A model generated the notes under the pieces. It was given only the letters and a program-made list of their open reading frames with translations. It ran no database searches and was not told the origin of the DNA. Positions 1-64,000 of a DNA stretch of 64,000 nt are shown here, piece by piece. Source of the DNA: Rhodoferax ferrireducens (GTDB lineage: Bacteria > Pseudomonadota > Gammaproteobacteria > Burkholderiales > Burkholderiaceae_C). The translations under genes and the position numbers were made by a program. Position 1 is the stretch's first letter, and the number at the start of each line of letters is the position of its first letter. Location: NCBI GenBank assembly GCA_002083775.1, contig MTEI01000002.1:248001-312000 (forward strand), in the 5' to 3' direction.

Positions 1-144
1 GATCGCGGGCTTGCCCTGCTGATGTGTTGGCTTTGGGTGCCATTTCCGGGCGTTGACTGACGGTGTGGATCGGTGGCTGTGGCTTGTTACTGTGGCTGGC
101 GGCTGTGGCTTGTCAGTGTGGCTTTCGGCTGGGATAGAAGGTGC

Positions 145-267
145 GGCGACCGGGTCAGGCGCATGCGGTTTTGGGGCGTAATCACGCGCGGGGTTGGGGT
201 GGTGGTACGCGCAGGGCCGTTGACGCGCGCCTTGTGCCCCAAAGCCCGGTCGCCTAACCCAATCACC
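145..267 (-). repeat. Repeat C copy 1, ~123-bp imperfect palindrome
   Basis: The element runs from GGCGACCGGGTC to CCCAATCACC. Its arms are imperfect inverted complements around a GC-rich middle, with CGCGCG blocks inside each arm. It is the inverse orientation of the copies at 506-627 and 62517-62639. A degenerate GTGGCTT-type array lies just to its left (about 70-130). Confidence 0.7.
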
Positions 268-415
268 ACACCCGAAACGTTGTTGGGAAGGCAGGCGGTC
301 TGAAGGCAAAGGCAAGGGTAAACGTCTGGCAATGTGTCGCGCACAGTAACCGCTCAGGCTTCAGTGGCGAGTTGGTTGACTGATGTATCAAGCGCCTTGA
401 GTACACCTTTTGACT

Positions 416-467
416 CAAATTTATAGCTGCTAGCCCATACTGCTAAAGGGCTAGAAGCATTTTTCTC
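416..467 (-). repeat. Repeat A copy (intergenic)
   Basis: It has the family layout AGCTGCTAGCCC, a short spacer, AAAGGGCTAGAAGC, flanked by AT-rich ends. The core is an inverted repeat of AGCCC/GGGCT. Orientation is given relative to copies reading GGCC..AGCCCTTAT..AGCTAT. Confidence 0.65.
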
Positions 468-505
468 TTAAAAGTACCTCGCGATGACTCACACGCCTCG
501 GGCTG

Positions 506-627
506 GGTGATTGGGTCAGGTGACCGGGCTTTGGGGGGCAAGGCGCGCGTCTGAGGTGTTGGCATACTGAGACATCAGCCCCGCGCGTGATTGCCCCCCA
601 AAACCGCACGCACCTGACCCGGTCGCC
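506..627 (+). repeat. Repeat C copy 2, ~122-bp imperfect palindrome
   Basis: The left arm begins GGTGATTGGGTCAGGTGACC, and the right arm ends CACCTGACCCGGTCGCC, so the ends can pair over tens of bases. It shares arm sequence with the copies at 145-267 (inverted) and 62517-62639 (direct). A GCAAAAGCC-type array of three units follows at about 637-690. Confidence 0.72.
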
Positions 628-636
628 CTGCCATTT

Positions 637-690
637 GCAAAAGCCAGCCGCAATACGCAAAAGCCAAACGCAAAAGCCAGCCACCACACG
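637..690 (+). repeat. Short degenerate tandem array beside repeat C
   Basis: Units beginning GCAAAAGCC start at about 637, 657 and 670 with variable spacers. On the complementary strand this resembles the GTGGCTT/GGCTT array left of repeat C copy 1, so the array appears to travel with the palindrome. Confidence 0.5.
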
Positions 691-789
691 CGAGACATCG
701 CTGTCAAAAACACACCACTTTGAATCGCACCCGAACGTGACGCGTTCGCGTGATTTCGTGGCAATAATGGGGGACAGGAGTTTTGCCCC

Positions 790-1659
790 ATGCCGATCCA
801 AGATCTGAACCGTGAACTCGATGCCGCCCGTGACGCCGGGCCGGTCAAAGACATTGTTATTCCCCCTTGCCCGCAGTTGCTGGTGCAGTTGCAAGCCGAG
901 CTGGCCCAGGCTGACCCCAACCCGCACCAGGTGGCAGAGATTGCCGGCGGTGATGTGGCCATGGCCGCGGCGTTGATCAAAACGGCCAACAGCTCACTCT
1001 ACGCGCGGCGCGAGCCGGTGAACTCGGTGGCACAGGCCATCGCCATGCTCGGCGTGAAGCCGACGGCCACCATCCTGACGGGCTTTTTGCTGCGCAACGC
1101 GATCCGCATCAACCCGACCTTGATCGAGCATTTTTGGGAGTCTTCCACCCGCCGTTCACTGGCCATGGCGCACATTGCACGGCAGATGTATGGCGTGGAC
1201 GTGGAAATGGCCAAAACCTGCGGGCTGTTTTTCCATGTCGGCATTCCGGTGATGCTGCAAGGCGTGCGTGGCTACAGCGGTACCCTGGTTGAAGCCATGG
1301 CGCGCCGGGACCGCACCTTTGTGCAAACCGAAAACGCTGCACACCGCACCGACCACGCGGTGGTGGGCGCCATCGTGGCCAAAACCTGGCGTCTGCCGAC
1401 CCGGGTGGTGCATGCGGTGCGCTTGCACCATGACTTTGCGGTGCTGCATGATGCCAGCGTGCCCGATGAGGTGCGCCAGCTGGTGGCGATTGCGGCCATT
1501 GCCGACCATCTGGTGGCAGGCCATGAGGGCCTGAAAGACCAGCGCGAATGGTCGCAGTTTGGCCCACAGTGCATGGCGTTCTTGCAGATTGGTGCCAACG
1601 AGGTGGAAGCCTGGGTGGACGAGCTTTACCCGGTGTTTGAAGGTGTGGTGGTGGCCTGA
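790..1659 (+). CDS. HDOD domain protein
   Basis: This 289-residue protein matches the HDOD family, degenerate HD-type domains used in bacterial signalling and often linked to c-di-GMP, chemotaxis or stress control. The domain starts near residue 25 with the family opening IPPCPQLLVQLQAEL, followed by VAEIAGGDVAMAAALIKTAN and ILTGFLLRNAI, and runs to about residue 215. No signal peptide or membrane segment is seen, so it should be cytoplasmic. The start is supported by ACAGGAG about 10 bases upstream. The MgtC-like gene follows in the same direction after 28 bases, so the two may be co-transcribed. The specific target is unknown. Confidence 0.8.
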   Translation: MPIQDLNRELDAARDAGPVKDIVIPPCPQLLVQLQAELAQADPNPHQVAEIAGGDVAMAAALIKTANSSLYARREPVNSVAQAIAMLGVKPTATILTGFLLRNAIRINPTLIEHFWESSTRRSLAMAHIARQMYGVDVEMAKTCGLFFHVGIPVMLQGVRGYSGTLVEAMARRDRTFVQTENAAHRTDHAVVGAIVAKTWRLPTRVVHAVRLHHDFAVLHDASVPDEVRQLVAIAAIADHLVAGHEGLKDQREWSQFGPQCMAFLQIGANEVEAWVDELYPVFEGVVVA

Positions 1660-1687
1660 ACCGCTCGGTTCAGCCGACACATAACCC

Positions 1688-2941
1688 ATGAACGACACCC
1701 GTCTGGCCATCAGCTTTGCCGTGGCCATCAGTCTGGGCGCCTTGCTGGGTCTTGAGCGCGAGCGCAACAAGACGGCGGATGGCGGTGCCGGCGTGCGCAC
1801 CTTTGCGCTGATTTCACTCAGCGGGGCGCTGGCCGGTTACCTCGACACCACGCTGAAAATGGGCGTTTGGGCGCTGCTGATTTTTGGCGCGGTGGCACTG
1901 CTGATCGTTAGTGAGTACGTCATGACGGCCCGGCGCGGTGACACCGGCATCACCACCGAGGTGTCGGCGCTGCTGGCGTTTTTGCTGGGTCTGCTGTGTG
2001 CGCACGGGCAGTTGCAGCTGGCCAGCGCGATTGCGGTGGTCATGGCGCTGCTGCTGGCGCTCAAACAGTGGCTGCATCGGCTGGCCACCCAGATCAATGC
2101 GGACGATGTCGAGGCGACCCTCAAATTTGCCATCGTGACCTTGATCATCTTGCCGCTGGTGCCCAACGAAAGTTATGGCCCGCCGCCGCTGGATGCGCTC
2201 AACCCCTACAAGATCTGGCTGATGGTGGTGCTGATCTCGGCGCTGAACTTCGCCAGCTATCTGGTCATCAAGGTGGTGGGCACCGAGCATGGCATTGGCC
2301 TGGTGGGTATTTTGGGCGGCCTGGCTTCCAGCACCGCGGTGACGCTGGGCTTTGCCCGCCGCAGCAAGCAAGACGGCGCCGAAGCGCCCGCGCTGGCACT
2401 GGGCATTTTGCTGGCCTGGACGGTGATGTTGGTGCGGGTCGCCATCATGACCGCACTGATCAGCTGGGAGCTGGGGCAACAGCTGTTTGGGGTGCTGGGC
2501 GTGCTGAGCGTGGCCAGTTTGCTGGCGGTGGCCTGGCTGTGGCGCATCAGCAAACAGCAGGCGCGCGGCGAGGTCAAGCCCGGCAGCAACCCGTTTGAAC
2601 TGTCCGAGGCTATCAAATTTGGCCTGCTGTTTGGGGTGGTGGTCCTGGCGGCACGCGCGGCGCAGGTGTATTTTGGCGATGCGGGGGTGTACCTGGCCTC
2701 GGCCATTGCCGGTCTCACCGATGTGGACGCCATCACCCTGGCCATGGCCGACCTGGCCCGTTTAGACCCGGCCAGCCTGCAGCTGGGAGCGCGCGCGGTG
2801 GTGATTGCAGTGCTGGCCAACACGCTGACCAAAAGCGTCATGGTTCTGGTGCTGGGCTCTGCCGAGCTGCGCCGGGTGATGCTGCCAGTCACCCTGGGCT
2901 TGCTGGCCACCGGTGCAGTCGGCTTGTGGTTGATGTTCTGA
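1688..2941 (+). CDS. MgtC/SapB family membrane protein with DUF4010 domain
   Basis: This 417-residue polytopic inner-membrane protein has an N-terminal MgtC/SapB domain (about residues 8-135), including the hallmark LGALLGLERERN and VRTFALISLSGAL, and a C-terminal DUF4010 half (about 180-410) with SALNFASYLVIKVVG and AIAGLTDVDAITL. MgtC proteins are tied to growth at low magnesium and to stress. The biochemical role of the DUF4010 fusion is not established. It has about eleven hydrophobic segments and the usual length for this fusion. It lies 28 bases after the HDOD gene. Confidence 0.8.
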   Translation: MNDTRLAISFAVAISLGALLGLERERNKTADGGAGVRTFALISLSGALAGYLDTTLKMGVWALLIFGAVALLIVSEYVMTARRGDTGITTEVSALLAFLLGLLCAHGQLQLASAIAVVMALLLALKQWLHRLATQINADDVEATLKFAIVTLIILPLVPNESYGPPPLDALNPYKIWLMVVLISALNFASYLVIKVVGTEHGIGLVGILGGLASSTAVTLGFARRSKQDGAEAPALALGILLAWTVMLVRVAIMTALISWELGQQLFGVLGVLSVASLLAVAWLWRISKQQARGEVKPGSNPFELSEAIKFGLLFGVVVLAARAAQVYFGDAGVYLASAIAGLTDVDAITLAMADLARLDPASLQLGARAVVIAVLANTLTKSVMVLVLGSAELRRVMLPVTLGLLATGAVGLWLMF

Positions 2942-2948
2942 TTTGTAA

Positions 2949-3000
2949 GCCAAATTGGCCTCCAGCCCTTTAGCCATAAGGGTTAGCAGCTATTGAATTC
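2949..3000 (+). repeat. Repeat A copy (intergenic)
   Basis: It reads CAAATTGGCCTCCAGCCCTT, a short spacer, then AAGGGTTAGCAGCTATTG, in the convergent gap between the MgtC-like gene and mltB. The inverted core could fold as a hairpin in transcripts from either side, but there is no T-tract that would make it a typical terminator. Confidence 0.75.
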
Positions 3001-3007
3001 ATCATTT

Positions 3008-4138
3008 TCAGGGGCGGGTGCTGGGCTCGGTGTTTGGCTGACTTTCTGCTTCGGTGACCGCGTTTTGGGCAACGGCTTGCTGCACCGCCTGGCCTAGCTC
3101 GATCACGGCCATGGCGTAGTAGCTGCTCCAGTTGTAGCGGGTGATCACGTAAAAGTTTTCGGTACCAGCCACATAACTGGGCGGTGCATCACCGTTTTGC
3201 AGCTCGATCAAGGCCAGCTTGCCCGCGTGGTGCAACGCAGCATCTTCCAGCACCACGCCTTTGGCTTGGAAACTCTCCACACTGAAGGTCGGCAAGATGT
3301 CGGGCGCCATCAGGTTGGGCAGGTCCAGCCGGGTGGTATCGAACCGCACCGGGTAATGCGTGGGCACACCAGGCTGCCAGCCAAACGCTTTCAAGTAGTT
3401 GGCCACCGAACCAATGGCGTCACCGGGGCTGGTGAACAGGTCCACCTTGCCGTCGCCGTCAAAATCCACGGCATAGGTGTGCCAGCTGCTGGGCATGAAC
3501 TGCGGCAGCCCCAAGGCCCCGGCGTAGCTGCCGCGCCAGGCGGTGGGGTCGGTGCCGGAGCGCGCCATTATGCTCAGAAACTGTGCCAGTTCACCCTTGA
3601 AGTAAGTGCTGCGCGCTGCCGCGCGCGGGTGGCTGGTGGGGAAATCAAACGCCAGGGTGGCCAATGCGTCCAGTACGCGGTAGTTGCCCATCTGCTGGCC
3701 GTAGATGGTTTCCACACCAATCACCCCGGCAATGATCCCGGCAGGCACGCCGGTCTCGGCCTGGGCGCGCAACAGTGTGGCTTGGTGCGCCTGCCAGAAA
3801 GCCACCCCGGCCCGGATGCGGATGGGTTCCACAAACCGGCTGCGGTAGACCTGCCAGTTTTTGGGCACACCCATCGGTGGTGGTGTTACGGCCTTGGCAA
3901 TGGCGGGGATGTAGTTGGCCTGCGCCAGCGTCTGGCGTACCCAGGTGGGGTCGAGGTCACGCGTTGCGGCCAAGTCGTCGGCAAACTGCCAAGCGTCTTG
4001 GCGCTGCGCGTAACTGGGGCCGGGCAGGGTGGCACTGGCTGCTGGTTTGACAACTTTCTTTTTAGTGGCGTGATTTATGGCCTCAGCCCTTATGGGTAAA
4101 AGGCTGATAGCTATCAAAAATGGTGCGATAAACTTCAT
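3008..4138 (-). CDS. mltB: Lytic murein transglycosylase B
   Basis: This 376-residue protein cleaves peptidoglycan glycan strands with 1,6-anhydro ends. The SLT_2/MltB domain covers about residues 45-340, with the catalytic Glu in GVIGVETIYGQQ, then GALGLPQFMPSSW and DFDGDGKVDLF. The chosen start gives MKFIAPFLIAISLLPIRAEA, a good signal peptide with likely cleavage after AEA and no lipobox Cys. No clear Shine-Dalgarno is visible. A longer start at 4252 would add residues encoded by repeat B and spoil the signal peptide. The hydrophobic core and cleavage site are themselves encoded by repeat A (4071-4123). Function is well supported; the start is moderately sure. Confidence 0.85.
   Translation of the reverse strand: MKFIAPFLIAISLLPIRAEAINHATKKKVVKPAASATLPGPSYAQRQDAWQFADDLAATRDLDPTWVRQTLAQANYIPAIAKAVTPPPMGVPKNWQVYRSRFVEPIRIRAGVAFWQAHQATLLRAQAETGVPAGIIAGVIGVETIYGQQMGNYRVLDALATLAFDFPTSHPRAAARSTYFKGELAQFLSIMARSGTDPTAWRGSYAGALGLPQFMPSSWHTYAVDFDGDGKVDLFTSPGDAIGSVANYLKAFGWQPGVPTHYPVRFDTTRLDLPNLMAPDILPTFSVESFQAKGVVLEDAALHHAGKLALIELQNGDAPPSYVAGTENFYVITRYNWSSYYAMAVIELGQAVQQAVAQNAVTEAESQPNTEPSTRP
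4071..4123 (+). repeat. Repeat A copy encoding the MltB signal peptide
   Basis: On the plus strand it reads GGCCTCAGCCCTTATGGGTA and then AAGGCTGATAGCTATC, a good match to the intergenic copies. Read on the minus strand it gives the MltB residues LIAISLLPIRAEAI without a stop. Confidence 0.8.
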
Positions 4139-4195
4139 TGAAACGGGTGAGCTGGGGGCAAAGGGCAGGGTTGATTGAAGGTGGAAAAACGATGT

Positions 4196-4280
4196 TGTCA
4201 TCCCGGATGTCATGCCGGGCCGCGACCCGGCATCCATGACGTCGGACTGCATGGATTACGGATCGAGCCCGCCATGACGG
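4196..4280. repeat. Repeat B copy (compound inverted repeats)
   Basis: Inverted units such as ATGCCGGGCCGCGACCCGGCAT are followed by a second, GGATCGAGCCCGCCATGAC-like unit. This is the compound form also seen at 28551-28641. It lies between the divergently placed mltB start and the tgpA-like gene end. Confidence 0.75.
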
Positions 4281-4306
4281 TCGTTTGTCATGAAAAAGCA
4301 TGCATG

Positions 4307-6352
4307 TCAGGCGCCCCAGCGCAATTGCTGGAGTTCGCGCCGAAGTATCGTCAGTTGGCGCTGCAAGGCGCCACGCTCGGCTGCTGCAGCGTAACGCACA
4401 GCTTCCAGGCGCAGCAACCAGTTGGCAAATGCCTGGGCGTCAGTTTCGGTATCGGGCTGGGTGGGGACCTGTTTGGCGTCGTGTACCCCAAGTTGCTGGG
4501 CGAGTTGGCGCGGTGTGGCGTGTTCCGGCAGCGTCAGCCCGGCGCGCAGCAGGCGGTTGCGGGCACGCGCCAGCAGCCGCAACCATGGGTCTTGCCGATG
4601 CCGCTCCCAGGCGTTCCAGCCAGCGCCCGCCAGGCTCACCGTCACCACAATCGCGCACAGCAGGTAGATCAGGTCTTCCCAACTGGGCGACTCGAACCCG
4701 ATGTCTTGGAGCAGCTTGAGCTGGCTGGCCTGGGTGTAGTTCAGCACCCACTGGTTCCAGCGGTTGTTGACAGCTTCCCAGGTAGCGCGCAAGTTGAGTG
4801 CAAAACGCGGGTTGACCGTGCCCAGAATCGCACTGGCAATGGCCCCGTGAGGCGCCTCCAGCCGGTTGAAGCTGCCGGTGCGCGACGGTGCCACCACCGA
4901 GGTTGGGTCCACCCGCACCCAGCCCCGGCCAGACAACCAGACCTCGGTCCAGGCGTGGGCGTCGCTCTGGCGCACCGTCCAGAAGCCGTCGACCTGGTTG
5001 CGTTCACCCCCCTGGTAGCCAGTGACCACCCGAGCGGGCACGTTGGCGGCGCGCATCAGGATCACAAAGCTGGCGGCAATGTGTTCGCAAAACCCGGCCT
5101 TGCGGTCAAACCAGAACTCATCAGCGCTGTCGCGGCCATACAGGCCCGGCTCCAGCGTGTAAACGTAGCCACCGGTGCGCAGCCGCTCCAGCGTGGCTTG
5201 CACCAGCGCTTCACCCCACGCACCACCGGGTGGCACCGACGCAGTCAGCTCCTGCGCCAGCGCGCGGGTACGCGGGTTGAAGCCTTCGGGCAGCGCCAGA
5301 TATGGCGTCAGACTGGCATGGGCTTTGAGCGGGCCGTGGCTGAATTGCGGGTAACTGGTCGCCCGGTAGCGCAGCAGCTCGGTGGCGTTGCGGCCTTGCA
5401 GCCATTGCAGCTCAGACGTCATGCGAGCGTTGCCTTGGGGCAGCTCGGGCGCGGTGGGTGTGGCGTCCAGCGTCAGCAGCCATGGGCGCTGGTTCGGCTC
5501 CAGCGTGACCTGGTACCGCACTGCCGGACCGCTCACCTGCAGTTGCGCGTCAGCGCTGCGCAGCACGCCAAAGCTCTCGTTGGGCCGCCAGCGAATGCCG
5601 TCAAAGTTGGACAGCACCGGGCCACGAAAGTACAGATCGCTCTGCGCGGGCGGCTCGCCCTCAAAGGCAATGCGCATGGCCACGCTGTCGTCCAGCGCCA
5701 GACTGGCGATATTGCCCACCGTCATTTCAGCCGACAACCCGCTGCGCCCAGTCATCGCGTCACCCGGCAGACCCCACAGCGGTGCCATGCGCGGGAACAG
5801 CAAAAACAGCACCAGCATGATCGGTGCGCCCAGCAGCGTCATGCCACCGGCAATACGTGCTGCGTGCCACAGCGGCGGTCGCCCCACCGGCATGTGCGCG
5901 TTGACCAGCGCCGTTAGCAGCCCCAGCAGCGCCACCAGCATGGCCGCAGCGGTAAGCAGCGATTGCGAGTAGAAAAAGTTCGTCAGCATCAGAAAGAAGC
6001 TGAGGAAAAACACCACAAACGCATCGCGCTGGGCGCGCAGCTCCAGGGTTTTGAGCGCCAGCAACACCACCACCAGCGTCACGCCCGCATCACGCCCAAG
6101 CAAGGTTTTGAACGAGATCAGCGTGGCCGCCACCGCCACAGCCAGCAGTCCGAAGCGCCACCATTTGCCTGGCAAGGGCTGACCGCGCCAGGCCAGTACA
6201 CCCCGCCACACCATCACCAGACCGGTGAGAACACCGCACCACAGCGGCAGCTCGCCCAGCATCGGTGCCACCACCCAGCCGATCACGACCAGCATGAACA
6301 ACGTGTCGCGGGTGTCGCGCGGCAGGTGTGTCAGGGCGGCGGGGAGTTTCAT
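4307..6352 (-). CDS. TgpA-type transglutaminase-like membrane protein (DUF3488)
   Basis: This 681-residue protein has about five N-terminal membrane segments (residues ~15-175, DUF3488), a large external transglutaminase-like domain, another membrane segment near residue 560 and a DUF4129-like tail. The papain-like triad is visible: Cys in DRKAGFCEHIAASF, His in QSDAHAWTEVW and Asp in WVRVDPTSV. Homologue TgpA of Pseudomonas has an essential periplasmic transglutaminase domain. The start at 6352 overlaps the stop of the DUF58 gene by 4 bases (ATGA), which favours it over an upstream start at 6478. It is third in a moxR-DUF58-tgpA operon. The natural substrate is unknown. Confidence 0.85.
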   Translation of the reverse strand: MKLPAALTHLPRDTRDTLFMLVVIGWVVAPMLGELPLWCGVLTGLVMVWRGVLAWRGQPLPGKWWRFGLLAVAVAATLISFKTLLGRDAGVTLVVVLLALKTLELRAQRDAFVVFFLSFFLMLTNFFYSQSLLTAAAMLVALLGLLTALVNAHMPVGRPPLWHAARIAGGMTLLGAPIMLVLFLLFPRMAPLWGLPGDAMTGRSGLSAEMTVGNIASLALDDSVAMRIAFEGEPPAQSDLYFRGPVLSNFDGIRWRPNESFGVLRSADAQLQVSGPAVRYQVTLEPNQRPWLLTLDATPTAPELPQGNARMTSELQWLQGRNATELLRYRATSYPQFSHGPLKAHASLTPYLALPEGFNPRTRALAQELTASVPPGGAWGEALVQATLERLRTGGYVYTLEPGLYGRDSADEFWFDRKAGFCEHIAASFVILMRAANVPARVVTGYQGGERNQVDGFWTVRQSDAHAWTEVWLSGRGWVRVDPTSVVAPSRTGSFNRLEAPHGAIASAILGTVNPRFALNLRATWEAVNNRWNQWVLNYTQASQLKLLQDIGFESPSWEDLIYLLCAIVVTVSLAGAGWNAWERHRQDPWLRLLARARNRLLRAGLTLPEHATPRQLAQQLGVHDAKQVPTQPDTETDAQAFANWLLRLEAVRYAAAAERGALQRQLTILRRELQQLRWGA

Positions 6353-7395
6353 GCCAAAGCCAACGCACGCAGACAGCGCTGCAAATGAATCGGGCCATGG
6401 TCCGGCGCAATATCCTGCCCGCCCAGCCGCAAGCCGTAACGCAAGCCGAGCTGATCCGCCCGCAACACCCACGCACACAAGCGGCTAAGCTGCTGCTCCG
6501 GGTGACTCGAAGCAGTCAGTGAGCGGTCCAGCCACAAATCATGCTGCTGCGCCGCCACGCTGTCACGGCTGACCAGTTCACCCGTCTTGGCGGCTTTTTT
6601 CCACAAGATGTTTTTCAAGGAGTCGCCCCGCCGATAGGGTCGAAAACTGTCGGGCTCACCATGGTGGCGCGGTGCGGTGCGGGTTGGGCCGTGGTCATCA
6701 CCAAAACTGCCGTCAGGCAACGGCGGCGGCCGGGCCTCGGGTTGCGGGTACACCAGCAGCTGCGCCGCAGGCCGCCAGAGCGTCCAGACCCGAAACGTGC
6801 CCAGCGGAAACAGCGTCTGCACACTCAACGTAGGTAAGGGGTGCAGCCCGCGCTGCGTTGCCTGCCAGGCCAGAGACACGCTGGCGCTGCCCTGTGGTGC
6901 CACATCGGTGGGCACCCACTGCCCGGAGTCGGCCACGGCCAGCGCCAGGGCATAACGCTGGCGCTTGGCGGGGTTCAAAACCTTGATGCCAAATTGGGCT
7001 TGAGCCCCCGCATAGACTGGGTCAGGCGCTCCTAAAGACAGAGTCACGCCGCGCAGGTTGCCGTGGCTCACATGCATCGCCACGCCAGCGCAACCCGCCA
7101 GCAAAAAGGTCAGCAGGTAGCCCAAGTTGAGCTGGTAATTGATCGACGCCACCAACAGTACGACCAGCGTCAGCCCCAGCATCAGCCCGGCGCGGGTCGG
7201 CAGGATATAGACGTTGCGTTGCGTCAGCGTCACGCTGTCGGCCAGCGGCATACGCGACTGCCACCAGCGGGCAAATCGCGCCCGCAGCAATGCAACGGGG
7301 TTCCAGACCAGAGCACCTGCAGTGGCGGCTTGGTCAGGCCACCGGGTGCGCCCCCTCAAGGCAGCGTCACTGGCGGTACTTTGGGTGGCGGCCAT
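6349..7395 (-). CDS. DUF58 domain membrane protein
   Basis: This 348-residue protein has two adjacent membrane segments (about residues 70-115, in VLLVASINYQLNLGYLLTF) and a DUF58 domain at about 215-300 with FRPYRRGDSLKNILWKKAAK, the typical R-Y-R-x-G-D core. DUF58 proteins are von Willebrand A-like and nearly always sit beside a MoxR ATPase, which is thought to remodel them. The start codon shares one base with the moxR stop and the end overlaps tgpA by 4 bases, so the three genes should be translated together. The exact role is not known. Confidence 0.82.
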   Translation of the reverse strand: MAATQSTASDAALRGRTRWPDQAATAGALVWNPVALLRARFARWWQSRMPLADSVTLTQRNVYILPTRAGLMLGLTLVVLLVASINYQLNLGYLLTFLLAGCAGVAMHVSHGNLRGVTLSLGAPDPVYAGAQAQFGIKVLNPAKRQRYALALAVADSGQWVPTDVAPQGSASVSLAWQATQRGLHPLPTLSVQTLFPLGTFRVWTLWRPAAQLLVYPQPEARPPPLPDGSFGDDHGPTRTAPRHHGEPDSFRPYRRGDSLKNILWKKAAKTGELVSRDSVAAQQHDLWLDRSLTASSHPEQQLSRLCAWVLRADQLGLRYGLRLGGQDIAPDHGPIHLQRCLRALALA

Positions 7396-8315
7396 TACGG
7401 CAAAGCCACCGCGTCCAGCATGGCGCGCACCTGCTCCACGGCGCCTCGGCCCGCGTCGCCGGTGGGAATCAGCCGGTGGGCAATGGTTTGCGGCAAGATG
7501 GCGCGCACATCATCTGGTGCGACATACGCCCGCCCACTCAGCAGCGCGCGCGCCTTGGCGGCCCGCAGCACGGCAATGCCGGCGCGCGGGCTCAGGCCCT
7601 GCACAAACCAACGGCCTGAGCGGGTGGCGGCCAGCAAATCCTGCACATAGTCCAACAGCGGGTCGGCAGCGTGCACGGCCAGCACTTGGCGTTGCAGGGT
7701 CAGCAACTCGTTCGGGGTCAGCAGGCTGGGCAGGGCTTCCACCAGATCGCGCCGGTCGGCCCCACTGAGCAGCAGCCGCTCAGCAGCGCGGTCTGGGTAA
7801 CCCAGCGAGATGCGCATCAAAAAGCGGTCCAGCTGCGACTCAGGCAGGGCGTAGGTACCTGCCTGGTCCATCGGGTTTTGTGTAGCTATCACGAAAAAAG
7901 GCGTTGGCAAAGGGCGCGTTTCACCCTCTACCGTGACCTGCTTTTCTTCCATCGCTTCCAGCAGGGCGCTTTGTGTTTTGGGGCTGGCGCGATTGATCTC
8001 GTCGGCCAGCAGCACCTGGGCAAATAGCGGGCCAGGGTGGAACACAAACGCCTCCTTGCCGCGCTCAAACACCGATACACCCAGCAAATCGCTGGGCATC
8101 AGATCGGCGGTAAATTGCACGCGTGAGAAGTCAAGCCCAAAAGTGCGCGCCAGAGCGTGGGCCAGCGTGGTCTTGCCGACGCCGGGCACGTCCTCGATCA
8201 GCAGGTGGCCTCCGGCCAGTAAACACGCCACGCAATCTTGAGTTTGCTCAAACTTGCCCACAATCACCGTGTTAAGCTGATCGACCAGGGCTGTAAGCTT
8301 TGCTTGTATATCCAT
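7395..8315 (-). CDS. MoxR family AAA+ ATPase
   Basis: This 306-residue AAA+ ATPase of the MoxR/RavA type has Walker A in DVPGVGKTTLAHALA (about residue 42), Walker B in LLADEINRASPKTQSALLE (about 105), sensor 1 in FFVIATQNPMDQAGT and a C-terminal lid domain from about 205. MoxR proteins act as chaperone-like ATPases for metal insertion or complex assembly, commonly with DUF58 partners, and that partner is directly downstream. It is divergently transcribed from the deacetylase gene across a 42-base gap that should hold both promoters. Confidence 0.88.
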   Translation of the reverse strand: MDIQAKLTALVDQLNTVIVGKFEQTQDCVACLLAGGHLLIEDVPGVGKTTLAHALARTFGLDFSRVQFTADLMPSDLLGVSVFERGKEAFVFHPGPLFAQVLLADEINRASPKTQSALLEAMEEKQVTVEGETRPLPTPFFVIATQNPMDQAGTYALPESQLDRFLMRISLGYPDRAAERLLLSGADRRDLVEALPSLLTPNELLTLQRQVLAVHAADPLLDYVQDLLAATRSGRWFVQGLSPRAGIAVLRAAKARALLSGRAYVAPDDVRAILPQTIAHRLIPTGDAGRGAVEQVRAMLDAVALP

Positions 8316-8357
8316 CAGGTAACCTTATCAAAAAACAAACCGAGGAGACGACCGCGT

Positions 8358-9311
8358 ATGACAATGACCGGATACTTTACACACCCTAGCTTTCGCAAAC
8401 ATGAAATGGGCCCCGGCCACCCGGAATGCCCTGAGCGGCTGGATGCCATTGATGACCGCTTGCTGATTTCTGGCCTGGACGTGGCGCTGGACCGGCGTGA
8501 AGCCACACCGGCCTCCACTTCAGACATCGAACTCGCCCACGGCCGCATGTATGTGGCGGCCATCCGCGGCTTGAATGCCGAACTGAAGGAAGAAATTGCC
8601 GCAGGTGGCGCCGAGCACCTGCAGATTGACCCCGACACCAGCATCAACATCCACACCTGGACGGCGGCGCTGCATGCCGCCGGTGCCGCTACCGACGCGG
8701 TCGACGCGGTGATGGCCGGTGAGATGAAAACTGCTTTTTGCGCGGTGCGCCCGCCGGGCCACCACGCCTGCCGTGACAAGGCGGGTGGTTTCTGCTTTTT
8801 CAACAACATTGCCATTGCCGCCAAATACGCGCTGGAGCGGCACAACCTGCACCGTGTGGCCATTGTTGACTTTGACGTGCACCACGGCAACGGCACCGAA
8901 GACATCGTCAAGGGCGACGACCGTATCTTGATGGTGAGCTTCTACCAGCATCCGTTTTACCCGCTGGACTGGGAACACTCCAACGCGTCCAATCTGGTGA
9001 ATCTGCCCGTGCCGGCCTACACCAAAGGCATGGACATCCGCGAAATGATTGAAGCCGCCTGGATGCCGCGCCTGGAAGAGTTCCAGCCTGAGCTGATCCT
9101 GATCAGCGCCGGGTTTGACGCGCACCGTGAGGATGACATGGGTCAGCTCGGTCTGGTGGAGAGCGACTATGCCTGGATGACAAGCCGCATCATGGATGTG
9201 GCACGCCACCATGCGCAGGGGCGCGTCATCAGCTGCCTGGAAGGCGGTTATGTGATGAGCCCGCTGGCGCGCAGCGTGGAGGCGCACATTCGGGTCATGG
9301 CGGATGTCTGA
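8358..9311 (+). CDS. Histone deacetylase-like amidohydrolase
   Basis: This 317-residue zinc hydrolase of the arginase/deacetylase fold likely removes acyl groups from polyamines or protein lysines. Key motifs are the tandem His in VRPPGHHACRDKAGG, the metal ligands Asp and His in VDFDVHHGNGTED, Asp in ISAGFDAHREDDMG and the C-terminal CLEGGY. Length and order match bacterial class II HDAC-like enzymes. The start at 8358 has GAGGAG 11 bases upstream; a second ATG two codons on is possible. The end overlaps the MscS gene by 8 bases, so the two are probably co-translated. The substrate cannot be told from sequence. Confidence 0.87.
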   Translation: MTMTGYFTHPSFRKHEMGPGHPECPERLDAIDDRLLISGLDVALDRREATPASTSDIELAHGRMYVAAIRGLNAELKEEIAAGGAEHLQIDPDTSINIHTWTAALHAAGAATDAVDAVMAGEMKTAFCAVRPPGHHACRDKAGGFCFFNNIAIAAKYALERHNLHRVAIVDFDVHHGNGTEDIVKGDDRILMVSFYQHPFYPLDWEHSNASNLVNLPVPAYTKGMDIREMIEAAWMPRLEEFQPELILISAGFDAHREDDMGQLGLVESDYAWMTSRIMDVARHHAQGRVISCLEGGYVMSPLARSVEAHIRVMADV

Positions 9312-10569
9312 GGCCAGTCCAGACGAACTTGACACCTGGCTGGCGGCACTGGCGCAGACCAGCACCCTGATAGAACTGGCGGTGCTGGTGGCCTGTGCGC
9401 TGCTGGCCTGGTTACTGGCCAGCGGCGCTGCCAAAGCTTTTGCCAGCCGTGACGTCAACAGCATCACCTTTGGCCGGCGCATTGTCGACGGCGTGTTGTT
9501 CCCGGCGCTGTGGCTGGTGCTGGCCTACCTGGCGCGCAAGCTGTTGGCCACCACGATGCCGCTGGTGGCGTTCAAGATCGCCATACCGGTGCTGATATCG
9601 CTGCTGGTGATCCGAACCGGGGTCAAGGTGTTGCAGGCAGCGTTTACCGAAACACCTTTTATCCGCTTCCTGGAGCGCACCATTTCCTGGGTCGCCTGGC
9701 TGGCCATGGTGCTTTGGGTCAGTGGCTTGCTGCCCATCGTGATGGAAGAGCTGGACCAGATCAGCTGGAAAGTGGGTGCCAGCGAACTGTCGGTGCGCAA
9801 GATCATTGAAGGCTCGCTCACCGCCGGGCTGGTGCTGATCATCACACTGTGGATTTCTTCGGCCATCGAGTCCAAGCTGCTGCGCCATGCCACCGGCGGC
9901 GAGCTGAGTCTGCGCAAAGCGTTCAGCAATGCGGCCAAGGCGCTGCTGATGTTTGTGGGCCTGCTGCTGGCGATGTCCACCGTGGGGATCGACATGTCGG
10001 CGCTGTCGGTGCTGGGCGGCGCGGTGGGTGTCGGGATTGGCTTTGGTTTGCAGAAGCTGGCGGCCAATTACGTGAGCGGTTTTGTGATTCTGGCCGAGCG
10101 CAGCATGCGCATTGGTGACACGGTGCAGGTGGACAACTTCAGCGGCGTCATCACCGAGATCAACGCCCGTTACACGGTGATCCGCTCGCTGAGCGGCCGT
10201 GAATCGATCGTGCCCAATGAGATGCTGATCACCAGCCGGGTCGAGAACCTCTCGCTGGCTGACCCCAAGGTCTGGCAGTCCACCAATGTGTCGGTAGGGT
10301 ATGACAGCGATGCGGATCTGGTGACCCGCCTGCTGATGCAGGCCGCAAGCTCAAGCGCACGGGTGCTCAAAGAGCCTGGCCCGGCGGTGGCGCTGATGGC
10401 CTTTGGCGCTGACGGGCTGGAGTTCAGACTGGGCTACTGGATCAGCGACCCCGAGAACGGCAGTGACAACCTGCGCTCGGAGATCAATCTGGAGATCTTG
10501 CGGCTGCTGCGTGAGCACCATGTTGAAATTCCCTTCCCGCAGCGCGTGGTCCATCAGCGCGCTGTCTGA
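9304..10569 (+). CDS. MscS family mechanosensitive ion channel
   Basis: This 421-residue inner-membrane protein has about five predicted membrane segments before the conserved pore helix and beta domain (about residues 235-310): LGGAVGVGIGFGLQKLAANY, then AERSMRIGDTVQVDNFSG and SIVPNEMLITSRVENLS. The family opens under membrane tension to release solutes. It is larger than E. coli MscS (286 residues), as in YnaI/YbdG-like members. It overlaps the deacetylase gene by 8 bases. The stop codon lies inside the -35 box of the predicted etf promoter. Confidence 0.87.
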   Translation: MSEASPDELDTWLAALAQTSTLIELAVLVACALLAWLLASGAAKAFASRDVNSITFGRRIVDGVLFPALWLVLAYLARKLLATTMPLVAFKIAIPVLISLLVIRTGVKVLQAAFTETPFIRFLERTISWVAWLAMVLWVSGLLPIVMEELDQISWKVGASELSVRKIIEGSLTAGLVLIITLWISSAIESKLLRHATGGELSLRKAFSNAAKALLMFVGLLLAMSTVGIDMSALSVLGGAVGVGIGFGLQKLAANYVSGFVILAERSMRIGDTVQVDNFSGVITEINARYTVIRSLSGRESIVPNEMLITSRVENLSLADPKVWQSTNVSVGYDSDADLVTRLLMQAASSSARVLKEPGPAVALMAFGADGLEFRLGYWISDPENGSDNLRSEINLEILRLLREHHVEIPFPQRVVHQRAV

Positions 10570-10594
10570 CAGGGCTTGGCACCCTGTCTATAAT
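10566..10594 (+). promoter_or_regulatory. Predicted sigma-70 promoter for etfBA
   Basis: CTGACA at 10566-10571 and TATAAT at 10589-10594 are separated by exactly 17 bases, one mismatch from consensus overall. Transcription would begin near 10601, leaving a ~160-base leader before etfB. The -35 box overlaps the mscS stop codon. Confidence 0.6.
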
Positions 10595-10599
10595 AAAAA

Positions 10600-10613
10600 A
10601 GCACGGTCGTTCT
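10600..10613. promoter_or_regulatory. Candidate TetR-type operator at the etf start site
   Basis: AGCACGGTCGTTCT is a near-perfect palindrome of form AGnACGnnCGTnCT, a shape typical of TetR-family operators. It sits at the predicted +1 of the etfBA promoter, where binding would block transcription. A wider pair AAAGCAC/GTGCTTT (10598-10627) encloses it and could also act as a weak hairpin. Confidence 0.4.
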
Positions 10614-10684
10614 ATTGTGAGTGCTTTCCCTAATCGTGGTCCGCGCGAGCCAACTGGCGAATGGGGCCGCATAGAATGTTGAAG

Positions 10685-10700
10685 TTGACGTGCACGTCAA
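10685..10700. promoter_or_regulatory. Perfect 16-bp palindrome upstream of etfB
   Basis: TTGACGTGCACGTCAA is exactly self-complementary, and a further half-site TTGACGTG follows at about 10706. It resembles motifs predicted for regulators of branched-chain amino acid and fatty acid catabolism in Proteobacteria (LiuR-like), but the regulator is not in the window. It lies ~60 bases before the etfB start. Confidence 0.45.
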
Positions 10701-10762
10701 TTGGTTTGACGTGTGCCTGGTGGTTTGTGAGCTTTTAATACCTACTTTGGAGAGACGTTTTT

Positions 10763-11512
10763 ATGAAAGTCCTGGTCGCAGTCAAACGCGTGGTGGACTA
10801 CAACGTGAAGGTCCGCGTCAAGTCGGACAACACCGGTGTAGACATTGCCAACGTCAAAATGAGCATGAATCCGTTTGACGAGATCGCTGTCGAAGAAGCG
10901 GTGCGCCTGAAAGAGAAGGGCATTGCCACCGAAATCATCGCGGTGTCTTGCGGCGTGACACAGTGTCAGGAAACCCTGCGCACCGCCATGGCCATCGGTG
11001 CAGACCGTGCCATCCTGGTCGAAAGTGCTGAAGAACTCCAGCCGCTGGCCGTCGCCAAGCTGCTCAAGGCCTTGGTGGACAAAGAGCAACCTGGCCTCAT
11101 CATCCTGGGCAAACAGGCTATTGACGACGACTGCAACCAGACGGGCCAGATGCTGGCCGCCCTGGCGGACCTGCCCCAGGTCACCTGCGCCAGCAAGATC
11201 GAGGTAGCGGACGGCAAAGCCAGCATCACCCGCGAAATCGACGGTGGCCTGGAAACCCTGGCGGTGACCTTGCCCGCCGTCATGACGGCTGATTTGCGCC
11301 TGAACGAGCCGCGTTATGTGACCCTGCCCAACATCATGAAGGCCAAGAAAAAGCCGCTGGAGGTGATCAAGGCCGCAGACCTGGGGGTGGACGTGTCGCC
11401 GCGCATCAAGACCCTGAAAGTCACCGAGCCACCCAAACGCAGTGCCGGCATCAAGGTGCCCGATGTGGCCGCGCTGGTTGCCAAACTCAAAAACGAAGCC
11501 AAGGTGATTTAA
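10763..11512 (+). CDS. etfB: Electron transfer flavoprotein beta subunit
   Basis: This 249-residue subunit pairs with EtfA and binds AMP. The heterodimer passes electrons from acyl-CoA dehydrogenases to ETF-ubiquinone oxidoreductase. The N terminus [19 protein letters not shown] and the signature [20 protein letters not shown] are diagnostic, as is [20 protein letters not shown]. Length is normal. GGAGAG lies about 10 bases upstream. It is followed by etfA after 120 bases containing repeat B. A partner acyl-CoA dehydrogenase lies downstream at 12666. Confidence 0.95.
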
Positions 11513-11538
11513 ACCACCCGGCCATCATTGCCCCGGAT

Positions 11539-11592
11539 GTCATCCCGGACTCGATCCGGGATCCATGGATGGCGGATCAAGTCCGCCATGAC
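11539..11592. repeat. Repeat B copy between etfB and etfA
   Basis: Two adjacent inverted repeats are present: ATCCCGGA..TCCGGGAT and ATGGCGGAT..AGTCCGCCAT. It lies between co-oriented etf genes that elsewhere are often only a few bases apart. Confidence 0.78.
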
Positions 11593-11632
11593 AGCCGGGG
11601 AACCGCCACGATGCATTCTCAGGAGCTAATTC

Positions 11633-12568
11633 ATGACCATTCTCGTTATTGCCGAACACGACAACATCTCCCTCAAGCCCGCCACCCTGAACACGGTCAC
11701 TGCAGCTAGCCAATGCGGTGGCGATGTGCACGTGCTGGTGGCAGGAAGCAACGCCGCAACCGTGGCGGCAGCCGCTGCGCAGGTTGCCGGTGTGGCCAAA
11801 GTGCTGCACGTGGACGCCGACACCCTGGCCCACGGCATCGCTGAAAACGTCACCGCCCAAGTGGTAGCGCTGGCGAGTGGCTACAGCCACATCCTGTTTG
11901 CAGCCACTGCGTCTGGCAAGAACATTGCACCGCGTGTGGCGGCCAAGCTTGATGTGGGCCAGATTTCCGATATGACCAAGGTCATCGGTGCCGACACCTT
12001 TGAGCGCCCTATCTACGCGGGTAACGCGATTGCCACCGTGCAAAGCGTTGACAGCGTCAAGGTCATCACCGTGCGTACCACAGCGTTTGATGCTGCAGCC
12101 CAATCCGCACAAGGGCCGGTAGCTATTGAAACGATATCGCCTGTGACTGCTTCAGCTGGCAGTACCTATGTCGGCAGCGAGATCGCCAAGAACGATCGCC
12201 CCGAACTCACCGCCGCCAAGATCATCGTCAGTGGCGGCCGGGCGCTCGGGTCGCAGGAAAAGTTCAACGAAGTCATGATTCCGCTGGCCGACAAGTTGGG
12301 TGCCGCTGTCGGTGCCAGCCGCGCCGCCGTGGATGCCGGTTACGCACCGAATGACTGGCAAGTGGGCCAGACCGGCAAGATCGTTGCCCCCCAGCTCTAC
12401 ATTGCTGCGGGCATCAGCGGTGCCATCCAGCATCTGGCGGGCATGAAGGACAGCAAGGTGATCGTGGCCATCAACAAAGACCCCGAGGCACCGATCTTCA
12501 GCGTGGCGGATTACGGGCTGGAGGCTGATCTGTTTGTGGCCGTGCCGGAACTGGTCGCCGCCCTGTAA
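11633..12568 (+). CDS. etfA: Electron transfer flavoprotein alpha subunit
   Basis: This 311-residue FAD-binding subunit has an N-terminal Rossmann-like domain (residues ~1-150) and the C-terminal FAD domain with the signature [14 protein letters not shown], then [40 protein letters not shown] and [21 protein letters not shown] lies about 8 bases upstream. The linker between domains (about residues 153-167, [15 protein letters not shown]) is encoded by DNA resembling repeat A at 12091-12132. It is expected to work with EtfB and the acyl-CoA dehydrogenase downstream. Confidence 0.95.
12091..12132 (+). repeat. Degenerate repeat A within etfA
   Basis: GCTGCAGCCC followed by CACAAGGGCCGGTAGCTATT matches the family pattern with a slightly shortened core. 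It is read in the same frame as the copies in recC, recB (second) and qor. It lies in the interdomain linker of EtfA, a tolerant site. Confidence 0.5.
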
Positions 12569-12584
12569 GGTCAACCGCAAGCCA

Positions 12585-12610
12585 GGGCATCCGCGGGATG
12601 CCCTTTTTTT
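12585..12610 (+). terminator. Rho-independent terminator after etfA
   Basis: Stem GGGCATCC/GGATGCCC with a 3-base GCG loop is followed by seven T residues. It begins 17 bases after the etfA stop and should end the etfBA transcript before the acyl-CoA dehydrogenase gene. Confidence 0.88.
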
Positions 12611-12665
12611 ATGCCAGTCGGCCACTTCAAAGCCGCCGCGATCACCAACCTTCCGGAGACAAACC

Positions 12666-14456
12666 ATGAGTTACGCCGCCCCCCTGAAAGACATGCTGTT
12701 CAACATCCAGTACCTGGCCGGTATTGACCAGATTCAGCAGCTGCCCGGCATGGAAGACGCAGGTTTTGATACCGCCCAGGCGGTGCTGGAGGAGGCGGCC
12801 AAGTTCAACGAAGGTGTGTTGGAGCCCCTGAACTGGGCGGGTGACCAGAACCCCACCAGCTGGAAAGATGGCGTGGTCACGGCCACCCCCGGTTTCAAGG
12901 AGGCGTTTCAGCAGTACACCGAAGCCGGTTGGCAAGGTCTGCAACACCCGGTGGCGTTTGGCGGCCAGGGCCTGCCCAAGGTCATTGGCTCGGCGGTGGG
13001 TGAGATGCAAAACTCCGCCAACATGAGTTTTGCCCTGCTGCCGCTGCTGACCGACGGCGCCATTGAGGCGCTGCTCACCGCTGGCTCGCCGGAACTGAAC
13101 GCCGTTTACCTGGAAAAACTCGTCAATGGCCAGTGGACTGGCACCATGAATCTGACCGAGCCGCAAGCCGGTAGCGACTTGGCAGCAGTGCGCACCCGCG
13201 CCGAGCCGCAGCCAGATGGCACCTTCAAAATTGCGGGTACCAAGATTTTCATCACCTGGGGTGAGCATGAGCTGGCAGAGAACATCGTCCACCTGGTGCT
13301 GGCGCGCGTCAACGGCGCACCGGCCGGGGTCAAGGGCATCAGCCTGTTTGTGGTGCCGAAGTTTATGGTCAATGCCGATGGCTCCCTGGGTGCGCGCAAC
13401 GACGTGCAGTGTGTCAGCATCGAACACAAGCTGGGCATCAAAGCCAGCCCCACCTGCGTGCTGCAGTTTGGCGACCACGGCGGTGCCATCGGTTACCTAG
13501 TGGGCCAGGAAAACCGGGGCCTGGAATACATGTTCATCATGATGAACGCCGCACGTTACGGCGTGGGTGTGCAGGGTATTGCGATTGCCGAGCGCGCTTA
13601 TCAAAAAGCCGTGCAGTTTGCCAAAGACCGCATCCAGAGCCGCCCGGTGGACGGCTCACTGCCAGCAGCGGGCCCGATCATTCACCACCCGGATGTGAAA
13701 CGCATGTTGATGACCATGCGCGCCTACACCGAGGGCTGCCGCGCCTTGTCCAGCGTGGCTGCTGCCGCGTATGACGCCGCGCACCACTGTCTGGACGCCG
13801 AGGTGGCGCAACAAAACGAAACCTTTTATGAATTCATGGTGCCGCTGATCAAGGGCTACAGCACCGAAATGAGCCAGGAAGTGACCTCGCTGGGCGTGCA
13901 GGTGCATGGCGGCATGGGTTTTATTGAAGAAACCGGCTGCGCCCAGTATTACCGCGACTCGAAAATTCTGACCATTTACGAAGGTACCACGGCCATCCAG
14001 GCCAATGATCTGGTCGGCCGCAAAACCGCCCGTGACGGTGGCCAGACCGCCAAAGCGCTGGCGCTGCAGATTGAAACCACCGAGGCTGCCCTGACTGCCA
14101 CCGCCACGCCAGACGCGCTGGTGATGGCCAAACGCCTGACGGCTGCGCGCCTGGCGTTCATTGATGTGGTGGACTTTGTGGCCGGGAACACCAAGGCGCA
14201 CCCCAACGATGTGTTTGCAGGCAGCGTGCCGTACCTGATGCTGGCGGGTAACCTGATGGCCGGCTGGCAAATGGGCCGCGCCTTGCTGGTGGCGCAGGAA
14301 GCCCTGGCACGCGGGGAAGACGTGGCCTTCATGCAGGCCAAGATCACCACCGCGCGGTTTTACGCCGACCACATCATGACCAAGGTCCCCGGCCTGCGCG
14401 ACAGTATTGTGGAAGGTGCGGCTTGTGTCACGGCATTGGCGCTGGAGCAGTTCTGA
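12666..14456 (+). CDS. Acyl-CoA dehydrogenase (long ~600-residue type, DmdC/FadE-like)
   Basis: This 596-residue FAD enzyme introduces an alpha-beta double bond into acyl-CoA and passes electrons to ETF, encoded just upstream. The middle domain shows MNLTEPQAGSDLAAVRTRA; the C-terminal domain shows VHGGMGFIEETGCAQYYRDS and the catalytic Glu in KILTIYEGTTAIQANDL. Length and the N-terminal extension match the subfamily that includes 3-methylmercaptopropionyl-CoA dehydrogenase DmdC, which is widely over-assigned, so the substrate is left open. The start at 12666 has CCGGAGAC upstream and follows the etfA terminator by 55 bases. An upstream in-frame extension would overlap that terminator. Confidence 0.9.
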   Translation: MSYAAPLKDMLFNIQYLAGIDQIQQLPGMEDAGFDTAQAVLEEAAKFNEGVLEPLNWAGDQNPTSWKDGVVTATPGFKEAFQQYTEAGWQGLQHPVAFGGQGLPKVIGSAVGEMQNSANMSFALLPLLTDGAIEALLTAGSPELNAVYLEKLVNGQWTGTMNLTEPQAGSDLAAVRTRAEPQPDGTFKIAGTKIFITWGEHELAENIVHLVLARVNGAPAGVKGISLFVVPKFMVNADGSLGARNDVQCVSIEHKLGIKASPTCVLQFGDHGGAIGYLVGQENRGLEYMFIMMNAARYGVGVQGIAIAERAYQKAVQFAKDRIQSRPVDGSLPAAGPIIHHPDVKRMLMTMRAYTEGCRALSSVAAAAYDAAHHCLDAEVAQQNETFYEFMVPLIKGYSTEMSQEVTSLGVQVHGGMGFIEETGCAQYYRDSKILTIYEGTTAIQANDLVGRKTARDGGQTAKALALQIETTEAALTATATPDALVMAKRLTAARLAFIDVVDFVAGNTKAHPNDVFAGSVPYLMLAGNLMAGWQMGRALLVAQEALARGEDVAFMQAKITTARFYADHIMTKVPGLRDSIVEGAACVTALALEQF

Positions 14457-14674
14457 CACCTTCAGGGTTGCTGCCCGCCGCTGATTCCTGCGGCCAGGCC
14501 GTCAAGCAGCTGCCATAGGGCCTGGCTGTGGCGGCGTCCATAGGTCAGGCACGGTGTGGCGGCTTCAACCGTTAATGTTGAAAAGCAGCTCTGCTGCTCA
14601 ATCAAAAAATAGAGCTACTCGCCCTTTATGGACAAGGGCTAGCGGCCAATTTCTTCTATAAATTTGGTCACCCC
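14457..14674. other. Gap with repeat A upstream of nitronate monooxygenase
   Basis: Apart from repeat A at 14601-14653, no promoter-like pair or hairpin-plus-T-tract is obvious. The repeat ends about 20 bases before the next start codon and may occupy the place of the original ribosome-binding region. Confidence 0.6.
14601..14653 (-). repeat. Repeat A copy (intergenic)
   Basis: It reads AAAATAGAGCTACTCGCCC, a spacer, then ACAAGGGCTAGCGGCCAATT, in the opposite orientation to the copies that start with GGCC. Confidence 0.78.
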
Positions 14675-15625
14675 ATGTCACGTCTGCCCGCACCCCTGAA
14701 TATCTTGCTCTTCCCGGTGATTGGCTCGCCGCTGTTCATCATCAGCAACCCGAAATTGGTGATTGCCCAGTGCACCAGCGGGGTGGTCGGTGCCATGCCT
14801 GCGCTGAACGCCCGGCCTGCTGCGCAACTGGAAGACTGGCTGATCGAGATCACCGAGGCCCTGGCCGCCCACAACCGCGCCCACCCCGAGCAACCCGCCG
14901 CACCGTTTGCCATCAACCAGATCGTTCACAAAAGCAACGACCGCCTGGACCACGACATGGCGCTGTGTGTCAAATACAAGGTGCCGATCATCATCACCAG
15001 TCTGGGCGCGCGCGAAGACATCAACGCCGCCGCGCACAGTTATGGCGGCGTCGTGCTGCACGATGTCATCAACAACAAACACGCCCACAAGGCGATTGAA
15101 AAGGGCGCAGATGGCCTGATTGCGGTGGCCTCAGGCGCGGGCGGGCACGCCGGGGTGAAGAGCCCGTTTGCCCTGGTGCAGGAAATCCGCCAGTGGTTTG
15201 ACGGCCCGCTGGCGCTGAGTGGTTCTATTGCCACCGGCGGCGCGGTGCTGGCAGCGCAAGCCATGGGCGCCGACTTTGCTTACATCGGCTCTGCCTTCAT
15301 TGCCACCCATGAAGCGCGTGCGGCAGAGGCCTACAAGCAGGCGATTGTCGACGGCACTTCGGACGACATCGTCTACAGCAACCTGTTCACCGGCGTGCAC
15401 GGCAACTACCTGGCACCCAGCATCCGCGCCGCCGGGCTGGACCCGGAGCATTTACCCGAGAGCGATCCCAGTGCCATGAATTTTGGCGGTGACAAGTCCA
15501 AGGCCTGGAAAGATATCTGGGGCTGCGGTCAGGGTATTGGTGCAGTGACCCAGATACAAAGCACCGCTGATTTCATCGCCCAGCTCAAGCGTGAGTACGC
15601 TGCAGCGCGGCAGCGGTTGCTGTAA
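14675..15625 (+). CDS. Nitronate monooxygenase (2-nitropropane dioxygenase family)
   Basis: This 316-residue FMN-dependent TIM-barrel enzyme oxidises alkyl nitronates; close relatives can act on propionate-3-nitronate. Motifs include FPVIGSPLFIISNPKLVIAQ at the N terminus, the FMN phosphate region ASGAGGHAGVKSPFALVQEI, and ALSGSIATGGAVLAAQAMGA followed by DFAYIGSAFIAT. Length is typical. There is no strong Shine-Dalgarno before the ATG, and repeat A ends about 20 bases upstream. It is probably monocistronic, since the next gene is on the other strand. Confidence 0.88.
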   Translation: MSRLPAPLNILLFPVIGSPLFIISNPKLVIAQCTSGVVGAMPALNARPAAQLEDWLIEITEALAAHNRAHPEQPAAPFAINQIVHKSNDRLDHDMALCVKYKVPIIITSLGAREDINAAAHSYGGVVLHDVINNKHAHKAIEKGADGLIAVASGAGGHAGVKSPFALVQEIRQWFDGPLALSGSIATGGAVLAAQAMGADFAYIGSAFIATHEARAAEAYKQAIVDGTSDDIVYSNLFTGVHGNYLAPSIRAAGLDPEHLPESDPSAMNFGGDKSKAWKDIWGCGQGIGAVTQIQSTADFIAQLKREYAAARQRLL

Positions 15626-15633
15626 GTTGTACA

Positions 15634-15684
15634 AGAAATTGGCCTCCAGCCCCTATTCAGTATGGGCTGATAGCTATTTAAGTT
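15634..15684 (+). repeat. Repeat A copy (intergenic)
   Basis: AAATTGGCCTCCAGCCCCTA, then TATGGGCTGATAGCTATTTA, just after the nitronate monooxygenase stop and in the convergent gap before the MBL gene. Confidence 0.78.
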
Positions 15685-15832
15685 GTAGTAAATTGAGATG
15701 GTCGCCCTGCCGTTCGATGTCGCAGCGCATAAAAACTGAAGCTGCCCTGTAGCCTACAGATCATTGAAGCGGTTAATAAAACCTAGCACCAGCTGCCCTA
15801 CCGTCACAGCGGCGAAAGAGTAACCGACAGGC

Positions 15833-17197
15833 TCACGTTGGCCAGGTCGAACCCGCCTCGGGCACGATCGCCCGCCAACCCAGTTCACGTTTGATGCGAC
15901 CACGCAATGTATCTGCCGGGCCAGCCTCGCCATGCACCACGTATACCTGATCGGGTGCCTGGGGCATGGTGCGCAGCCAGGCCAGCAGCTGGTTGGCATC
16001 TGCATGGGCGGAGGCTGACTGCAGTTGCACCACCTCGGCGTTCACCTCCACATCCCGGCCATGGATGCGCACCGTCTTGGCTCCACTGGCAAAGCTGGCA
16101 CCGCGCGTACCGGGTGCCTGGTAGCCGGTCAGAATAATCATGTTCCGGTGGTTGCCCGCGTAGTGCGCCAAGTGGTGCAACACGCGCCCGCCCGTGGCCA
16201 TGCCACTGGCGGAGAGGATCACCATCGGCCCGTGGCGGCTGGCTAATGCGCGTGACTCGTCGGTGCTGTTGATCATGGTGGCGTTGTGGGTCAGGGCGCG
16301 TGCGTCTTGATGGCTCAGGCGGTGTTCGCCCAGGTGCGCTTCAAACAAATGGGTGGTGTGCACCGCCATCGGGCTGTCCAGAAAAACCGGCAGCGAGGTC
16401 GGCAAATCGCCCTTGAGCTTTAGCAAATGAATCGCGTGCAACAAAGCCTGGGCGCGGCCGACTGCAAACACCGGTACCACCGCCACGCCACCGCGTTTGG
16501 CCACGCGCTGCAGGGCCGGGGCCAACTCGGCCAGCACATCTTCCACCGGGTGGGTACGGTCGCCGTAGGTGGACTCGATCAGCACGGTGTCGGCCTGCGG
16601 GGCATCGTCTGGCGGGCTCATGATCAGGTCGTCCGGGCGGCCGATGTCGCCGGAGAACAAAATGCGCCGCCCAGCCACCTCCAGCAAAATGCTGGCTGCG
16701 CCCAGAATGTGGCCTGCTGGTGAAAACGTGGCCTTCCAGCCAGGCACCGGGCTGAAGGTTTTGCCAAATTCATGGGTTTTGATGTGTGGCAGGGCGTTCA
16801 GCGCGTCTTGCCGGGTGTACAGGGGCAGGGCGACGTCGTGTTTGGAGAGCTTGTGCCGGTTGGCAAACTCGGCGTCTTCTTCCTGGATGTGGCCGCTGTC
16901 GGGTAGCAGAATCTTGCACAGGTCCCGCGTGCCGGGTGTAGCGAAAACGTGCCCGGCAAAGCCCTCTTTCACCAGCAGTGGCAGATAGCCGCTGTGGTCC
17001 AGATGCGCGTGGGTCAAGAGCACGGCGTCGATCTGATCCGGTGCTACCGGTAACGGTGCCCAGTTGCGCAAGCGCAATTGTTTGTAGCCCTGGAACAGCC
17101 CGCAGTCCACCAGCAGGCTTTTTCCATCATGGCGCACCAGGTATTTGGAGCCGGTGACGGTGCCTGCGCCGCCCAGAAAAGTGATGGTAACGCTCAT
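15833..17197 (-). CDS. MBL-fold/beta-CASP metallo-hydrolase (RNA-processing type)
   Basis: This 454-residue protein joins a metallo-beta-lactamase domain (residues ~1-200, zinc motif LTHAHLDHSGYLPLL), a beta-CASP domain (~230-350) and a C-terminal RMMBL segment with QLQSASAHADANQLLAWL and the final His in VYVVHGEAGPADTLR. This order is that of the YsgC/CPSF73-like exonuclease family, which acts on RNA or single-stranded nucleic acid ends. AGGAG lies about 9 bases upstream of the start at 17197, favouring it over an earlier in-frame start. It is upstream of nothing in its own direction. The nucleic acid substrate is unknown. Confidence 0.85.
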   Translation of the reverse strand: MSVTITFLGGAGTVTGSKYLVRHDGKSLLVDCGLFQGYKQLRLRNWAPLPVAPDQIDAVLLTHAHLDHSGYLPLLVKEGFAGHVFATPGTRDLCKILLPDSGHIQEEDAEFANRHKLSKHDVALPLYTRQDALNALPHIKTHEFGKTFSPVPGWKATFSPAGHILGAASILLEVAGRRILFSGDIGRPDDLIMSPPDDAPQADTVLIESTYGDRTHPVEDVLAELAPALQRVAKRGGVAVVPVFAVGRAQALLHAIHLLKLKGDLPTSLPVFLDSPMAVHTTHLFEAHLGEHRLSHQDARALTHNATMINSTDESRALASRHGPMVILSASGMATGGRVLHHLAHYAGNHRNMIILTGYQAPGTRGASFASGAKTVRIHGRDVEVNAEVVQLQSASAHADANQLLAWLRTMPQAPDQVYVVHGEAGPADTLRGRIKRELGWRAIVPEAGSTWPT

Positions 17198-17303
17198 GGC
17201 GGGTTCTCCTGATGGTCGTTTCGCCGAAAAAAATGCCACGCAGTCAACAAGTGGCTGCATGGCATGATTTTGAAAGATTGACTGGCCGTGGTGGTGATCG
17301 GGC

Positions 17304-18443
17304 TCAGCTGAAAAAACTTTTCAACCGGTCCGTCCAACTGTCACCGGTGGGTGAATGTTTGCTGCCGCCTTTTTTCAGCGACTCGTCGAGCTCGCGCAAC
17401 AGTTTGCGCTGGTGCTCGGTGAGCTTGACCGGTGTTTCGATGATGATGTGGCAGTACAGATCACCCGGGTAACTGGAGCGAACGCCCTTGATGCCCTTGC
17501 CGCGCAGCCGGAACTGTTTGCCGGTTTGCGTGCCTTCGGGGATGTCGATGGCGGCCTTGCCTGCCAGCGTCGGCACATCAATCTCGCCGCCCAGCGTGGC
17601 CGTGACGATGCTGATCGGCACCGAGCAATGCAGGTCGTCCCCGTCGCGCTCAAAGATGTCGTGCTTTTTCAGGCGGATTTCGATGTACAGGTCGCCCGGT
17701 GGGCCACCGTTGGTGCCGGGTTCGCCATTGCCTGCGCTGCGAATGCGCATGCCGCCGTCGATACCTGCCGGAATTTTCACTTCCAGGGTTTTTTGCTTCT
17801 TGATCTTGCCTTGTCCGTGGCAGGCCGGGCAGGGCTCGGGGATCACCTTGCCCGTGCCGCGACAGGTCGGGCAGGTTTGCTGCACGCTGAAAAAACCTTG
17901 GCGCATTTGCACCGACCCGGTGCCGCTGCAGGTGCTGCAAGATTTGACCTGGGTGCCGGGTTTGGCGCCGGTGCCGTGGCAGGTATCGCAGTTGTCCCAA
18001 CTCGGGATGCGAATCTGCGCATCCTTGCCTTTGGCCGCTTCTTCCAGCGTGACTTCCATGGCGTAGCTCAGGTCGCTGCCGCGGTAGACCTGGCGGCCAC
18101 CGCCGGCGCGGCCGCCGCGTTGCTGGCCAAACATGTCGCCAAAAATATCGCCAAACGCCTCGGCAAAACCGCCATAGGCTTCAGCCCCGCCCGGGCCGCC
18201 ACGCATATTCGGGTCCACCCCAGCAAAGCCGTGCTGGTCGTAGGCCGCACGTTTTTGCGGGTCTGACAGCATTTCGTAGGCTTCTTTGGATTCCTTGAAT
18301 TTTTCCTCGGCCCCTTTGGCCGAGTCTCCCTGGTTGCGGTCAGGGTGGTGCTTCATCGCGTGTTTGCGATAAGCCTTTTTGATCTCTTCGTCTGAGGCAT
18401 TTTTGGGAACGCCCAGAACCTCGTAGTAATCTCGTTTTGACAT
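17304..18443 (-). CDS. dnaJ: Chaperone protein DnaJ
   Basis: This 379-residue Hsp40 stimulates DnaK ATPase. The J domain (residues 1-70) has the HPD motif in [15 protein letters not shown] Gly/Phe-rich linker follows, then four zinc-binding repeats ([32 protein letters not shown]) around residues 145-215 and the substrate-binding C-terminal domains. It is complete and of normal length. It follows dnaK by about 104 bases on the minus strand, with a hairpin in the gap that may reduce read-through. Confidence 0.97.
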
Positions 18444-18472
18444 GGTCTACTCGTGCCTGGTTTCAATACAAA

Positions 18473-18507
18473 CGCCGCGTTGGTCCCTTTCGGTGATCAA
18501 CGCGGCG
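18473..18507 (-). terminator. Intergenic hairpin between dnaK and dnaJ
   Basis: CGCCGCGTTG pairs with CAACGCGGCG around a ~15-base loop, and on the minus strand is followed by TTTGTATTG. It could be an attenuating terminator or an RNA-processing hairpin that lowers dnaJ relative to dnaK. The T-tract is imperfect. Confidence 0.5.
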
Positions 18508-18547
18508 CGTGTTGCCTGTGCGAACAGCAGTGGGAAAGCCCAAGCGC

Positions 18548-20497
18548 TTAGGGCTTCTTGACTTCTTTCACTTCTGCGTCGACCACATTGTCGTCTTGTG
18601 CAGCAGTGCCGCCTTGCGGACCAGCGGATTGACCCGCAGCCGCTTCGGGTTGGGCTTGCGCGGCTTCCTTGGCTTGCATGTCGGCGTACATCTTTTCGCC
18701 CAGCTTCTGGCTCACCGTCATCAAGGCGGTGCTCTTTTCCTCAATGGTCGCCTTGTTGTCGCCTTTCAGAGCCTCTTCCAGCTCTTTCATGGCGGCTTCG
18801 ATCTTCTCTTTTTCAGCCGCGTCGATCTTGTCGCCGTATTCGGTCAGGCTCTTCTTCACGCTGTGCATGCTGGCTTCAGCGGTGTTGCGCGCTTGCACCA
18901 GTTCGAGTTTTTTCTTGTCGTCTGCGGCGTTGAGCTCGGCGTCTTTCACCATCTGCTGAATTTCAGCTTCAGACAAACCGGAGTTGGCCTTGATGGTGAT
19001 CTTGTTTTCCTTGCCGGTGCCCTTGTCTTTGGCACCCACATGCAGAATGCCGTTGGCGTCGATGTCAAACGACACCTCAATCTGCGGCAAGCCACGTGGT
19101 GAGGGCGGAATGCCTTCCAGGTTGAACTCACCCAGCAGCTTGTTGCCCGCGGCGATTTCACGCTCACCTTGGAACACTTTGATGGTCACCGCCGGCTGGT
19201 TGTCGTCAGCGGTCGAGAAGGTTTGTGCAAACTTGGTCGGAATGGTGGTGTTTTTGGTGATCATCTTGGTCATGACCCCACCCAGGGTTTCAATGCCCAG
19301 GCTCAACGGGGTCACGTCCAGCAACAACACGTCGGTACGGTCACCTGACAACACCTGGCCCTGAATGGCCGCACCCACAGCCACAGCTTCGTCAGGGTTC
19401 ACGTCTTTGCGCGGTTCTTTGCCAAACAGTTCCTTGACCTTTTCCTGCACCTTGGGCATGCGGGTCATGCCGCCAACCAGAATCACGTCATGGATGTCGG
19501 CCACGCTCACACCGGCGTCCTTGATGGCGGTGCGGCACGGGGCAATGGTGCGTTCAATCAGTTCATCCACCAGCGATTCGAGCTTGGCGCGGGTCAGCTT
19601 GATGTTCAGGTGCTTCGGGCCGGAGGCATCAGCCGTCACATAGGGCAGGTTGATGTCGGTCTGGGCACTGCTCGAAAGCTCAATCTTGGCCTTTTCAGCG
19701 GCCTCTTTCAGGCGCTGCAGGGCCAGCACATCTTTGCCCAGGTCCACGCCTTGTTCTTTTTTGAACTCGGCAATGATGTGGTCAATGATGCGCTGGTCAA
19801 AGTCTTCACCACCCAGGAACGTGTCGCCGTTGGTGGAGAGCACTTCAAACTGCTTCTCGCCATCTACATCGGCGATTTCGATGATGGAGATGTCAAAAGT
19901 ACCACCACCCAGGTCATACACGGCGATCTTGCGGTCGCCCTTTTCGTTCTTGTCCAGGCCAAAAGCCAGGGCAGCGGCGGTGGGTTCGTTGATGATGCGT
20001 TTGACTTCCAGGCCGGCAATGCGGCCAGCGTCTTTGGTGGCCTGGCGTTGTGCGTCATTGAAGTAGGCCGGCACGGTAATCACCGCCTCAGTCACGGCTT
20101 CGCCGAGGTAGTCTTCGGCGGTTTTCTTCATCTTGCGCAGCACATCGGCGCTGATTTGCTGGGGTGCCATGCGGTTGCCACGCACTTCCACCCAGGCGTC
20201 ACCGTTGTCAGCAGCGGCAATTTTGTAGGGCATCAGGTCGATGTCCTTTTGCACTTCTTTCTCGGTGAACTTGCGGCCAATCAGGCGCTTGACGGCGTAC
20301 AAGGTGTTTTTCGGGTTGGTGACCGCCTGGCGTTTGGCTGAGGCACCCACCAGCACTTCGCCGTCTTCCTGATACGCAATGATGGACGGGGTGGTGCGCG
20401 CGCCTTCAGCATTTTCAATCACCTTGGGCGTGTTGCCCTCCATGATGGCGACGCAGCTGTTGGTGGTGCCCAGATCGATACCGATGATTCTTCCCAT
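18548..20497 (-). CDS. dnaK: Molecular chaperone DnaK (Hsp70)
   Basis: This 649-residue Hsp70 has the ATPase domain (residues ~1-385) opening [20 protein letters not shown], with [20 protein letters not shown] and [17 protein letters not shown]. The substrate-binding domain has [20 protein letters not shown], followed by a helical lid ending in an acidic [15 protein letters not shown] tail. It is complete. GGAG lies about 8 bases upstream of the start. Order is grpE-dnaK-dnaJ on the minus strand, the usual heat-shock arrangement. Confidence 0.98.
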
Positions 20498-20529
20498 GGT
20501 GAACTCCTAAATAGTCAGATGTGTGTAAC

Positions 20530-20555
20530 TTGTGGACAGCTTGAGTGAATTCAAG
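20530..20555 (-). promoter_or_regulatory. Possible heat-shock (sigma-32-like) promoter before dnaK
   Basis: On the minus strand CTTGAA is followed after 14 bases by CCACAA, partly resembling the CTTGAA-N13/14-CCCCAT heat-shock pattern. The sequence GCTTGA..TCAAGC also forms a short hairpin here. Weak match; placed by context. Confidence 0.3.
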
Positions 20556-20568
20556 CCGGAAAACGGGT

Positions 20569-21150
20569 TTATTTGGACGCTGCCACGGTGACCAGTGCCG
20601 GGCGTAAAACGCGGTCGGAAATCAGATAACCTTTTTGCAGCACGGTGACCACGGTGTTGGCTTCCTGCTCGGTAGGCACCACGCTGATGGCCTGGTGCTG
20701 ATGCGGGTCAAACTTGGCGCCAGCAGCAGGGTCAACGGCGATGACCTTGTTGCGCTCCAGTGCCGCCAGCAACTGGCGCAGGGTGGCTTGGGCACCTTCC
20801 CGGATTTGCTCAACTTTGGCGTCTTTGATGGCCAGACCCGCCTCCAGGCTGTCCACCACGGGCAGCAGGCTGTCGGCAAATCCTTCCAGCGCAAACTTGC
20901 GGGCTTTGGAGACTTCGTCCTCGGCGCGGCGGCGGGCGTTTTCCACGTCGGCCTTGGCGCGCAGGTATTGGTCGGCCAGTTCGGCACTCTTGGCCTGCAA
21001 TTCAGCCAGATCCGTCTGGCACTTGGTCAGGGCTTCAGCTTCGTAATTGGCCATGGCAGCGGTGGTTTCCTGGAGGGTCTGGGAATCAACTGCGGGAGCA
21101 GGGGGCGCGGACATGTCCGCATGGGGTGGTTGAGTTGTTGAGTCAGACAT
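20569..21150 (-). CDS. grpE: Nucleotide exchange factor GrpE
   Basis: This 193-residue protein releases ADP from DnaK. A long N-terminal coiled-coil (about residues 35-90) includes [20 protein letters not shown], and the C-terminal beta domain has [20 protein letters not shown] and [18 protein letters not shown], all family hallmarks. It is followed by dnaK after 71 bases in the same direction. Length is normal. Confidence 0.96.
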
Positions 21151-21187
21151 GCGGTGAGGCGGGTTTTGAAATAACGATGTGATGAGT

Positions 21188-21212
21188 TGGCGGCGTTGCT
21201 CATCTTTTCAAG
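21188..21212 (-). promoter_or_regulatory. Possible heat-shock (sigma-32-like) promoter before grpE
   Basis: On the minus strand CTTGAA (rest of the -35 ACTCTTGAAAAG) is followed by 13 bases and CCGCCA. The -35 is good, the -10 weak. It is well placed, about 40 bases before the grpE start. Confidence 0.35.
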
Positions 21213-21280
21213 AGTCAAACGCAAAAATATTCAGATACTGTGGCAACAGAGATGGAAAGATGGCTTGACACAAACGAAAC

Positions 21281-21301
21281 GGGCACCTGTTGTAGGTGCC
21301 C
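21281..21301 (-). terminator. Hairpin terminator after the FKBP gene
   Basis: GGGCACCT/AGGTGCCC with a 5-base loop is followed on the minus strand by GTTTCGTTTG. It begins 22 bases past the stop codon of the FKBP gene, so it probably ends that transcript before grpE. Confidence 0.6.
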
Positions 21302-21323
21302 GGATGCTGGTAAACCGAGTGGA

Positions 21324-21674
21324 TCAAGACAGCTTCAACAACTCCACGACGAATTTGAGCGTGGCTTGCGGGGGAATCACGCCACCCGCACCGCGGGCAC
21401 CATAGCCCAGGCCGGGTGGAATGATCAGCGTGCGGGTGCCACCTATTTGCATACCGGCCACACCTTCGTCCCAGCCGCGAATGACGGCGCCAGCGCCCAG
21501 GTTGAAAACAAAAGGTGTGCCGCGGTCCTTGCTGGAATCGAATTTGGTGCCTTGGACGCCGTCCATGAACAGCCAGCCGGTGTAATGCACGGTGACACGT
21601 TGGCCTTCGACAGCGATGGCACCTTCACCGACAACGTCGTCTTCGTATTGGAGTCCTGAGGGGGTAGTGATCAT
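21324..21674 (-). CDS. FKBP-type peptidyl-prolyl isomerase
   Basis: This compact 116-residue single-domain FKBP catalyses cis-trans isomerisation of proline bonds. The sequence runs MITTPSGLQYEDDVVGEGA, VTVHYTGWLFMDG, FDSSKDRGTPFVFNLG, VIRGWDEGVAGMQIGGTR and LGYGARGAGGVIPPQATL, covering the canonical active-site residues (Tyr, Asp, Phe, Trp, Tyr). No signal peptide, so cytoplasmic. The start at 21674 is the first ATG of the domain; longer reading upstream runs out of family similarity. It lies downstream of an HxlR regulator gene with a 47-base gap. Confidence 0.93.
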   Translation of the reverse strand: MITTPSGLQYEDDVVGEGAIAVEGQRVTVHYTGWLFMDGVQGTKFDSSKDRGTPFVFNLGAGAVIRGWDEGVAGMQIGGTRTLIIPPGLGYGARGAGGVIPPQATLKFVVELLKLS

Positions 21675-21721
21675 GAAATTCGGGTCATTGAAATCTGAAA
21701 AGGGACTGAAAGCGCAACCGG

Positions 21722-22033
21722 TCAGGCTTTTTTCTTGGCCTGGGCCGCCACCCATTTGGTGGCGAAGGCGGACATGTCGCCCATGCGCTTGAGCAAATCG
21801 GCGCCCAGCGGTGTCACCACGTAGCCGTTGCTGCCGTGGTCCATCAGACCGGCTTCGCGCATTTCCTTGATGCGGGTGTTCAAGGTGTTGGGGGTGATGC
21901 CGCCGACACTGTCCTGCAGCAGACGGAAGGTCTGTGGGTGACCATCTTTGAGCGCCCAAAGCACACGGATCGCATACCGTGACTCAAGCAAACTCAGCAA
22001 CTGGCCGATGGCAGCATTTTCTTTTGTACTCAT
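21722..22033 (-). CDS. HxlR-family winged-helix regulator
   Basis: This 103-residue DNA-binding protein has the HxlR pattern: LLESRYAIRVLWALKDG at the start of the winged helix, the recognition region ITPNTLNTRIKEMREAGLM and the wing YVVTPLGADLLKRM. HxlR proteins often sense redox or aromatic compounds through a conserved N-terminal Cys, but no such Cys is present here, so the signal is unclear. GGAG lies about 8 bases upstream. The target may be itself or the FKBP gene downstream. Confidence 0.8.
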   Translation of the reverse strand: MSTKENAAIGQLLSLLESRYAIRVLWALKDGHPQTFRLLQDSVGGITPNTLNTRIKEMREAGLMDHGSNGYVVTPLGADLLKRMGDMSAFATKWVAAQAKKKA

Positions 22034-22294
22034 GGTGCTTCTCCTTAAGGCGTTAAATTCTTGCCGAATGTGTCAGCGTGATTGAACTCGCGATCCCACA
22101 CGAATATCCGCTGCTTCAGCCTAAAAAACCGTGACTATATCGTAAATTTCAGACATGCTACATGTTTTGTAGCTTGGGAACATCAGTTGGCCCGCCAAAA
22201 TTCATGTACAGTTGAAAAGCATAGTCGTCCGCGTGGTCCGGGGGCCCCAAGCAGGGCGGTCTGGATGGGTCAAATACCTTTCAACACCCTATTT
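22034..22294. other. Divergent intergenic region
   Basis: AT-richer than its neighbours (GTGACTATATCGTAAATTTC near 22130 and TGCTACATGTTTTGTAGC at about 22153-22170, an inverted repeat GCTACA/TGTAGC). The region should hold promoters for the HxlR and ComFB genes. The palindrome is a possible HxlR operator. No small gene is convincing. Confidence 0.4.
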
Positions 22295-22582
22295 ATGATC
22301 ATTAACTTTGAACAGGTTCACAACTATTTCGAGCGAGTTGTGTTTGAGGCGGTGGCCAAAATGGCCGGGTCCTACCCAGAGTTCAGTGCCGACATGTTGG
22401 CCGACGTGGCCTGTGTGGCACTCAACCGGTTGCCTGCGCGTTACCTTCGCCACGATGTGGACATGATGTTTTACCTGACAGAGACGGAACGTCATGTGAT
22501 GGACGATTCCCTGCAGGACGCATTGAGCTTTGCCTTTGGTTTCGTAGGCGACCGTACCGCCAGGCAGGCTGGTGCGCTTTAA
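22295..22582 (+). CDS. ComFB-family protein
   Basis: This 95-residue protein matches the late competence protein ComFB family: MIINFEQVHNYFERVVFEAV, then DMLADVACVALNRLPARYLR and HDVDMMFYLTETERHVMDD. ComFB proteins lack catalytic residues; some members have been reported to bind cyclic dinucleotides, which would be interesting beside the two large c-di-GMP enzymes in this window. The start at 22295 is preferred since the family begins here; an open frame extends upstream but its sequence is not family-like. No strong RBS is seen. Confidence 0.7.
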   Translation: MIINFEQVHNYFERVVFEAVAKMAGSYPEFSADMLADVACVALNRLPARYLRHDVDMMFYLTETERHVMDDSLQDALSFAFGFVGDRTARQAGAL

Positions 22583-22617
22583 CGCCTCACCAGCCTTTTC
22601 GGTTCCTTTTTCTGTCG

Positions 22618-23895
22618 TCAAACGGCGGCCAGGGCCTGCTCCAGGTCGACCGTCAGATCATCAATATGTTCAATGCCCAGTGACAGGCGCACCATGTCGG
22701 GTTTGACGCCGGCTCTGGCCAGTTCCTCGGCGTTCAGTTGCCGGTGCGTGGTGGAGGCCGGGTGGCAGGCCAGCGATTTGGCGTCGCCAATGTTCACCAG
22801 CCGGGTAAACAGCGTCAAGGCATCCTGAAAACGTGCGCCGGCTTCCAGGCTGTCAGCGGCTTTCAGCCCAAAACTGATGATGCCCGAGGCGCGCCCGCCC
22901 ATGTATTTCTGGACCAGCGCGTGGTCCGGGTGGCTGGGCAGACCGGCGTAATTGACCCAGCTCACCTTGTCATGCGCTTGCAGGTAAGTGGCGACCTTCA
23001 AGGCGTTGTCGCAGATGCGGTCCATACGCAACGCCAGGGTCTCAATACCTTGCAACAGCTGGAACGCGGCCATGGCGCTGAGCGCTGCGCCCATGTTGCG
23101 CAGTGGCACTACGCGCGCACGGCCAATGTAGGCTGCCGGGCCAAACGCATCGGTGTAGACCACGCCGTGATAACTCACATCCGGCTCGTTGAGGCGCTTG
23201 AAGCGCTTGGCGTGCTGAGCCCAGGGGAACTTGCCCGAATCCACAATCACGCCGCCAATGGTTGTGCCATGCCCACCCAGGTATTTGGTGACCGAGTGCA
23301 CCACGATGTCAGCCCCGTGCTCAAACGGGCGGCACAGGGCTGGGCTGGGCACGGTGTTGTCGACAATCAGCGGAATGCCGTGGGCATGCGCCACCTCGGC
23401 CAAGGCGGCCAGATCGGTGACGTTGCCCAGCGGGTTGCCGATGGATTCGCAGTAAATGGCCTTGGTGCGGTCGTCAATCAAGGCGGCAAACGAAGCCGGG
23501 TTGCGGTAGTCGGCAAAACGCACCTGGATGCCGATTTGCGGAAAGGTATGCGCGAACAGGTTGTAGGTGCCGCCGTACAAGGTGGAAGCCGACACGATGT
23601 TGTCACCCGCTTCACAAATGGTCTGGATTGCATAGTGAATGGCTGACATGCCCGAGGCCACCGCCAGTGCGCCCACGCCGCCCTCCAACGCCGCCATCCG
23701 CGCTTCAAGCACGCCGCAGGTGGGGTTCATGATGCGGCTGTAAATGTTGCCCGCCACCTTCAGGTCAAACAGGTCGGCGCCGTGCTGGGTGTCGTCAAAG
23801 GCGTAAGCCACGGTCTGGTAAATCGGCACCGCTGCGGCGTGGGTGGTCGGTTCGGGGGTGTAGCCTGCGTGAATGGCCAGGGTTTCAAGCTTCAT
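22618..23895 (-). CDS. metY: O-acetylhomoserine sulfhydrylase (MetY-type)
   Basis: This 425-residue PLP enzyme of the Cys/Met metabolism family probably joins O-acetylhomoserine and sulfide to give homocysteine. The N terminus KLETLAIHAGYTPEPTTHA and the PLP lysine motif HSVTKYLGGHGTTIGG (Lys about residue 203) with length near 430 indicate the MetY/Met17 branch rather than the shorter MetB/MetZ. A separate sulfate assimilation cluster at the right end of the window would supply sulfide. It is divergent from the spermidine-synthase-like gene, with a 63-base shared promoter region. Confidence 0.92.
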   Translation of the reverse strand: MKLETLAIHAGYTPEPTTHAAAVPIYQTVAYAFDDTQHGADLFDLKVAGNIYSRIMNPTCGVLEARMAALEGGVGALAVASGMSAIHYAIQTICEAGDNIVSASTLYGGTYNLFAHTFPQIGIQVRFADYRNPASFAALIDDRTKAIYCESIGNPLGNVTDLAALAEVAHAHGIPLIVDNTVPSPALCRPFEHGADIVVHSVTKYLGGHGTTIGGVIVDSGKFPWAQHAKRFKRLNEPDVSYHGVVYTDAFGPAAYIGRARVVPLRNMGAALSAMAAFQLLQGIETLALRMDRICDNALKVATYLQAHDKVSWVNYAGLPSHPDHALVQKYMGGRASGIISFGLKAADSLEAGARFQDALTLFTRLVNIGDAKSLACHPASTTHRQLNAEELARAGVKPDMVRLSLGIEHIDDLTVDLEQALAAV

Positions 23896-23958
23896 CGGTT
23901 CGCCCTTTCTGATTAAAGGGCTGCATCTTAGAGGTTTGATTGGGGATAATCAGGCATC

Positions 23959-24714
23959 TTGAAAAAACGCAGCCCCAACCTACCGGAAGTCAACTTTTCC
24001 GACGACAGTCACATTCGGCACCTGCACCTGGGCAGCGAGTGGATTCAGGGCTCGATGTACCTGGAAGACAGCGTGGGCCTGGTGCATGAATACGTGCAGC
24101 GCATGATGGCCTGGCTGCTGTTTGTTGAGCCCGATTCGGTGAAAGACCGCCAGGCGATGCAACTGGGTTTGGGTGCCGGGTCGCTCACCAAGTTCTGCGC
24201 CAAAGAGTTGCACATGCAAACCACCGCGATTGAACTCAACCCACAAGTGCTGGCGATGTGCCGCAATCACTTCAAGCTGCCTGCCGACAACCCGATGATG
24301 CGTGTGGTTCTGGCCGATGCGGCGCAGGAAATCCTCAACCCCACATGGTGGGGCACGTTGGATGCGTTGCAGGTGGACCTGTACGACCGCGAAGCGGCGG
24401 CGCCGGTGCTCGACAGCCTGCCGTTCTACAACCATTGCCGTCGATTGCTGACGCCTGAGGGTTGTATGACCGTCAACCTTTTTGGCCGCGCTTCGAGTTT
24501 TGAGCGCAGCGTCGAAAAAATGTCGGCAGCGTTTGGTAAAGAGGCGGTGTGGGCCTTCAAACCCACCCGCGAAGGCAACACCGTGGTGCTGGCCCAGCAC
24601 ACCCCCAGCCGCCCCAAGCGCGAGGTGCTGATGGCACGCGCCGCCGTCATTGAGGCCCGCTGGGGCTTGCCCGCCACCAAGTGGGTGCGCGTCTTCAAAC
24701 CGATGCTGCCATGA
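23959..24714 (+). CDS. Spermidine synthase-like methyltransferase-fold protein
   Basis: This 251-residue Rossmann-fold protein resembles spermidine synthases: the nucleotide loop AMQLGLGAGSLTKF, TTAIELNPQVLAM and the Asp-containing VVLADAAQEIL and ALQVDLYDREAAAP. It lacks the N-terminal beta-barrel of classical SpeE and the full gatekeeping loop, so polyamine synthesis is not assured. The frame opens with TTG at 23959; no ATG occurs before residue 33, so TTG is the likely start. The end overlaps the GspE-family gene by 4 bases (ATGA), implying coupled translation. Confidence 0.7.
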   Translation: MKKRSPNLPEVNFSDDSHIRHLHLGSEWIQGSMYLEDSVGLVHEYVQRMMAWLLFVEPDSVKDRQAMQLGLGAGSLTKFCAKELHMQTTAIELNPQVLAMCRNHFKLPADNPMMRVVLADAAQEILNPTWWGTLDALQVDLYDREAAAPVLDSLPFYNHCRRLLTPEGCMTVNLFGRASSFERSVEKMSAAFGKEAVWAFKPTREGNTVVLAQHTPSRPKREVLMARAAVIEARWGLPATKWVRVFKPMLP

Positions 24715-26498
24715 CACCAACCACCCCCACCAAACACCGCTCAGAGTCCCATACCGGCCCGCTGGACTGGCGCAGCCTCGTGTCATGGCTCAAAGCCGAC
24801 GGCACCATCACCGCCCAGGAAGCGCAACGCATCCACACCCGCTGCGCGCAAGCTGAAAGCGCCCAGCACCCGTTGCTGCGCCTGGCCAGCGTGGCGGTGC
24901 GCCGAGCGGTGGACGACAAACCCATGGACCTGGAGTTGCTCACGCAGTGGCTGGCCGGGCACGTGAAGCTGACTTATTTACGCATTGACCCGCTCAAGGT
25001 GGATGTGGGCAAGGTGGCCGACACCATGAGCCCGGCTTATGCAGAACGCCACAAGATTCTGCCGGTGCAAGTGACCGCGCAAGAAGTGGTGGTGGCCACT
25101 GCGGAACCGTTCTTGACCGATTGGGTAAGCGAGGTGGAGCGTCAGGCGCGGCGCAGCGTGCGCCGTGTAGTTGCTAACCCGCAGGACATTCACCGCTATA
25201 CGGTGGAGTTTTTTGCGCTCGCCAAGTCGGTGCGGGCGGCAGCCAAGGCGGGCAGCAATGTCGGCTCCAGTTTCGAGCAATTGGTGGAGCTGGGCAAAAG
25301 CAACAAGCAGTTGGATGCCAATGACCAGAGTGTGGTGCAGGTGGTGGACTGGTTGTGGCAATACGCCTTCGATCAGCGCGCCAGCGACATCCATCTGGAG
25401 CCCCGGCGTGAGCAGGGCGTGATCCGCTTCCGGATCGACGGTGTGTTGCACCCGGTGTACCAGATGCCGATGGGGGTACTGACCGCCATGACAGCGCGTA
25501 TCAAGCTGCTCAGCCGCATGGACGTGGTGGAAAAGCGCCGCCCGCAGGATGGGCGCATCAAAACGCGCAACCCTGGTGGCGCCGAGGTGGAAATGCGCAT
25601 CTCGACCCTGCCCACAGCGTTTGGCGAAAAGATGGTGATGCGGATTTTTGACCCGGAAACCACCGTCAAGGAACTCGACGCTTTAGGTTTCTCCCGGCAC
25701 GACGCCGAGCGCTGGGAGGCGCTGGTGAAACGCCCCAACGGCATCATCCTGGTGACCGGGCCCACGGGTTCAGGCAAAACAACCACGCTTTATTCCACCC
25801 TGAAACGCGTGGCCACCGAAGAGGTGAACGTCAGCACGGTAGAAGACCCGATCGAGATGATAGAGGCGTCTTTCAATCAGACCCAGGTGCAGACGCAGCT
25901 GGATTTTGGCTTCCCTGAGGGGCTACGCGCCCTGATGCGCCAGGACCCGGACATCATCATGGTGGGTGAGATCCGCGACCAGGCCACCGCCGAGATGGCG
26001 GTGCAAGCCGCGTTGACCGGGCACTTGGTATTCAGTACCCTGCACACCAATGACGCGCCAAGCGCCATCACCCGGCTGATGGAACTCGGTGTGCCGTCTT
26101 ATCTGATCAACGCCACTCTGCTGGGTGTATTGGCGCAGCGACTGGTGCGTACCTTGTGCCCGCTGTGCAAGGTGGCTGACCCAACGGCTTCGCGTGAGAC
26201 GCTGGAGCAAGCCGTCAAACCCTGGCAGCTTAGCGGCAGCTACAAACCGTTCAAACCTGTGGGCTGTGTGGATTGCCGCATGACGGGTTTTCGCGGTCGC
26301 ATGGGCTTGTACGAGTTGCTGGTGGTGTCCGAGGCTTTCAAGGCGCAGATCACACGCGAGCCTAATTCGGACGCTCTCAAGCGCCAGGCGATCACCGACG
26401 GCATGCGACCGCTGCGTTTGGCCGGTGCCTTGCGCGTGACCGAGGGCCTGACGGTGCTCGAAGAAGTGCTCTCCAGCACCCCGTCATCCGACCATTGA
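24711..26498 (+). CDS. GspE/PulE-family secretion or pilus ATPase
   Basis: This 595-residue hexameric ATPase has an N-terminal region (1-150), an N2 domain with DIHLEPRREQGVIRFRIDG, Walker A GPTGSGKTTTLYST (about residue 349), an Asp box and Walker B with DIIMVGEIRDQATAEMAVQA, and the His box STLHTNDAPSAI. A zinc site is formed by CPLC and CVDC with a spacer of about 40 residues, as in GspE/PilB. No other type II secretion or pilus genes lie nearby. The start overlaps the upstream stop. Whether it powers secretion or pili cannot be decided here. Confidence 0.88.
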   Translation: MTPTTPTKHRSESHTGPLDWRSLVSWLKADGTITAQEAQRIHTRCAQAESAQHPLLRLASVAVRRAVDDKPMDLELLTQWLAGHVKLTYLRIDPLKVDVGKVADTMSPAYAERHKILPVQVTAQEVVVATAEPFLTDWVSEVERQARRSVRRVVANPQDIHRYTVEFFALAKSVRAAAKAGSNVGSSFEQLVELGKSNKQLDANDQSVVQVVDWLWQYAFDQRASDIHLEPRREQGVIRFRIDGVLHPVYQMPMGVLTAMTARIKLLSRMDVVEKRRPQDGRIKTRNPGGAEVEMRISTLPTAFGEKMVMRIFDPETTVKELDALGFSRHDAERWEALVKRPNGIILVTGPTGSGKTTTLYSTLKRVATEEVNVSTVEDPIEMIEASFNQTQVQTQLDFGFPEGLRALMRQDPDIIMVGEIRDQATAEMAVQAALTGHLVFSTLHTNDAPSAITRLMELGVPSYLINATLLGVLAQRLVRTLCPLCKVADPTASRETLEQAVKPWQLSGSYKPFKPVGCVDCRMTGFRGRMGLYELLVVSEAFKAQITREPNSDALKRQAITDGMRPLRLAGALRVTEGLTVLEEVLSSTPSSDH

Positions 26499-26523
26499 TC
26501 TTTAACACCACGGTATCGGTCGG

Positions 26524-27012
26524 ATGAAGGGTCAACAGGACAAAGACGTTTACGCTGGTGCGCTGCTGGCGCTGGTGGGCTCGGCGTTTGCCTGGGGCGC
26601 GACCAGTTACACCTCGGGCACCAGCGCCCGCATGGGTCCAGGGTACTTTCCGCTGATGCTGGGGGTGTTGCTGGCGGTGCTGGGTCTGGTCATCGCGCTG
26701 CGTGGCGCGCGGCGCCGCCCCGAGCAGCGGGAGGGGATAGGGCCTTGGGCCTGGAAACCGCTGTTTTTCATCGTCGCGGGCAACCTGCTGTTTGGTGTGT
26801 TGCTGGGCGGGTTGCCGTCCATCGGGTGGCCAGCCATGGGGTTCATGGTGGCGATTTATGGCGTGACGGTAGTGGCAGGGATGGCCGGTGAACGCTTCAG
26901 CCTGAAAGAAAGCCTGTGGCTGGCCAGCGTGCTGGCCGTGGGCTGCTACCTAGCGTTTGTACTGCTGCTGAATTTGCAGTTTGCCGTGTGGCCAGCGTTT
27001 GGGGCAGGTTAG
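26524..27012 (+). CDS. tctB: Tripartite tricarboxylate transporter small membrane subunit
   Basis: This 162-residue protein has four membrane segments and the TctB pattern, including the motif GTSARMGPGYFPLMLGVLL. It is the small membrane subunit that supports TctA in solute uptake driven by ion gradients. It lies 9 bases before tctA and 25 bases after the GspE-family gene. No TctC solute-binding gene is in the window, so the substrate is not indicated. Confidence 0.87.
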   Translation: MKGQQDKDVYAGALLALVGSAFAWGATSYTSGTSARMGPGYFPLMLGVLLAVLGLVIALRGARRRPEQREGIGPWAWKPLFFIVAGNLLFGVLLGGLPSIGWPAMGFMVAIYGVTVVAGMAGERFSLKESLWLASVLAVGCYLAFVLLLNLQFAVWPAFGAG

Positions 27013-27021
27013 GCCGCCAAT

Positions 27022-28533
27022 ATGGATTTGCTGACCAATTTGTCCATGGGGTTTGCGGTGGCTGCCACGCCCATCAACCTGCTGTACGCCTTTGTCGGCT
27101 GCCTGTTGGGCACGCTGATCGGGGTGTTGCCCGGTATCGGCCCGGTGGCCACTATTGCCATGCTGCTGCCAGCCACCTATGCGCTGCCACCGGTGTCGGC
27201 CTTGATCATGCTGGCGGGTATCTATTACGGTGCGCAGTACGGTGGCAGCACCACCGCCATTCTGGTGAACTTGCCGGGCGAAGCCAGCTCGGTGGTGACG
27301 GTGATCGACGGTTACCAGATGGCGCGAAAGGGCCGGGCCGGGCCGGCGTTGGCCGCTGCCGGGCTGGGCTCGTTTTTTGCGGGTTGTGTCGGCACCTTGA
27401 TTCTGGCGGCCTTTGCTGCGCCGCTGACCGAGGTGGCTTTCAAGTTTGGCCCGGCTGAGTATTTTTCGCTGATGGTGCTGGGGCTGATTGGCGCGGTGGT
27501 GCTGGCCTCGGGCTCGCTGCTCAAAGCGGTGGCAATGATTGTGTTGGGGCTGCTGCTGGGCCTGGTCGGCACGGATGTGAACTCAGGCGTGGCGCGGTTT
27601 GCGTTTGATATTCCCGAATTGAGTGATGGCATCGGTTTCATCGTGATTGCCATGGGCGTGTTTGGCTATGGCGAAATCATCTCGAACCTGTCGGTGAAAG
27701 AAGCCCACCGCGAGGTGTTTACCGCCAAAGTGCATGGCCTGATGCCCACCCGTGAAGACTTCAAACGCATTCTGCCAGCGGTGTTGCGTGGCACCGGCAT
27801 TGGTTCGGTGCTGGGCATTTTGCCCGGCGGGGGTGCGCTGTTGTCGGCGTTTGCGGCCTACAGCATCGAGAAAAAAACCAAATTACAGCCCGGCGAAGTG
27901 CCGTTTGGCGAGGGCAATATCCGCGGTGTGGCCGCGCCCGAGGCGGCCAACAACGCCGGTTCACAAACCTCGTTCATCCCGCTGCTCACGCTGGGCATTC
28001 CGCCCAACGCCGTGATGGCGCTGATGGTGGGCGCCATGACCATCCACAACATCCAGCCCGGCCCGCAGGTGATGAGCAGCAACCCCGAGCTGTTCTGGGG
28101 CCTGATCGCGTCGATGTGGATCGGCAACGCCATGCTGGTGGTGCTGAACCTGCCGCTGATCGGACTGTGGATCAAGCTGCTGAGCGTGCCGTACCGCTGG
28201 CTGTTTCCAGCCATCGTGCTGTTTTGCGCCATTGGCGTCTACAGCACCAACAACAACACCTGGGACGTCTGGATGGTGGGGCTGTTTGGCGTGATCGGGT
28301 ATGGCTTCATCAAACTCGGGCTGGAGCCCGCGCCGCTGCTGCTGGGCTTCTTCCTGGGGCCGATGATGGAAGAAAACCTGCGCCGTGCGCTGCTGCTGTC
28401 GCGTGGTGACTGGAGTGTGCTGGTGACCCGGCCGCTCTCAGCCGGGCTGCTGGCGGCCGCCGTGGTCATGCTGGCGGTGGTGTTGCTGCCCGCCATCCGG
28501 CGCGGGCGTGAAAAAGCGTTTGTTGAAGATTGA
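27022..28533 (+). CDS. tctA: Tripartite tricarboxylate transporter large permease
   Basis: This 503-residue polytopic permease has about twelve membrane segments and TctA hallmarks: GVLPGIGPVATIAMLLPATY, YYGAQYGGSTTAILVNLPGE and NNAGSQTSFIPLLTLGIPPN. It moves carboxylic acids with a TctC binding protein usually encoded nearby; here none is, so it may use an unlinked TctC (Comamonadaceae carry many). Length is normal. Repeat B follows its stop by 17 bases. Confidence 0.92.
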   Translation: MDLLTNLSMGFAVAATPINLLYAFVGCLLGTLIGVLPGIGPVATIAMLLPATYALPPVSALIMLAGIYYGAQYGGSTTAILVNLPGEASSVVTVIDGYQMARKGRAGPALAAAGLGSFFAGCVGTLILAAFAAPLTEVAFKFGPAEYFSLMVLGLIGAVVLASGSLLKAVAMIVLGLLLGLVGTDVNSGVARFAFDIPELSDGIGFIVIAMGVFGYGEIISNLSVKEAHREVFTAKVHGLMPTREDFKRILPAVLRGTGIGSVLGILPGGGALLSAFAAYSIEKKTKLQPGEVPFGEGNIRGVAAPEAANNAGSQTSFIPLLTLGIPPNAVMALMVGAMTIHNIQPGPQVMSSNPELFWGLIASMWIGNAMLVVLNLPLIGLWIKLLSVPYRWLFPAIVLFCAIGVYSTNNNTWDVWMVGLFGVIGYGFIKLGLEPAPLLLGFFLGPMMEENLRRALLLSRGDWSVLVTRPLSAGLLAAAVVMLAVVLLPAIRRGREKAFVED

Positions 28534-28550
28534 CGTGAAAGAACAAAATT

Positions 28551-28641
28551 GTCATGCCGGGCTACGACCCGGCATCCATGACTTCAGACTGCATGGATTG
28601 CGGGTGCTGAAACCCCGGACCCGATCCGGGGACGCAATGAC
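28551..28641. repeat. Repeat B copy (compound)
   Basis: ATGCCGGGCTACGACCCGGCAT is an inverted repeat, followed by a CATGGATTGCGGGTG unit and CCCCGGACCCGATCCGGGG. It is the compound version also seen at 4196-4280, and lies after tctA where it might help end or stabilise the transcript. Confidence 0.78.
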
Positions 28642-28694
28642 AACCTTCTTCTTTCATGCTGCGACGCTGGTTGTGCGCTTAGGTCATTTACATA

Positions 28695-28744
28695 AGAATT
28701 TGGCCTCTAGCCCTTATGCATAAAGGGCAGGTAGCTCCTGAAAA
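28695..28744 (+). repeat. Repeat A copy overlapping an EamA start
   Basis: AATTTGGCCTCTAGCCCTTA, then TGCATAAAGGGCAGGTAGCT. The ATG at 28716 is the centre of the repeat, so the first ten residues of the next protein, MHKGQVAPEK, are repeat-encoded. Confidence 0.78.
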
Positions 28745-29615
28745 GATAGTGAGTGGTCTGGTGCTTGCCACGCTGGGGGCGATTGCTTTCAGTGGCAAGG
28801 CGATCATCGTCAAGCTGGCTTACCGCTACGGCGTGGACGCGGTCACGCTGATCATGTACCGCATGTTGTTTGCGCTGCCGATTTTTGCGGTGATGGCGTG
28901 GTGGTCCAGCCGTGGCAAACCGCCGCTCACCCGGCACGACTGGCTGGGCGTGCTTGGCCTGGGTTTTTCTGGCTACTACCTGGCGAGCTTTTTGGACTTT
29001 GCCGGGCTGGCCTTCATCAGCGCCTCACTCGAGCGGCTCATCTTGTACCTCAACCCGACGCTGGTGCTGATCCTCGGGCTGGTGCTCTACCAGCGCCGCA
29101 TCACGCGTTTTCAGGCGCTCGGCATGGGCATCAGTTATTTGGGTGTGTTGCTGGTGTTTGGTCACGAAATCAGTCTGGCGGGTGCCGACGCGGCATTGGG
29201 TGCGGCGTTGGTGTTTGGCAGCGCGGTGAGTTATGCGCTGTATCTGAGCTTCAGCGGTGAACTGGTCAAGCGCCTCGGCTCGCTACGCCTCGTGGGGCTG
29301 GCCACGCTGGTGGCGTGTGGGCTGTGCATCGCGCAGTTTCTGTTGCTGCGGCCCATGGCTGCCGCGCTAGTGGCGCCCGAGGTGATCTGGCTGTCCATCC
29401 TCAACGCCACCGTGTGCACCGCCGCACCGGTGCTGATGGTGATGATGGCCATCGAACGCATCGGTGCCTCGCTGGCCGCGCAGACTGGCATGGTCGGCCC
29501 GATGTCGACCATCGCCATGGGGGCGCTGCTTCTGGGGGAACCGTTCACCGGCTGGGTGGCGGCGGGCACGGTGCTGGTGATATTGGGGATTTTTGTGTTC
29601 ATGCGCCGCCGGTGA
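28716..29615 (+). CDS. EamA/DMT family transporter
   Basis: This 299-residue inner-membrane protein has ten membrane segments in two EamA repeats (about residues 8-140 and 150-295), with YRMLFALPIFAVMAWW and ILNATVCTAAPVLMVMMAIE. The family exports metabolites such as amino acids; the substrate is unknown. The only ATG before the first membrane segment is made by repeat A and lacks a Shine-Dalgarno. A GTG at about 28749 is a possible alternative. It converges with a second EamA gene across a 42-base gap. Confidence 0.82.
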   Translation: MHKGQVAPEKIVSGLVLATLGAIAFSGKAIIVKLAYRYGVDAVTLIMYRMLFALPIFAVMAWWSSRGKPPLTRHDWLGVLGLGFSGYYLASFLDFAGLAFISASLERLILYLNPTLVLILGLVLYQRRITRFQALGMGISYLGVLLVFGHEISLAGADAALGAALVFGSAVSYALYLSFSGELVKRLGSLRLVGLATLVACGLCIAQFLLLRPMAAALVAPEVIWLSILNATVCTAAPVLMVMMAIERIGASLAAQTGMVGPMSTIAMGALLLGEPFTGWVAAGTVLVILGIFVFMRRR

Positions 29616-29657
29616 TAGTCCGCCCCGCAGGTCAACAAGCCGTCGTTTGGCCAAAAA

Positions 29658-30563
29658 TCAGCGCCGCGACGACACCACAATGCCGCCCACAATCAGCGCA
29701 AACGCCAGCGCGTGGTACAGGTGCGGCACCTCACCCAGAAACAGCCCGGACAACACGGCGGTAAACAGCGGCGTCAGGTTGATGAAAAAGCCCGCCACCG
29801 ATGGCCCGGCCCGCGACACGCCCGCGCCCCAGGCGCGATAAGCCAGCAAGGCCGGCCCAATCGCTATAAAAAGCAAAGCGGCTGCCAAAGGCCAGCTGGG
29901 CACAAACCGGCCAAACCCCAGGGCCCATTCGGCTCCGGCAAACAAGCCTGACCAGATCAGGCCCAGCGAAATCTGCGCCATCAGAAACTCCGACCAATTG
30001 GTGCGGATGCTGCTGGGCTCTGAGGTGGGGTGCACCAGCATCCAGCTGTAATAGGCCCAGGCGGCCGAGGCCAGCATGATGTAGAAGTCACCCGGCACCA
30101 GCCGCACCTGCAGCAAGGTTTCCAGCTGGCCGCGGCTCAGCACAAGCATCACCCCGCTGATCGACAAAGCGGCACCCAGCCATTGGCGCTTGCTGATGGC
30201 CTTGGCAAAAAACAGCCGCCCGATCAGCAGCATCCACACCGGCGTGATGGAGCCCACCAGCGTCACGTTGATGGGTGTGGACGTGTTCAGCGCCAGATAC
30301 AGCAGCGCGTTGTAGCCGCCAATGCTCAGCAGCGACAAGGCCATGAAACGCCGCCAGTTGGGCCACAGCGCACTCTCGCGGTACAGCACCGGCGCGGCCA
30401 GCGGCAGCAGCAGCACAAACGCAATGCACCAGCGCAGCAGGTTAAGCGTCATCGGTGAAGCCATGTCGGCAATCACCCGGCCCAGCACCGCGTTGCCCGC
30501 CCACAACACCGGCGGCAAGGTCAGCAGCAGCGCGGCAGTGGGGGTCACGCGGGGGTGGCTCAT
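29658..30563 (-). CDS. EamA/DMT family transporter
   Basis: This 301-residue protein has ten membrane segments and the two EamA domains (about residues 12-145 and 160-298): NAVLGRVIADMASPMTLNLL, then YLALNTSTPINVTLVGSITP. It differs clearly from the convergent EamA protein at 28716, so it is not a recent duplicate. It is divergent from the quinone oxidoreductase gene with a 172-base gap. Substrate unknown. Confidence 0.85.
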   Translation of the reverse strand: MSHPRVTPTAALLLTLPPVLWAGNAVLGRVIADMASPMTLNLLRWCIAFVLLLPLAAPVLYRESALWPNWRRFMALSLLSIGGYNALLYLALNTSTPINVTLVGSITPVWMLLIGRLFFAKAISKRQWLGAALSISGVMLVLSRGQLETLLQVRLVPGDFYIMLASAAWAYYSWMLVHPTSEPSSIRTNWSEFLMAQISLGLIWSGLFAGAEWALGFGRFVPSWPLAAALLFIAIGPALLAYRAWGAGVSRAGPSVAGFFINLTPLFTAVLSGLFLGEVPHLYHALAFALIVGGIVVSSRR

Positions 30564-30735
30564 ATGCTCAGGCCGCAGCCGGTGGCGCAGGCCAGGCGTT
30601 CAAAAAAGTGTGAAAACAAGGGGAGTGCGGTGCAAGACATGCGTGGGGATGATGAACGATCCAATTTTCGCAGCAAAACGCGGGGCCTGGATTCATGGCA
30701 ATATCTCCCACCCTATTTCTTTCCGGAGACTTTTC

Positions 30736-31731
30736 ATGACGATGCAACCCTCTCGCGCCATCCAAATCGACCAGCACGGCGGCCCGGAGCAACTCACACT
30801 GGTGCAGGTCATGGTCGGTGAGCCCGGCCCGGGCGAGATCCGCATTCGCCACCACGCCGTCGGCCTGAACTTCATCGACGTGTACCAGCGCAGCGGCCTG
30901 TACCCGATGCAACTGCCGGTGCGCCTGGGCATGGAAGCCGCTGGTGTGGTGGAGGCGGTAGGTGAGGGCGTGGCGCATCTGCAGCCGGGTGACCGCGCCG
31001 CCTACGCCAGCCAGCCGCCCGGAAGTTATTGCGATTTGCGCGTGATGCCAGCCAAAAACGTCTGCAAGCTACCCGATGCCATCCCTTTCGAGACTGGCGC
31101 GGCGATGATGCTCAAGGGCCTGACAGCGCAATACCTGCTCAAACGCACCCAGCCCCAGGGCGGCCTGCAAGCCGGTGACTTTGTGCTGTTTCATGCCGCC
31201 GCCGGGGGTGTGGGCCTGATCGCCTGCCAGTGGGCCAAAGCCATGGGGCTGCGCCTGATTGGTACCGCAGGTTCAGCATCAAAATGTGCTCTAGCCCTTG
31301 CCAATGGGGCAGAGTTTGCTATTAATTACTCTACAGAAGATTTTCTGGCGCGGGTCAAGGAAATCACCGCTGGCCAAGGCGTCAAGGTAGTTTACGACAG
31401 TGTGGGCAAAGACACCTGGGACAAGTCGCTGGATTGCCTTGCCCCCTTTGGCCTGATGGCCAGCTTTGGCAACGCCTCCGGCCCCGTGGCACCGTTTGCG
31501 CCGGGCATCCTCGGCCCCAAAGGCTCGTTGTATGTGACGCGGCAAACGCTGTTCACCCACATCGCCACACGGGAAAGCACCCAGGCCATGGCCGATGATC
31601 TGTTTGCGGTAGTGGTCAGCGGCCAGGTAAAGATCCACATCGACCAGCGCTACGGCTTGGAAGACGTGCAGCAGGCGCACCGTGACCTGGAAGCGCGCAA
31701 GACCACCGGCTGCACCGTGCTGACGCTTTAG
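30736..31731 (+). CDS. qorA: NADPH:quinone oxidoreductase (zeta-crystallin-like)
   Basis: This 331-residue MDR-superfamily enzyme reduces quinones with NADPH. The N terminus AIQIDQHGGPEQLTL, the substrate domain VGLNFIDVYQRSGLYPMQLP and the nucleotide loop FHAAAGGVGLIACQWAKAMG are diagnostic; it lacks the zinc-binding Cys of alcohol dehydrogenases. CCGGAGAC 7-14 bases upstream supports the start at 30736 (a second ATG follows two codons later). Residues ~182-198 (SKCALALANGAEFAINY) are encoded by DNA that matches repeat A at 31279-31328, although the amino acids also fit the family. Confidence 0.9.
   Translation: MTMQPSRAIQIDQHGGPEQLTLVQVMVGEPGPGEIRIRHHAVGLNFIDVYQRSGLYPMQLPVRLGMEAAGVVEAVGEGVAHLQPGDRAAYASQPPGSYCDLRVMPAKNVCKLPDAIPFETGAAMMLKGLTAQYLLKRTQPQGGLQAGDFVLFHAAAGGVGLIACQWAKAMGLRLIGTAGSASKCALALANGAEFAINYSTEDFLARVKEITAGQGVKVVYDSVGKDTWDKSLDCLAPFGLMASFGNASGPVAPFAPGILGPKGSLYVTRQTLFTHIATRESTQAMADDLFAVVVSGQVKIHIDQRYGLEDVQQAHRDLEARKTTGCTVLTL
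31279..31328 (+). repeat. Repeat A-like segment within qorA
   Basis: TGCTCTAGCCCTTGCCAATG followed by GGGCAGAGTTTGCTATTAAT matches the repeat consensus over most of its length and is locally AT-rich compared with the gene. It is read in the same frame as the copies in recC, recB (second) and etfA. Confidence 0.5.
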
Positions 31732-31764
31732 GAGGGGCTGGTTACCAGGTTTTCGGCAAGCTTC

Positions 31765-32970
31765 TTACCCATGCCGTTGCACCAGCGTCCAGGCCGACAG
31801 CGCAATCAGTGCGCTCCAAAACCACACGCCCAGGGTGAGCGGCAACACGGTGCCGTCCATGTGGCCACCCAGCCAGGCGCCCATGGCAAAGGCGCACAGC
31901 ATCATCAAAAAGCCATTGACGGCTGAGGCGGCGCCAGCGGCTTTGGGGAAGGGCCCCACGGCGCCACTCTGGCCGCAAGGCTGGTGGATGCCGTGGCCGA
32001 TCATGAACAGCATTTGCGGCAGCATGATGCTCCAGACGCTGATCCAGCCCATCAAGCTGAGTGCCGCCATCAGCGTACCGCCGGTGATGGACAAGATGCC
32101 CGCCAGCGCCACCGCGCGGCGCACGCCAAAGCGCGGCAGCCATTGGCGGCAGATGAAGGTGCCGCCGATATAGGCCACAGAATTTACAAACATCACCAGC
32201 CCGTACTGCGTTTTGCTTAAACCCAGCACACCGGTGAACACAAACGACGAAGCCGCCAAAAAAGTGAACAAGCCGCCATAAGAGCAGGCCGAAAGCGCTG
32301 AAAACGCCCAGAAAGTGGGGTTGACCAGAATGCTGCGCCAGGTGGCCAGCAGGGTGGGCAGCTGCAGTGCCTGCGGGTTTTTGTGCTGCACGGTTTCTTC
32401 AAAACGCAGCGCCACCACCGCCAGCGTGACGGCGGCAAACACACCCAGCGCCAGCAGCGCAAAGCGCCAGTTCAGCCACTCGGTCAGCAGGCCGCCCAGC
32501 GGTGCGCTCATGCAGGCGATCACCCCCAGGCCGCTCAGCCCCTTGCTCATCACCCGGGCCCCTTGCGTGGGTGAATAGAGGTCGCGCACGATGGCGCGGG
32601 CGCACATCACGCCCGCGCCCATGGCTACGCCCTGCAGCGTGCGCCAGACAATCAGCCAGCCCATGCTGGGCGCCAGGCTGCTGGCAATCGACGCCAGTAC
32701 ATAGGCGACCAGACCTATCAGCAAAATGGGTCGGCGGCCAAAGCGGTCTGAGAGCGGCCCCCACACCAGTTGCGAGCCGCCAAACGCCAGCAGCAGGGCG
32801 GTCAGCGTCAGCTGCGCCTGCGCCATGGGGGCAGACAATTCGGCGGTCAGCTCGGGCAGGGCTGGCAGGTACAGGTCGGTGGTGATGGGCTGCATGCCCA
32901 GTAACAGCGAGAGCAACAAGACGATCACGCCGGGCTGCATGGAAGAAGTGTGGGAGGCATTGGCAGGCAT
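31765..32970 (-). CDS. Bcr/CflA family multidrug efflux MFS transporter
   Basis: This 401-residue major facilitator protein has 12 membrane segments. Bcr/CflA features include MQPITTDLYLPALPELTAEL in the first helix region, the loop motif GPLSDRFGRRPILLIGL, and QGVAMGAGVMCARAIVRDLY in helix 5 (motif C-like, typical of drug/proton antiporters). It converges with qorA with a 33-base gap. The exported compound is not known. Confidence 0.88.
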   Translation of the reverse strand: MPANASHTSSMQPGVIVLLLSLLLGMQPITTDLYLPALPELTAELSAPMAQAQLTLTALLLAFGGSQLVWGPLSDRFGRRPILLIGLVAYVLASIASSLAPSMGWLIVWRTLQGVAMGAGVMCARAIVRDLYSPTQGARVMSKGLSGLGVIACMSAPLGGLLTEWLNWRFALLALGVFAAVTLAVVALRFEETVQHKNPQALQLPTLLATWRSILVNPTFWAFSALSACSYGGLFTFLAASSFVFTGVLGLSKTQYGLVMFVNSVAYIGGTFICRQWLPRFGVRRAVALAGILSITGGTLMAALSLMGWISVWSIMLPQMLFMIGHGIHQPCGQSGAVGPFPKAAGAASAVNGFLMMLCAFAMGAWLGGHMDGTVLPLTLGVWFWSALIALSAWTLVQRHG

Positions 32971-33073
32971 GGGTTTAAGCGTATCAGATCAAGTTCACCC
33001 GCCTGCCGCTTTGGCCTGGCGCTTGTGCGAAGATGTCCGCTGGATGAATCTGACGTTTTGAAAGGGTTTTGGC

Positions 33074-33457
33074 ATGGCTATTGGTTGGCTCTCGGTGTTG
33101 AAAATGGTGCCCTGGGGCGATGTGATCGAGTCCGCACCCATCGTGGCGCAGGGGGCTAAAAAACTCTGGAAATCTGTGGGCAAGAAGGAGCCTGTCACCG
33201 TTGCCCCGCCCAATACTGGCGCGGTAGCCGCGCAGGCCGCGCCCACCGTGATGGCGCTGCAGGCACAGGTGACGCAGCTGGAGGTGTCGGTGGCCGAGCT
33301 GCACCAGCAGATGCTGGAGTCCAGCGCGCTGATCGGCTCTTTGGCCGAGCAAAACACCCAGCTTATTGCCCGCGTGGAGGTCAACCGCAAACGTGTGCTG
33401 GCCCTCGCCGTGGTGGTTGTGGTGTTGGCGGTGGTACTTGCCAATCAACTCATTTGA
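33074..33457 (+). CDS. Small coiled-coil, tail-anchored membrane protein
   Basis: I do not recognise a named family. The 127-residue product has an N-terminal amphipathic stretch (WLSVLKMVPWGDVIESAPIV), an Ala/Pro/Thr linker (residues ~45-60), a coiled coil (~60-100) with ALQAQVTQLEVSVAELHQQM, and a C-terminal membrane helix of about 20 residues (VLALAVVVVVLAVVLANQ). This looks like a tail-anchored protein with its body in the cytoplasm. It is a single gene between the divergent MFS gene and repeats B and A. Codon use is consistent with a real gene. Confidence 0.6.
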   Translation: MAIGWLSVLKMVPWGDVIESAPIVAQGAKKLWKSVGKKEPVTVAPPNTGAVAAQAAPTVMALQAQVTQLEVSVAELHQQMLESSALIGSLAEQNTQLIARVEVNRKRVLALAVVVVVLAVVLANQLI

Positions 33458-33502
33458 CTGCCATGGCTGAGCAGTCCTCCCGGCGGCGCATGAAAGATGG
33501 CG

Positions 33503-33532
33503 GTCATTGCGGGCTTGACCCGCAATACATGG
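33503..33532. repeat. Repeat B copy (short form)
   Basis: GTCATTGCGGGCTTGACCCGCAAT contains the inverted repeat ATTGCGGG/CCCGCAAT. This short form is the one found in frame in recC (42642) and recB (45578). Confidence 0.82.
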
Positions 33533-33550
33533 TGCGGAGATGGCAGCTCG

Positions 33551-33607
33551 CTCTAAAAAATTAATAGCTGTCAGCCCTTTATTCATAAGGGCTAACGGCC
33601 AATTTTT
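33551..33607 (-). repeat. Repeat A copy (intergenic)
   Basis: AAAATTAATAGCTGTCAGCCC, a spacer, ATAAGGGCTAACGGCCAATT. It directly follows a short repeat B (33503), the same B/A combination seen inside recB at 45520-45645. Confidence 0.8.
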
Positions 33608-33667
33608 GCCTATTCATCCATGGCACCTGGGCGCTTGGCGGGTGGCAAAAACAATGATACTTACGAC

Positions 33668-35275
33668 ATGAACCTACCTGGAATTACCTTGAATGAAGCA
33701 GATGGCAAGGTGCTTTTGCTGTCCCAGCCGCTGCCTGACCGCCTGCCTGTCGACGCCAACCTGCTGCACGCACTGCTGATTCAGGAGGGTTTTGGTGACT
33801 GTTGGCTTGATGAAGCCGCCATCAGCAACGCCGTCAACCTGTGCAATGTGCAACAAACCCCGTTTGGTCTTGAAGTGGCGCGCCGCGTGGATGCCACGCT
33901 GGCAGTGCACATCGAGTTGGATGACATGGCTGCCACGCTGAACATCACCGCTGCGCGCGGTGGCAAACCAGCCAGTGTGCCCGACGTGTTGACCGCTCTG
34001 GCGCACGCTGGCGTGAGCTTTGGCATGGATGATGCCGCCGTGGCGCAAGCCTGCCAGGCCGGGGTGTGCAGCGCGCTGGTGGTCGCCCGTGGTCAGGTGC
34101 CACAGGACGGCCACGATGCCATATTTGAAGCCTTGATTTCCGACACCGTTGACCGCGCCCCCAAACTTAACGAGCAGGGGCTGATTGACTACCGTGAGCA
34201 CGGCGACATTCCCGTGGTCGCAGTTGGCGCCGCGTTGATGCGGCGCACGCCGGCCACCCCAGGTGTGCCGGGCAAAACCGTCAAAGGCCAAGTGCTGGCA
34301 GCATTGGCGGGGCACGATGCTGGTTTTGCGCCCAAGCTCGAGGGTGTTGAAACCGCCAGTGACGATGCCAATGTGCTGGTGGCATCGGTCAGCGGTCAGC
34401 CGGTGCTGGTCACTGCCGGGGTCATGGTCGAGCCGATATTGCGCCTCAAAGAAGTCAACATGGCCACGGGCAACATCCATTTTGACGGCACGGTGCACGT
34501 CGCGGGCGAGGTGACACAGGGCATGAAGGTGCAAGCCAGCGGCGATATTGTGGTCGATGGCATGGTGGATGGCGGGCTGCTCGATGCGGGCGGCAATATT
34601 CAGGTGTCCGGCGGTCTGATCGCTCATGCCAAGCTGCATGCCGGTGGCTCGGTGACAGCGCGTTTTGCCGAGGGCGCACACATCACCGCCGGTACAGTGA
34701 TCGCTGTTGGCGACATGGTCATTGATTGCGACATGCATTCGCTCAACCAGATCATCATCGGCAGCAATTCGCCGCAGCGTGGTCGTTTGGTGGGTGGTAC
34801 CACGGCCGCAGCGCTGCTGCTGCGGGTGCCGCTGCTCGGCTCAAACAAGGCTGGCACCACCAAAGTGGTGGTCGGCACCAACCCTGAGCTCGAAGCCCGC
34901 TATGCTGCGCTGCTGGCGCGCATCGAGTCTGAAAAAGCGGTGGAGGCCAACCTGGACAAGTTGGTCAAGCAGCTCAAAGCCATTGGCGACCCCAAGCATT
35001 TGCTGGAGCGCGTCAAGGCCTCGCGTCAGCATGCGGTGCAGGTCTGGGGCGCATCGCTGGCTGAAAAGCAGACCCTTGAACACGAGCTGGAACTGGCCCT
35101 GACGGCCCGCGTTGAGGTGAGCGTGGGTGTGGAAGGGGCGGTCGATCTGATGTTTGGTCACAAACCCGTGTCTTTGCGCCGCGAATTCGACGCGGGCAGT
35201 TTTTCGATGAACGAGCAGCGGCAAATACTGTTCACCGATCTGACCGGCAATGGCTTGGTGGTGGCTGCAAGCTAA
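33668..35275 (+). CDS. FapA/DUF342 domain protein
   Basis: This 535-residue protein belongs to the DUF342/FapA family. The central region (about residues 190-400) has GKTVKGQVLAALAGHDAGFA, NIHFDGTVHVAGEVTQGMKV and repeated Gly-rich beta-helix turns (SGDIVVDGMVDGG, GGNIQVSGG). A coiled coil follows near 415-500. In Vibrio a FapA-like protein links phosphorelay and cell-surface or motility functions; the mechanism is uncertain. An upstream ATG at 33620 would add 16 residues that overlap nothing helpful. The gene precedes the large GGDEF/EAL gene by 148 bases. Confidence 0.8.
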   Translation: MNLPGITLNEADGKVLLLSQPLPDRLPVDANLLHALLIQEGFGDCWLDEAAISNAVNLCNVQQTPFGLEVARRVDATLAVHIELDDMAATLNITAARGGKPASVPDVLTALAHAGVSFGMDDAAVAQACQAGVCSALVVARGQVPQDGHDAIFEALISDTVDRAPKLNEQGLIDYREHGDIPVVAVGAALMRRTPATPGVPGKTVKGQVLAALAGHDAGFAPKLEGVETASDDANVLVASVSGQPVLVTAGVMVEPILRLKEVNMATGNIHFDGTVHVAGEVTQGMKVQASGDIVVDGMVDGGLLDAGGNIQVSGGLIAHAKLHAGGSVTARFAEGAHITAGTVIAVGDMVIDCDMHSLNQIIIGSNSPQRGRLVGGTTAAALLLRVPLLGSNKAGTTKVVVGTNPELEARYAALLARIESEKAVEANLDKLVKQLKAIGDPKHLLERVKASRQHAVQVWGASLAEKQTLEHELELALTARVEVSVGVEGAVDLMFGHKPVSLRREFDAGSFSMNEQRQILFTDLTGNGLVVAAS

Positions 35276-35423
35276 AAAATACTTACCGCCAAAGCCCTGA
35301 CCGGTGTCGCCGAACGCTTGTTGCCTCAATGCAACGCACTATTGATTGAGATCAAAACTGGTCCCTACCCGACCGTTAGGATAAAAAACTTAGCTGCAAA
35401 TAGCGTCATCAGGTGCTTTCGAT

Positions 35424-38400
35424 ATGCCTGCTCACATCGTTCAACAATTGAGCCTCCAAGGCCTGGCACGCCATATTCAACTCCAGCATGTTCACCCGCA
35501 AGACCTTGGTCGTCTGCATGAATTGTTGGAGCGCCCGCAAACAGACAAAGCGCAGCGGGTTGTTTTCCGCACGATTGATGCCTATGGCACTTGGCAGTGG
35601 TTTGAATTGCAAAGCCAGGTGCTGGAACGCCACGCAAACACGGATGCCAACCAGCGCATCGGCGTACTGACCGACATCACGGATCGCCAGCGGCAGGCCG
35701 AATACACAACCTTGCAGCAGAAGTTTTTTGAGGTACTGGCGCAAAGCCCGGATCGTCCGACCCTCATCACCACCATGCTCGATACCGTGCTGAGCCTGTC
35801 GGATCTGGACGGTGGCGGTCTGTACTGGCAGCGCGGCGACGGCGGCTTTGACCTGCTTGCCAGCCGCGGGCTCAGTGAGACATTTCTGGCTGATTCCGGA
35901 AAAATTGAACCCGGCGACCCGCGGGTGGCCGTCATTGCCGCGGGGGCCATGGTCTGCAGTTGCTTTGAGCCGCAAGACGTCTGCACCGACCCCGGTCTGG
36001 TTCATCAGCCAGCCATACAGGCAGAAGGCATCACGGCACTGGTTATCTTGCCCATCACCGTTGCCGGGCGGGGACATGCCTGTTTGAACCTGGCCAGCAA
36101 ACATGTGTTGCGTTTGCCACCTACCTCCATTGCCTTGCTTCAAAGCCTGGCCGAACAGTTCAGCTTGGCCGTTGAGCGACTGATGGCGCGGGAGGATGCG
36201 CAAAACCAGCGCCAGAACCTGGAGGGCTTTTTCCAGGCGCTACAAGATTTTGTGTTCGTGCTCAACCCCCAAGGTGACATCCTCTATGTCAACCCGGTGG
36301 TCTACACAAAATTGGGTTACGACGAACATCTGCTGGGCAAGTCGGTGTTGACGGTTCACCCCGAGCGGGTGCATGCATCGGCCTGGGCCATTGTTAGCGA
36401 CATGCTCCAAGGCAAGCGCGAGTCCTGCCCCCTGCCGTTATTGCGGGCGGATGGCTCTGAATTGATGGTCGACACCCGTATCGTGCATGGCAGCTGGAAC
36501 GGTCTGCCGGCACTGCTGGGCGTGTCACGCGACATTTCGGCGCAACGCGCGCTGGAGCAGGCCCTGGAGCAGCAGCACGACATATTGCGAACGCTGATGC
36601 ACGCCCAGCCCGATCTGGTCTGGCTGAAAGACCCACAGGGCAGGTACTTGGCCTGCAATGATCGATTTGAAAGCTTTTTTGGCCACAAGGCGTCCGATAT
36701 TGTTGGCAGGACCGACTACGACTTTGTCTCCAAGGAGCTGGGTGACCTGTTCCGCGCCAACGACTTGATGGTGATCAACACCAACGCCGCCCATACCAAC
36801 GAAGAGACCGTGCCCTTTGCCAGCGACGGCCATAGCGAATTGCTGGAAACCATCAAAACGCCGCTTCACGACCGTAGCGGCCGATTGATCGGCGTACTGG
36901 GCATTGGCCGAGACATCACGGCACGTGTCAAGGCGGAAGAAGAGCGCCGGGCCTCGCTGGAGCGTTTTCAAAAGTTGGCCGCTCATGTGCCAGGTGCCAT
37001 TTACCAATATTGCCAGCGGGCCGATGGCACCGCGTACTTTCCGTTTGCCAGCGCCGGATTCAAGGCGATTTACGGTGTGACACCGGAAGAGGTGCTCAAG
37101 GACGACACCATATTGAGGGATATTGTTCACCCTGACGATGTACCCAGGGTGTTGCAAAGTATTGCCCAGTCTGCGGCGCAGCTGACGCCGTGGGTGGAGG
37201 AATACCGGGTGTGCTTGCCGGGGGGAAAGCTGCAATGGGTTCATGGTCATGCCAGCCCAGTGCGTCAAAGCGATGGCAGCACGTTATGGCACGGCTACAT
37301 CTATAACAGCAGCGCCGAGCGCAAAGCCCGTGAACAGTTGCGCATGGGTGCCAGCGTGTTTGCCAACAGTTACGAAGGCATCATGATTGCCGATGCCGAC
37401 AACGTGATTGTGGATGTCAACCCGGCCTTTAGCCGCATCACCGGTTACGAACCAGAAGATGTGCTAGGCAAAACGCCCAGAATCTGGAGTTCAGGCCGAC
37501 AGGGGCCCGACTTTTACACTCAGATGTGGCGGATGCTTGCCGAACACGACCAGTGGAGTGGTGAGCTCTGGAACCGGCGCAAAAGCGGTGAGGTGTTTGC
37601 CGAGATTTTGTCCATCACGGCGGTGCGCGACGAGGCTGGAAAACTGCTGCATTACCTGGCCGTGTTCATTGACATCACCCCCATGAAAACGCACGAAACC
37701 GAGCTGGCCCACATTGCCAACTACGACGTTTTAACTGGTGTGCCGAACCGGCGCCTGCTGACCGATCGCCTGAAGGTGGCACTGGCCAGTGCCCGGCGTG
37801 ACCGCAGTACGCTGGCCTTGTGCATGCTTGACCTGGATGGCTTCAAGGACATCAATGACCGGCTTGGCCACGCCCGTGGAGACTTGTTGCTCATCGAAAT
37901 ATCCCGTCGCCTTCAGGGAGTTTTGCGTGAAAACGACACGCTGGCACGCCTGGGAGGCGACGAGTTTGTGATGCTCTTTTCTGATATGCATCAGCAAGAG
38001 GAAAGCCACCGCATCCTCAGCCGCGTACTGCAGGCCATTGCCCAGCCGGTGCAACTGGGTGACACCGAAGCTTTGATTTCAGCCAGCATAGGCGTCACGC
38101 TGTATCCGCTGGATGATGCCGATGCCGACACCCTCTTGCGCCATGCCGACCAGGCCATGTATGCCGCCAAACAAGCTGGCAAAAACCGCTATCACCTGTT
38201 TGACTCCGAGCAAGATCGCTTGATCAAGGATCACAAGGAGCGTTTGGAGCGACTGACGCAGGCGCTGGCCCATGGCGAGCTGGTTCTTTATTACCAACCC
38301 AAGGTAAATCTTGCCAGCGGCGAGGTCATGGGCGCCGAAGCGTTGATACGCTGGCAGCACCCCGAGCACGGATTGCAGTCACCGGCTGAATTTTTGCCGC

Positions 38401-39416
38401 TGCTCAGCGGTACGCCACTGGAGTTTGCCGTGGGACAGTGGGTGATCACACAGGTGCTGCACCAGATTGCCCGGTGGCAAGAGGTTGGCATCCATGGCGT
38501 TTTCAGTGCCAATATCAGTGCCGACCATTTGCTTGAAGATGGCTTTGTTGCGTATTTGCAAGAGGCACTGAAGCAATACCCACAAGTCAACCCGCAGCAT
38601 TTGGAGCTGGAAATTCTGGAGACGGCCGCCATTGGCGACATGATCAGCGCCTCCAAGGTGTTGCAGCAATGCCGTGTTCTGGGCATCCGCTTTGCGCTCG
38701 ATGACTTTGGCACCGGCTACTCGTCGCTGTCATATTTCAGGAGCCTGTCATTTGATGTGATCAAGATTGACCAGAGCTTTGTGCGCGATATGCTGGAAGA
38801 CCCCAATGACCTGGGCATTGTGGACAGCGTGGTGCGATTGGCGCATGCGTTCAATCGTCCGGTGATTGCTGAGGGCGTCGAGACGCTTGAGCATGGCGAT
38901 GTGCTGCTGCAACTGGGTTGCCAATTGGCACAAGGGTATGGCATAGCACGCCCCATGCCGGCGGCCCAGTTTGCAAGCTGGACTCGCCAATGGAACGAGG
39001 CCAAAGTCTGGAAAACGCGCCCGCCAAGAGACACTTCTTTGGTCGACCTGCCACTCCTGACATCCATCCGCAGCCATAAAGTCTGGATGGACGCGCTACT
39101 CGCCCAGCTGGATGCTGGCATGACGGGTGTCCCCATTGCGATGGACAGCACCAAATGCGGCTTCGGTCAGTGGTGTCAGGGCGGTGGCTCGGTGCGTTAT
39201 GGTCACCTGCCTTTGTTTCAAAGTATCGAAGCGTTGCACCAGCAGGTGCATGTGCTGGCTCAAGAGATTCTGGCGCAATCTAATACAACAACCTTGGACG
39301 CCCACTGTGCTCAACGCGTGGGTTTGGATCAAATAAGCCGGCAGCTCAACCTGGCATTTGAGGCGTTGGCGCTGGAGGAGAGCAATTCATCACCGCGAGC
39401 GACAGCAATGGCGTGA
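35424..39416 (+). CDS. GAF/PAS/GGDEF/EAL protein with C-terminal CZB-like domain
   Basis: This 1330-residue multisensor c-di-GMP enzyme contains, in order, a partial PAS-like start, a GAF domain (~95-250), PAS domains near 265-375, 390-505, 515-640 and 645-755, GGDEF (~765-930) with RLGGDEFVMLF (~841) and an upstream RxxD inhibitory site (REND), then EAL (~945-1190) with GAEALIRWQHPE and DDFGTGYSSLSYF. Both catalytic signatures look intact. The last ~110 residues resemble a chemoreceptor zinc-binding (CZB) domain: His in SHKVWMDALL, TKCGFGQWC and paired His in EALHQQVH. No membrane segment, so cytoplasmic. CZB after EAL is unusual. Confidence 0.88.
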   Translation: MPAHIVQQLSLQGLARHIQLQHVHPQDLGRLHELLERPQTDKAQRVVFRTIDAYGTWQWFELQSQVLERHANTDANQRIGVLTDITDRQRQAEYTTLQQKFFEVLAQSPDRPTLITTMLDTVLSLSDLDGGGLYWQRGDGGFDLLASRGLSETFLADSGKIEPGDPRVAVIAAGAMVCSCFEPQDVCTDPGLVHQPAIQAEGITALVILPITVAGRGHACLNLASKHVLRLPPTSIALLQSLAEQFSLAVERLMAREDAQNQRQNLEGFFQALQDFVFVLNPQGDILYVNPVVYTKLGYDEHLLGKSVLTVHPERVHASAWAIVSDMLQGKRESCPLPLLRADGSELMVDTRIVHGSWNGLPALLGVSRDISAQRALEQALEQQHDILRTLMHAQPDLVWLKDPQGRYLACNDRFESFFGHKASDIVGRTDYDFVSKELGDLFRANDLMVINTNAAHTNEETVPFASDGHSELLETIKTPLHDRSGRLIGVLGIGRDITARVKAEEERRASLERFQKLAAHVPGAIYQYCQRADGTAYFPFASAGFKAIYGVTPEEVLKDDTILRDIVHPDDVPRVLQSIAQSAAQLTPWVEEYRVCLPGGKLQWVHGHASPVRQSDGSTLWHGYIYNSSAERKAREQLRMGASVFANSYEGIMIADADNVIVDVNPAFSRITGYEPEDVLGKTPRIWSSGRQGPDFYTQMWRMLAEHDQWSGELWNRRKSGEVFAEILSITAVRDEAGKLLHYLAVFIDITPMKTHETELAHIANYDVLTGVPNRRLLTDRLKVALASARRDRSTLALCMLDLDGFKDINDRLGHARGDLLLIEISRRLQGVLRENDTLARLGGDEFVMLFSDMHQQEESHRILSRVLQAIAQPVQLGDTEALISASIGVTLYPLDDADADTLLRHADQAMYAAKQAGKNRYHLFDSEQDRLIKDHKERLERLTQALAHGELVLYYQPKVNLASGEVMGAEALIRWQHPEHGLQSPAEFLPLLSGTPLEFAVGQWVITQVLHQIARWQEVGIHGVFSANISADHLLEDGFVAYLQEALKQYPQVNPQHLELEILETAAIGDMISASKVLQQCRVLGIRFALDDFGTGYSSLSYFRSLSFDVIKIDQSFVRDMLEDPNDLGIVDSVVRLAHAFNRPVIAEGVETLEHGDVLLQLGCQLAQGYGIARPMPAAQFASWTRQWNEAKVWKTRPPRDTSLVDLPLLTSIRSHKVWMDALLAQLDAGMTGVPIAMDSTKCGFGQWCQGGGSVRYGHLPLFQSIEALHQQVHVLAQEILAQSNTTTLDAHCAQRVGLDQISRQLNLAFEALALEESNSSPRATAMA

Positions 39417-39664
39417 CGTGAAAAAGATCAGCCAATCTGGGTGTACTTGCGTGAGGCTATGCAGGTGGCAGCGGTGGTCATAATCCATGGCCATGGCAAG
39501 CACCAAAAAATCCACATTGCCGCGTCATTCAGGAAGCCTTAGGCTGGACCAACAGCCCCCGGATTCGCAGGCTGCGCTGAGCATGGAAACCGTCGCTGTT
39601 CTGGACTTTGAATCGACCGGCCGGTCGGCATGTGATGGCGACAGAGCCACTGAGATCGCCGTTG
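39417..39664. other. Gap before recC containing a gene fragment
   Basis: This stretch has no intact gene except the start of a DnaQ-like exonuclease fragment (39487-39693). No repeat A, B or C is seen. No clear promoter for the rec operon could be picked out. Confidence 0.5.
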
Positions 39665-39693
39665 ATGAAGCATCCAGGTCAACCGGCCGCTGA
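39487..39693 (+). pseudogene. Truncated DnaQ-like 3'-5' exonuclease fragment
   Basis: The open frame is 68 codons. From about residue 33 it reads METVAVLDFESTGRSACDGD and then RATEIAV, which is the N-terminal exonuclease motif I (D-x-E) plus the following strand of DEDDh exonucleases such as DNA polymerase III epsilon. Similarity then stops at DEASRSTGR and a stop codon, and the remaining exonuclease motifs II and III are absent. The end overlaps the proposed recC start. It is most simply a remnant left by a deletion or rearrangement upstream of recC. A functional short peptide is unlikely. Confidence 0.5.
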
Positions 39694-42600
39694 CCCCAAC
39701 CCGCCACGCGGCTTCATGGTGTTGCACGGCAACCGGCTGGAAGATCTGCGCGACCTGTTGGTGAATTACGTGGCGGCGCACCCGCTCAACCCCCTGGAGG
39801 CTGAGGTCATCCTGCTGCAAAGCAACGGCATGAAACACTGGCTGGAGCTGGCGCTGGCTGACGACAGCGCCTTGGGCATCTGCGCCGCCACCCGCATGGA
39901 GCTGCCCAGCGGCTACCTGTGGCAGATGTACCGCGCGGTGTTGGGGCCCGATGCGGTGCCCGAACACATGCCGTTTGACAAGGCCGCGTTGTTGTGGCGG
40001 CTGGTGCGCCTGCTGCCGGAATTGTGTGCGGCCAACCCGGTGTACGCGCCGCTGCAGCGTTACCTGTCGGGTGACAACCCGGCGCGCAAGCTATACCAAT
40101 TGGCCGAGCAGCTGGCTGACGTGCTGGACGGCTACCAGAGCTACCGCGCCGACTGGCTGGCCGATTGGGCACAGGGGCTGGGCCAGTTGTGCGGGCCGCT
40201 CGGGGCGCCACAGGCACTGCCGCCCGAGCATGCCTGGCAGGCGCAACTTTGGCGCGATATACGTGCCGATGTGGGGCCCGAGCTGGCAGAGGCGTCGCGC
40301 GCCAGTGTGCATGAGCGGTTTTTGGTGGCATTGGCGCAGTGGGTAAGCTCTAAAAAAAATAGCGGTCAGCGCCCGACTGGCTTGCCGCACCGATTGATGG
40401 TGTTTGGTATCTCGTCGCTGCCGATGCAGGTGGTGCAGGCGCTGGCAGCGCTGGGTCAGGTGTGCCAGGTGATGCTGCTGGTGCAAAACCCGTGTCAGTA
40501 CTTCTGGGGCGATATTGTCGAAGGCCACGCCGCGCTGCGTGCGCAGGTGCGGCGCAGGCAGCAGGGCAAGCCTGGGGCTGGATCAGCGATCAGTCTGGCA
40601 CCTGCCGCCACCGCCCAGCCGCTCTTGGCCTCCTGGGGCAAACAGGGGCGGGATTATTTGCACCTGCTCGACGGGTTTGATGCGCCCGAGCGCTACCACG
40701 CGCACTGGAGCCGCGTTGACGTGTTTGTGGACCCGGCCCCGGATGAAGCCACGGCCACGCAACTGGCGCAACTGCAGTCAGCCATCTTCAATCTGACGCC
40801 GCCGCCGGAGCTGCCGCAAGATCAGCCCGACGATGGGTCGCTAATCTTCGTTACTGCCCACAGCGCCCAGCGGGAGCTGGAAGCGCTGCACGACCGCCTG
40901 CTGACCTGGCTGGAGGCTGACGCCGCCCTGCAGCCGCGTGAGGTGATGGTGATGGTGCCCGACATGGAAGCCTTTGCGCCGCACATCCACGCCGTGTTTG
41001 GCCGCTTCACACCCGGGCAGCCGCGCCACATTCCGTATTCAGTGGCCGACACCACGCCGCGCCAGAGCCCGCTGGTGCAGGCGCTGGAACAACTGCTGAA
41101 CCTGCCCAATTCGCGCCTGTCGCTGGCCGACTGGTTGAGCCTGTTTGAAGTGGCGGCGGTGCGTGAGCGCTTCAAGCTTGATGTTGCCGCCGTGCGCCAA
41201 ATCCAAGACTGGTTGGCTGCCGCCGGGGTGCGCTGGGGGCTGGATGCCACGCATCGGCTGGCCTGGGGCTTGCCTGCTGGTGCGCAAGGTTTGGAACAAA
41301 ACACCTGGGCCTTTGGCCTGCGTCGGCTGCTGCTGGGGTATGCGCTGGGAAACAGTTCCGCAACACCAGACAGCGCCATCTGGTGCGACATCCTGGGTCA
41401 GCCCGCGCTGAGTGGTCTGGATGCGCCATTGGTCGCTGGCCTACTGGGTTGGGTTGAAGCCATCGAGCAAACCTTGCCTGCGCTGCAGCGTGAACAGTCG
41501 CCCAGCGAGTGGGGCGATACCTTGCAAACCCTGGTCGAGCGTTTTTTTTCCCCGGCAGACGATGCCGATGAGCGCGCCATCGAGCGCTTGTTAGCCCCGT
41601 TGGACGTGTGGCTTCAGGCCTGCGCAGACGCTGCACTGGACACCCCGCTACCGCTAGAAGTGGTGCGCGAGCACTGGCTGGCCAACATCGCCGAGGCGGG
41701 TTTGCAGCAGCGCTTTTTTGGTGGCGGTGTGCAGTTTGGTACGCTGATGCCGATGCGCTCGATCCCGTTCAAGGTGATTGGCCTGTTGGGCATGAACGAC
41801 GGTGCCTACCCACGGGTGCAGGCCGCGCTCGACTTTGATCTGATGGCCAGCAGCTGGCGCGCCGGTGACCGTTCCCGCCGCGAGGACGACCGCTACCTGT
41901 TTCTGGAGGCGCTGCTGTCGGCCCGGCAAACCCTCTACATCAGCTGGCAAGGCCACAGCGCGGCAGACAACAGCGTTCGCCCGCCGTCGGTGCTGGTGGC
42001 GCAGCTGCTGGATGTGGTCAACGCCTGCTGGTCGCCAGAGCGTCAAGCGCAGCCGCAGCCACTGCAGCCGTTCTCGGAAGCCTACTTTGAGGCCGACTCA
42101 CCCTACCAGACCTTTGACGCCGATTGGGAACAAATTCGGCCTCTAGCCCTTATGAATAATGGGCAAGTAGCTATGGAAAGCGTACTGATTCAGGCAAGGG
42201 GCGCAGATGCCCGTGCGTCAGAAGTCGCCGTGCGACCACCCACCCTGACGCTGGCCGACCTGCAGCGCCTGCTGCGCCAGCCGGTGGATGTGTTTTTCCG
42301 CAACCGGCTGCAGGTGGAATTTGACAGCCTGGAAGAGCTGGAGCAAGAAGACGAACCCTTTGCCCTGAACCCCTTGCAGCAGCACCAAGCCGGTGCCGCG
42401 CTGCTGCAGGCGCAAGGGGATGCGGCGGCACTGCGCAGCCTGCACTTGGCGGGCACCCTGCCGCTGGCCGGTTTTGGCACCCGCCTGGCTGATGAATTGA
42501 TGGCCAAGGCGCAGACTGTGCTGCAGTCACGCGCCGCCTGGTTGCAGCGTTACCCGGTGGCGCTGGCTGCACTGCCGGTTGAACTGGTGCTGCCGCAGGT

Positions 42601-43264
42601 CCAGGAAGACCCGTCGGCTCTCTTGGCAAAAATTAATGGCGGTCATTGCGGGCCTGACCCGCAATCCATGCGTTTGACTTGCCAATTGACCGACACGCTC
42701 AGCGGCGTTTGGTCGCAAGACGCCAACGACCCCCACGCGCCTTGCCTGCAACTGGCCGAGCGTACCGGCGCGGTGTTGCAGGGCAAAAACGCGGCGGTGG
42801 CCGCGCGCCTGCATGTGCTGGCAGGTCTGTGGGTGCGGCACTTGGCGGCCTGCGCCAGCGGCCTGACCATGACCAGCGTGCAACTCGGAGTGGATGGCCA
42901 GGTGGTGCTTCCGCCCATGAGCGCCGCTGCCGCAATGGCGGCGCTGGGTCAATTGGCCCAGGCTCATACACAAGCTTGGGCGCAGCCGCTGCCCGTAGCC
43001 TGCAAAACCGCTTGGGCCTGGCTTTTGGCCGAGCGGCAAAACCAGGCGCTGGTCGCTGCTGGCAAGCCCGCCAAAGACCCGGTTGAGGTTGCTCGCGAAG
43101 CCTTTGAAGGCGGTCAGTGGGGCGGAGAGCTAGCCGAGTCAGCCTATTTGCAGCGTGCGTTTGCCAGCTATGACGATCTGGCCACAGACCTGCCGCATTG
43201 GGCGCAGCTGCTGTATGGCGGCTTGCTGGCTAACATCTCCCAGGCGACCACAAGTGAATCATGA
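39665..43264 (+). CDS. recC: Exodeoxyribonuclease V gamma subunit RecC
   Basis: This ~1199-residue subunit of RecBCD splits DNA and recognises Chi; its helicase-like folds lack ATPase motifs. Family features are MVLHGNRLEDLRDLLVNYV, LLQSNGMKHWLELALAD, the helicase-like TRMELPSGYLWQMYR and the mid-region MPMRSIPFKVIGLLGMNDGA. An ATG at 39665 is preferred; TTG 39608 or ATG 39635 would extend into the exonuclease fragment, and ATG 39716 is also possible. Two repeats lie in frame: A at 42131 (residues ~823-839) and B at 42642 (~993-1002). A TA-like pair, then recB and recD, follow. Confidence 0.88.
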   Translation: MKHPGQPAADPNPPRGFMVLHGNRLEDLRDLLVNYVAAHPLNPLEAEVILLQSNGMKHWLELALADDSALGICAATRMELPSGYLWQMYRAVLGPDAVPEHMPFDKAALLWRLVRLLPELCAANPVYAPLQRYLSGDNPARKLYQLAEQLADVLDGYQSYRADWLADWAQGLGQLCGPLGAPQALPPEHAWQAQLWRDIRADVGPELAEASRASVHERFLVALAQWVSSKKNSGQRPTGLPHRLMVFGISSLPMQVVQALAALGQVCQVMLLVQNPCQYFWGDIVEGHAALRAQVRRRQQGKPGAGSAISLAPAATAQPLLASWGKQGRDYLHLLDGFDAPERYHAHWSRVDVFVDPAPDEATATQLAQLQSAIFNLTPPPELPQDQPDDGSLIFVTAHSAQRELEALHDRLLTWLEADAALQPREVMVMVPDMEAFAPHIHAVFGRFTPGQPRHIPYSVADTTPRQSPLVQALEQLLNLPNSRLSLADWLSLFEVAAVRERFKLDVAAVRQIQDWLAAAGVRWGLDATHRLAWGLPAGAQGLEQNTWAFGLRRLLLGYALGNSSATPDSAIWCDILGQPALSGLDAPLVAGLLGWVEAIEQTLPALQREQSPSEWGDTLQTLVERFFSPADDADERAIERLLAPLDVWLQACADAALDTPLPLEVVREHWLANIAEAGLQQRFFGGGVQFGTLMPMRSIPFKVIGLLGMNDGAYPRVQAALDFDLMASSWRAGDRSRREDDRYLFLEALLSARQTLYISWQGHSAADNSVRPPSVLVAQLLDVVNACWSPERQAQPQPLQPFSEAYFEADSPYQTFDADWEQIRPLALMNNGQVAMESVLIQARGADARASEVAVRPPTLTLADLQRLLRQPVDVFFRNRLQVEFDSLEELEQEDEPFALNPLQQHQAGAALLQAQGDAAALRSLHLAGTLPLAGFGTRLADELMAKAQTVLQSRAAWLQRYPVALAALPVELVLPQVQEDPSALLAKINGGHCGPDPQSMRLTCQLTDTLSGVWSQDANDPHAPCLQLAERTGAVLQGKNAAVAARLHVLAGLWVRHLAACASGLTMTSVQLGVDGQVVLPPMSAAAAMAALGQLAQAHTQAWAQPLPVACKTAWAWLLAERQNQALVAAGKPAKDPVEVAREAFEGGQWGGELAESAYLQRAFASYDDLATDLPHWAQLLYGGLLANISQATTSES
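42131..42180 (+). repeat. Repeat A within recC
   Basis: AAATTCGGCCTCTAGCCCTT, then GAATAATGGGCAAGTAGCTA, nearly identical to intergenic copies. It is translated as IRPLALMNNGQVAMES with no stop codon. Confidence 0.85.
42642..42670 (+). repeat. Repeat B (short form) within recC
   Basis: GTCATTGCGGGCCTGACCCG followed by CAATCCATG, preceded by AAAATTAATGGCG typical of repeat A edges. Translated HCGPDPQSM, identical to the peptide encoded by the copy in recB. Confidence 0.88.
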
Positions 43265-43309
43265 CGCTGTGCCGTACAAATCGCAGTTGATGGGGTTTAA
43301 GTGGCTAAA

Positions 43310-43330
43310 TTACCCCATAATCATGGGTAA
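43310..43330. promoter_or_regulatory. Candidate operator before the TA-like pair
   Basis: TTACCC and GGGTAA are separated by 9 AT-rich bases, an inverted repeat 26 bases before the antitoxin-like start codon and next to the sequence CATAAT. Ribbon-helix-helix antitoxins commonly repress their own operon through such sites. GAGGTG about 8 bases before the ATG is the ribosome binding site. Confidence 0.45.
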
Positions 43331-43355
43331 ATTTGTGTGATCAGTGAGGTGAAAC

Positions 43356-43769
43356 ATGCCCAAAGCAAAAATTGGATTTGAGGTGGATGCTGATGATCTG
43401 GCCCACGCCAAGGCCTATGTGGCCAGGCATGGCGGCTCGCTCAACAAACTGGTTTCGGCGTTGTTCGCTTCGCTCGGACAGCAAGAGCAGCGCGCCGCGC
43501 CTGCCATGGACCCGGCCACACGTGTCTTGCTGGAGGTGAGCGCTGCCAAGATCTCCATCATGGAAGCGGCACAACAGCTGGGCTTGCCAGACGCGGGATA
43601 TGTGCTGCAACGCTTGGCGCAAGCAGGTTTGCCGCTGCCCCGGCTATCGCCATCGGACGCCAACCGCCAGCTGGAACTAGCCCAGCAGGCGCTGGACGCT
43701 TGCCTGCTTGAGCCCGCGCCCCCGGTCAAGAAGCGCGGACGATCAGCCGGAGGGGTGATCCCGGCATGA
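43356..43769 (+). CDS. Antitoxin-like protein (ribbon-helix-helix / UPF0175-like)
   Basis: This 137-residue protein has an N-terminal segment that reads like a ribbon-helix-helix DNA-binding domain (KIGFEVDADDLAHAKAYVAR, then GGSLNKLVSALFASLG). A second helical segment at about residues 55-100 (LLEVSAAKISIMEAAQQLGL) resembles UPF0175-type antitoxins. The tail is basic (VKKRGRS). It overlaps the next gene by 4 bases (ATGA), as expected of an antitoxin preceding its toxin. It sits 91 bases after recC. Assignment is by pattern and context, not by any search. Confidence 0.6.
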   Translation: MPKAKIGFEVDADDLAHAKAYVARHGGSLNKLVSALFASLGQQEQRAAPAMDPATRVLLEVSAAKISIMEAAQQLGLPDAGYVLQRLAQAGLPLPRLSPSDANRQLELAQQALDACLLEPAPPVKKRGRSAGGVIPA

Positions 43770-44305
43770 CCCGAATCCTGATTGCCGATGCTGGCCCGCT
43801 GTTTTCGCTGGCTGCAGGCAATTTGCTTGGATTGCTGACCCATTTTCGCTTGGGGCTAACCGATGTCGTCCGGGAAGAATCCGTTGACCGCGGGTTGTTG
43901 CCCGACGCTTCTGTGGAGGCACAAAGGCTGCTGGCCTTTTATAACGCCCATGCAGCGCACATTGAAACGTTTGCCACGCAGGTGGGCATCACCGTGCGCG
44001 CCAAACGGCTGGCCGATCCGCTCTACCAGATGCCGCGCCATGTGGGTGAGTTGTCGATTCAGAGCCTGCTGATTGACCTGCAGTTGCAGGGCTCAAGCGA
44101 GCCACCGGTGGTGGTGTTTGAAGACGCTTGGTTCATGCGCAACGCCAGTGCACTCGCCAAGCCTTGTGTGCTGTTGAGCACGCAAGCCCTGCTGAACTAT
44201 GCCGAGTCCAAGGGCTGGATCGCATCGGCCGAGTTGGCCCGGCAAGCCATTGCGCAAGCCCGTCCGCTGGCTTACCCAGCCAGCATCACTATCGTGCCGG
44301 CATGA
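43766..44305 (+). CDS. PIN-like toxin candidate
   Basis: This 179-residue protein opens with ILIADAGPLFSLAAGNLLGL, the first acidic position and hydrophobic strand of PIN-fold nucleases, and has further acidic candidates in TDVVREESVDR, GELSIQ and VVVFEDAWFM. These fit a VapC-like metal-dependent ribonuclease, although spacing is loose and the protein is larger than most VapC (130-150 residues). Both ends are coupled: the start overlaps the antitoxin gene by 4 bases and the end overlaps recB by 4 bases. An alternative is a DUF3368-type PIN relative. Function is inferred. Confidence 0.6.
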   Translation: MTRILIADAGPLFSLAAGNLLGLLTHFRLGLTDVVREESVDRGLLPDASVEAQRLLAFYNAHAAHIETFATQVGITVRAKRLADPLYQMPRHVGELSIQSLLIDLQLQGSSEPPVVVFEDAWFMRNASALAKPCVLLSTQALLNYAESKGWIASAELARQAIAQARPLAYPASITIVPA

Positions 44306-47300
44306 CGGGCACCCAGCGCACGCTCAACCCGTTGACGCTCCCTTTGAGCGGCCTGCAACTCATCGAGGCCTCGGCTGGCACTGGCAAAACCTGGACGCTG
44401 GCGGCGCTGTATGTGCGGCTGGTGCTGGGTCACACACCGGGCTCAAGCAGCCTGGGCGTTGGCCTGGTTCCGCCACAGATTCTGGTGATGACCTTCACCG
44501 AAGCCGCCACCGCCGAGCTGCGTGAACGCATCCGCGAGCGCCTGGCGCTGTCAGCCCGGTTCTTTCAGACCGGCGACGCGCCCAAGGTGGATGATTTTTT
44601 GCGTGAACTGCGTGGCAGCATCGCGCCCGCGCACTGGCCACTGTGCGCCCAGCGGCTCGATTTGGCGGCGCAGTGGATGGACGACGCAGCCATCTTCACC
44701 ATCCACGGCTGGAGCAGCCGCATGCTCAAAACGCATGCCTTTGACAGCGCCAGCCTGTTCACCCAGAACCGCGTCGAAGACGGCGAGCGCCTGCAACTCA
44801 TTGCCACGCAAGACTATTGGCGGCACTGGTTTTACGGCTTGGAGACGAGCGCCCTGGCGGCCCTGAAGTCGGTGGGTGACACGCCGCAGGCGCTGCTCGA
44901 CAAGCTCAAAACCCTTTGGCGCGAGTCCGAACGTGCCCCACAAGAAGAGTTTGAGGCGCCCGTGCCACCCGATGTGTTGCTGGCGCGCTGGGTCGTGTGG
45001 CAGCAACAGCGGGAGGTGCTGGAAGCGCCAGCCCGGCAGGCCTGGGCAGCAGATGTGGTGCAAGCCATTCAGGATGTGGCGGCTACCAAAACCCTCAAAA
45101 ACTACCGCCCCCACTGGCTCGGCGGCTGGCTGGCCCAGATGGCCGACTGGCGCGACGGCGGCGAGATCGACCCGGTCACACTGGCCCGTTTCACCACCCC
45201 CACGCTGGTTGCCAAGGGGTGGGCCGCAGCGCAAAACTGGCCGGTGTTTGCGCAGTTGCAGGCGCTGTCGGACCACCTGGCCGCCGAGCCCGACGTGGTC
45301 ACCGGGCTGCTGGCCCATGCTGCACAAGAGGTGCACCGTGCCTACCAGCGCGCCAAGGCGCAGGCCGCGCAGTTTGACTTTTCAGACCTGCTGCAAAACC
45401 TGTACCACGCGCTGCAGGCGCCAAACGGGCGGCTGGCAGCAGCCATTCGCGCCCAGTACCCGGTGGCGCTGGTCGACGAGTTTCAGGACACCGATCCATG
45501 GCAGTTTGGCAGCTTGAGCAAAATTTATAGCTGCTCGCTCAATGTGGATAAGGGCTGTAGCCTGTTTTCAATGGATCGTCATTGCGGGCCAGACCCGCAA
45601 TCCATGGCTTCAGTCGAATGGATGCCGGATCAAGCCCGGCATGACACCAAGAGATCGGGCTCTTCGACAACGCTGGGTGATACCCGGGCTGATGTGCTTG
45701 CCGTGCCAGGCGCCGACGGCGGCCTGATCATGATTGGCGACCCCAAGCAGGCCATCTACAGCTTTCGCGGTGCCGATCTGGCCACCTACTTGCGCGCCCG
45801 TGAGCAGGCGCAGGGCATCTACAACCTGCCGGGCAATTACCGCTCCACACCGGGCGTGGTGGCGGCGGTGAACCAGGTGTTTGGCAGCGCCAGCCAGCCG
45901 TTTGGCAGCGTGCCGTTTGTGCCGGTGGTCGCTTGCAATCCGTCGGTGGTGCCGCTGCAAGTCGCCAGGCAGCCACAGAAAGCGATGACGGTCTGGCATT
46001 TGCCATTTGCCAAAACCCCGACCAAAGACGAGGTGTTGAGCCAGATGGCTGCCGTATTCGCCAGCCAGATGGTGGCGCTGTTACAAAGTGGCGCGGCGCA
46101 AAGTGGCGACATGGCGGTGCTGGTGCGCAACTGGACTGAAGCGGCGGCCATCCGCACGGCCTTGTCGCAGCGCGGCGTGCGCAGCGTGTATTTGTCGGAG
46201 CGCAACAGCGTCTATGACAGCCAACAGGCAAAAGACCTGTGGCGCATTCTGCGTGCGGTGGCCAGCCCGGGCTCAAACCGGCTGGTGCGCGCTGCGCTGG
46301 CCACGCCGAGCTGGAGTCTGGCCTGGGGCGAGCTCGATGCCCTGTTTGCTGACGAAGCCGCCTGGGACACGCTGGTCGAGCAGTTCTTGCAGTGGCAGCG
46401 CATCTGGCGCGCGCAGGGCTTTTTGCCGATGCTGTATCGCCTGTTGCACGACCAGGGCCTGCCCAAGCGTCTGCTGCAAAACCCGACGCTCGGCGAACGG
46501 GCGTTGACCAACCTGCTGCACCTGGGCGAATTGCTGCAAGCCATCAGCCTGCAGGTGCAAGGCGAGGGCGCGTTGATCCGGTATCTGGAAGAGCAGTTGC
46601 GCCGCCCACAAGCCAGCGGCGAGGCTGCGCAACTGCGGCTGGAAAGTGATGCCAATCTGGTGCAGGTGGTCACGCTGCACAAATCCAAGGGGCTGGAGTA
46701 CCCGCTGGTGTTTTTGCCGTTTGTCTCGCTGTACCGCGCCGAGGACAAGGACAGTGGCCGCCCGGATGTCGAGCGCCTGAGCGAAGACATCCGCCTGCTG
46801 TATGTGGCGCTGACCCGCGCCAAACAGGCGCTGTGGCTGGGTGTGGCGCAGGTCAAGGGCGATGTGGACGGCAAAACGCCGCAGGTCAAAAGTGCCTTGT
46901 CAGCCTTGCTGAACCGCAGCGCGCCGGATGATCTGTGGGACAAACTGCAGGCTTGGGCCGGGGATGACATTGCGGTTTTGACCGCGCCTGAGCCGGATGA
47001 GGTCATCTACCAGCCGGTGGCCGAGGTCAAAACGTTCAGGCCCGCCCGCGTACCGCAACGCCTGATCCGCAGCCGCTGGTGGAGCGCCAGCTTCAGCGCC
47101 CTGACGCGTGACTTGCCGCACGGCCCAGCGGCATCCGGCGCATCACCGACGCAAAGCGAGCGCGACGAGCAACTGCAGGACGCGCAACTCGACAGCCAAG
47201 CTGAAGAGTCTGGCTTTGGTTTGGCTGTCATCCCGGACGCGATCCGGGATCCAGTTTTGACGCCAGCCCCCGATCTGCTGACCGTAGCCCCCCTCTACAA

Positions 47301-48069
47301 CGACTTCCCCGCGGGCAGCCGATACGGCACGCTGTTGCACGACCTGCTGGAATGGCAGGCCACCCACGGCTGGCCCGCTGCAATCGACCCAGAAGCAGCT
47401 GACCCCCGCCACGCGCACGCCGTGCTGGCTACGCAGTGGCAAACCCTGCTGGCGCGGCAAAGCCAGCGGCACAATTTGAGCGTCGAGCACCGCGCCTTGC
47501 TGCCGGGCTGGGTGCGCCAAGTTATCACGTCAAATATGCCTATAGCCCTTATGGAAAAAGGGCAGACAGCTATTAATTTAGGGAATATCAACGCGCCCAA
47601 CCTATGGCCTGAGATGGGTTTCAGCCTGCCGGTGCACTGCCTGGGCAGCCAGCCGCTGGACGCGCTGATCACCCGCCACATTTGGCCCACCCAGCCGCGC
47701 CCGCCGCTGCAGCGCCGCCAGCTGGAAGGCATGTTGACCGGTTTCATGGACCTGGTGCTGCTGCATGAGGGGCGTTATTTCGTGCTGGACTACAAATCCA
47801 ACCGCCTGCCTGGCTACCTGCCCGCCCAGTTGCAGCAGGCGATGCTCGGCCACCGCTATGACGTGCAGGCGGCGCTGTACCTGCTGGCGCTGCACCGACT
47901 GCTGAAAAGCCGCTTGCCAGCTTACGACCCGCAAGTCCATCTGGGCGGCGCGTTGTACCTGTTTTTGCGTGGCATTGACCAGCCCGGCTGCGGTTTGCTG
48001 CACCTGCGGCTGCCGCTCGAATTGGTGCTGGCGCTGGACGCCGCCTTGGGTTCGGAGGGGTTGCCATGA
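44302..48069 (+). CDS. recB: Exodeoxyribonuclease V beta subunit RecB
   Basis: This 1255-residue UvrD-type 3'-5' helicase and nuclease has Walker A EASAGTGKTWTLAALY (~residue 20), TFTEAATAELRERI, motif II VDEFQDTDP (~390-399), motif III IGDPKQAIYSFRGAD (~475-490), HKSKGLEYPLVF and LLYVALTRAK, and the C-terminal nuclease with GFMDLVLL and VLDYKSNRL. The start follows the toxin gene by ATGA overlap; recD overlaps the end likewise. Three repeat blocks lie in frame: 45520-45645 (A+B+B) between motifs II and III, 47227-47252 (B) and 47530-47583 (A). Whether these inserts affect activity is unknown. Confidence 0.93.
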   Translation: MTGTQRTLNPLTLPLSGLQLIEASAGTGKTWTLAALYVRLVLGHTPGSSSLGVGLVPPQILVMTFTEAATAELRERIRERLALSARFFQTGDAPKVDDFLRELRGSIAPAHWPLCAQRLDLAAQWMDDAAIFTIHGWSSRMLKTHAFDSASLFTQNRVEDGERLQLIATQDYWRHWFYGLETSALAALKSVGDTPQALLDKLKTLWRESERAPQEEFEAPVPPDVLLARWVVWQQQREVLEAPARQAWAADVVQAIQDVAATKTLKNYRPHWLGGWLAQMADWRDGGEIDPVTLARFTTPTLVAKGWAAAQNWPVFAQLQALSDHLAAEPDVVTGLLAHAAQEVHRAYQRAKAQAAQFDFSDLLQNLYHALQAPNGRLAAAIRAQYPVALVDEFQDTDPWQFGSLSKIYSCSLNVDKGCSLFSMDRHCGPDPQSMASVEWMPDQARHDTKRSGSSTTLGDTRADVLAVPGADGGLIMIGDPKQAIYSFRGADLATYLRAREQAQGIYNLPGNYRSTPGVVAAVNQVFGSASQPFGSVPFVPVVACNPSVVPLQVARQPQKAMTVWHLPFAKTPTKDEVLSQMAAVFASQMVALLQSGAAQSGDMAVLVRNWTEAAAIRTALSQRGVRSVYLSERNSVYDSQQAKDLWRILRAVASPGSNRLVRAALATPSWSLAWGELDALFADEAAWDTLVEQFLQWQRIWRAQGFLPMLYRLLHDQGLPKRLLQNPTLGERALTNLLHLGELLQAISLQVQGEGALIRYLEEQLRRPQASGEAAQLRLESDANLVQVVTLHKSKGLEYPLVFLPFVSLYRAEDKDSGRPDVERLSEDIRLLYVALTRAKQALWLGVAQVKGDVDGKTPQVKSALSALLNRSAPDDLWDKLQAWAGDDIAVLTAPEPDEVIYQPVAEVKTFRPARVPQRLIRSRWWSASFSALTRDLPHGPAASGASPTQSERDEQLQDAQLDSQAEESGFGLAVIPDAIRDPVLTPAPDLLTVAPLYNDFPAGSRYGTLLHDLLEWQATHGWPAAIDPEAADPRHAHAVLATQWQTLLARQSQRHNLSVEHRALLPGWVRQVITSNMPIALMEKGQTAINLGNINAPNLWPEMGFSLPVHCLGSQPLDALITRHIWPTQPRPPLQRRQLEGMLTGFMDLVLLHEGRYFVLDYKSNRLPGYLPAQLQQAMLGHRYDVQAALYLLALHRLLKSRLPAYDPQVHLGGALYLFLRGIDQPGCGLLHLRLPLELVLALDAALGSEGLP
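45520..45645 (+). repeat. Composite A+B+B insert within recB
   Basis: Repeat A is at 45520-45569 (TTTATAGCTGCTCGC, then GATAAGGGCTGTAGCC), a short repeat B at 45578-45606 (CATTGCGGGCCAGACCCGCA) and a second B unit at 45619-45645 (GATGCCGG/CCGGCATGAC). It adds about 42 codons in frame. The TAG normally present in the A core in this frame (CTGCTAGCC) is changed to TCG here, so translation continues. Confidence 0.87.
47227..47252. repeat. Repeat B within recB
   Basis: GTCATCCCGGACGCGATCCG plus GGATCC, an inverted repeat ATCCCGGA/TCCGGGAT variant as in 11539-11592. Translated VIPDAIRDP, in the linker before the nuclease domain. Confidence 0.8.
47530..47583 (+). repeat. Repeat A within recB
   Basis: TGCCTATAGCCCTTATGGAA, then AAAGGGCAGACAGCTATTAA. 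Translated MPIALMEKGQTAINLG, in the same frame as the recC copy (PLALMNNGQVAME). Confidence 0.85.
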
Positions 48070-49988
48070 GCGCCGCTGTTTGGCTGGAGGCTGCCAAGAC
48101 TTTGCCTTTGAGTGCGCTGGACTTGGCGTTTGCGCAATACCTGCAGCAAGCCCAGCCCAGTGACAACGCGCACCATGCTTGGCTGGCGGCGCTGGTCAGC
48201 CACCAGTTTGGTCGCGGCCACGCCTGCCTGGATCTGGATGTGCTGCGCCACAGCGGCGTACTGGCGCTGGGTTGGGAGGCTCGTCTGCAAGACGCGTTGC
48301 CCCACGATCTGATTCAGGCCGCTGACAGCTTGCCTTGGACCCAAGGCCACGCCAGCCCGCTGGTGCTGGACGACCAGCGACTCTACCTGCGGCGCAACTG
48401 GCAGGCCGAGCAGAGCATCCGCGCATCGATCCTGGCGCGGCTGGCCCAGCCGTGTGCGGTACCTGACGGCCTGGCCAGGGCGCTGGACAGCTTGTTTGCG
48501 CCAGCGCCCTGGCCCGGCGCTGAACCGTCTGGCATGGCGGCCAGTCCTGCACCCGAACCACCCTACATGCAGATACCTGCTGTGACAGCGGTGGCCCCCG
48601 ACTGGCAAACAGTGGCCTGCGCCATCGCCGCCCGGGGTCGTTTTACCCTGATCACCGGCGGCCCGGGCACTGGCAAAACCACCACCGTGGTGCGTCTGCT
48701 GGCTTTATTGCAGTCGCAAGCCACGCGACCGCTGCGCATCGCGCTGGCCGCACCCACCGGCAAGGCGGCGGCGCGCCTGGGTGAGTCGATTGCCCAGGCG
48801 GTCAAAAAGCTGCCAGCCAGCATGCAGGCGCATATTCCGACCCAGGCGCAAACCCTGCACAAGCTGCTGCAGGTGCGCGCAGCCGTGCAAGCCATACCCG
48901 CGCCCGAACTGGCGCTGGACGCGGTGGTGGTGGACGAAGCCTCGATGATTGACCTGGAACTGATGGCCCGCCTGATGCAGGCAGTGCCACTCTCGGCCAG
49001 TCTGATCCTGCTGGGCGACAAGGACCAGCTCTCCTCGGTGGAAGCGGGCGCCGTCATGGGGCAACTCTGCCAAGGTGCGCAAGCGGGTGGCTACAGCCCG
49101 GCCACCGCGCAGTGGGTTCAACAGACCACCGCTCAGGATGTCAGCGCCTGGTGTGGCACGGGCTCAGCCCTGGCCCAGCAAACGGTGATGCTGCGCCACA
49201 GCCACCGCTTTGCAGCCAATAGCCTCATTGGCCAGTGGGCCAGCGCGGTGAATGCCGGGGACAAACAGACGGTGACAGCGTTGTGGGAAAGCACGCCGCC
49301 CTGGTGCGCTGATCAGCTCCCCAGCGTGACACGGCTGCAGCCTGGCCCAGGCAGCCATGCAGACCTGGCAGCGCTGGTGCGCGCAGGTTGGCAGCCCACC
49401 CTGGCCAGCCTGCAAACCCTACAAACTGAGGCGGCAACCTGCAGTGATGCGCAGGCGCTGGCGCTGCTGCAAACCCTGAGCCGGTTTCAAACCCTGTGCG
49501 CGCTGCGCGAAGGCCCGTGGGGCGTGCTGGCGCTCAACCGCCACATCGCCCGGGCTTTGGGTTTTCCGCTGGATGGCTGGTACGCGGGTCGGCCGGTGAT
49601 GGTGACGCGCAACGACTACAACCTGGGGTTGATGAACGGTGACATCGGCCTGTGCCTGCCCACTGCGCGCGGGCTGCGCGTGGCGTTTGCCACACCCGGC
49701 CAGGACAATGGTCTGGGCCTGCGCTGGGTGCTGCCGAGCCGCCTGGATGCGGTGGAAACGGTGTTTGCCATGACGGTGCACAAATCCCAGGGTTCTGAAT
49801 TCGACTGGGTGGCGCTGGTGCTGCCAGACCGGGTTGCGCCAGTCTTGACCCGCGAGCTGCTCTACACCGGCATCACCCGCGCCAAACAGCGCTTAAGCTT
49901 GGTGGTGCCACAAGCGGGCGTGCTGCGCCAGGCGGTGGCGACCCGCATTTTGCGCAGCGGCGGTTTAACCATGGAGCATTTGCCATGA
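48066..49988 (+). CDS. recD: Exodeoxyribonuclease V alpha subunit RecD
   Basis: This 640-residue superfamily 1B 5'-3' helicase subunit has Walker A LITGGPGTGKTTTVVRLL (~residue 200), APTGKAAARLGESI, Walker B VVVDEASMIDLELMA, LLGDKDQLSSVEAGAV and the C-terminal motif TVHKSQGSEFDWVALVLP and LYTGITRAKQ. It is complete. The start overlaps the recB stop and the end overlaps the DUF3616 start, both by 4 bases, so all are likely translated from one message. Confidence 0.95.
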   Translation: MSAAVWLEAAKTLPLSALDLAFAQYLQQAQPSDNAHHAWLAALVSHQFGRGHACLDLDVLRHSGVLALGWEARLQDALPHDLIQAADSLPWTQGHASPLVLDDQRLYLRRNWQAEQSIRASILARLAQPCAVPDGLARALDSLFAPAPWPGAEPSGMAASPAPEPPYMQIPAVTAVAPDWQTVACAIAARGRFTLITGGPGTGKTTTVVRLLALLQSQATRPLRIALAAPTGKAAARLGESIAQAVKKLPASMQAHIPTQAQTLHKLLQVRAAVQAIPAPELALDAVVVDEASMIDLELMARLMQAVPLSASLILLGDKDQLSSVEAGAVMGQLCQGAQAGGYSPATAQWVQQTTAQDVSAWCGTGSALAQQTVMLRHSHRFAANSLIGQWASAVNAGDKQTVTALWESTPPWCADQLPSVTRLQPGPGSHADLAALVRAGWQPTLASLQTLQTEAATCSDAQALALLQTLSRFQTLCALREGPWGVLALNRHIARALGFPLDGWYAGRPVMVTRNDYNLGLMNGDIGLCLPTARGLRVAFATPGQDNGLGLRWVLPSRLDAVETVFAMTVHKSQGSEFDWVALVLPDRVAPVLTRELLYTGITRAKQRLSLVVPQAGVLRQAVATRILRSGGLTMEHLP

Positions 49989-51133
49989 ACCTGATCCACA
50001 CCCCTGATGCCCAGAACTGCTTGGTGCAGTCAGCAGCTTTCACGCGCGGCGCGATTTTGGCAGCAGCGGTAGCGCTGGGGCTCAGCGCCGTGGCGGGCGC
50101 TCAAACCGTAGCCCAAACCGCCGCCCAGGCCGCAACGGTGGTCGCCCCCAGTGACACCATCTGGGACAGCGGCGACGGTTTTACCTTTGATGTCAAAGCC
50201 AAAAAGCTGCAGAAAACCCGCCAGTCGGCCAGCGGCATCGCCTGCCATGTCAATAGCAACCAGCAGCGTATTTGCCTGGTGGTGTTTGACGAAGGCACCC
50301 AGGCCGGATTTGCCACGCTCTCCGATAGCACGCTGCGGCCCGACGCCAAACCGCTGCAGTTTGCTGGTGACCAGCAGGAACTGGACGCCGAAGCCGCTGC
50401 CGGCGATGGGCGCTACCTCTACATCACCGGCTCGCACGCCGTCAAACGCACCGATTGCGCCAACAACCCCGGTAGCCGCCATGTGCTGCGCCTGCCCTTG
50501 GACCCGGTCAGTGGTCGTGCCGCGCCCAGCCAAGCCGCAGATACTGGGCGTTTGTGGGACATCATGCAGACCCTGCCTGAATTGCAGGCGTTTTTGGGCG
50601 AGCGCAAATGCCTGGGCACCCAGCCGCCGCCCAAGGCACCCCTGTTAAAAGGGCAGCAGGGCATCAATATTGAAGGCCTGGCGCTGCAGGGTGGGCGGCT
50701 GGTGTTTGGTTTTCGTGGCCCGGTAATCGACGGTACCGCCTTGACCCTGGCGGTGGACGCCCAGGCGCTGTTTGAAGGGGGCGACGTCAAGCCGCAAGTC
50801 ACCCGGCTGGCGCTGGGTGCACACCGGGGCATTCGCGACATGGTGGCTGTGTCCGACGGCATCCTGCTGCTGGCCGGCCCCGACGACGATGGTGACAGCG
50901 CCAGCGTGGGCTGGGCGGTGTTCCATTGGGACGGCATGCCTGGCACCCGTGTGGTGAGCCCCAAGTTGCTGGCCCGGTTGGACCTGAGTGCGGTCAAACA
51001 GCGGTTTTGTGACGCTGAGATCAAACCAGAAGGGCTCACCGTGCTGGCCGAGACCCCACAGGATTACCAGGTGCTGGTGCTCTCGGACGGCCTGTGCGAC
51101 GGTGGGCCCCTGCTTTTCAAGGTGTCAAAATAG
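49985..51133 (+). CDS. DUF3616 domain exported protein
   Basis: This 382-residue protein has an N-terminal hydrophobic segment (about residues 19-38, GAILAAAVALGLSAVAGAQ) with a likely signal cleavage near AGA-QT, then a DUF3616 domain. Features include DVKAKKLQKTRQSASGIACH, GINIEGLALQGGRLVFGFRG and IKPEGLTVL, suggesting a beta-propeller-like fold. The function of DUF3616 is not known. It overlaps recD by 4 bases, which is odd for an exported protein and suggests simple operon packing or an unrecognised link. Confidence 0.75.
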   Translation: MNLIHTPDAQNCLVQSAAFTRGAILAAAVALGLSAVAGAQTVAQTAAQAATVVAPSDTIWDSGDGFTFDVKAKKLQKTRQSASGIACHVNSNQQRICLVVFDEGTQAGFATLSDSTLRPDAKPLQFAGDQQELDAEAAAGDGRYLYITGSHAVKRTDCANNPGSRHVLRLPLDPVSGRAAPSQAADTGRLWDIMQTLPELQAFLGERKCLGTQPPPKAPLLKGQQGINIEGLALQGGRLVFGFRGPVIDGTALTLAVDAQALFEGGDVKPQVTRLALGAHRGIRDMVAVSDGILLLAGPDDDGDSASVGWAVFHWDGMPGTRVVSPKLLARLDLSAVKQRFCDAEIKPEGLTVLAETPQDYQVLVLSDGLCDGGPLLFKVSK

Positions 51134-51196
51134 CGTTTGTTGGAACCGGCAGATGGGTTTCTGCCTGAAAGCCCTTGCGTTTACATTAGCGCCATC

Positions 51197-52597
51197 ATGA
51201 ACACATCCCAAGAACAGGCCGAGCAGCTCTTTGCCCAAAGCAGCAGCGAGATGCAGGCGGATCATTTTGATACGGCTGAAGCTTTGTTGGTCAAAGCCCT
51301 CAACATGGACCCCCGTCTGGCCGAGGCCCACGCCAACCTGGCGTGGCTGCTGGACCGCCGTGGTAGCGTCAGCGAAGCGGTGCGCCACTATGAGCTGGCC
51401 ATTGAATTGCAGCCCGACAACGCACGCATCCACCTTAATTTTGGTGCCACGCTGGCCGAGCTGAAGTTTTTTCATGCTGCTGAAGCGGCCTACCACAAGG
51501 CCTTGCTGGTGGACCCAACGCTGCCCGGCACATGGTGCAACCTGGGAGCGCTGCTGGCCCAAAATGGCCGAGACGATGAGGCTGAAACCATGCTCGGCAA
51601 AGCCTTGGCGCTTGATCCGGCACACGTGGCGGCCCATTTCAACCTGGCCTGCCTGCTGCTGCGCAAGGGACGTTTTGAAGAGGGCTGGCATCACTTGGAG
51701 TTCAGGGACTGGTACCACCCCGCCGAAGAGCGCCTGCGTTGCCGCCGCTGGAAAGGCCAGTCGCTGCAAGACCGCGTGGTGCTGGTAATGTGTGAGGCCG
51801 GTTTTGGCGACATGATCCAGTTTTGTCGTTATGTGGCGGTGTTGCGCGCGCAAGGCGCAGCCCAGGTGGACGTGCTTAGCCACCCTGATCTGAAGCCCTT
51901 GCTGCAAACGCTGGACGGCGTGGGCGATGTCTTTGCCATGGATGACGACACCAGCGCCAGCGACTGGGACTATTGGGTGCCGGTGATGAGCCTGCCACTG
52001 TATTCGGGCACCCGGCTCGACGCCATTCCGGCAGTCATTCCCTACCTCCAGGCACCGGCGGACCGTCTGGTGTATTGGCGCCAGAAGATCGACCAGCTGA
52101 GCCCCCGGCCCGGTCTGCGGGTGGGGCTGGTCTGGCACGGCAACCCGGCGTTTGAGAATGACGCCCAACGCTCTTTGCCCAGTGTTCAGACGCTGGCGCC
52201 GCTGTGGCGCGTGCCCGGGGTGCAGTTTTTCAGCCTGCAAAAAGGCAACGGCGAGCGCGAGGTGAAGCGTTTTCAGGCCACGCAGCCAATGACGGACTTG
52301 GCACCTGACCTGAAAGGCTTTGCCGACACCGCAGCCGCCATCGAGCAACTTGATCTGGTGATCAGTGTGGATACCGCCGTGGCCCATCTCGCAGCCGCGT
52401 TGGGCAAGCCCTGCTGGTTGCTGCTGCCGGCCTTCATGACCGATTGGCGTTGGCTGGAGGAGCGTACCGATTCACCTTGGTACCCGCAGGTGATGCGGCT
52501 GTGGCGTCAGCCCACAGGCAACGACTGGGCGCCGGTGGTGGCGCAGGTGCAAGCCGCGCTGCAGGCGTGGGCCCAACCCGTGAAGCCTGCCAACTGA
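51197..52597 (+). CDS. TPR protein with glycosyltransferase-like C terminus
   Basis: This 466-residue protein has about four tetratricopeptide repeats in residues 5-150 (ALNMDPRLAEAHANLAWLL, HYELAIELQPDNARIHLNFG, MLGKALALDPAHVAAHFNL). The second half resembles a GT9/ADP-heptose transferase fold ending with SVDTAVAHLAAALGKPCWLL and WRWLEERTDSPWYP. Such proteins glycosylate or assemble surface components; the acceptor is unknown. The start at 51197 gives an N-terminal TPR; a longer frame from 51137 is less likely since it runs through the intergenic gap. Confidence 0.8.
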   Translation: MNTSQEQAEQLFAQSSSEMQADHFDTAEALLVKALNMDPRLAEAHANLAWLLDRRGSVSEAVRHYELAIELQPDNARIHLNFGATLAELKFFHAAEAAYHKALLVDPTLPGTWCNLGALLAQNGRDDEAETMLGKALALDPAHVAAHFNLACLLLRKGRFEEGWHHLEFRDWYHPAEERLRCRRWKGQSLQDRVVLVMCEAGFGDMIQFCRYVAVLRAQGAAQVDVLSHPDLKPLLQTLDGVGDVFAMDDDTSASDWDYWVPVMSLPLYSGTRLDAIPAVIPYLQAPADRLVYWRQKIDQLSPRPGLRVGLVWHGNPAFENDAQRSLPSVQTLAPLWRVPGVQFFSLQKGNGEREVKRFQATQPMTDLAPDLKGFADTAAAIEQLDLVISVDTAVAHLAAALGKPCWLLLPAFMTDWRWLEERTDSPWYPQVMRLWRQPTGNDWAPVVAQVQAALQAWAQPVKPAN

Positions 52598-52627
52598 GCG
52601 CAACACGCGGGCAGTGGGGGCCTCTTC

Positions 52628-52685
52628 AAAAATCAAAAAGTAGAGCTGCTAGCCCTTACCTTATAAGGGCTAGACGGCATTTTCA
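52628..52685 (-). repeat. Repeat A copy giving the WS/DGAT stop codon
   Basis: AAGTAGAGCTGCTAGCCCTT, then TATAAGGGCTAGACGGCAT. Its plus-strand CTA at 52670-52672 is the TAG stop of the minus-strand acyltransferase gene, and the last residues ENAV are repeat-encoded. Confidence 0.82.
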
Positions 52686-53998
52686 TCTATAGTCAACAAG
52701 GTCTCATGGATGTGCTGTACCAGCGTCTGCGCCGTGGTGTCAGACAAGCGGGCAGCGTCGTAACCCACGTTGAGCATCAGGCGGCCGTTGTACGAACTGG
52801 CGGCGGTGAACAAGGTTTGGTAGGGCATGGGGCATAGCGCAAACGAGATGGCGTTGACGGCCGGGTCATCGACGACCGGGTCCACACGGCCAATGTTGCT
52901 GATCATGGTGTTGGGCAAGGAGGCCAGCGCTTTTTTGCGAAACGGCTCCAGCGCTTGGGGCGGCAGCGGCGAGCCGTCCATGCCGTACAGGTGGTAAAGC
53001 AGGTGGCCTTCGCCGCGCGCGATTTGCAGCCGCGTCTGACTGATGATCTCGCGCGCCAGCGCCCACAACTCGGTGTCGGGGCCGATCTGGAAGGTGTTGG
53101 AGATCAGCGAGGTGAAAAAACCGGTGGGGCTGGTGGGCGGCGCAGGCTCCAGGTGGGTACGCAAATCCACCGGGCATGACAAAAAGTAGGCGGTGGGGGT
53201 GGTGTCGGTCTGAAGACGGTACTGCGCCAGCAACTGCGCCGCACACAAGACACCATGCACGGTGGTGCCGTTGGCGCGGGCCTGCGCAATCAGGCGCTGG
53301 CTCGCCGCCCCATCGAGTTGCCTGCGGATCAGCCGGGGGATGCGCTGTGTGGCCTCGGCCGCCAGCCAGGGAATGGCCGGCAGCGCCCCAAAGCGACGGT
53401 AATCGGTGATCAGCGCGGTGCGCAGTTGTTTGGCGGCCTCGGGCTGCTCAGCCCAGCGATAGCGCGCAGGCATCAGTTCGGCCATGGACGGCAGGTGGGT
53501 GACTGAGGCGGCGGGCGCGGTGGCATTTTCATTGGCCATCAGGCTCAGCAGGCGGCGCAAGATCTCGGTGCCGGATCGGCCATCGGCAATGGAGTGGTGA
53601 AAAGTGAGTGCCAGCACGCAGGCACCCTGGGGGCTGTCTGGCGCAGCGTTGGTTGTCAGCTCAATGTACAGGCAGCGCATCAACGGGGCCGTATTTGGCG
53701 CGAAAAGGTTCGACAGCTCCTGCTCGATCAGGCTGTGCCAGCTATTCAGGCTGCTCTGGTGGCACAGCAACTCTATCGCCGAGCCAGGTGCGGGCTCAAA
53801 CCGCAGGCCGGTCTCTTCGGTCCAGCTGATGCGGGTTTGCAGCAGTGCGTGCTCGCTTTGTACCGTGGCCAACGCGCGGCGCAGCTGCGCAACGGGCAGG
53901 GTGCCCGTGCGCTCTGCCAGCACCACAAAGTTCATGCACGACACATGGTCAGATAGGAAGAAAAACGCTTCACCAGGGTCAAGGGGGCGGGAAATCAC
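52670..53998 (-). CDS. WS/DGAT-like acyltransferase (condensation-domain fold)
   Basis: This 442-residue protein has the acyltransferase active-site motif HHSIADGRSG (HHxxxDG, ~residue 134) of the wax ester synthase/diacylglycerol acyltransferase and condensation-domain superfamily, which also includes PapA-type enzymes. Supporting segments are GEAFFFLSDHVSCMNFVVLA at the N terminus, FLSCPVDLRTHLEP and ALASLPNTMISNIGRVDPVV, a typical NxGxx-like motif. The product (wax ester, triacylglycerol or another ester) cannot be assigned. The start overlaps the upstream GGDEF/EAL gene by 4 bases. The C terminus ends in a repeat. Confidence 0.72.
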   Translation of the reverse strand: MISRPLDPGEAFFFLSDHVSCMNFVVLAERTGTLPVAQLRRALATVQSEHALLQTRISWTEETGLRFEPAPGSAIELLCHQSSLNSWHSLIEQELSNLFAPNTAPLMRCLYIELTTNAAPDSPQGACVLALTFHHSIADGRSGTEILRRLLSLMANENATAPAASVTHLPSMAELMPARYRWAEQPEAAKQLRTALITDYRRFGALPAIPWLAAEATQRIPRLIRRQLDGAASQRLIAQARANGTTVHGVLCAAQLLAQYRLQTDTTPTAYFLSCPVDLRTHLEPAPPTSPTGFFTSLISNTFQIGPDTELWALAREIISQTRLQIARGEGHLLYHLYGMDGSPLPPQALEPFRKKALASLPNTMISNIGRVDPVVDDPAVNAISFALCPMPYQTLFTAASSYNGRLMLNVGYDAARLSDTTAQTLVQHIHETLLTIDENAV

Positions 53999-56859
53999 GC
54001 AATAAGCCTCATAGCAGCAGATTCAAAATCATCAATCGGCATGGGTTTGCCGAACAGGTAGCCTTGCAGCATATCGCAATGGTGCAAGTCGCTCAGGAAG
54101 TAGCGTTGGGCTTCGGTCTCCACGCCTTCAGCCACAACCTTGATCTTGAGGCTGTGCGCCAGGCCAATGGTGGCGGCGCAAATGGCAGCCGCCTGGTCGC
54201 TGGTCTGCATGTCACGCACAAACCCCTGGTCAATCTTGAGCTGATCCAGTGGCAGCCGACTCAAATAGGCCAACGACGAGTAGCCGGTGCCAAAGTCATC
54301 CAGCGAAAAGCCCACCCCCAGGGTTTTGAGCGATTTCATCTTGACGATGACATCGTTGATGTTGTCCACCAGCAAGCTCTCAGTCAACTCCAGCTTGAGC
54401 CGGTTGGGGTCGGCACCGGTGCGCAGCAGGGTGGTCAGCACCTCGTCGACAAAATGCGTCTGGTGAAACTGCTTGGCGCTGACATTCACCGCCAGGGTCA
54501 GGTGCGCCAACTCGGGGTCGCGGTGCCAGGTGGCCAATTGTTGACAGGCCGTGTCCAGCACAAAGGCCCCCAGCGGCAGGATCAGTCCGCTTTGTTCCGC
54601 CAGGTCGATGAATTCGAGGGGTGACACCAGGCCGCGCTGCGGGTGCATCCAGCGCACCAGGGCTTCGGCACCCACCGGCAGACCCCGCGCATCCACTTGC
54701 AACTGGTAGTACACCACCAACTGCCCTTGCTCAATGGCCAGGCGAAGCGCCACTTCCATGGCGGCCTTGGCCTCCACGGCGGCCTGCACCTGCGGGTCAA
54801 AAAACCGCAACGCATTGCGGCCACCGGCCTTGGCCTCGTACATGGACAAATCCGCGCGCTTGAGCAGCTCGTCAATGCTCTCACCCAAGCCACAAAACAT
54901 GGCCACACCAATGCTGGCGGTGGAGTGGAAGCGCACGCCCGAGAATTCAAGGTCGTGATCCAGCGTTGCCAGAACCTTTTGGCCAATGGTGTCAGCCTGT
55001 TGGGCGGCATCGCTGGCGTTGTCACCAAGGCTTTCCAGCATGATCACGAATTCATCACCCCCCAGACGTGCCACGGTGTCGTTGCTGCGGACCGTGGCAC
55101 TCAGGCGTTTGGCCACCTGGCGCAGCAGGTCATCACCCACGTGGTGGCCCAGGGTGTCGTTGACGCTTTTGAAGTTGTCCAGATCAATGAACAGCAAGGC
55201 GCTGCATTGGTTGGTGCGTGAGCTGACCATCATGGCCAGCTCCAGCCGGTCCATGAGCAGACGGCGGTTGGGCAGGTCGGTCAGCGGGTCATAAAAAGCC
55301 AGGCTACGGATCTGGTTCTCGGCAGCCTTGCGTTCGCTGATGTCGCTGAAGGCCGACACATAGTTGGTAATGACCCCCGCCTCATCCTTGACCGCGGTGA
55401 CCGTGAGCCACTCCGGGAAAATACCGCCATCTTTGTGCCGGTTCCAGATTTCGCCGGCCCACATGCCGGTTTGGGCAATGCTCTCAAACATGGTCTGGTA
55501 GAAAGCCTTGTCATGCCGCCCGGAGCTCAACAGGTTGGGGTTGCGCCCCAGAACCTCGTCGGGGCGGTAACCGGTGATGTCGGTGAACGCCTTGTTTACC
55601 CGCAAAATCACGTTTTTGGCGTCAGTGATGGCCATGCCCATTTGGACATTGAAGGCTGTGGAGGCGATGCGCAGCTCGGACTCGACGCGTTTTTGGTGGC
55701 TGATGTCGCGCAAGATGGCCAAGGTGTGCCAGGTTTGACCGAGTTGGATGGATGACAGCGACATGCTGACCGGAAACTCCGAGCCGTTCTGGCGCCGCGC
55801 CATCGCATCCATGTGTCGGCCAGGTAGGGCATTGGCTTGTGGGGCCTGCGAATGGACTGGCCCAATGTCAGCGTTGTCTCGCAGGTAGGCGGGCATCAGC
55901 GTCTGGTAAATGGCTTGCCCCAGCAACGCTTGTTGTGAATACCCGGACAAGCGCTCCGCCGCCGGGTTGCAATAGACCAGCTTGTCGTCGGGTCCGATGA
56001 TCAGCACCGCTTCATCGGCTGCGGTGCTGATCAGCCGGAACTTTTCCTCGCTTTCGGCAAGCGCATCAGCGCGCAGTTGCAACTCATGGGTGCGCTGTTG
56101 CACCAGATCTGCCAGTTGGTCTTGCTGGCGCTGCAGTTTGAGGTTGGCCAGCTGGAGCTGTCCGATCATCCGTTGCACATAACGGGTCACAGGTCGAAAA
56201 ATCAGCGCCGCCTCCAGCCCCAGCAACAGCAGAGTCAGCAGCCAGAACAGGGTCTCCAGGCGCTGCAGTTGGGAGACCCGCGTTTCACCCTCCTGTTGGT
56301 GCAGCAAAACCATGTTGTCCAGCGCTTGCAGCAAGGGGCCCGTTGCCGTCTGGGTCACAAAGGCGAGGTCAGGGTCGTCTGGCTGCGCGGGCGATGTGGC
56401 TCGCTGCAGCAGGCGCTGCACCGCGCTGATGTAGGCTTTAACCTGCAGGTCCAGCGCCTGAGGGCCGTCAAAATAAAGCGCACGCGCAGCTGGTGACAAA
56501 CGGCCCGGCAAGCCCATCGTTTCATCACCCTGAACGAGTCCGCTGTGTGAACGCGCCATCAACGCAATGGCTTCTTCCAGGTTGGCGCGAATGGCAGGCA
56601 GTTGCGCGGCCGGGGCCGTGCGCAACAGGTTGGAGAACAGCGCTGTGCGCTGGCTGAGCATGCGCTGGCGACCACTCACATTCACAATTGCTGCGGTGCT
56701 GGTTTGCTCCGAAATGACCCATTTCAGGCTGAGCCAGGCGGCGCTTGCCAAGCTGGCGACCAGCAACAAAGCGACCGCGTAGCGCCGGGTGAGCGATCGC
56801 GCGATGGCTGTGTCGCTTTCAGGCTGGGAACCTTTCTTATCGGTTTCTGGTAGTTCCAT
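53995..56859 (-). CDS. Membrane GGDEF/EAL protein with PilJ-like sensor
   Basis: This 954-residue protein has membrane segments near residues 27-47 and 215-235 enclosing a PilJ-type sensor (VSGRQRMLSQRTALFSNLL), then two PAS domains (~280-400 and 400-530), GGDEF (~535-695) with VARLGGDEFVIML (~596) and an RSND inhibitory site, and EAL (~705-950) with GAEALVRWMHPQ and DDFGTGYSSLAYLSRL. Both enzymatic signatures look intact, so it may make or break c-di-GMP. It overlaps the WS/DGAT-like gene by 4 bases, so the two are probably expressed together. Confidence 0.9.
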   Translation of the reverse strand: MELPETDKKGSQPESDTAIARSLTRRYAVALLLVASLASAAWLSLKWVISEQTSTAAIVNVSGRQRMLSQRTALFSNLLRTAPAAQLPAIRANLEEAIALMARSHSGLVQGDETMGLPGRLSPAARALYFDGPQALDLQVKAYISAVQRLLQRATSPAQPDDPDLAFVTQTATGPLLQALDNMVLLHQQEGETRVSQLQRLETLFWLLTLLLLGLEAALIFRPVTRYVQRMIGQLQLANLKLQRQQDQLADLVQQRTHELQLRADALAESEEKFRLISTAADEAVLIIGPDDKLVYCNPAAERLSGYSQQALLGQAIYQTLMPAYLRDNADIGPVHSQAPQANALPGRHMDAMARRQNGSEFPVSMSLSSIQLGQTWHTLAILRDISHQKRVESELRIASTAFNVQMGMAITDAKNVILRVNKAFTDITGYRPDEVLGRNPNLLSSGRHDKAFYQTMFESIAQTGMWAGEIWNRHKDGGIFPEWLTVTAVKDEAGVITNYVSAFSDISERKAAENQIRSLAFYDPLTDLPNRRLLMDRLELAMMVSSRTNQCSALLFIDLDNFKSVNDTLGHHVGDDLLRQVAKRLSATVRSNDTVARLGGDEFVIMLESLGDNASDAAQQADTIGQKVLATLDHDLEFSGVRFHSTASIGVAMFCGLGESIDELLKRADLSMYEAKAGGRNALRFFDPQVQAAVEAKAAMEVALRLAIEQGQLVVYYQLQVDARGLPVGAEALVRWMHPQRGLVSPLEFIDLAEQSGLILPLGAFVLDTACQQLATWHRDPELAHLTLAVNVSAKQFHQTHFVDEVLTTLLRTGADPNRLKLELTESLLVDNINDVIVKMKSLKTLGVGFSLDDFGTGYSSLAYLSRLPLDQLKIDQGFVRDMQTSDQAAAICAATIGLAHSLKIKVVAEGVETEAQRYFLSDLHHCDMLQGYLFGKPMPIDDFESAAMRLIA

Positions 56860-56947
56860 CAGCGCAGTGTTGCAAAGCCTTCGCGTTCAATGAGACTGGC
56901 TCAACATGAGACCCTATGGCCAAAAAGGGCAATAAGGCCAGAACAAG

Positions 56948-59900
56948 CTAGCTGCGGCGCAAATCCAGCGTGAATGGAAACTCGCGGCTGCCGGGCACGT
57001 TGATGGTGGCGGGTGGCACGTTCACCTCACCTGGTGTGTGGCCGCCAGCGGTGAAGCGTGACAGGCGGCGGCTTTCGGCCTCATTGGCGTTGACCGGCAG
57101 GCTCTGGTAACTCAAGCCGCCCGGGTGCGCCACGTGGTACTGGCAGCCGCCCAAAGAGCGTTTCATCCAGGTGTCCACAATGTCAAAGGTCAGCGGCGCG
57201 TGTACCCCAATGCTCGGATGCAAACTGCTCGGCGGGTTCCAGGCCTTGTAACGCACACCGGCGACATATTCACCTTGCACACCGGTGGGCTGCAGGCTCA
57301 TGGCGCGGCCATTGCAGGTGACCACATAGCGGCTCTCGTTCATGCCGGTCACGCGCACTTCAATGCGTTCCAGGGAGGAGTCCACATAGCGCGCGGTGCC
57401 GCCGGGTGCGCCTTCTTCGCCCATCACATGCCACGGCTCCAGCGCGTTGCGCAGGGTCAGCTCAATACCTGCAGAGCAGATCGAGCCGATCAGCGGGAAG
57501 CGGAACTCCACGTGCGGGGCAAACCAGCTGTCGTCAAACGCAAAACCAGCCTCGCGCATCTCTGCCATCACGTCGTGGAAATCCATCTCGATGAATTTCG
57601 GCAGCATGAAGCGGTCGTGTAACTCGGTGCCCCAGCGCGTGGCGGGGGCGCGGTACGGCGTTTTCCAGAAGCGGGCAATCAGCGCACGCAGCAGCAACTG
57701 CTGCACGCTGCTCATGTGCGGGTGCGGCGGCATCTCGAACGCGCGCAACTCCAGCAGGCCCAAGCGACCCGTGGCCGAGTCGGGCGAGTACATCTTGTCG
57801 ATCGAGATTTCGCTGCGGTGCGTGTTGCCGGTGGCGTCGATCAGGATGTTGCGCAGGGTGCGGTCAATCAGCCATGGCGGCATGGACTGGCCGTGGATTT
57901 CGCGGTTCTTGTAGATTTGCTCGATGGCGATTTCCAGCTCATACAACTGGTCATTGCGCGCTTCGTCCACGCGTGGTGCCTGGCTGGTCGGCCCAACAAA
58001 CATGCCGCTGAACAAATAGCTCAAAGACGGGTGGTTGTGCCAGTACAGCAGCAGGCTGGCCAGCAATTCCGGCTTGCGCAGGAACGGGCTGTCGGACGGT
58101 GTGGCGCCACCCATCACAAAGTGGTTACCACCGCCGGTGCCGGTGTGGCGGCCATCGGTCATGAACTTCTCGGCAGACAGGCGCGACTCGAACGCGGCGT
58201 TGTAGAGGAATTCGGTGTTGTAGACCAGTTCCTTCCAGTTGTTGGCTGGGTGGATGTTGACCTCGATCACACCCGGGTCGGGGGTGACGCTGAGCAGTTT
58301 CAGGCGCGGGTCGCGCGGCGGCGGGTAACCTTCGATGACGATCTGCACACCCAGCTCCTGCGCAGTAGCTTCCACGGCGGCCAGCAGGTCCAGGTAATAC
58401 TCCAGGCGCTCCAGCGGCGGCATGAAAACGTAGATGGCGCTGGATTTGTCACCCACCGCTTCGGCTTTGGGGCCGCTGGCACGGCGCGGGTCACGCACTT
58501 CTACGCACAGGGCGGTACGGGTGATCCAGTGGGCGGATTCCTTGCGCTCAGGGATGCGGGCATCCTCGCTGGTTTGAGGCGCGTCGACAAAGTCGGCTGG
58601 CTCGGACTGCAAGGCACTTTGCGCGTGGCTGGCGGTGCTGGTGTGGCTGGCGAAGGCCGTGGGGTTTTGGATCAGCCGGGTGGCTTCTGTTGGCGGCAGG
58701 GAACCGGCCAAAAACGGCAAGTTGGTTGACGCAGTAGCGGTACCCGCTGCGGAAGCCGCAGCAGAGGCGCGGCGCGCAGCACCCAGTGCCAGACCAGCTT
58801 TGCCGGGGCGGTGGCTGGGGCCGCTGGTAGTCGTGGTGTAGTCGGGTGCCATTTGGCTCGGCGCGTAACGCGCGGCCAGATCGGCGTACACCGGCAGGTC
58901 ACCACGCAAGGTCGATGGGTCTTGCTCAATCATGTAGGGGAAATCGGCCTCGCTGACCCACGGCAACGAATCCAGCGGCAGGCGCAGGCCCATGGGGGAG
59001 TCACCCGGCATCAGGTACATGCGTTCATCACGCAAAAACCAGGGGCCTGTCGTCCAGGCAGCGCCAAATACTTCGTCGTAACCCGCTACCTTGACCGGCA
59101 GCACATAGCCGACGGGGGTGTCGAGTTTTTGCGTGAAAACGCGGCGCAGGCGGGCGCGCTCCATCTCGTCGTCGAGTTTGGAGTTGAACGGGTCCACATT
59201 CACCGGCAGGCGGCGTTCGCGCCACAGGTAGTACCAGCTGTCTTCAAACGCGGTTTGCATGTATTTGTCGGTTAGCCCCAGTTTGCCCGCCAGTACGCTG
59301 GTGAAACGCTGCGCGTCTTCGCTGGTGTAGTGGCTGGTAACGCGTTCGTCGGCAAACAGTGCCGGGTTGGACCAGACCGGCTGACCATCGGCGCGCCAAT
59401 AAATGTTCAGCGCCCAGCGCGGCAACTGCTCGCCTGGGTACCACTTGCCCTGGCCGTAATGCAGAAAACCGCCTTCACCGTATTCTTTGCGCAACTTATG
59501 CACCAATTCGGTGGCGAAACCGCGCTTGGTCGGGCCGAGGGCGTCGGTGTTCCATTCTGGTGCGTCGCGGTCGCTCACTGCCACAAAAGTGGGCTCGCCA
59601 CCCATGGTCAGGCGCACGTCGCTGGTGGCCAGGTCGGCGTCCACGGCATCGCCCAGGGCCATGATGTCGGCCCATTGTTCTTCGGTGTAGGGTTTGGTGA
59701 CGCGGGGAGATTCGTAAATACGCGTCACCTGCATGTGGTGGGCAAATTCAACTTCAGACTCGTCCACGCCGCCCTCAATCGGTGCAGCGCCGGAAGGCTG
59801 CGGTGTGCAGGCCAGCGGAATGTGACCTTCACCAGCCAGCAAGCCAGAGGTGGCATCCAGACCGACCCAGCCTGCGCCGGGCAGGTACACCTCGCACCAG

Positions 59901-60589
59901 GCGTGTAAATCGGTGAAATCAACTTCAGTACCGCTGGGGCCGTCGAGTGCCTTCACGTCAGGCTTGAGCTGGATCAGGTAGCCGGAAACAAAACGCGCGG
60001 CCAAGCCGCAGTTGCGCAGCAGTTGCACCATCAGCCAGGCCGAGTCGCGGCAGGAGCCGGAAGCCAGTTCCAGCGTTTCTTCGGGCGTTTGCACGCCAGG
60101 TTCCATGCGGATGGTGTACTTGATGGCATGGTGCACCGAGGTGTTGAGGTCCACCAGAAAGATCACGCTGCGGCGCTTGGTGTAGTCGATCTTGTCCAGG
60201 TAGGCCTGCAACAGCGGCGTCACCGGGTCGGGCGTGAGGTAGGGGGCCAGTTCCTGCTTCAGCTCGGGCTGGTAGGTGAAGGGGAATTCTTCGGCCTCGG
60301 GCTCGAGGAAAAAGTCAAACGGGTTGTAGACCGCCATGTCCAAAACCACATCGACGGTGACCTTGAATTCTTTGGTCTTGTCCGGGAACACCAGGCGCGC
60401 CTGGTAGTTGGCAAACGGGTCTTGCTGCCAGTTGATGAAATGGCCTTCGGGCTCGACCTTGAGCGAGTACGAGATGATCTTGCTGCGGCAATGTGGCGCC
60501 GGGCGCAGGCGAATTACTTGGGGCCCGAGGGCGACCAGCCGGTCATACGAGTAGTGGGTGACGTGGTTCAGGGCGGCGTGAATGGACAT
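56948..60589 (-). CDS. Giant DUF2126/transglutaminase-like protein
   Basis: This 1213-residue protein has an N-terminal bacterial transglutaminase-like domain (MSIHAALNHVTHYSYDRLVA) with the catalytic Cys in LASGSCRDSAWLMVQL, His in DLHAWCEVYLP and Asp in WVGLDATSG, then a large DUF2126 domain (~330-1190) with VRLTMGGEPTFVAV, HTGTGGGNHFVMGGATPSDS and WHNHPSLSYLFSGMF. The family is common in Betaproteobacteria next to circularly permuted ATP-grasp and alpha-E proteins, which are not seen here. It has no signal peptide. Substrate unknown. Confidence 0.9.
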   Translation of the reverse strand: MSIHAALNHVTHYSYDRLVALGPQVIRLRPAPHCRSKIISYSLKVEPEGHFINWQQDPFANYQARLVFPDKTKEFKVTVDVVLDMAVYNPFDFFLEPEAEEFPFTYQPELKQELAPYLTPDPVTPLLQAYLDKIDYTKRRSVIFLVDLNTSVHHAIKYTIRMEPGVQTPEETLELASGSCRDSAWLMVQLLRNCGLAARFVSGYLIQLKPDVKALDGPSGTEVDFTDLHAWCEVYLPGAGWVGLDATSGLLAGEGHIPLACTPQPSGAAPIEGGVDESEVEFAHHMQVTRIYESPRVTKPYTEEQWADIMALGDAVDADLATSDVRLTMGGEPTFVAVSDRDAPEWNTDALGPTKRGFATELVHKLRKEYGEGGFLHYGQGKWYPGEQLPRWALNIYWRADGQPVWSNPALFADERVTSHYTSEDAQRFTSVLAGKLGLTDKYMQTAFEDSWYYLWRERRLPVNVDPFNSKLDDEMERARLRRVFTQKLDTPVGYVLPVKVAGYDEVFGAAWTTGPWFLRDERMYLMPGDSPMGLRLPLDSLPWVSEADFPYMIEQDPSTLRGDLPVYADLAARYAPSQMAPDYTTTTSGPSHRPGKAGLALGAARRASAAASAAGTATASTNLPFLAGSLPPTEATRLIQNPTAFASHTSTASHAQSALQSEPADFVDAPQTSEDARIPERKESAHWITRTALCVEVRDPRRASGPKAEAVGDKSSAIYVFMPPLERLEYYLDLLAAVEATAQELGVQIVIEGYPPPRDPRLKLLSVTPDPGVIEVNIHPANNWKELVYNTEFLYNAAFESRLSAEKFMTDGRHTGTGGGNHFVMGGATPSDSPFLRKPELLASLLLYWHNHPSLSYLFSGMFVGPTSQAPRVDEARNDQLYELEIAIEQIYKNREIHGQSMPPWLIDRTLRNILIDATGNTHRSEISIDKMYSPDSATGRLGLLELRAFEMPPHPHMSSVQQLLLRALIARFWKTPYRAPATRWGTELHDRFMLPKFIEMDFHDVMAEMREAGFAFDDSWFAPHVEFRFPLIGSICSAGIELTLRNALEPWHVMGEEGAPGGTARYVDSSLERIEVRVTGMNESRYVVTCNGRAMSLQPTGVQGEYVAGVRYKAWNPPSSLHPSIGVHAPLTFDIVDTWMKRSLGGCQYHVAHPGGLSYQSLPVNANEAESRRLSRFTAGGHTPGEVNVPPATINVPGSREFPFTLDLRRS

Positions 60590-60741
60590 GCGTGGGTCTC
60601 AAAAGGCTGACGAGTCGGGCGGAAAACCATCGGCCAACTGGGCCGACTTGCACGGATGAACTAGCAATGTTGGTGCCAGTCACCGTGTGGTTAAAAACCG
60701 GCATTTTCCCACGCCCAACCTGGTTAAACCGGGGTCACGTG

Positions 60742-62172
60742 TCAATTCACCAGCACAGCGCCTGCGGTGCGGTGGCTGGCGGTGTCCACCAGCACCAGCG
60801 AGCCCAGCACGCGTGACTGGGCAAACGGCATGGCGGCAATCGGCTCCTGCAGCAGCAGCTCGATGTGGCCAATGCTGTTGGCGGGCAGGGTGTCGGCGTT
60901 TTCTTCGGCAAGGGTGTTGATGGCCAGCCGGTGCACCACGCGTTTGACCCGTGCCTTGACCCAGCGGTGGCCATGCAACGCCCAATAAACCCGCCCGGCA
61001 ACCAGCGGCTCGTCGTCCATCCAGGCCACGGTGGCGCTGATCTCGCGGCTGGGTGGCAGGCTGGTGGCGCTGGGTGTATCACCAAAGTCATCGTCGGAAA
61101 CCATAGCGGTCGGTACAGGTGGCGTCAGCGCCAGCAGCCAATCACCACGTGAAACATCGACTTCACGATCCAGCACCACACCAGCGCTGTGGCCAGCTTG
61201 CACGCTGCCAGGCTGGCGCGTGGTGGTCAGCACCTGCGCCACGGTGGCGGTCTGCCCGCTGGGTAACACTTTGATCTGCTGACCCACTTGCGCGACGCCG
61301 TTGGCCACGCGGCCCCAGAAGATGCGGCGGCCTTGGGAGGTGTCGGCAGAGGATGAAAATTTCTCGACCCACTGCACTGGAAAAGCCAGCGGCAGTTCGT
61401 TGTCTGCAGGGGTCACTGGCAGCAGTTCCAGAATATCCAGCAGGCTGGGGCCGTGGTAGCCGCACCAGCCGTCAACGGCGTCGACCACGTTGTGGCCTTT
61501 GAGGGCGGACATGGGCACGATGGTGGCAACTTCGATGCCCGCTTCCAGGGCAAAGGCTTCGAGCGCGCTGCGAATGTGGTTGAAGGCGCGCGTGGCATAG
61601 CCAGCGGTTTCCGGCTGGGTGGGGTCTTCAAGTGCGTCTAGTTTGTTGACGGCAAAGACGATGCTGGGCACGCGCAGCAGGTGGCACAGCAGGCTGTGGC
61701 GGCGGGTTTGCGGCAGCAGGCCGTGGCCTTGGTCGGAGGGTGGTGGCACGGTGTCGGGTGCGGTGGCCCAGGGCAGTTTGGTGGCGTCCACCAGCACGAC
61801 AGCGGCGTCGGCGTTGCTGGCGGCGGTGACCATGTTGCGGGTGTATTGCTCGTGGCCGGGCGCGTCGCCGATGATGAATTTGCGCTCAGCGGTGTTGAAG
61901 TAGCGCCAGGCTACGTCGATGGTGATGCCTTGTTCGCGCTCGGCGCTGAGGCCGTCGGTGAACTGGGCCAAGTCAGCCTGGCCACTTTTGGAGACATTTG
62001 CGAGTTGGTCTTGCAGCACGCTTTTGCTGTCGAGCAGCAGGCGACCGATCAAGGTGCTTTTGCCGTCATCGACGCTGCCGCAGGTGATGAACTTGAGGGC
62101 GGATTGTTGGTCAAATTGGCCTGTAGCCCTTTTCTTTATTGGGCTAGTAGCTATGTTAGTTGTAGTGTTCAT
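60742..62172 (-). CDS. cysN: Sulfate adenylyltransferase subunit 1 (CysN)
   Basis: This 476-residue GTPase subunit of ATP sulfurylase energises adenylation of sulfate by CysD. The GTPase motifs are G1 in GSVDDGKSTLIGRLLLDS, G3 DAPGHEQYTRNM and G4 FAVNKLD; C-terminal EF-Tu-like domains follow and no CysC kinase domain is present. An insertion of about 20 residues (TAPDTVPPPSDQG region) sits after VLVDATKLPWA. Residues ~6-22 (NIATSPIKKRATGQF) are encoded by repeat A at 62111-62160, and there is no clear Shine-Dalgarno before the ATG at 62172. It is separated from cysD by 565 bases. Confidence 0.93.
   Translation of the reverse strand: MNTTTNIATSPIKKRATGQFDQQSALKFITCGSVDDGKSTLIGRLLLDSKSVLQDQLANVSKSGQADLAQFTDGLSAEREQGITIDVAWRYFNTAERKFIIGDAPGHEQYTRNMVTAASNADAAVVLVDATKLPWATAPDTVPPPSDQGHGLLPQTRRHSLLCHLLRVPSIVFAVNKLDALEDPTQPETAGYATRAFNHIRSALEAFALEAGIEVATIVPMSALKGHNVVDAVDGWCGYHGPSLLDILELLPVTPADNELPLAFPVQWVEKFSSSADTSQGRRIFWGRVANGVAQVGQQIKVLPSGQTATVAQVLTTTRQPGSVQAGHSAGVVLDREVDVSRGDWLLALTPPVPTAMVSDDDFGDTPSATSLPPSREISATVAWMDDEPLVAGRVYWALHGHRWVKARVKRVVHRLAINTLAEENADTLPANSIGHIELLLQEPIAAMPFAQSRVLGSLVLVDTASHRTAGAVLVN
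62111..62160 (+). repeat. Repeat A copy encoding the CysN N terminus
   Basis: CAAATTGGCCTGTAGCCCTT, then TTTATTGGGCTAGTAGCTAT. Read on the minus strand it encodes CysN residues ~6-22 in the same relative frame as the MltB copy (IAxS..PI..RA). Confidence 0.83.
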
Positions 62173-62416
62173 GGTAATGATCTATGGCAAGTTCTATTTG
62201 GTGTCAGACTTCAAATACCCGTTCGTCAGGCGTGTGTTGGTTTTACCCGCAGCGCGCATTGGGTATCTAACTCCGCGGATGTCCCCCGGCCCTACGGGCC
62301 TCCGCCTTAATTCCGCTGCGTCAGACACCCAACGCACGCCGCTAGGCACTGCTGGGGTCATGGGGTGAAAGTTGTTCATCGGGTTGGGAAAAGTCGTTTG
62401 GCTGGATACGCTGTCA

Positions 62417-62479
62417 GGCTATTGGCTATTGGCTATTGGCTATTGGCTATTGGCTATTGGCTATTGGCTATTGGCTACT
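62417..62479 (+). repeat. Heptamer tandem repeat GGCTATT x 8 plus one degenerate
   Basis: Eight exact 7-base units run from 62417 to 62472, followed by GGCTACT at 62473-62479. A uniform array of this kind is a likely site of slipped-strand length variation. Confidence 0.95.
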
Positions 62480-62516
62480 GGTTTCTGCATTCACTGTCAC
62501 CGATATCGCCAGGCGG

Positions 62517-62639
62517 GGTGATCGGGGTATGTGACCGGGCTTTGGGGTGGAAGGCGCGCGCCTACAGTCGGTAGCGACCTGAGGCCTACATTTCGCGCGT
62601 GATTTCACCCCAAAACCGCATGCACATGCCCCGGTCGCC
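62517..62639 (+). repeat. Repeat C copy 3, ~123-bp imperfect palindrome
   Basis: It runs from GGGTGATCGGGG to CCCCGGTCGCC with CGCGCG blocks in each arm, in the same orientation as 506-627. It lies in the cysN-cysD gap, beside the heptamer array. Confidence 0.75.
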
Positions 62640-62737
62640 GCGCCGGGTTTGACGCGATATCGCGAGCCTGTCAGGGGCTCAACTTTTCTTTGGCAGTTTG
62701 TCATTTCAAGAATCCAGATGTCCCGTGGCCATGGCAA

Positions 62738-63709
62738 TTAAAAATACCCGTCTTTCTTCCGCTTCTCCATCGACGCCTCCGAAGTCTTGTCATCCATCCG
62801 CGTAGCCCCGCGTTCACTCACATCAGCCGCCAGGGTTTCCAGCACGATCTGCTCGGGCGTGGCGGCCAGGCTTTCTACCGGGCAGGTGCAGGTGATATCG
62901 CCCACGGTGCGAAAACGCACATCGCGCAACTCGGCCACTTCGCCGGGTTTCAAGGGCGTGAGTTCGGTCACCGGTACCAGCAGGCCCTTGCGTTCGACCA
63001 CTTCGCGCTGGTGCGTGTAGTACAGCGACGGCAGGGCGATCTGTTCGCGGGCGATGTATTGCCACACGTCGAGTTCGGTCCAGTTGCTGATCGGGAACAC
63101 CCGGAAGTGTTCGCCGGGTTGCAGCTTGGTGTTGAACAGCGTCCAGAGTTCCGGGCGCTGGTCTTTGGGTTGCCATTGGCCGAAGCTGTCGCGGTGGCTG
63201 AAGATGCGCTCCTTGGCGCGGGCTTTTTCCTCGTCGCGGCGGGCGCCACCAATGAGTGCGTCAAAGTGCAACTCTTCAATCGCCTCTAACAGCGTCACAG
63301 ACTGGTGCACATTGCGGCTTTCGCCCGGATGCGCCAGACGCACCGTGCCGCGCGCCATGGAGTCTTCGACGCTGCGCACGATCAAGTCGGCACCGAGTTC
63401 TTTGGCACGAAAGTCACGGAAATCGGTGACTTCATGGAAGTTGTGGCCGGTGTCGATCATCAGTAGCGGGTAGGGAATCTTGCCGCCGGTGGCTGGGGTG
63501 CCAAAGGCCTTTTCTGCGCACTTGAGCATCACCAGCGAGTCCTTGCCGCCGGAGAACAGCAGGGTGGGGCGCTCAAAGGCGGCGGCCACTTCGCGCAGGA
63601 TAAAGATGGTTTCTTCTTCCAGTGCGTCCAGGTGCGCGTTGCTCAAATGGTCGGGGCGGTGGTGGGTGGTCATGGGTTGCAATAAGTCGGGTGGCGTGCG
63701 GGTGTTCAT
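62738..63709 (-). CDS. cysD: Sulfate adenylyltransferase subunit 2 (CysD)
   Basis: This 323-residue PAPS-reductase-fold subunit makes APS from ATP and sulfate, together with CysN. Motifs include the PP-loop PTLLFSGGKDSLVML, YPLLMIDTGHNFHEVTDFRD and the conserved C terminus SEASMEKRKKDGYF. The start at 63709 (MNTRTPPDLL) is chosen; 63673 would give 311 residues, closer to the family's usual ~302, and is also possible. An even longer frame upstream overlaps cysH and is rejected. It follows cysH by 34 bases. Confidence 0.93.
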   Translation of the reverse strand: MNTRTPPDLLQPMTTHHRPDHLSNAHLDALEEETIFILREVAAAFERPTLLFSGGKDSLVMLKCAEKAFGTPATGGKIPYPLLMIDTGHNFHEVTDFRDFRAKELGADLIVRSVEDSMARGTVRLAHPGESRNVHQSVTLLEAIEELHFDALIGGARRDEEKARAKERIFSHRDSFGQWQPKDQRPELWTLFNTKLQPGEHFRVFPISNWTELDVWQYIAREQIALPSLYYTHQREVVERKGLLVPVTELTPLKPGEVAELRDVRFRTVGDITCTCPVESLAATPEQIVLETLAADVSERGATRMDDKTSEASMEKRKKDGYF

Positions 63710-63743
63710 GGGGCTAGGCTGTCTGGGTGATGCGTTTTGGAAG

Positions 63744-63775
63744 TCATGGATGGGGGATTGGGTCCGCCATGACTG
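63744..63775. repeat. Repeat B copy forming the CysH C terminus
   Basis: GTCATGGATGGGGGATTGGG followed by TCCGCCATGAC, a repeat B variant like ATGGCGGATCAAGTCCGCCAT (11564-11590). The minus-strand TGA within GTCATGG is the cysH stop codon. Confidence 0.7.
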
Positions 63776-64000
63776 GTGGTTGTCCGGCGTTGGCAGACAC
63801 ATGCAGGCCACATTCCTTGGCGGCTTCGTCTTCCCACCACCAGCGCCCGGCGCGAAAGTCTTCACCCAAGCTGATAGCACGCGTGCAAGGCGCGCAGCCG
63901 ATGCTGGGGTAAAACTGGTCATGCAGCGGGTTGTAGTCGATATGGTTGATGGCAATGAAGTGCCAGACATCGCCCCAGGTCCAGTCGGCCAGCGGGTTGA
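63744..64000 (-). CDS. cysH: Phosphoadenylyl/adenylyl-sulfate reductase (CysH), 3' part
   Basis: The gene runs off the right edge, so only its last 84 codons are visible. They contain DWTWGDVWHFIAINHIDYNP, the iron-sulfur Cys pair in SIGCAPCTRAI and the catalytic Cys in ECGLH, all typical of assimilatory APS reductases that use APS directly. The last ~10 residues (VMADPIPHP) are not family-like and are encoded by repeat B at 63744-63775, which supplies the stop codon. The enzyme would reduce the APS made by CysDN to sulfite. Confidence 0.9.
   Translation of the reverse strand, partial: NPLADWTWGDVWHFIAINHIDYNPLHDQFYPSIGCAPCTRAISLGEDFRAGRWWWEDEAAKECGLHVSANAGQPPVMADPIPHP

Follow-up and report, generated by a model that had tools for sequence, protein, structure and literature searches.

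The window, that is, the whole stretch of 64,000 nucleotides that was analysed, codes for the three subunits of exodeoxyribonuclease V on the same strand, in the order recC, recB and recD, and all three products score above their NCBIfam equivalog cut-offs. The gamma subunit gene recC occupies positions 39608..43264 (+ strand; its real start may lie later). It is followed by recB (beta subunit; 44302..48069, +), a single open frame coding for 1255 residues, and by recD (alpha subunit; 48066..49988, +), which has no match to the models of either of the two repeat families, A and B, described below. Two small overlapping frames of 137 and 179 amino acids lie between recC and recB (43356-44305), the second of them ending on the recB start. 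Visual inspection suggests a regulator and a PIN-like protein in a toxin-antitoxin-like arrangement; the 179-aa frame has no Pfam match. The closest relative, G005, has its recC and recB matches at a distance of only about 50 bases. Among the 80 named RecB loci kept for comparison, the closest is that of Rhodoferax antarcticus (79% identity), which makes Rhodoferax the probable genus.

RecB is free of stops, exceeds the TIGR00609 cut-off and contains all the helicase and nuclease motif strings that we looked for. Pairwise dN/dS between the window recB and the genes of four relatives is 0.135-0.158, and the relatives give 0.116-0.160 among themselves. The window recB is under the same constraint as recB of the relatives, and the description in the initial annotation of a gene that keeps its frame despite an insertion and is otherwise intact holds. 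The same genome (4.47 Mb) also contains a second recB (G000:C31:38758-42417, 39-45% identity, near a contig end) and a second recC (G000:C24:41735-45004, 42% identity), so that the window recB might be a decaying duplicate while the second RecBCD does the work. The lack of stops, the presence of the motifs and a dN/dS of about 0.14 on pairs that include the window gene make this highly improbable. The repeat A and B models find no match in the 12.8 kb surrounding the second recB.

The unusual feature of RecB is the linker between helicase motifs II and III. Motif II (VDEFQDTDP) corresponds to residues 391-399 and the motif III string IGDPKQ begins at residue 478, which leaves a linker of 78 residues (400-477; 45499..45732, +) rather than the approximately 70 estimated earlier. 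The corresponding linker of E. coli RecB, previously given as 13-17 residues long, comprises 20 residues (392-411) in the alignment with 1w36_B. We obtained the linker length for 75 of the 80 named RecB loci, those with both motifs in one frame; five loci gave no length, and no Xanthomonas is present among the 80. The linker is 20, 22 or 23 residues long in 65 of the 75 and longest, with 57 residues, in R. antarcticus. Compared with the aligned relatives whose linkers (22-30 residues) have no repeat A-like part, the window RecB has gained 48-56 residues, or 144-168 bases, which is more than the approximately 128 inserted bases first proposed. The AF2 model of RecB residues 10-720, built from 25 sequences (mean pLDDT 72.6, pTM 0.47), places residues 412-471 (45535..45714, +) between a predicted helix and a predicted strand. 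These residues have pLDDT below 50, as would be expected anyway for an insert without homologues, and we read them as a predicted disordered region.

The first component of the linker belongs to repeat A, a family of REP-like palindromes 58 bases long with 38% G+C and at least 150 copies in the genome. The linker copy (45519..45569, -) is degenerate. It is nevertheless detected with an E-value of 2.2e-6 by an HMM constructed from 148 genome copies; the two listed copies from recB and recC were excluded from the HMM, and the linker copy was never part of the list. This segment folds no better than its shuffled versions (z +0.56). Outside this genome the family is also found: with the genome itself counted, 13 of 60 genomes of the bacterial family, one per genus, contain repeat A at E-values of 1e-6 or better. 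The repeat A consensus has two stop-free frames, and these are used by 15 of the 21 in-frame copies in the genome. The linker copy is read in another frame, in which the consensus (matched by eye) holds two stops. Both are sense codons in recB, in agreement with the earlier observation that a stop expected in repeat A is replaced here. Among 123 non-genic copies, 11 are open in that frame and 20 have no open frame at all; loss of the stops after insertion is therefore not required. One previously described repeat, the betaproteobacterial BRE, was considered as a possible identity of repeat A. BRE occurs in several genera, Rhodoferax and Polaromonas included, and four copies are given for Rhodoferax ferrireducens in Table 2 of the source (PMC3110155, available in part). 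The sole grounds for setting it aside were length and base composition: full-length Bordetella copies have 75-91 bp and on average 69% G+C, as opposed to 58 bp and 38% G+C for repeat A.

The second component is a pair of repeat B units. Repeat B is a 34-base unit present at least 150 times in the genome, and 40 further places in the genome match the B segment of the linker at E-values of 7e-4 or better. Both linker units (unit 1, 45576..45609, +; unit 2, 45614..45647, -) are present in the genome-wide unit list. They are arranged head to head with their tags outside, and the pair folds better than shuffled sequences (z -2.53). The two stems differ, which makes the pair a heterodimer. According to the available part of Di Nocera et al. 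2013 (PMC3733652), CGTC-tagged REPs have a terminal CGTC, often TGTC or CCTC, an 8-9 bp stem starting with AT, a 4-5 nt loop and an unpaired tail that is mostly CCA, and they form dimers mainly head to head, that is, with the tags outside. We compared 110 of the at least 150 repeat B units with this description, keeping in mind that our search pattern itself demanded GTC and a stem with AT first. The tag is TGTC or CGTC in 101 units (CGTC and TGTC in the recB pair), another base precedes GTC in six, and three do not fit. The AT-first stem pattern fits 107 units, all of which have at least seven of eight pairs (G-T counted). Loops have 5 nt in 87 units, including both in recB, and 6 nt in 20, the latter exceeding the published 4-5 nt; three loops were unmatched. 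The CCA tail is found in 105 of the 110. As to arrangement, the 107 B elements consist of 66 single units, 37 pairs with the tags outside, two pairs with the tags inside and two triples. In tag, 8 bp AT stem, CCA tail and head-to-head dimers, repeat B agrees with CGTC-tagged REPs as defined in that publication. Among the families covered in the same partially available source, a stem of 8 and a loop of 5 bring it closest to CGTC-2, and heterodimers such as the linker pair are said there to be commonest in CGTC families 2 and 3.

The two repeats, as initially proposed, thus lie inside the linker and belong to families that recur throughout the genome, with matches better than chance. These matches bear on a simpler account, in which the linker is merely a fast-evolving, expandable segment and the likeness to repeats is secondary. 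It is true that five named RecBs outside the clade have linkers of 31-43 residues. However, DNA matches to two families of at least 150 members each and the structure of the REP pair leave this account with hardly any likelihood. Some 23 residues following the B pair resemble neither repeat, and several relatives have a variable tail of their own at this place. At gathering scores, Rfam models have no matches within the window. The window also contains tandem GGCTATT units (62417-62488, family D4), related GC-rich stretches near both of its ends (93-679 and 62512-62644; 51-104 nt, 71-88%) and an inverted pair of 115 nt that is 80% complementary over a distance of 15 kb (38679-38793 and 54207-54321).

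The linker is one of several places with insertions in recB and recC. A further copy of repeat A lies in recB before the nuclease motif (47529..47581, +; SNMPIALMEKGQTAINL) and another in recC (42131..42184, +; IRPLALMNNGQVAM), both common to relatives. For the recC copy, the HMM has matches in ten other genomes (E 1e-11 to 0.02) at positions consistent with the protein alignment. In addition, each gene contains a single CGTC-like REP unit. The unit in recB (47221..47255, +; peptide VIPDAIRDP) lies in a region of variable length and is absent from the aligned relatives. Of the 28 other recC rows, some of which come from the same genome, 26 extend over the site of the recC unit (42640..42673, +; INGGHCGPDPQSMR), and all 26 lack it. 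In total, recB and recC contain six palindromic elements.

The order of events in the linker can be deduced from the alignment of RecB from the window and 24 relatives (25 rows). The DNA HMM detects an A-like linker in seven of the closest relatives, at E-values of 1e-4 or better in three of them (L013, L015 and L020) but only weakly in the other four (L014, L018, L021 and L033; 0.014-0.13), and three more (L012, L016 and L019) have it by protein alignment only. The A-like part is missing from L017, from the second RecB type and from most rows of more distant relatives, the linkers of which have 22-30 residues, in line with the earlier expectation that relatives without the repeats would lack the segment. 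The B pair is present in none of the 24 relatives. Since A is common to the closest relatives and the B pair occurs in none, A came first and the B pair later. The idea of one composite insertion therefore needs correction: the insertion was stepwise, with an older A and a younger B pair.

We then considered how the inserted codons evolve. The 46 A-derived codons compared in five genomes have a dN/dS of 0.80 (bootstrap 0.48-1.34), whereas the 2122 other codons of recB and recC have 0.14 (0.13-0.16), and none of 2000 random block sets reaches the value of A. These values come from a counting method and not from a branch model, and the ratio is rough since dS of the A-derived codons (0.35) is lower than that of the rest (0.70). 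The A-derived codons evolve nearly neutrally. It might be argued that the peptide has been domesticated, the loop having acquired a role in RecBCD such as a contact with a subunit or another protein, because A has been kept at three recB/recC sites in relatives at 65-83% RecB identity. With a dN/dS near 0.8, lengths ranging from 22 to 78 residues among the rows with an A-like linker and predicted disorder, we consider this very unlikely. A function for the inserted peptide is unsupported by any result.

To put the recB and recC elements into a genome-wide context, we used a census of the best 150 copies of each family, so that degenerate copies elsewhere were missed. An in-frame copy was required to have at least 20 open codons on either side and positive codon scores. 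By this measure, 30 of 257 elements (21 of 150 A and 9 of 107 B) lie in frame inside coding frames, with 12 weak candidates excluded. Of these, 26 are outside recB and recC, and 25 of the 26 frames have a Pfam match; by Pfam, the hosts include a CCA-adding enzyme, MiaA, phosphoglucose isomerase, PurL, AMP nucleosidase, Mfd and a long UvrA-like protein. Copies of the families thus occur both between genes and in frame within genes of conserved proteins, as is the case for RPE-type elements. The very long UvrA-like frame (L138; G000:C10:61917-66650) has counterparts of 1957-2220 aa in relatives and seems to be a tandem UvrA fusion; relatives also have a shorter UvrA-like frame besides the long one. 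We also asked whether B prefers to land beside A. Only 4 of the 150 listed A copies are within 50 bases of a listed B, with about 3 expected by a rough estimate for shared intergenic space, and we do not claim such a preference.

The distribution of the in-frame copies is uneven. Although recB and recC account for 0.18% of coding DNA, they hold 4 of the 30 copies (2 A and 2 B), an excess with a binomial p of 3e-7, or 2e-5 given one copy as the reason for looking, both values assuming that 90% of the genome is coding. Plain neutrality does not explain this excess unless both proteins are unusually tolerant. With mfd and uvrA, which also contain CGTC-tagged REPs, 4 of the 9 in-frame B elements are in repair genes, and according to the available part of PMC3733652 the same leaning is seen in other species. 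One might suppose, following the mutator idea of the 2013 paper, that such insertions are favoured because they tune repair and recombination: a cell with weakened RecBCD, UvrA or Mfd would tolerate more repeats or evolve faster. On the other hand, A-derived codons drift almost neutrally and recB is under ordinary purifying selection; 24 of the 30 in-frame elements are in genes other than recB, recC, mfd and uvrA, many of these genes being metabolic; and the genome has a second recB and recC. This explanation therefore appears unlikely. An adaptive reading is unsupported by the rates, and the neutral look of the peptides favours tolerance over adaptation.

Comparison with relatives, which was performed for recB, recC, mfd and uvrA only, revealed that insertion sites may be used more than once. 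Of the seven sites compared (three in recB, two in recC and one each in mfd and uvrA, the last two with seven relatives aligned each), four have received a second, different palindrome. In the recB linker, A was followed by B. At the A site of recC, G023 has a CCCTCTCCC-type palindrome. The mfd site holds three CGTC-tagged REPs in this genome; in G054 and G004 it holds a CCCTCTCCC-type palindrome, which has 26 and 13 matches, respectively, in those genomes, the two strands of one palindrome being counted apart. At the uvrA site there is a CGTC pair here and a GGGGTCAG palindrome in G010, the standing of which as a repeat family is weak, with just a single further strong place in G010. No second family was seen by eye at the remaining sites (recB 47221, recB 47529 and recC 42640). 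Site reuse agrees with the available part of PMC3733652, in which recB of two Xanthomonas species is reported to carry REPs that differ from each other but lie at approximately one site. A stronger reading is that loops of repair proteins (RecB, RecC, UvrA and Mfd) are recurrent landing sites for unrelated palindromes beyond what loop tolerance alone would give, repair genes being preferred targets or survivors and insertion feeding back on repeat spread. We regard this as a tentative and rather doubtful suggestion.

As for mobility, repeat A was perhaps moved by the REP-associated tyrosine transposase (RAYT) of the genus. A RAYT gene (L291:1141-1866, G000:C9), one of three Y1_Tnp matches and the sole one scanned with NF047646, exceeds the NF047646 cut-off and has repeat A at its 3' end. 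A search of 60 genomes, this genome included, gave relatives of this RAYT in 52. Of 30 RAYT loci, 10 have repeat A at the 3' end (E 1e-13 to 0.03), namely the one in this genome and 9 of the 29 others, and the other 20 show none there. It occurs on both sides of RAYT weakly in two of the 30 loci and, by eye, in L375; in this genome it is on the 3' side only. Since the genus loci examined share synteny around RAYT, the A beside RAYT may represent one old inherited event. TIR-like TGTCCCCAATT and AATTGGGGTCAGATTCCAATT were seen by eye near RAYT. The arrangement resembles the RAYT/REP or TIR associations in the available parts of PMC2817692 and PMC3733652 in having a RAYT above the cut-off, a palindrome at its 3' end and a TIR-like GGGGTCAG in several loci. 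A possible difference is that repeat A, as judged by eye, seems to lack a GTAG tag on the 5' side of its stem; its consensus has GTAGCTAT after the stem, so that the motif would be on the other side. For repeat B we found no candidate mobilising enzyme in this genome, in line with PMC3733652, the available part of which gives no known transposase for CGTC-tagged REPs.

Taken together, our data are probably best explained by parasitic palindromes that selection has left in place where loops tolerate them, the linker being a disordered loop without a function of its own in a functional RecB. Under this explanation, a REP-like repeat A would first have landed in recB of an ancestor, where the helix that follows motif II ends. 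With an open frame, a length that kept the frame and a turn tolerant of extra residues, it would have escaped removal by selection, subsequently decaying as DNA and drifting as a peptide. The head-to-head pair of CGTC-tagged REPs would have inserted next to it at a later time, in the lineage leading to this genome. Judging by the constraint on the gene, RecB would still be functional, and the approximately 50 extra residues would form a disordered loop with no role of their own, which may be retained in mature RecB. Insertion itself may be random or nearly so, with harmful insertions lost by selection and survival in surface loops.

The linker offers a layered record of genomic parasites lengthening a protein, with an older, near-neutral palindrome and a younger one adjoining it. 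The census adds numbers to the question, raised in 2013, of why REPs occur in repair genes, and the leaning recurs in a genus that, like Polaromonas, is absent from the main text of PMC3733652. As RecB orthologues with and without the insert are available, the question is testable.

In the available parts of the papers, a literature search on this group and on recB found no description of repeat A or of REPs in Rhodoferax recB; the kind itself is in print. According to the available part of PMC3733652, REPs also lie within recBCD and further repair genes, uvr included, with recB of two Xanthomonas species among them; two families stacked at one recB site are not described in that part. The available part of PMC2755013 deals with CRISPR repeats only. 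Some copies of BRE also lie inside coding sequences, in species that the available part of PMC3110155 does not name, and in this respect BRE resembles the in-frame elements seen here. The parallel drawn initially with the palindromic elements of Rickettsia is borne out. The available part of PMC3733652 equates RPE-6 and RPE-4 with CGTC-1 and CGTC-4 repeats, respectively. Like RPE-4 and RPE-6 as characterized there, the elements described here are palindromes lying in frame inside genes of proteins that are likely functional. They differ in that repeat B fits CGTC-2 best and that the host has a genome of 4.5 Mb and, going by its nearest named relatives, apparently belongs to another class. In-frame REPs in recB are thus of a kind already known, and the new details are their layered insertion, near-neutral drift and the reuse of insertion sites.
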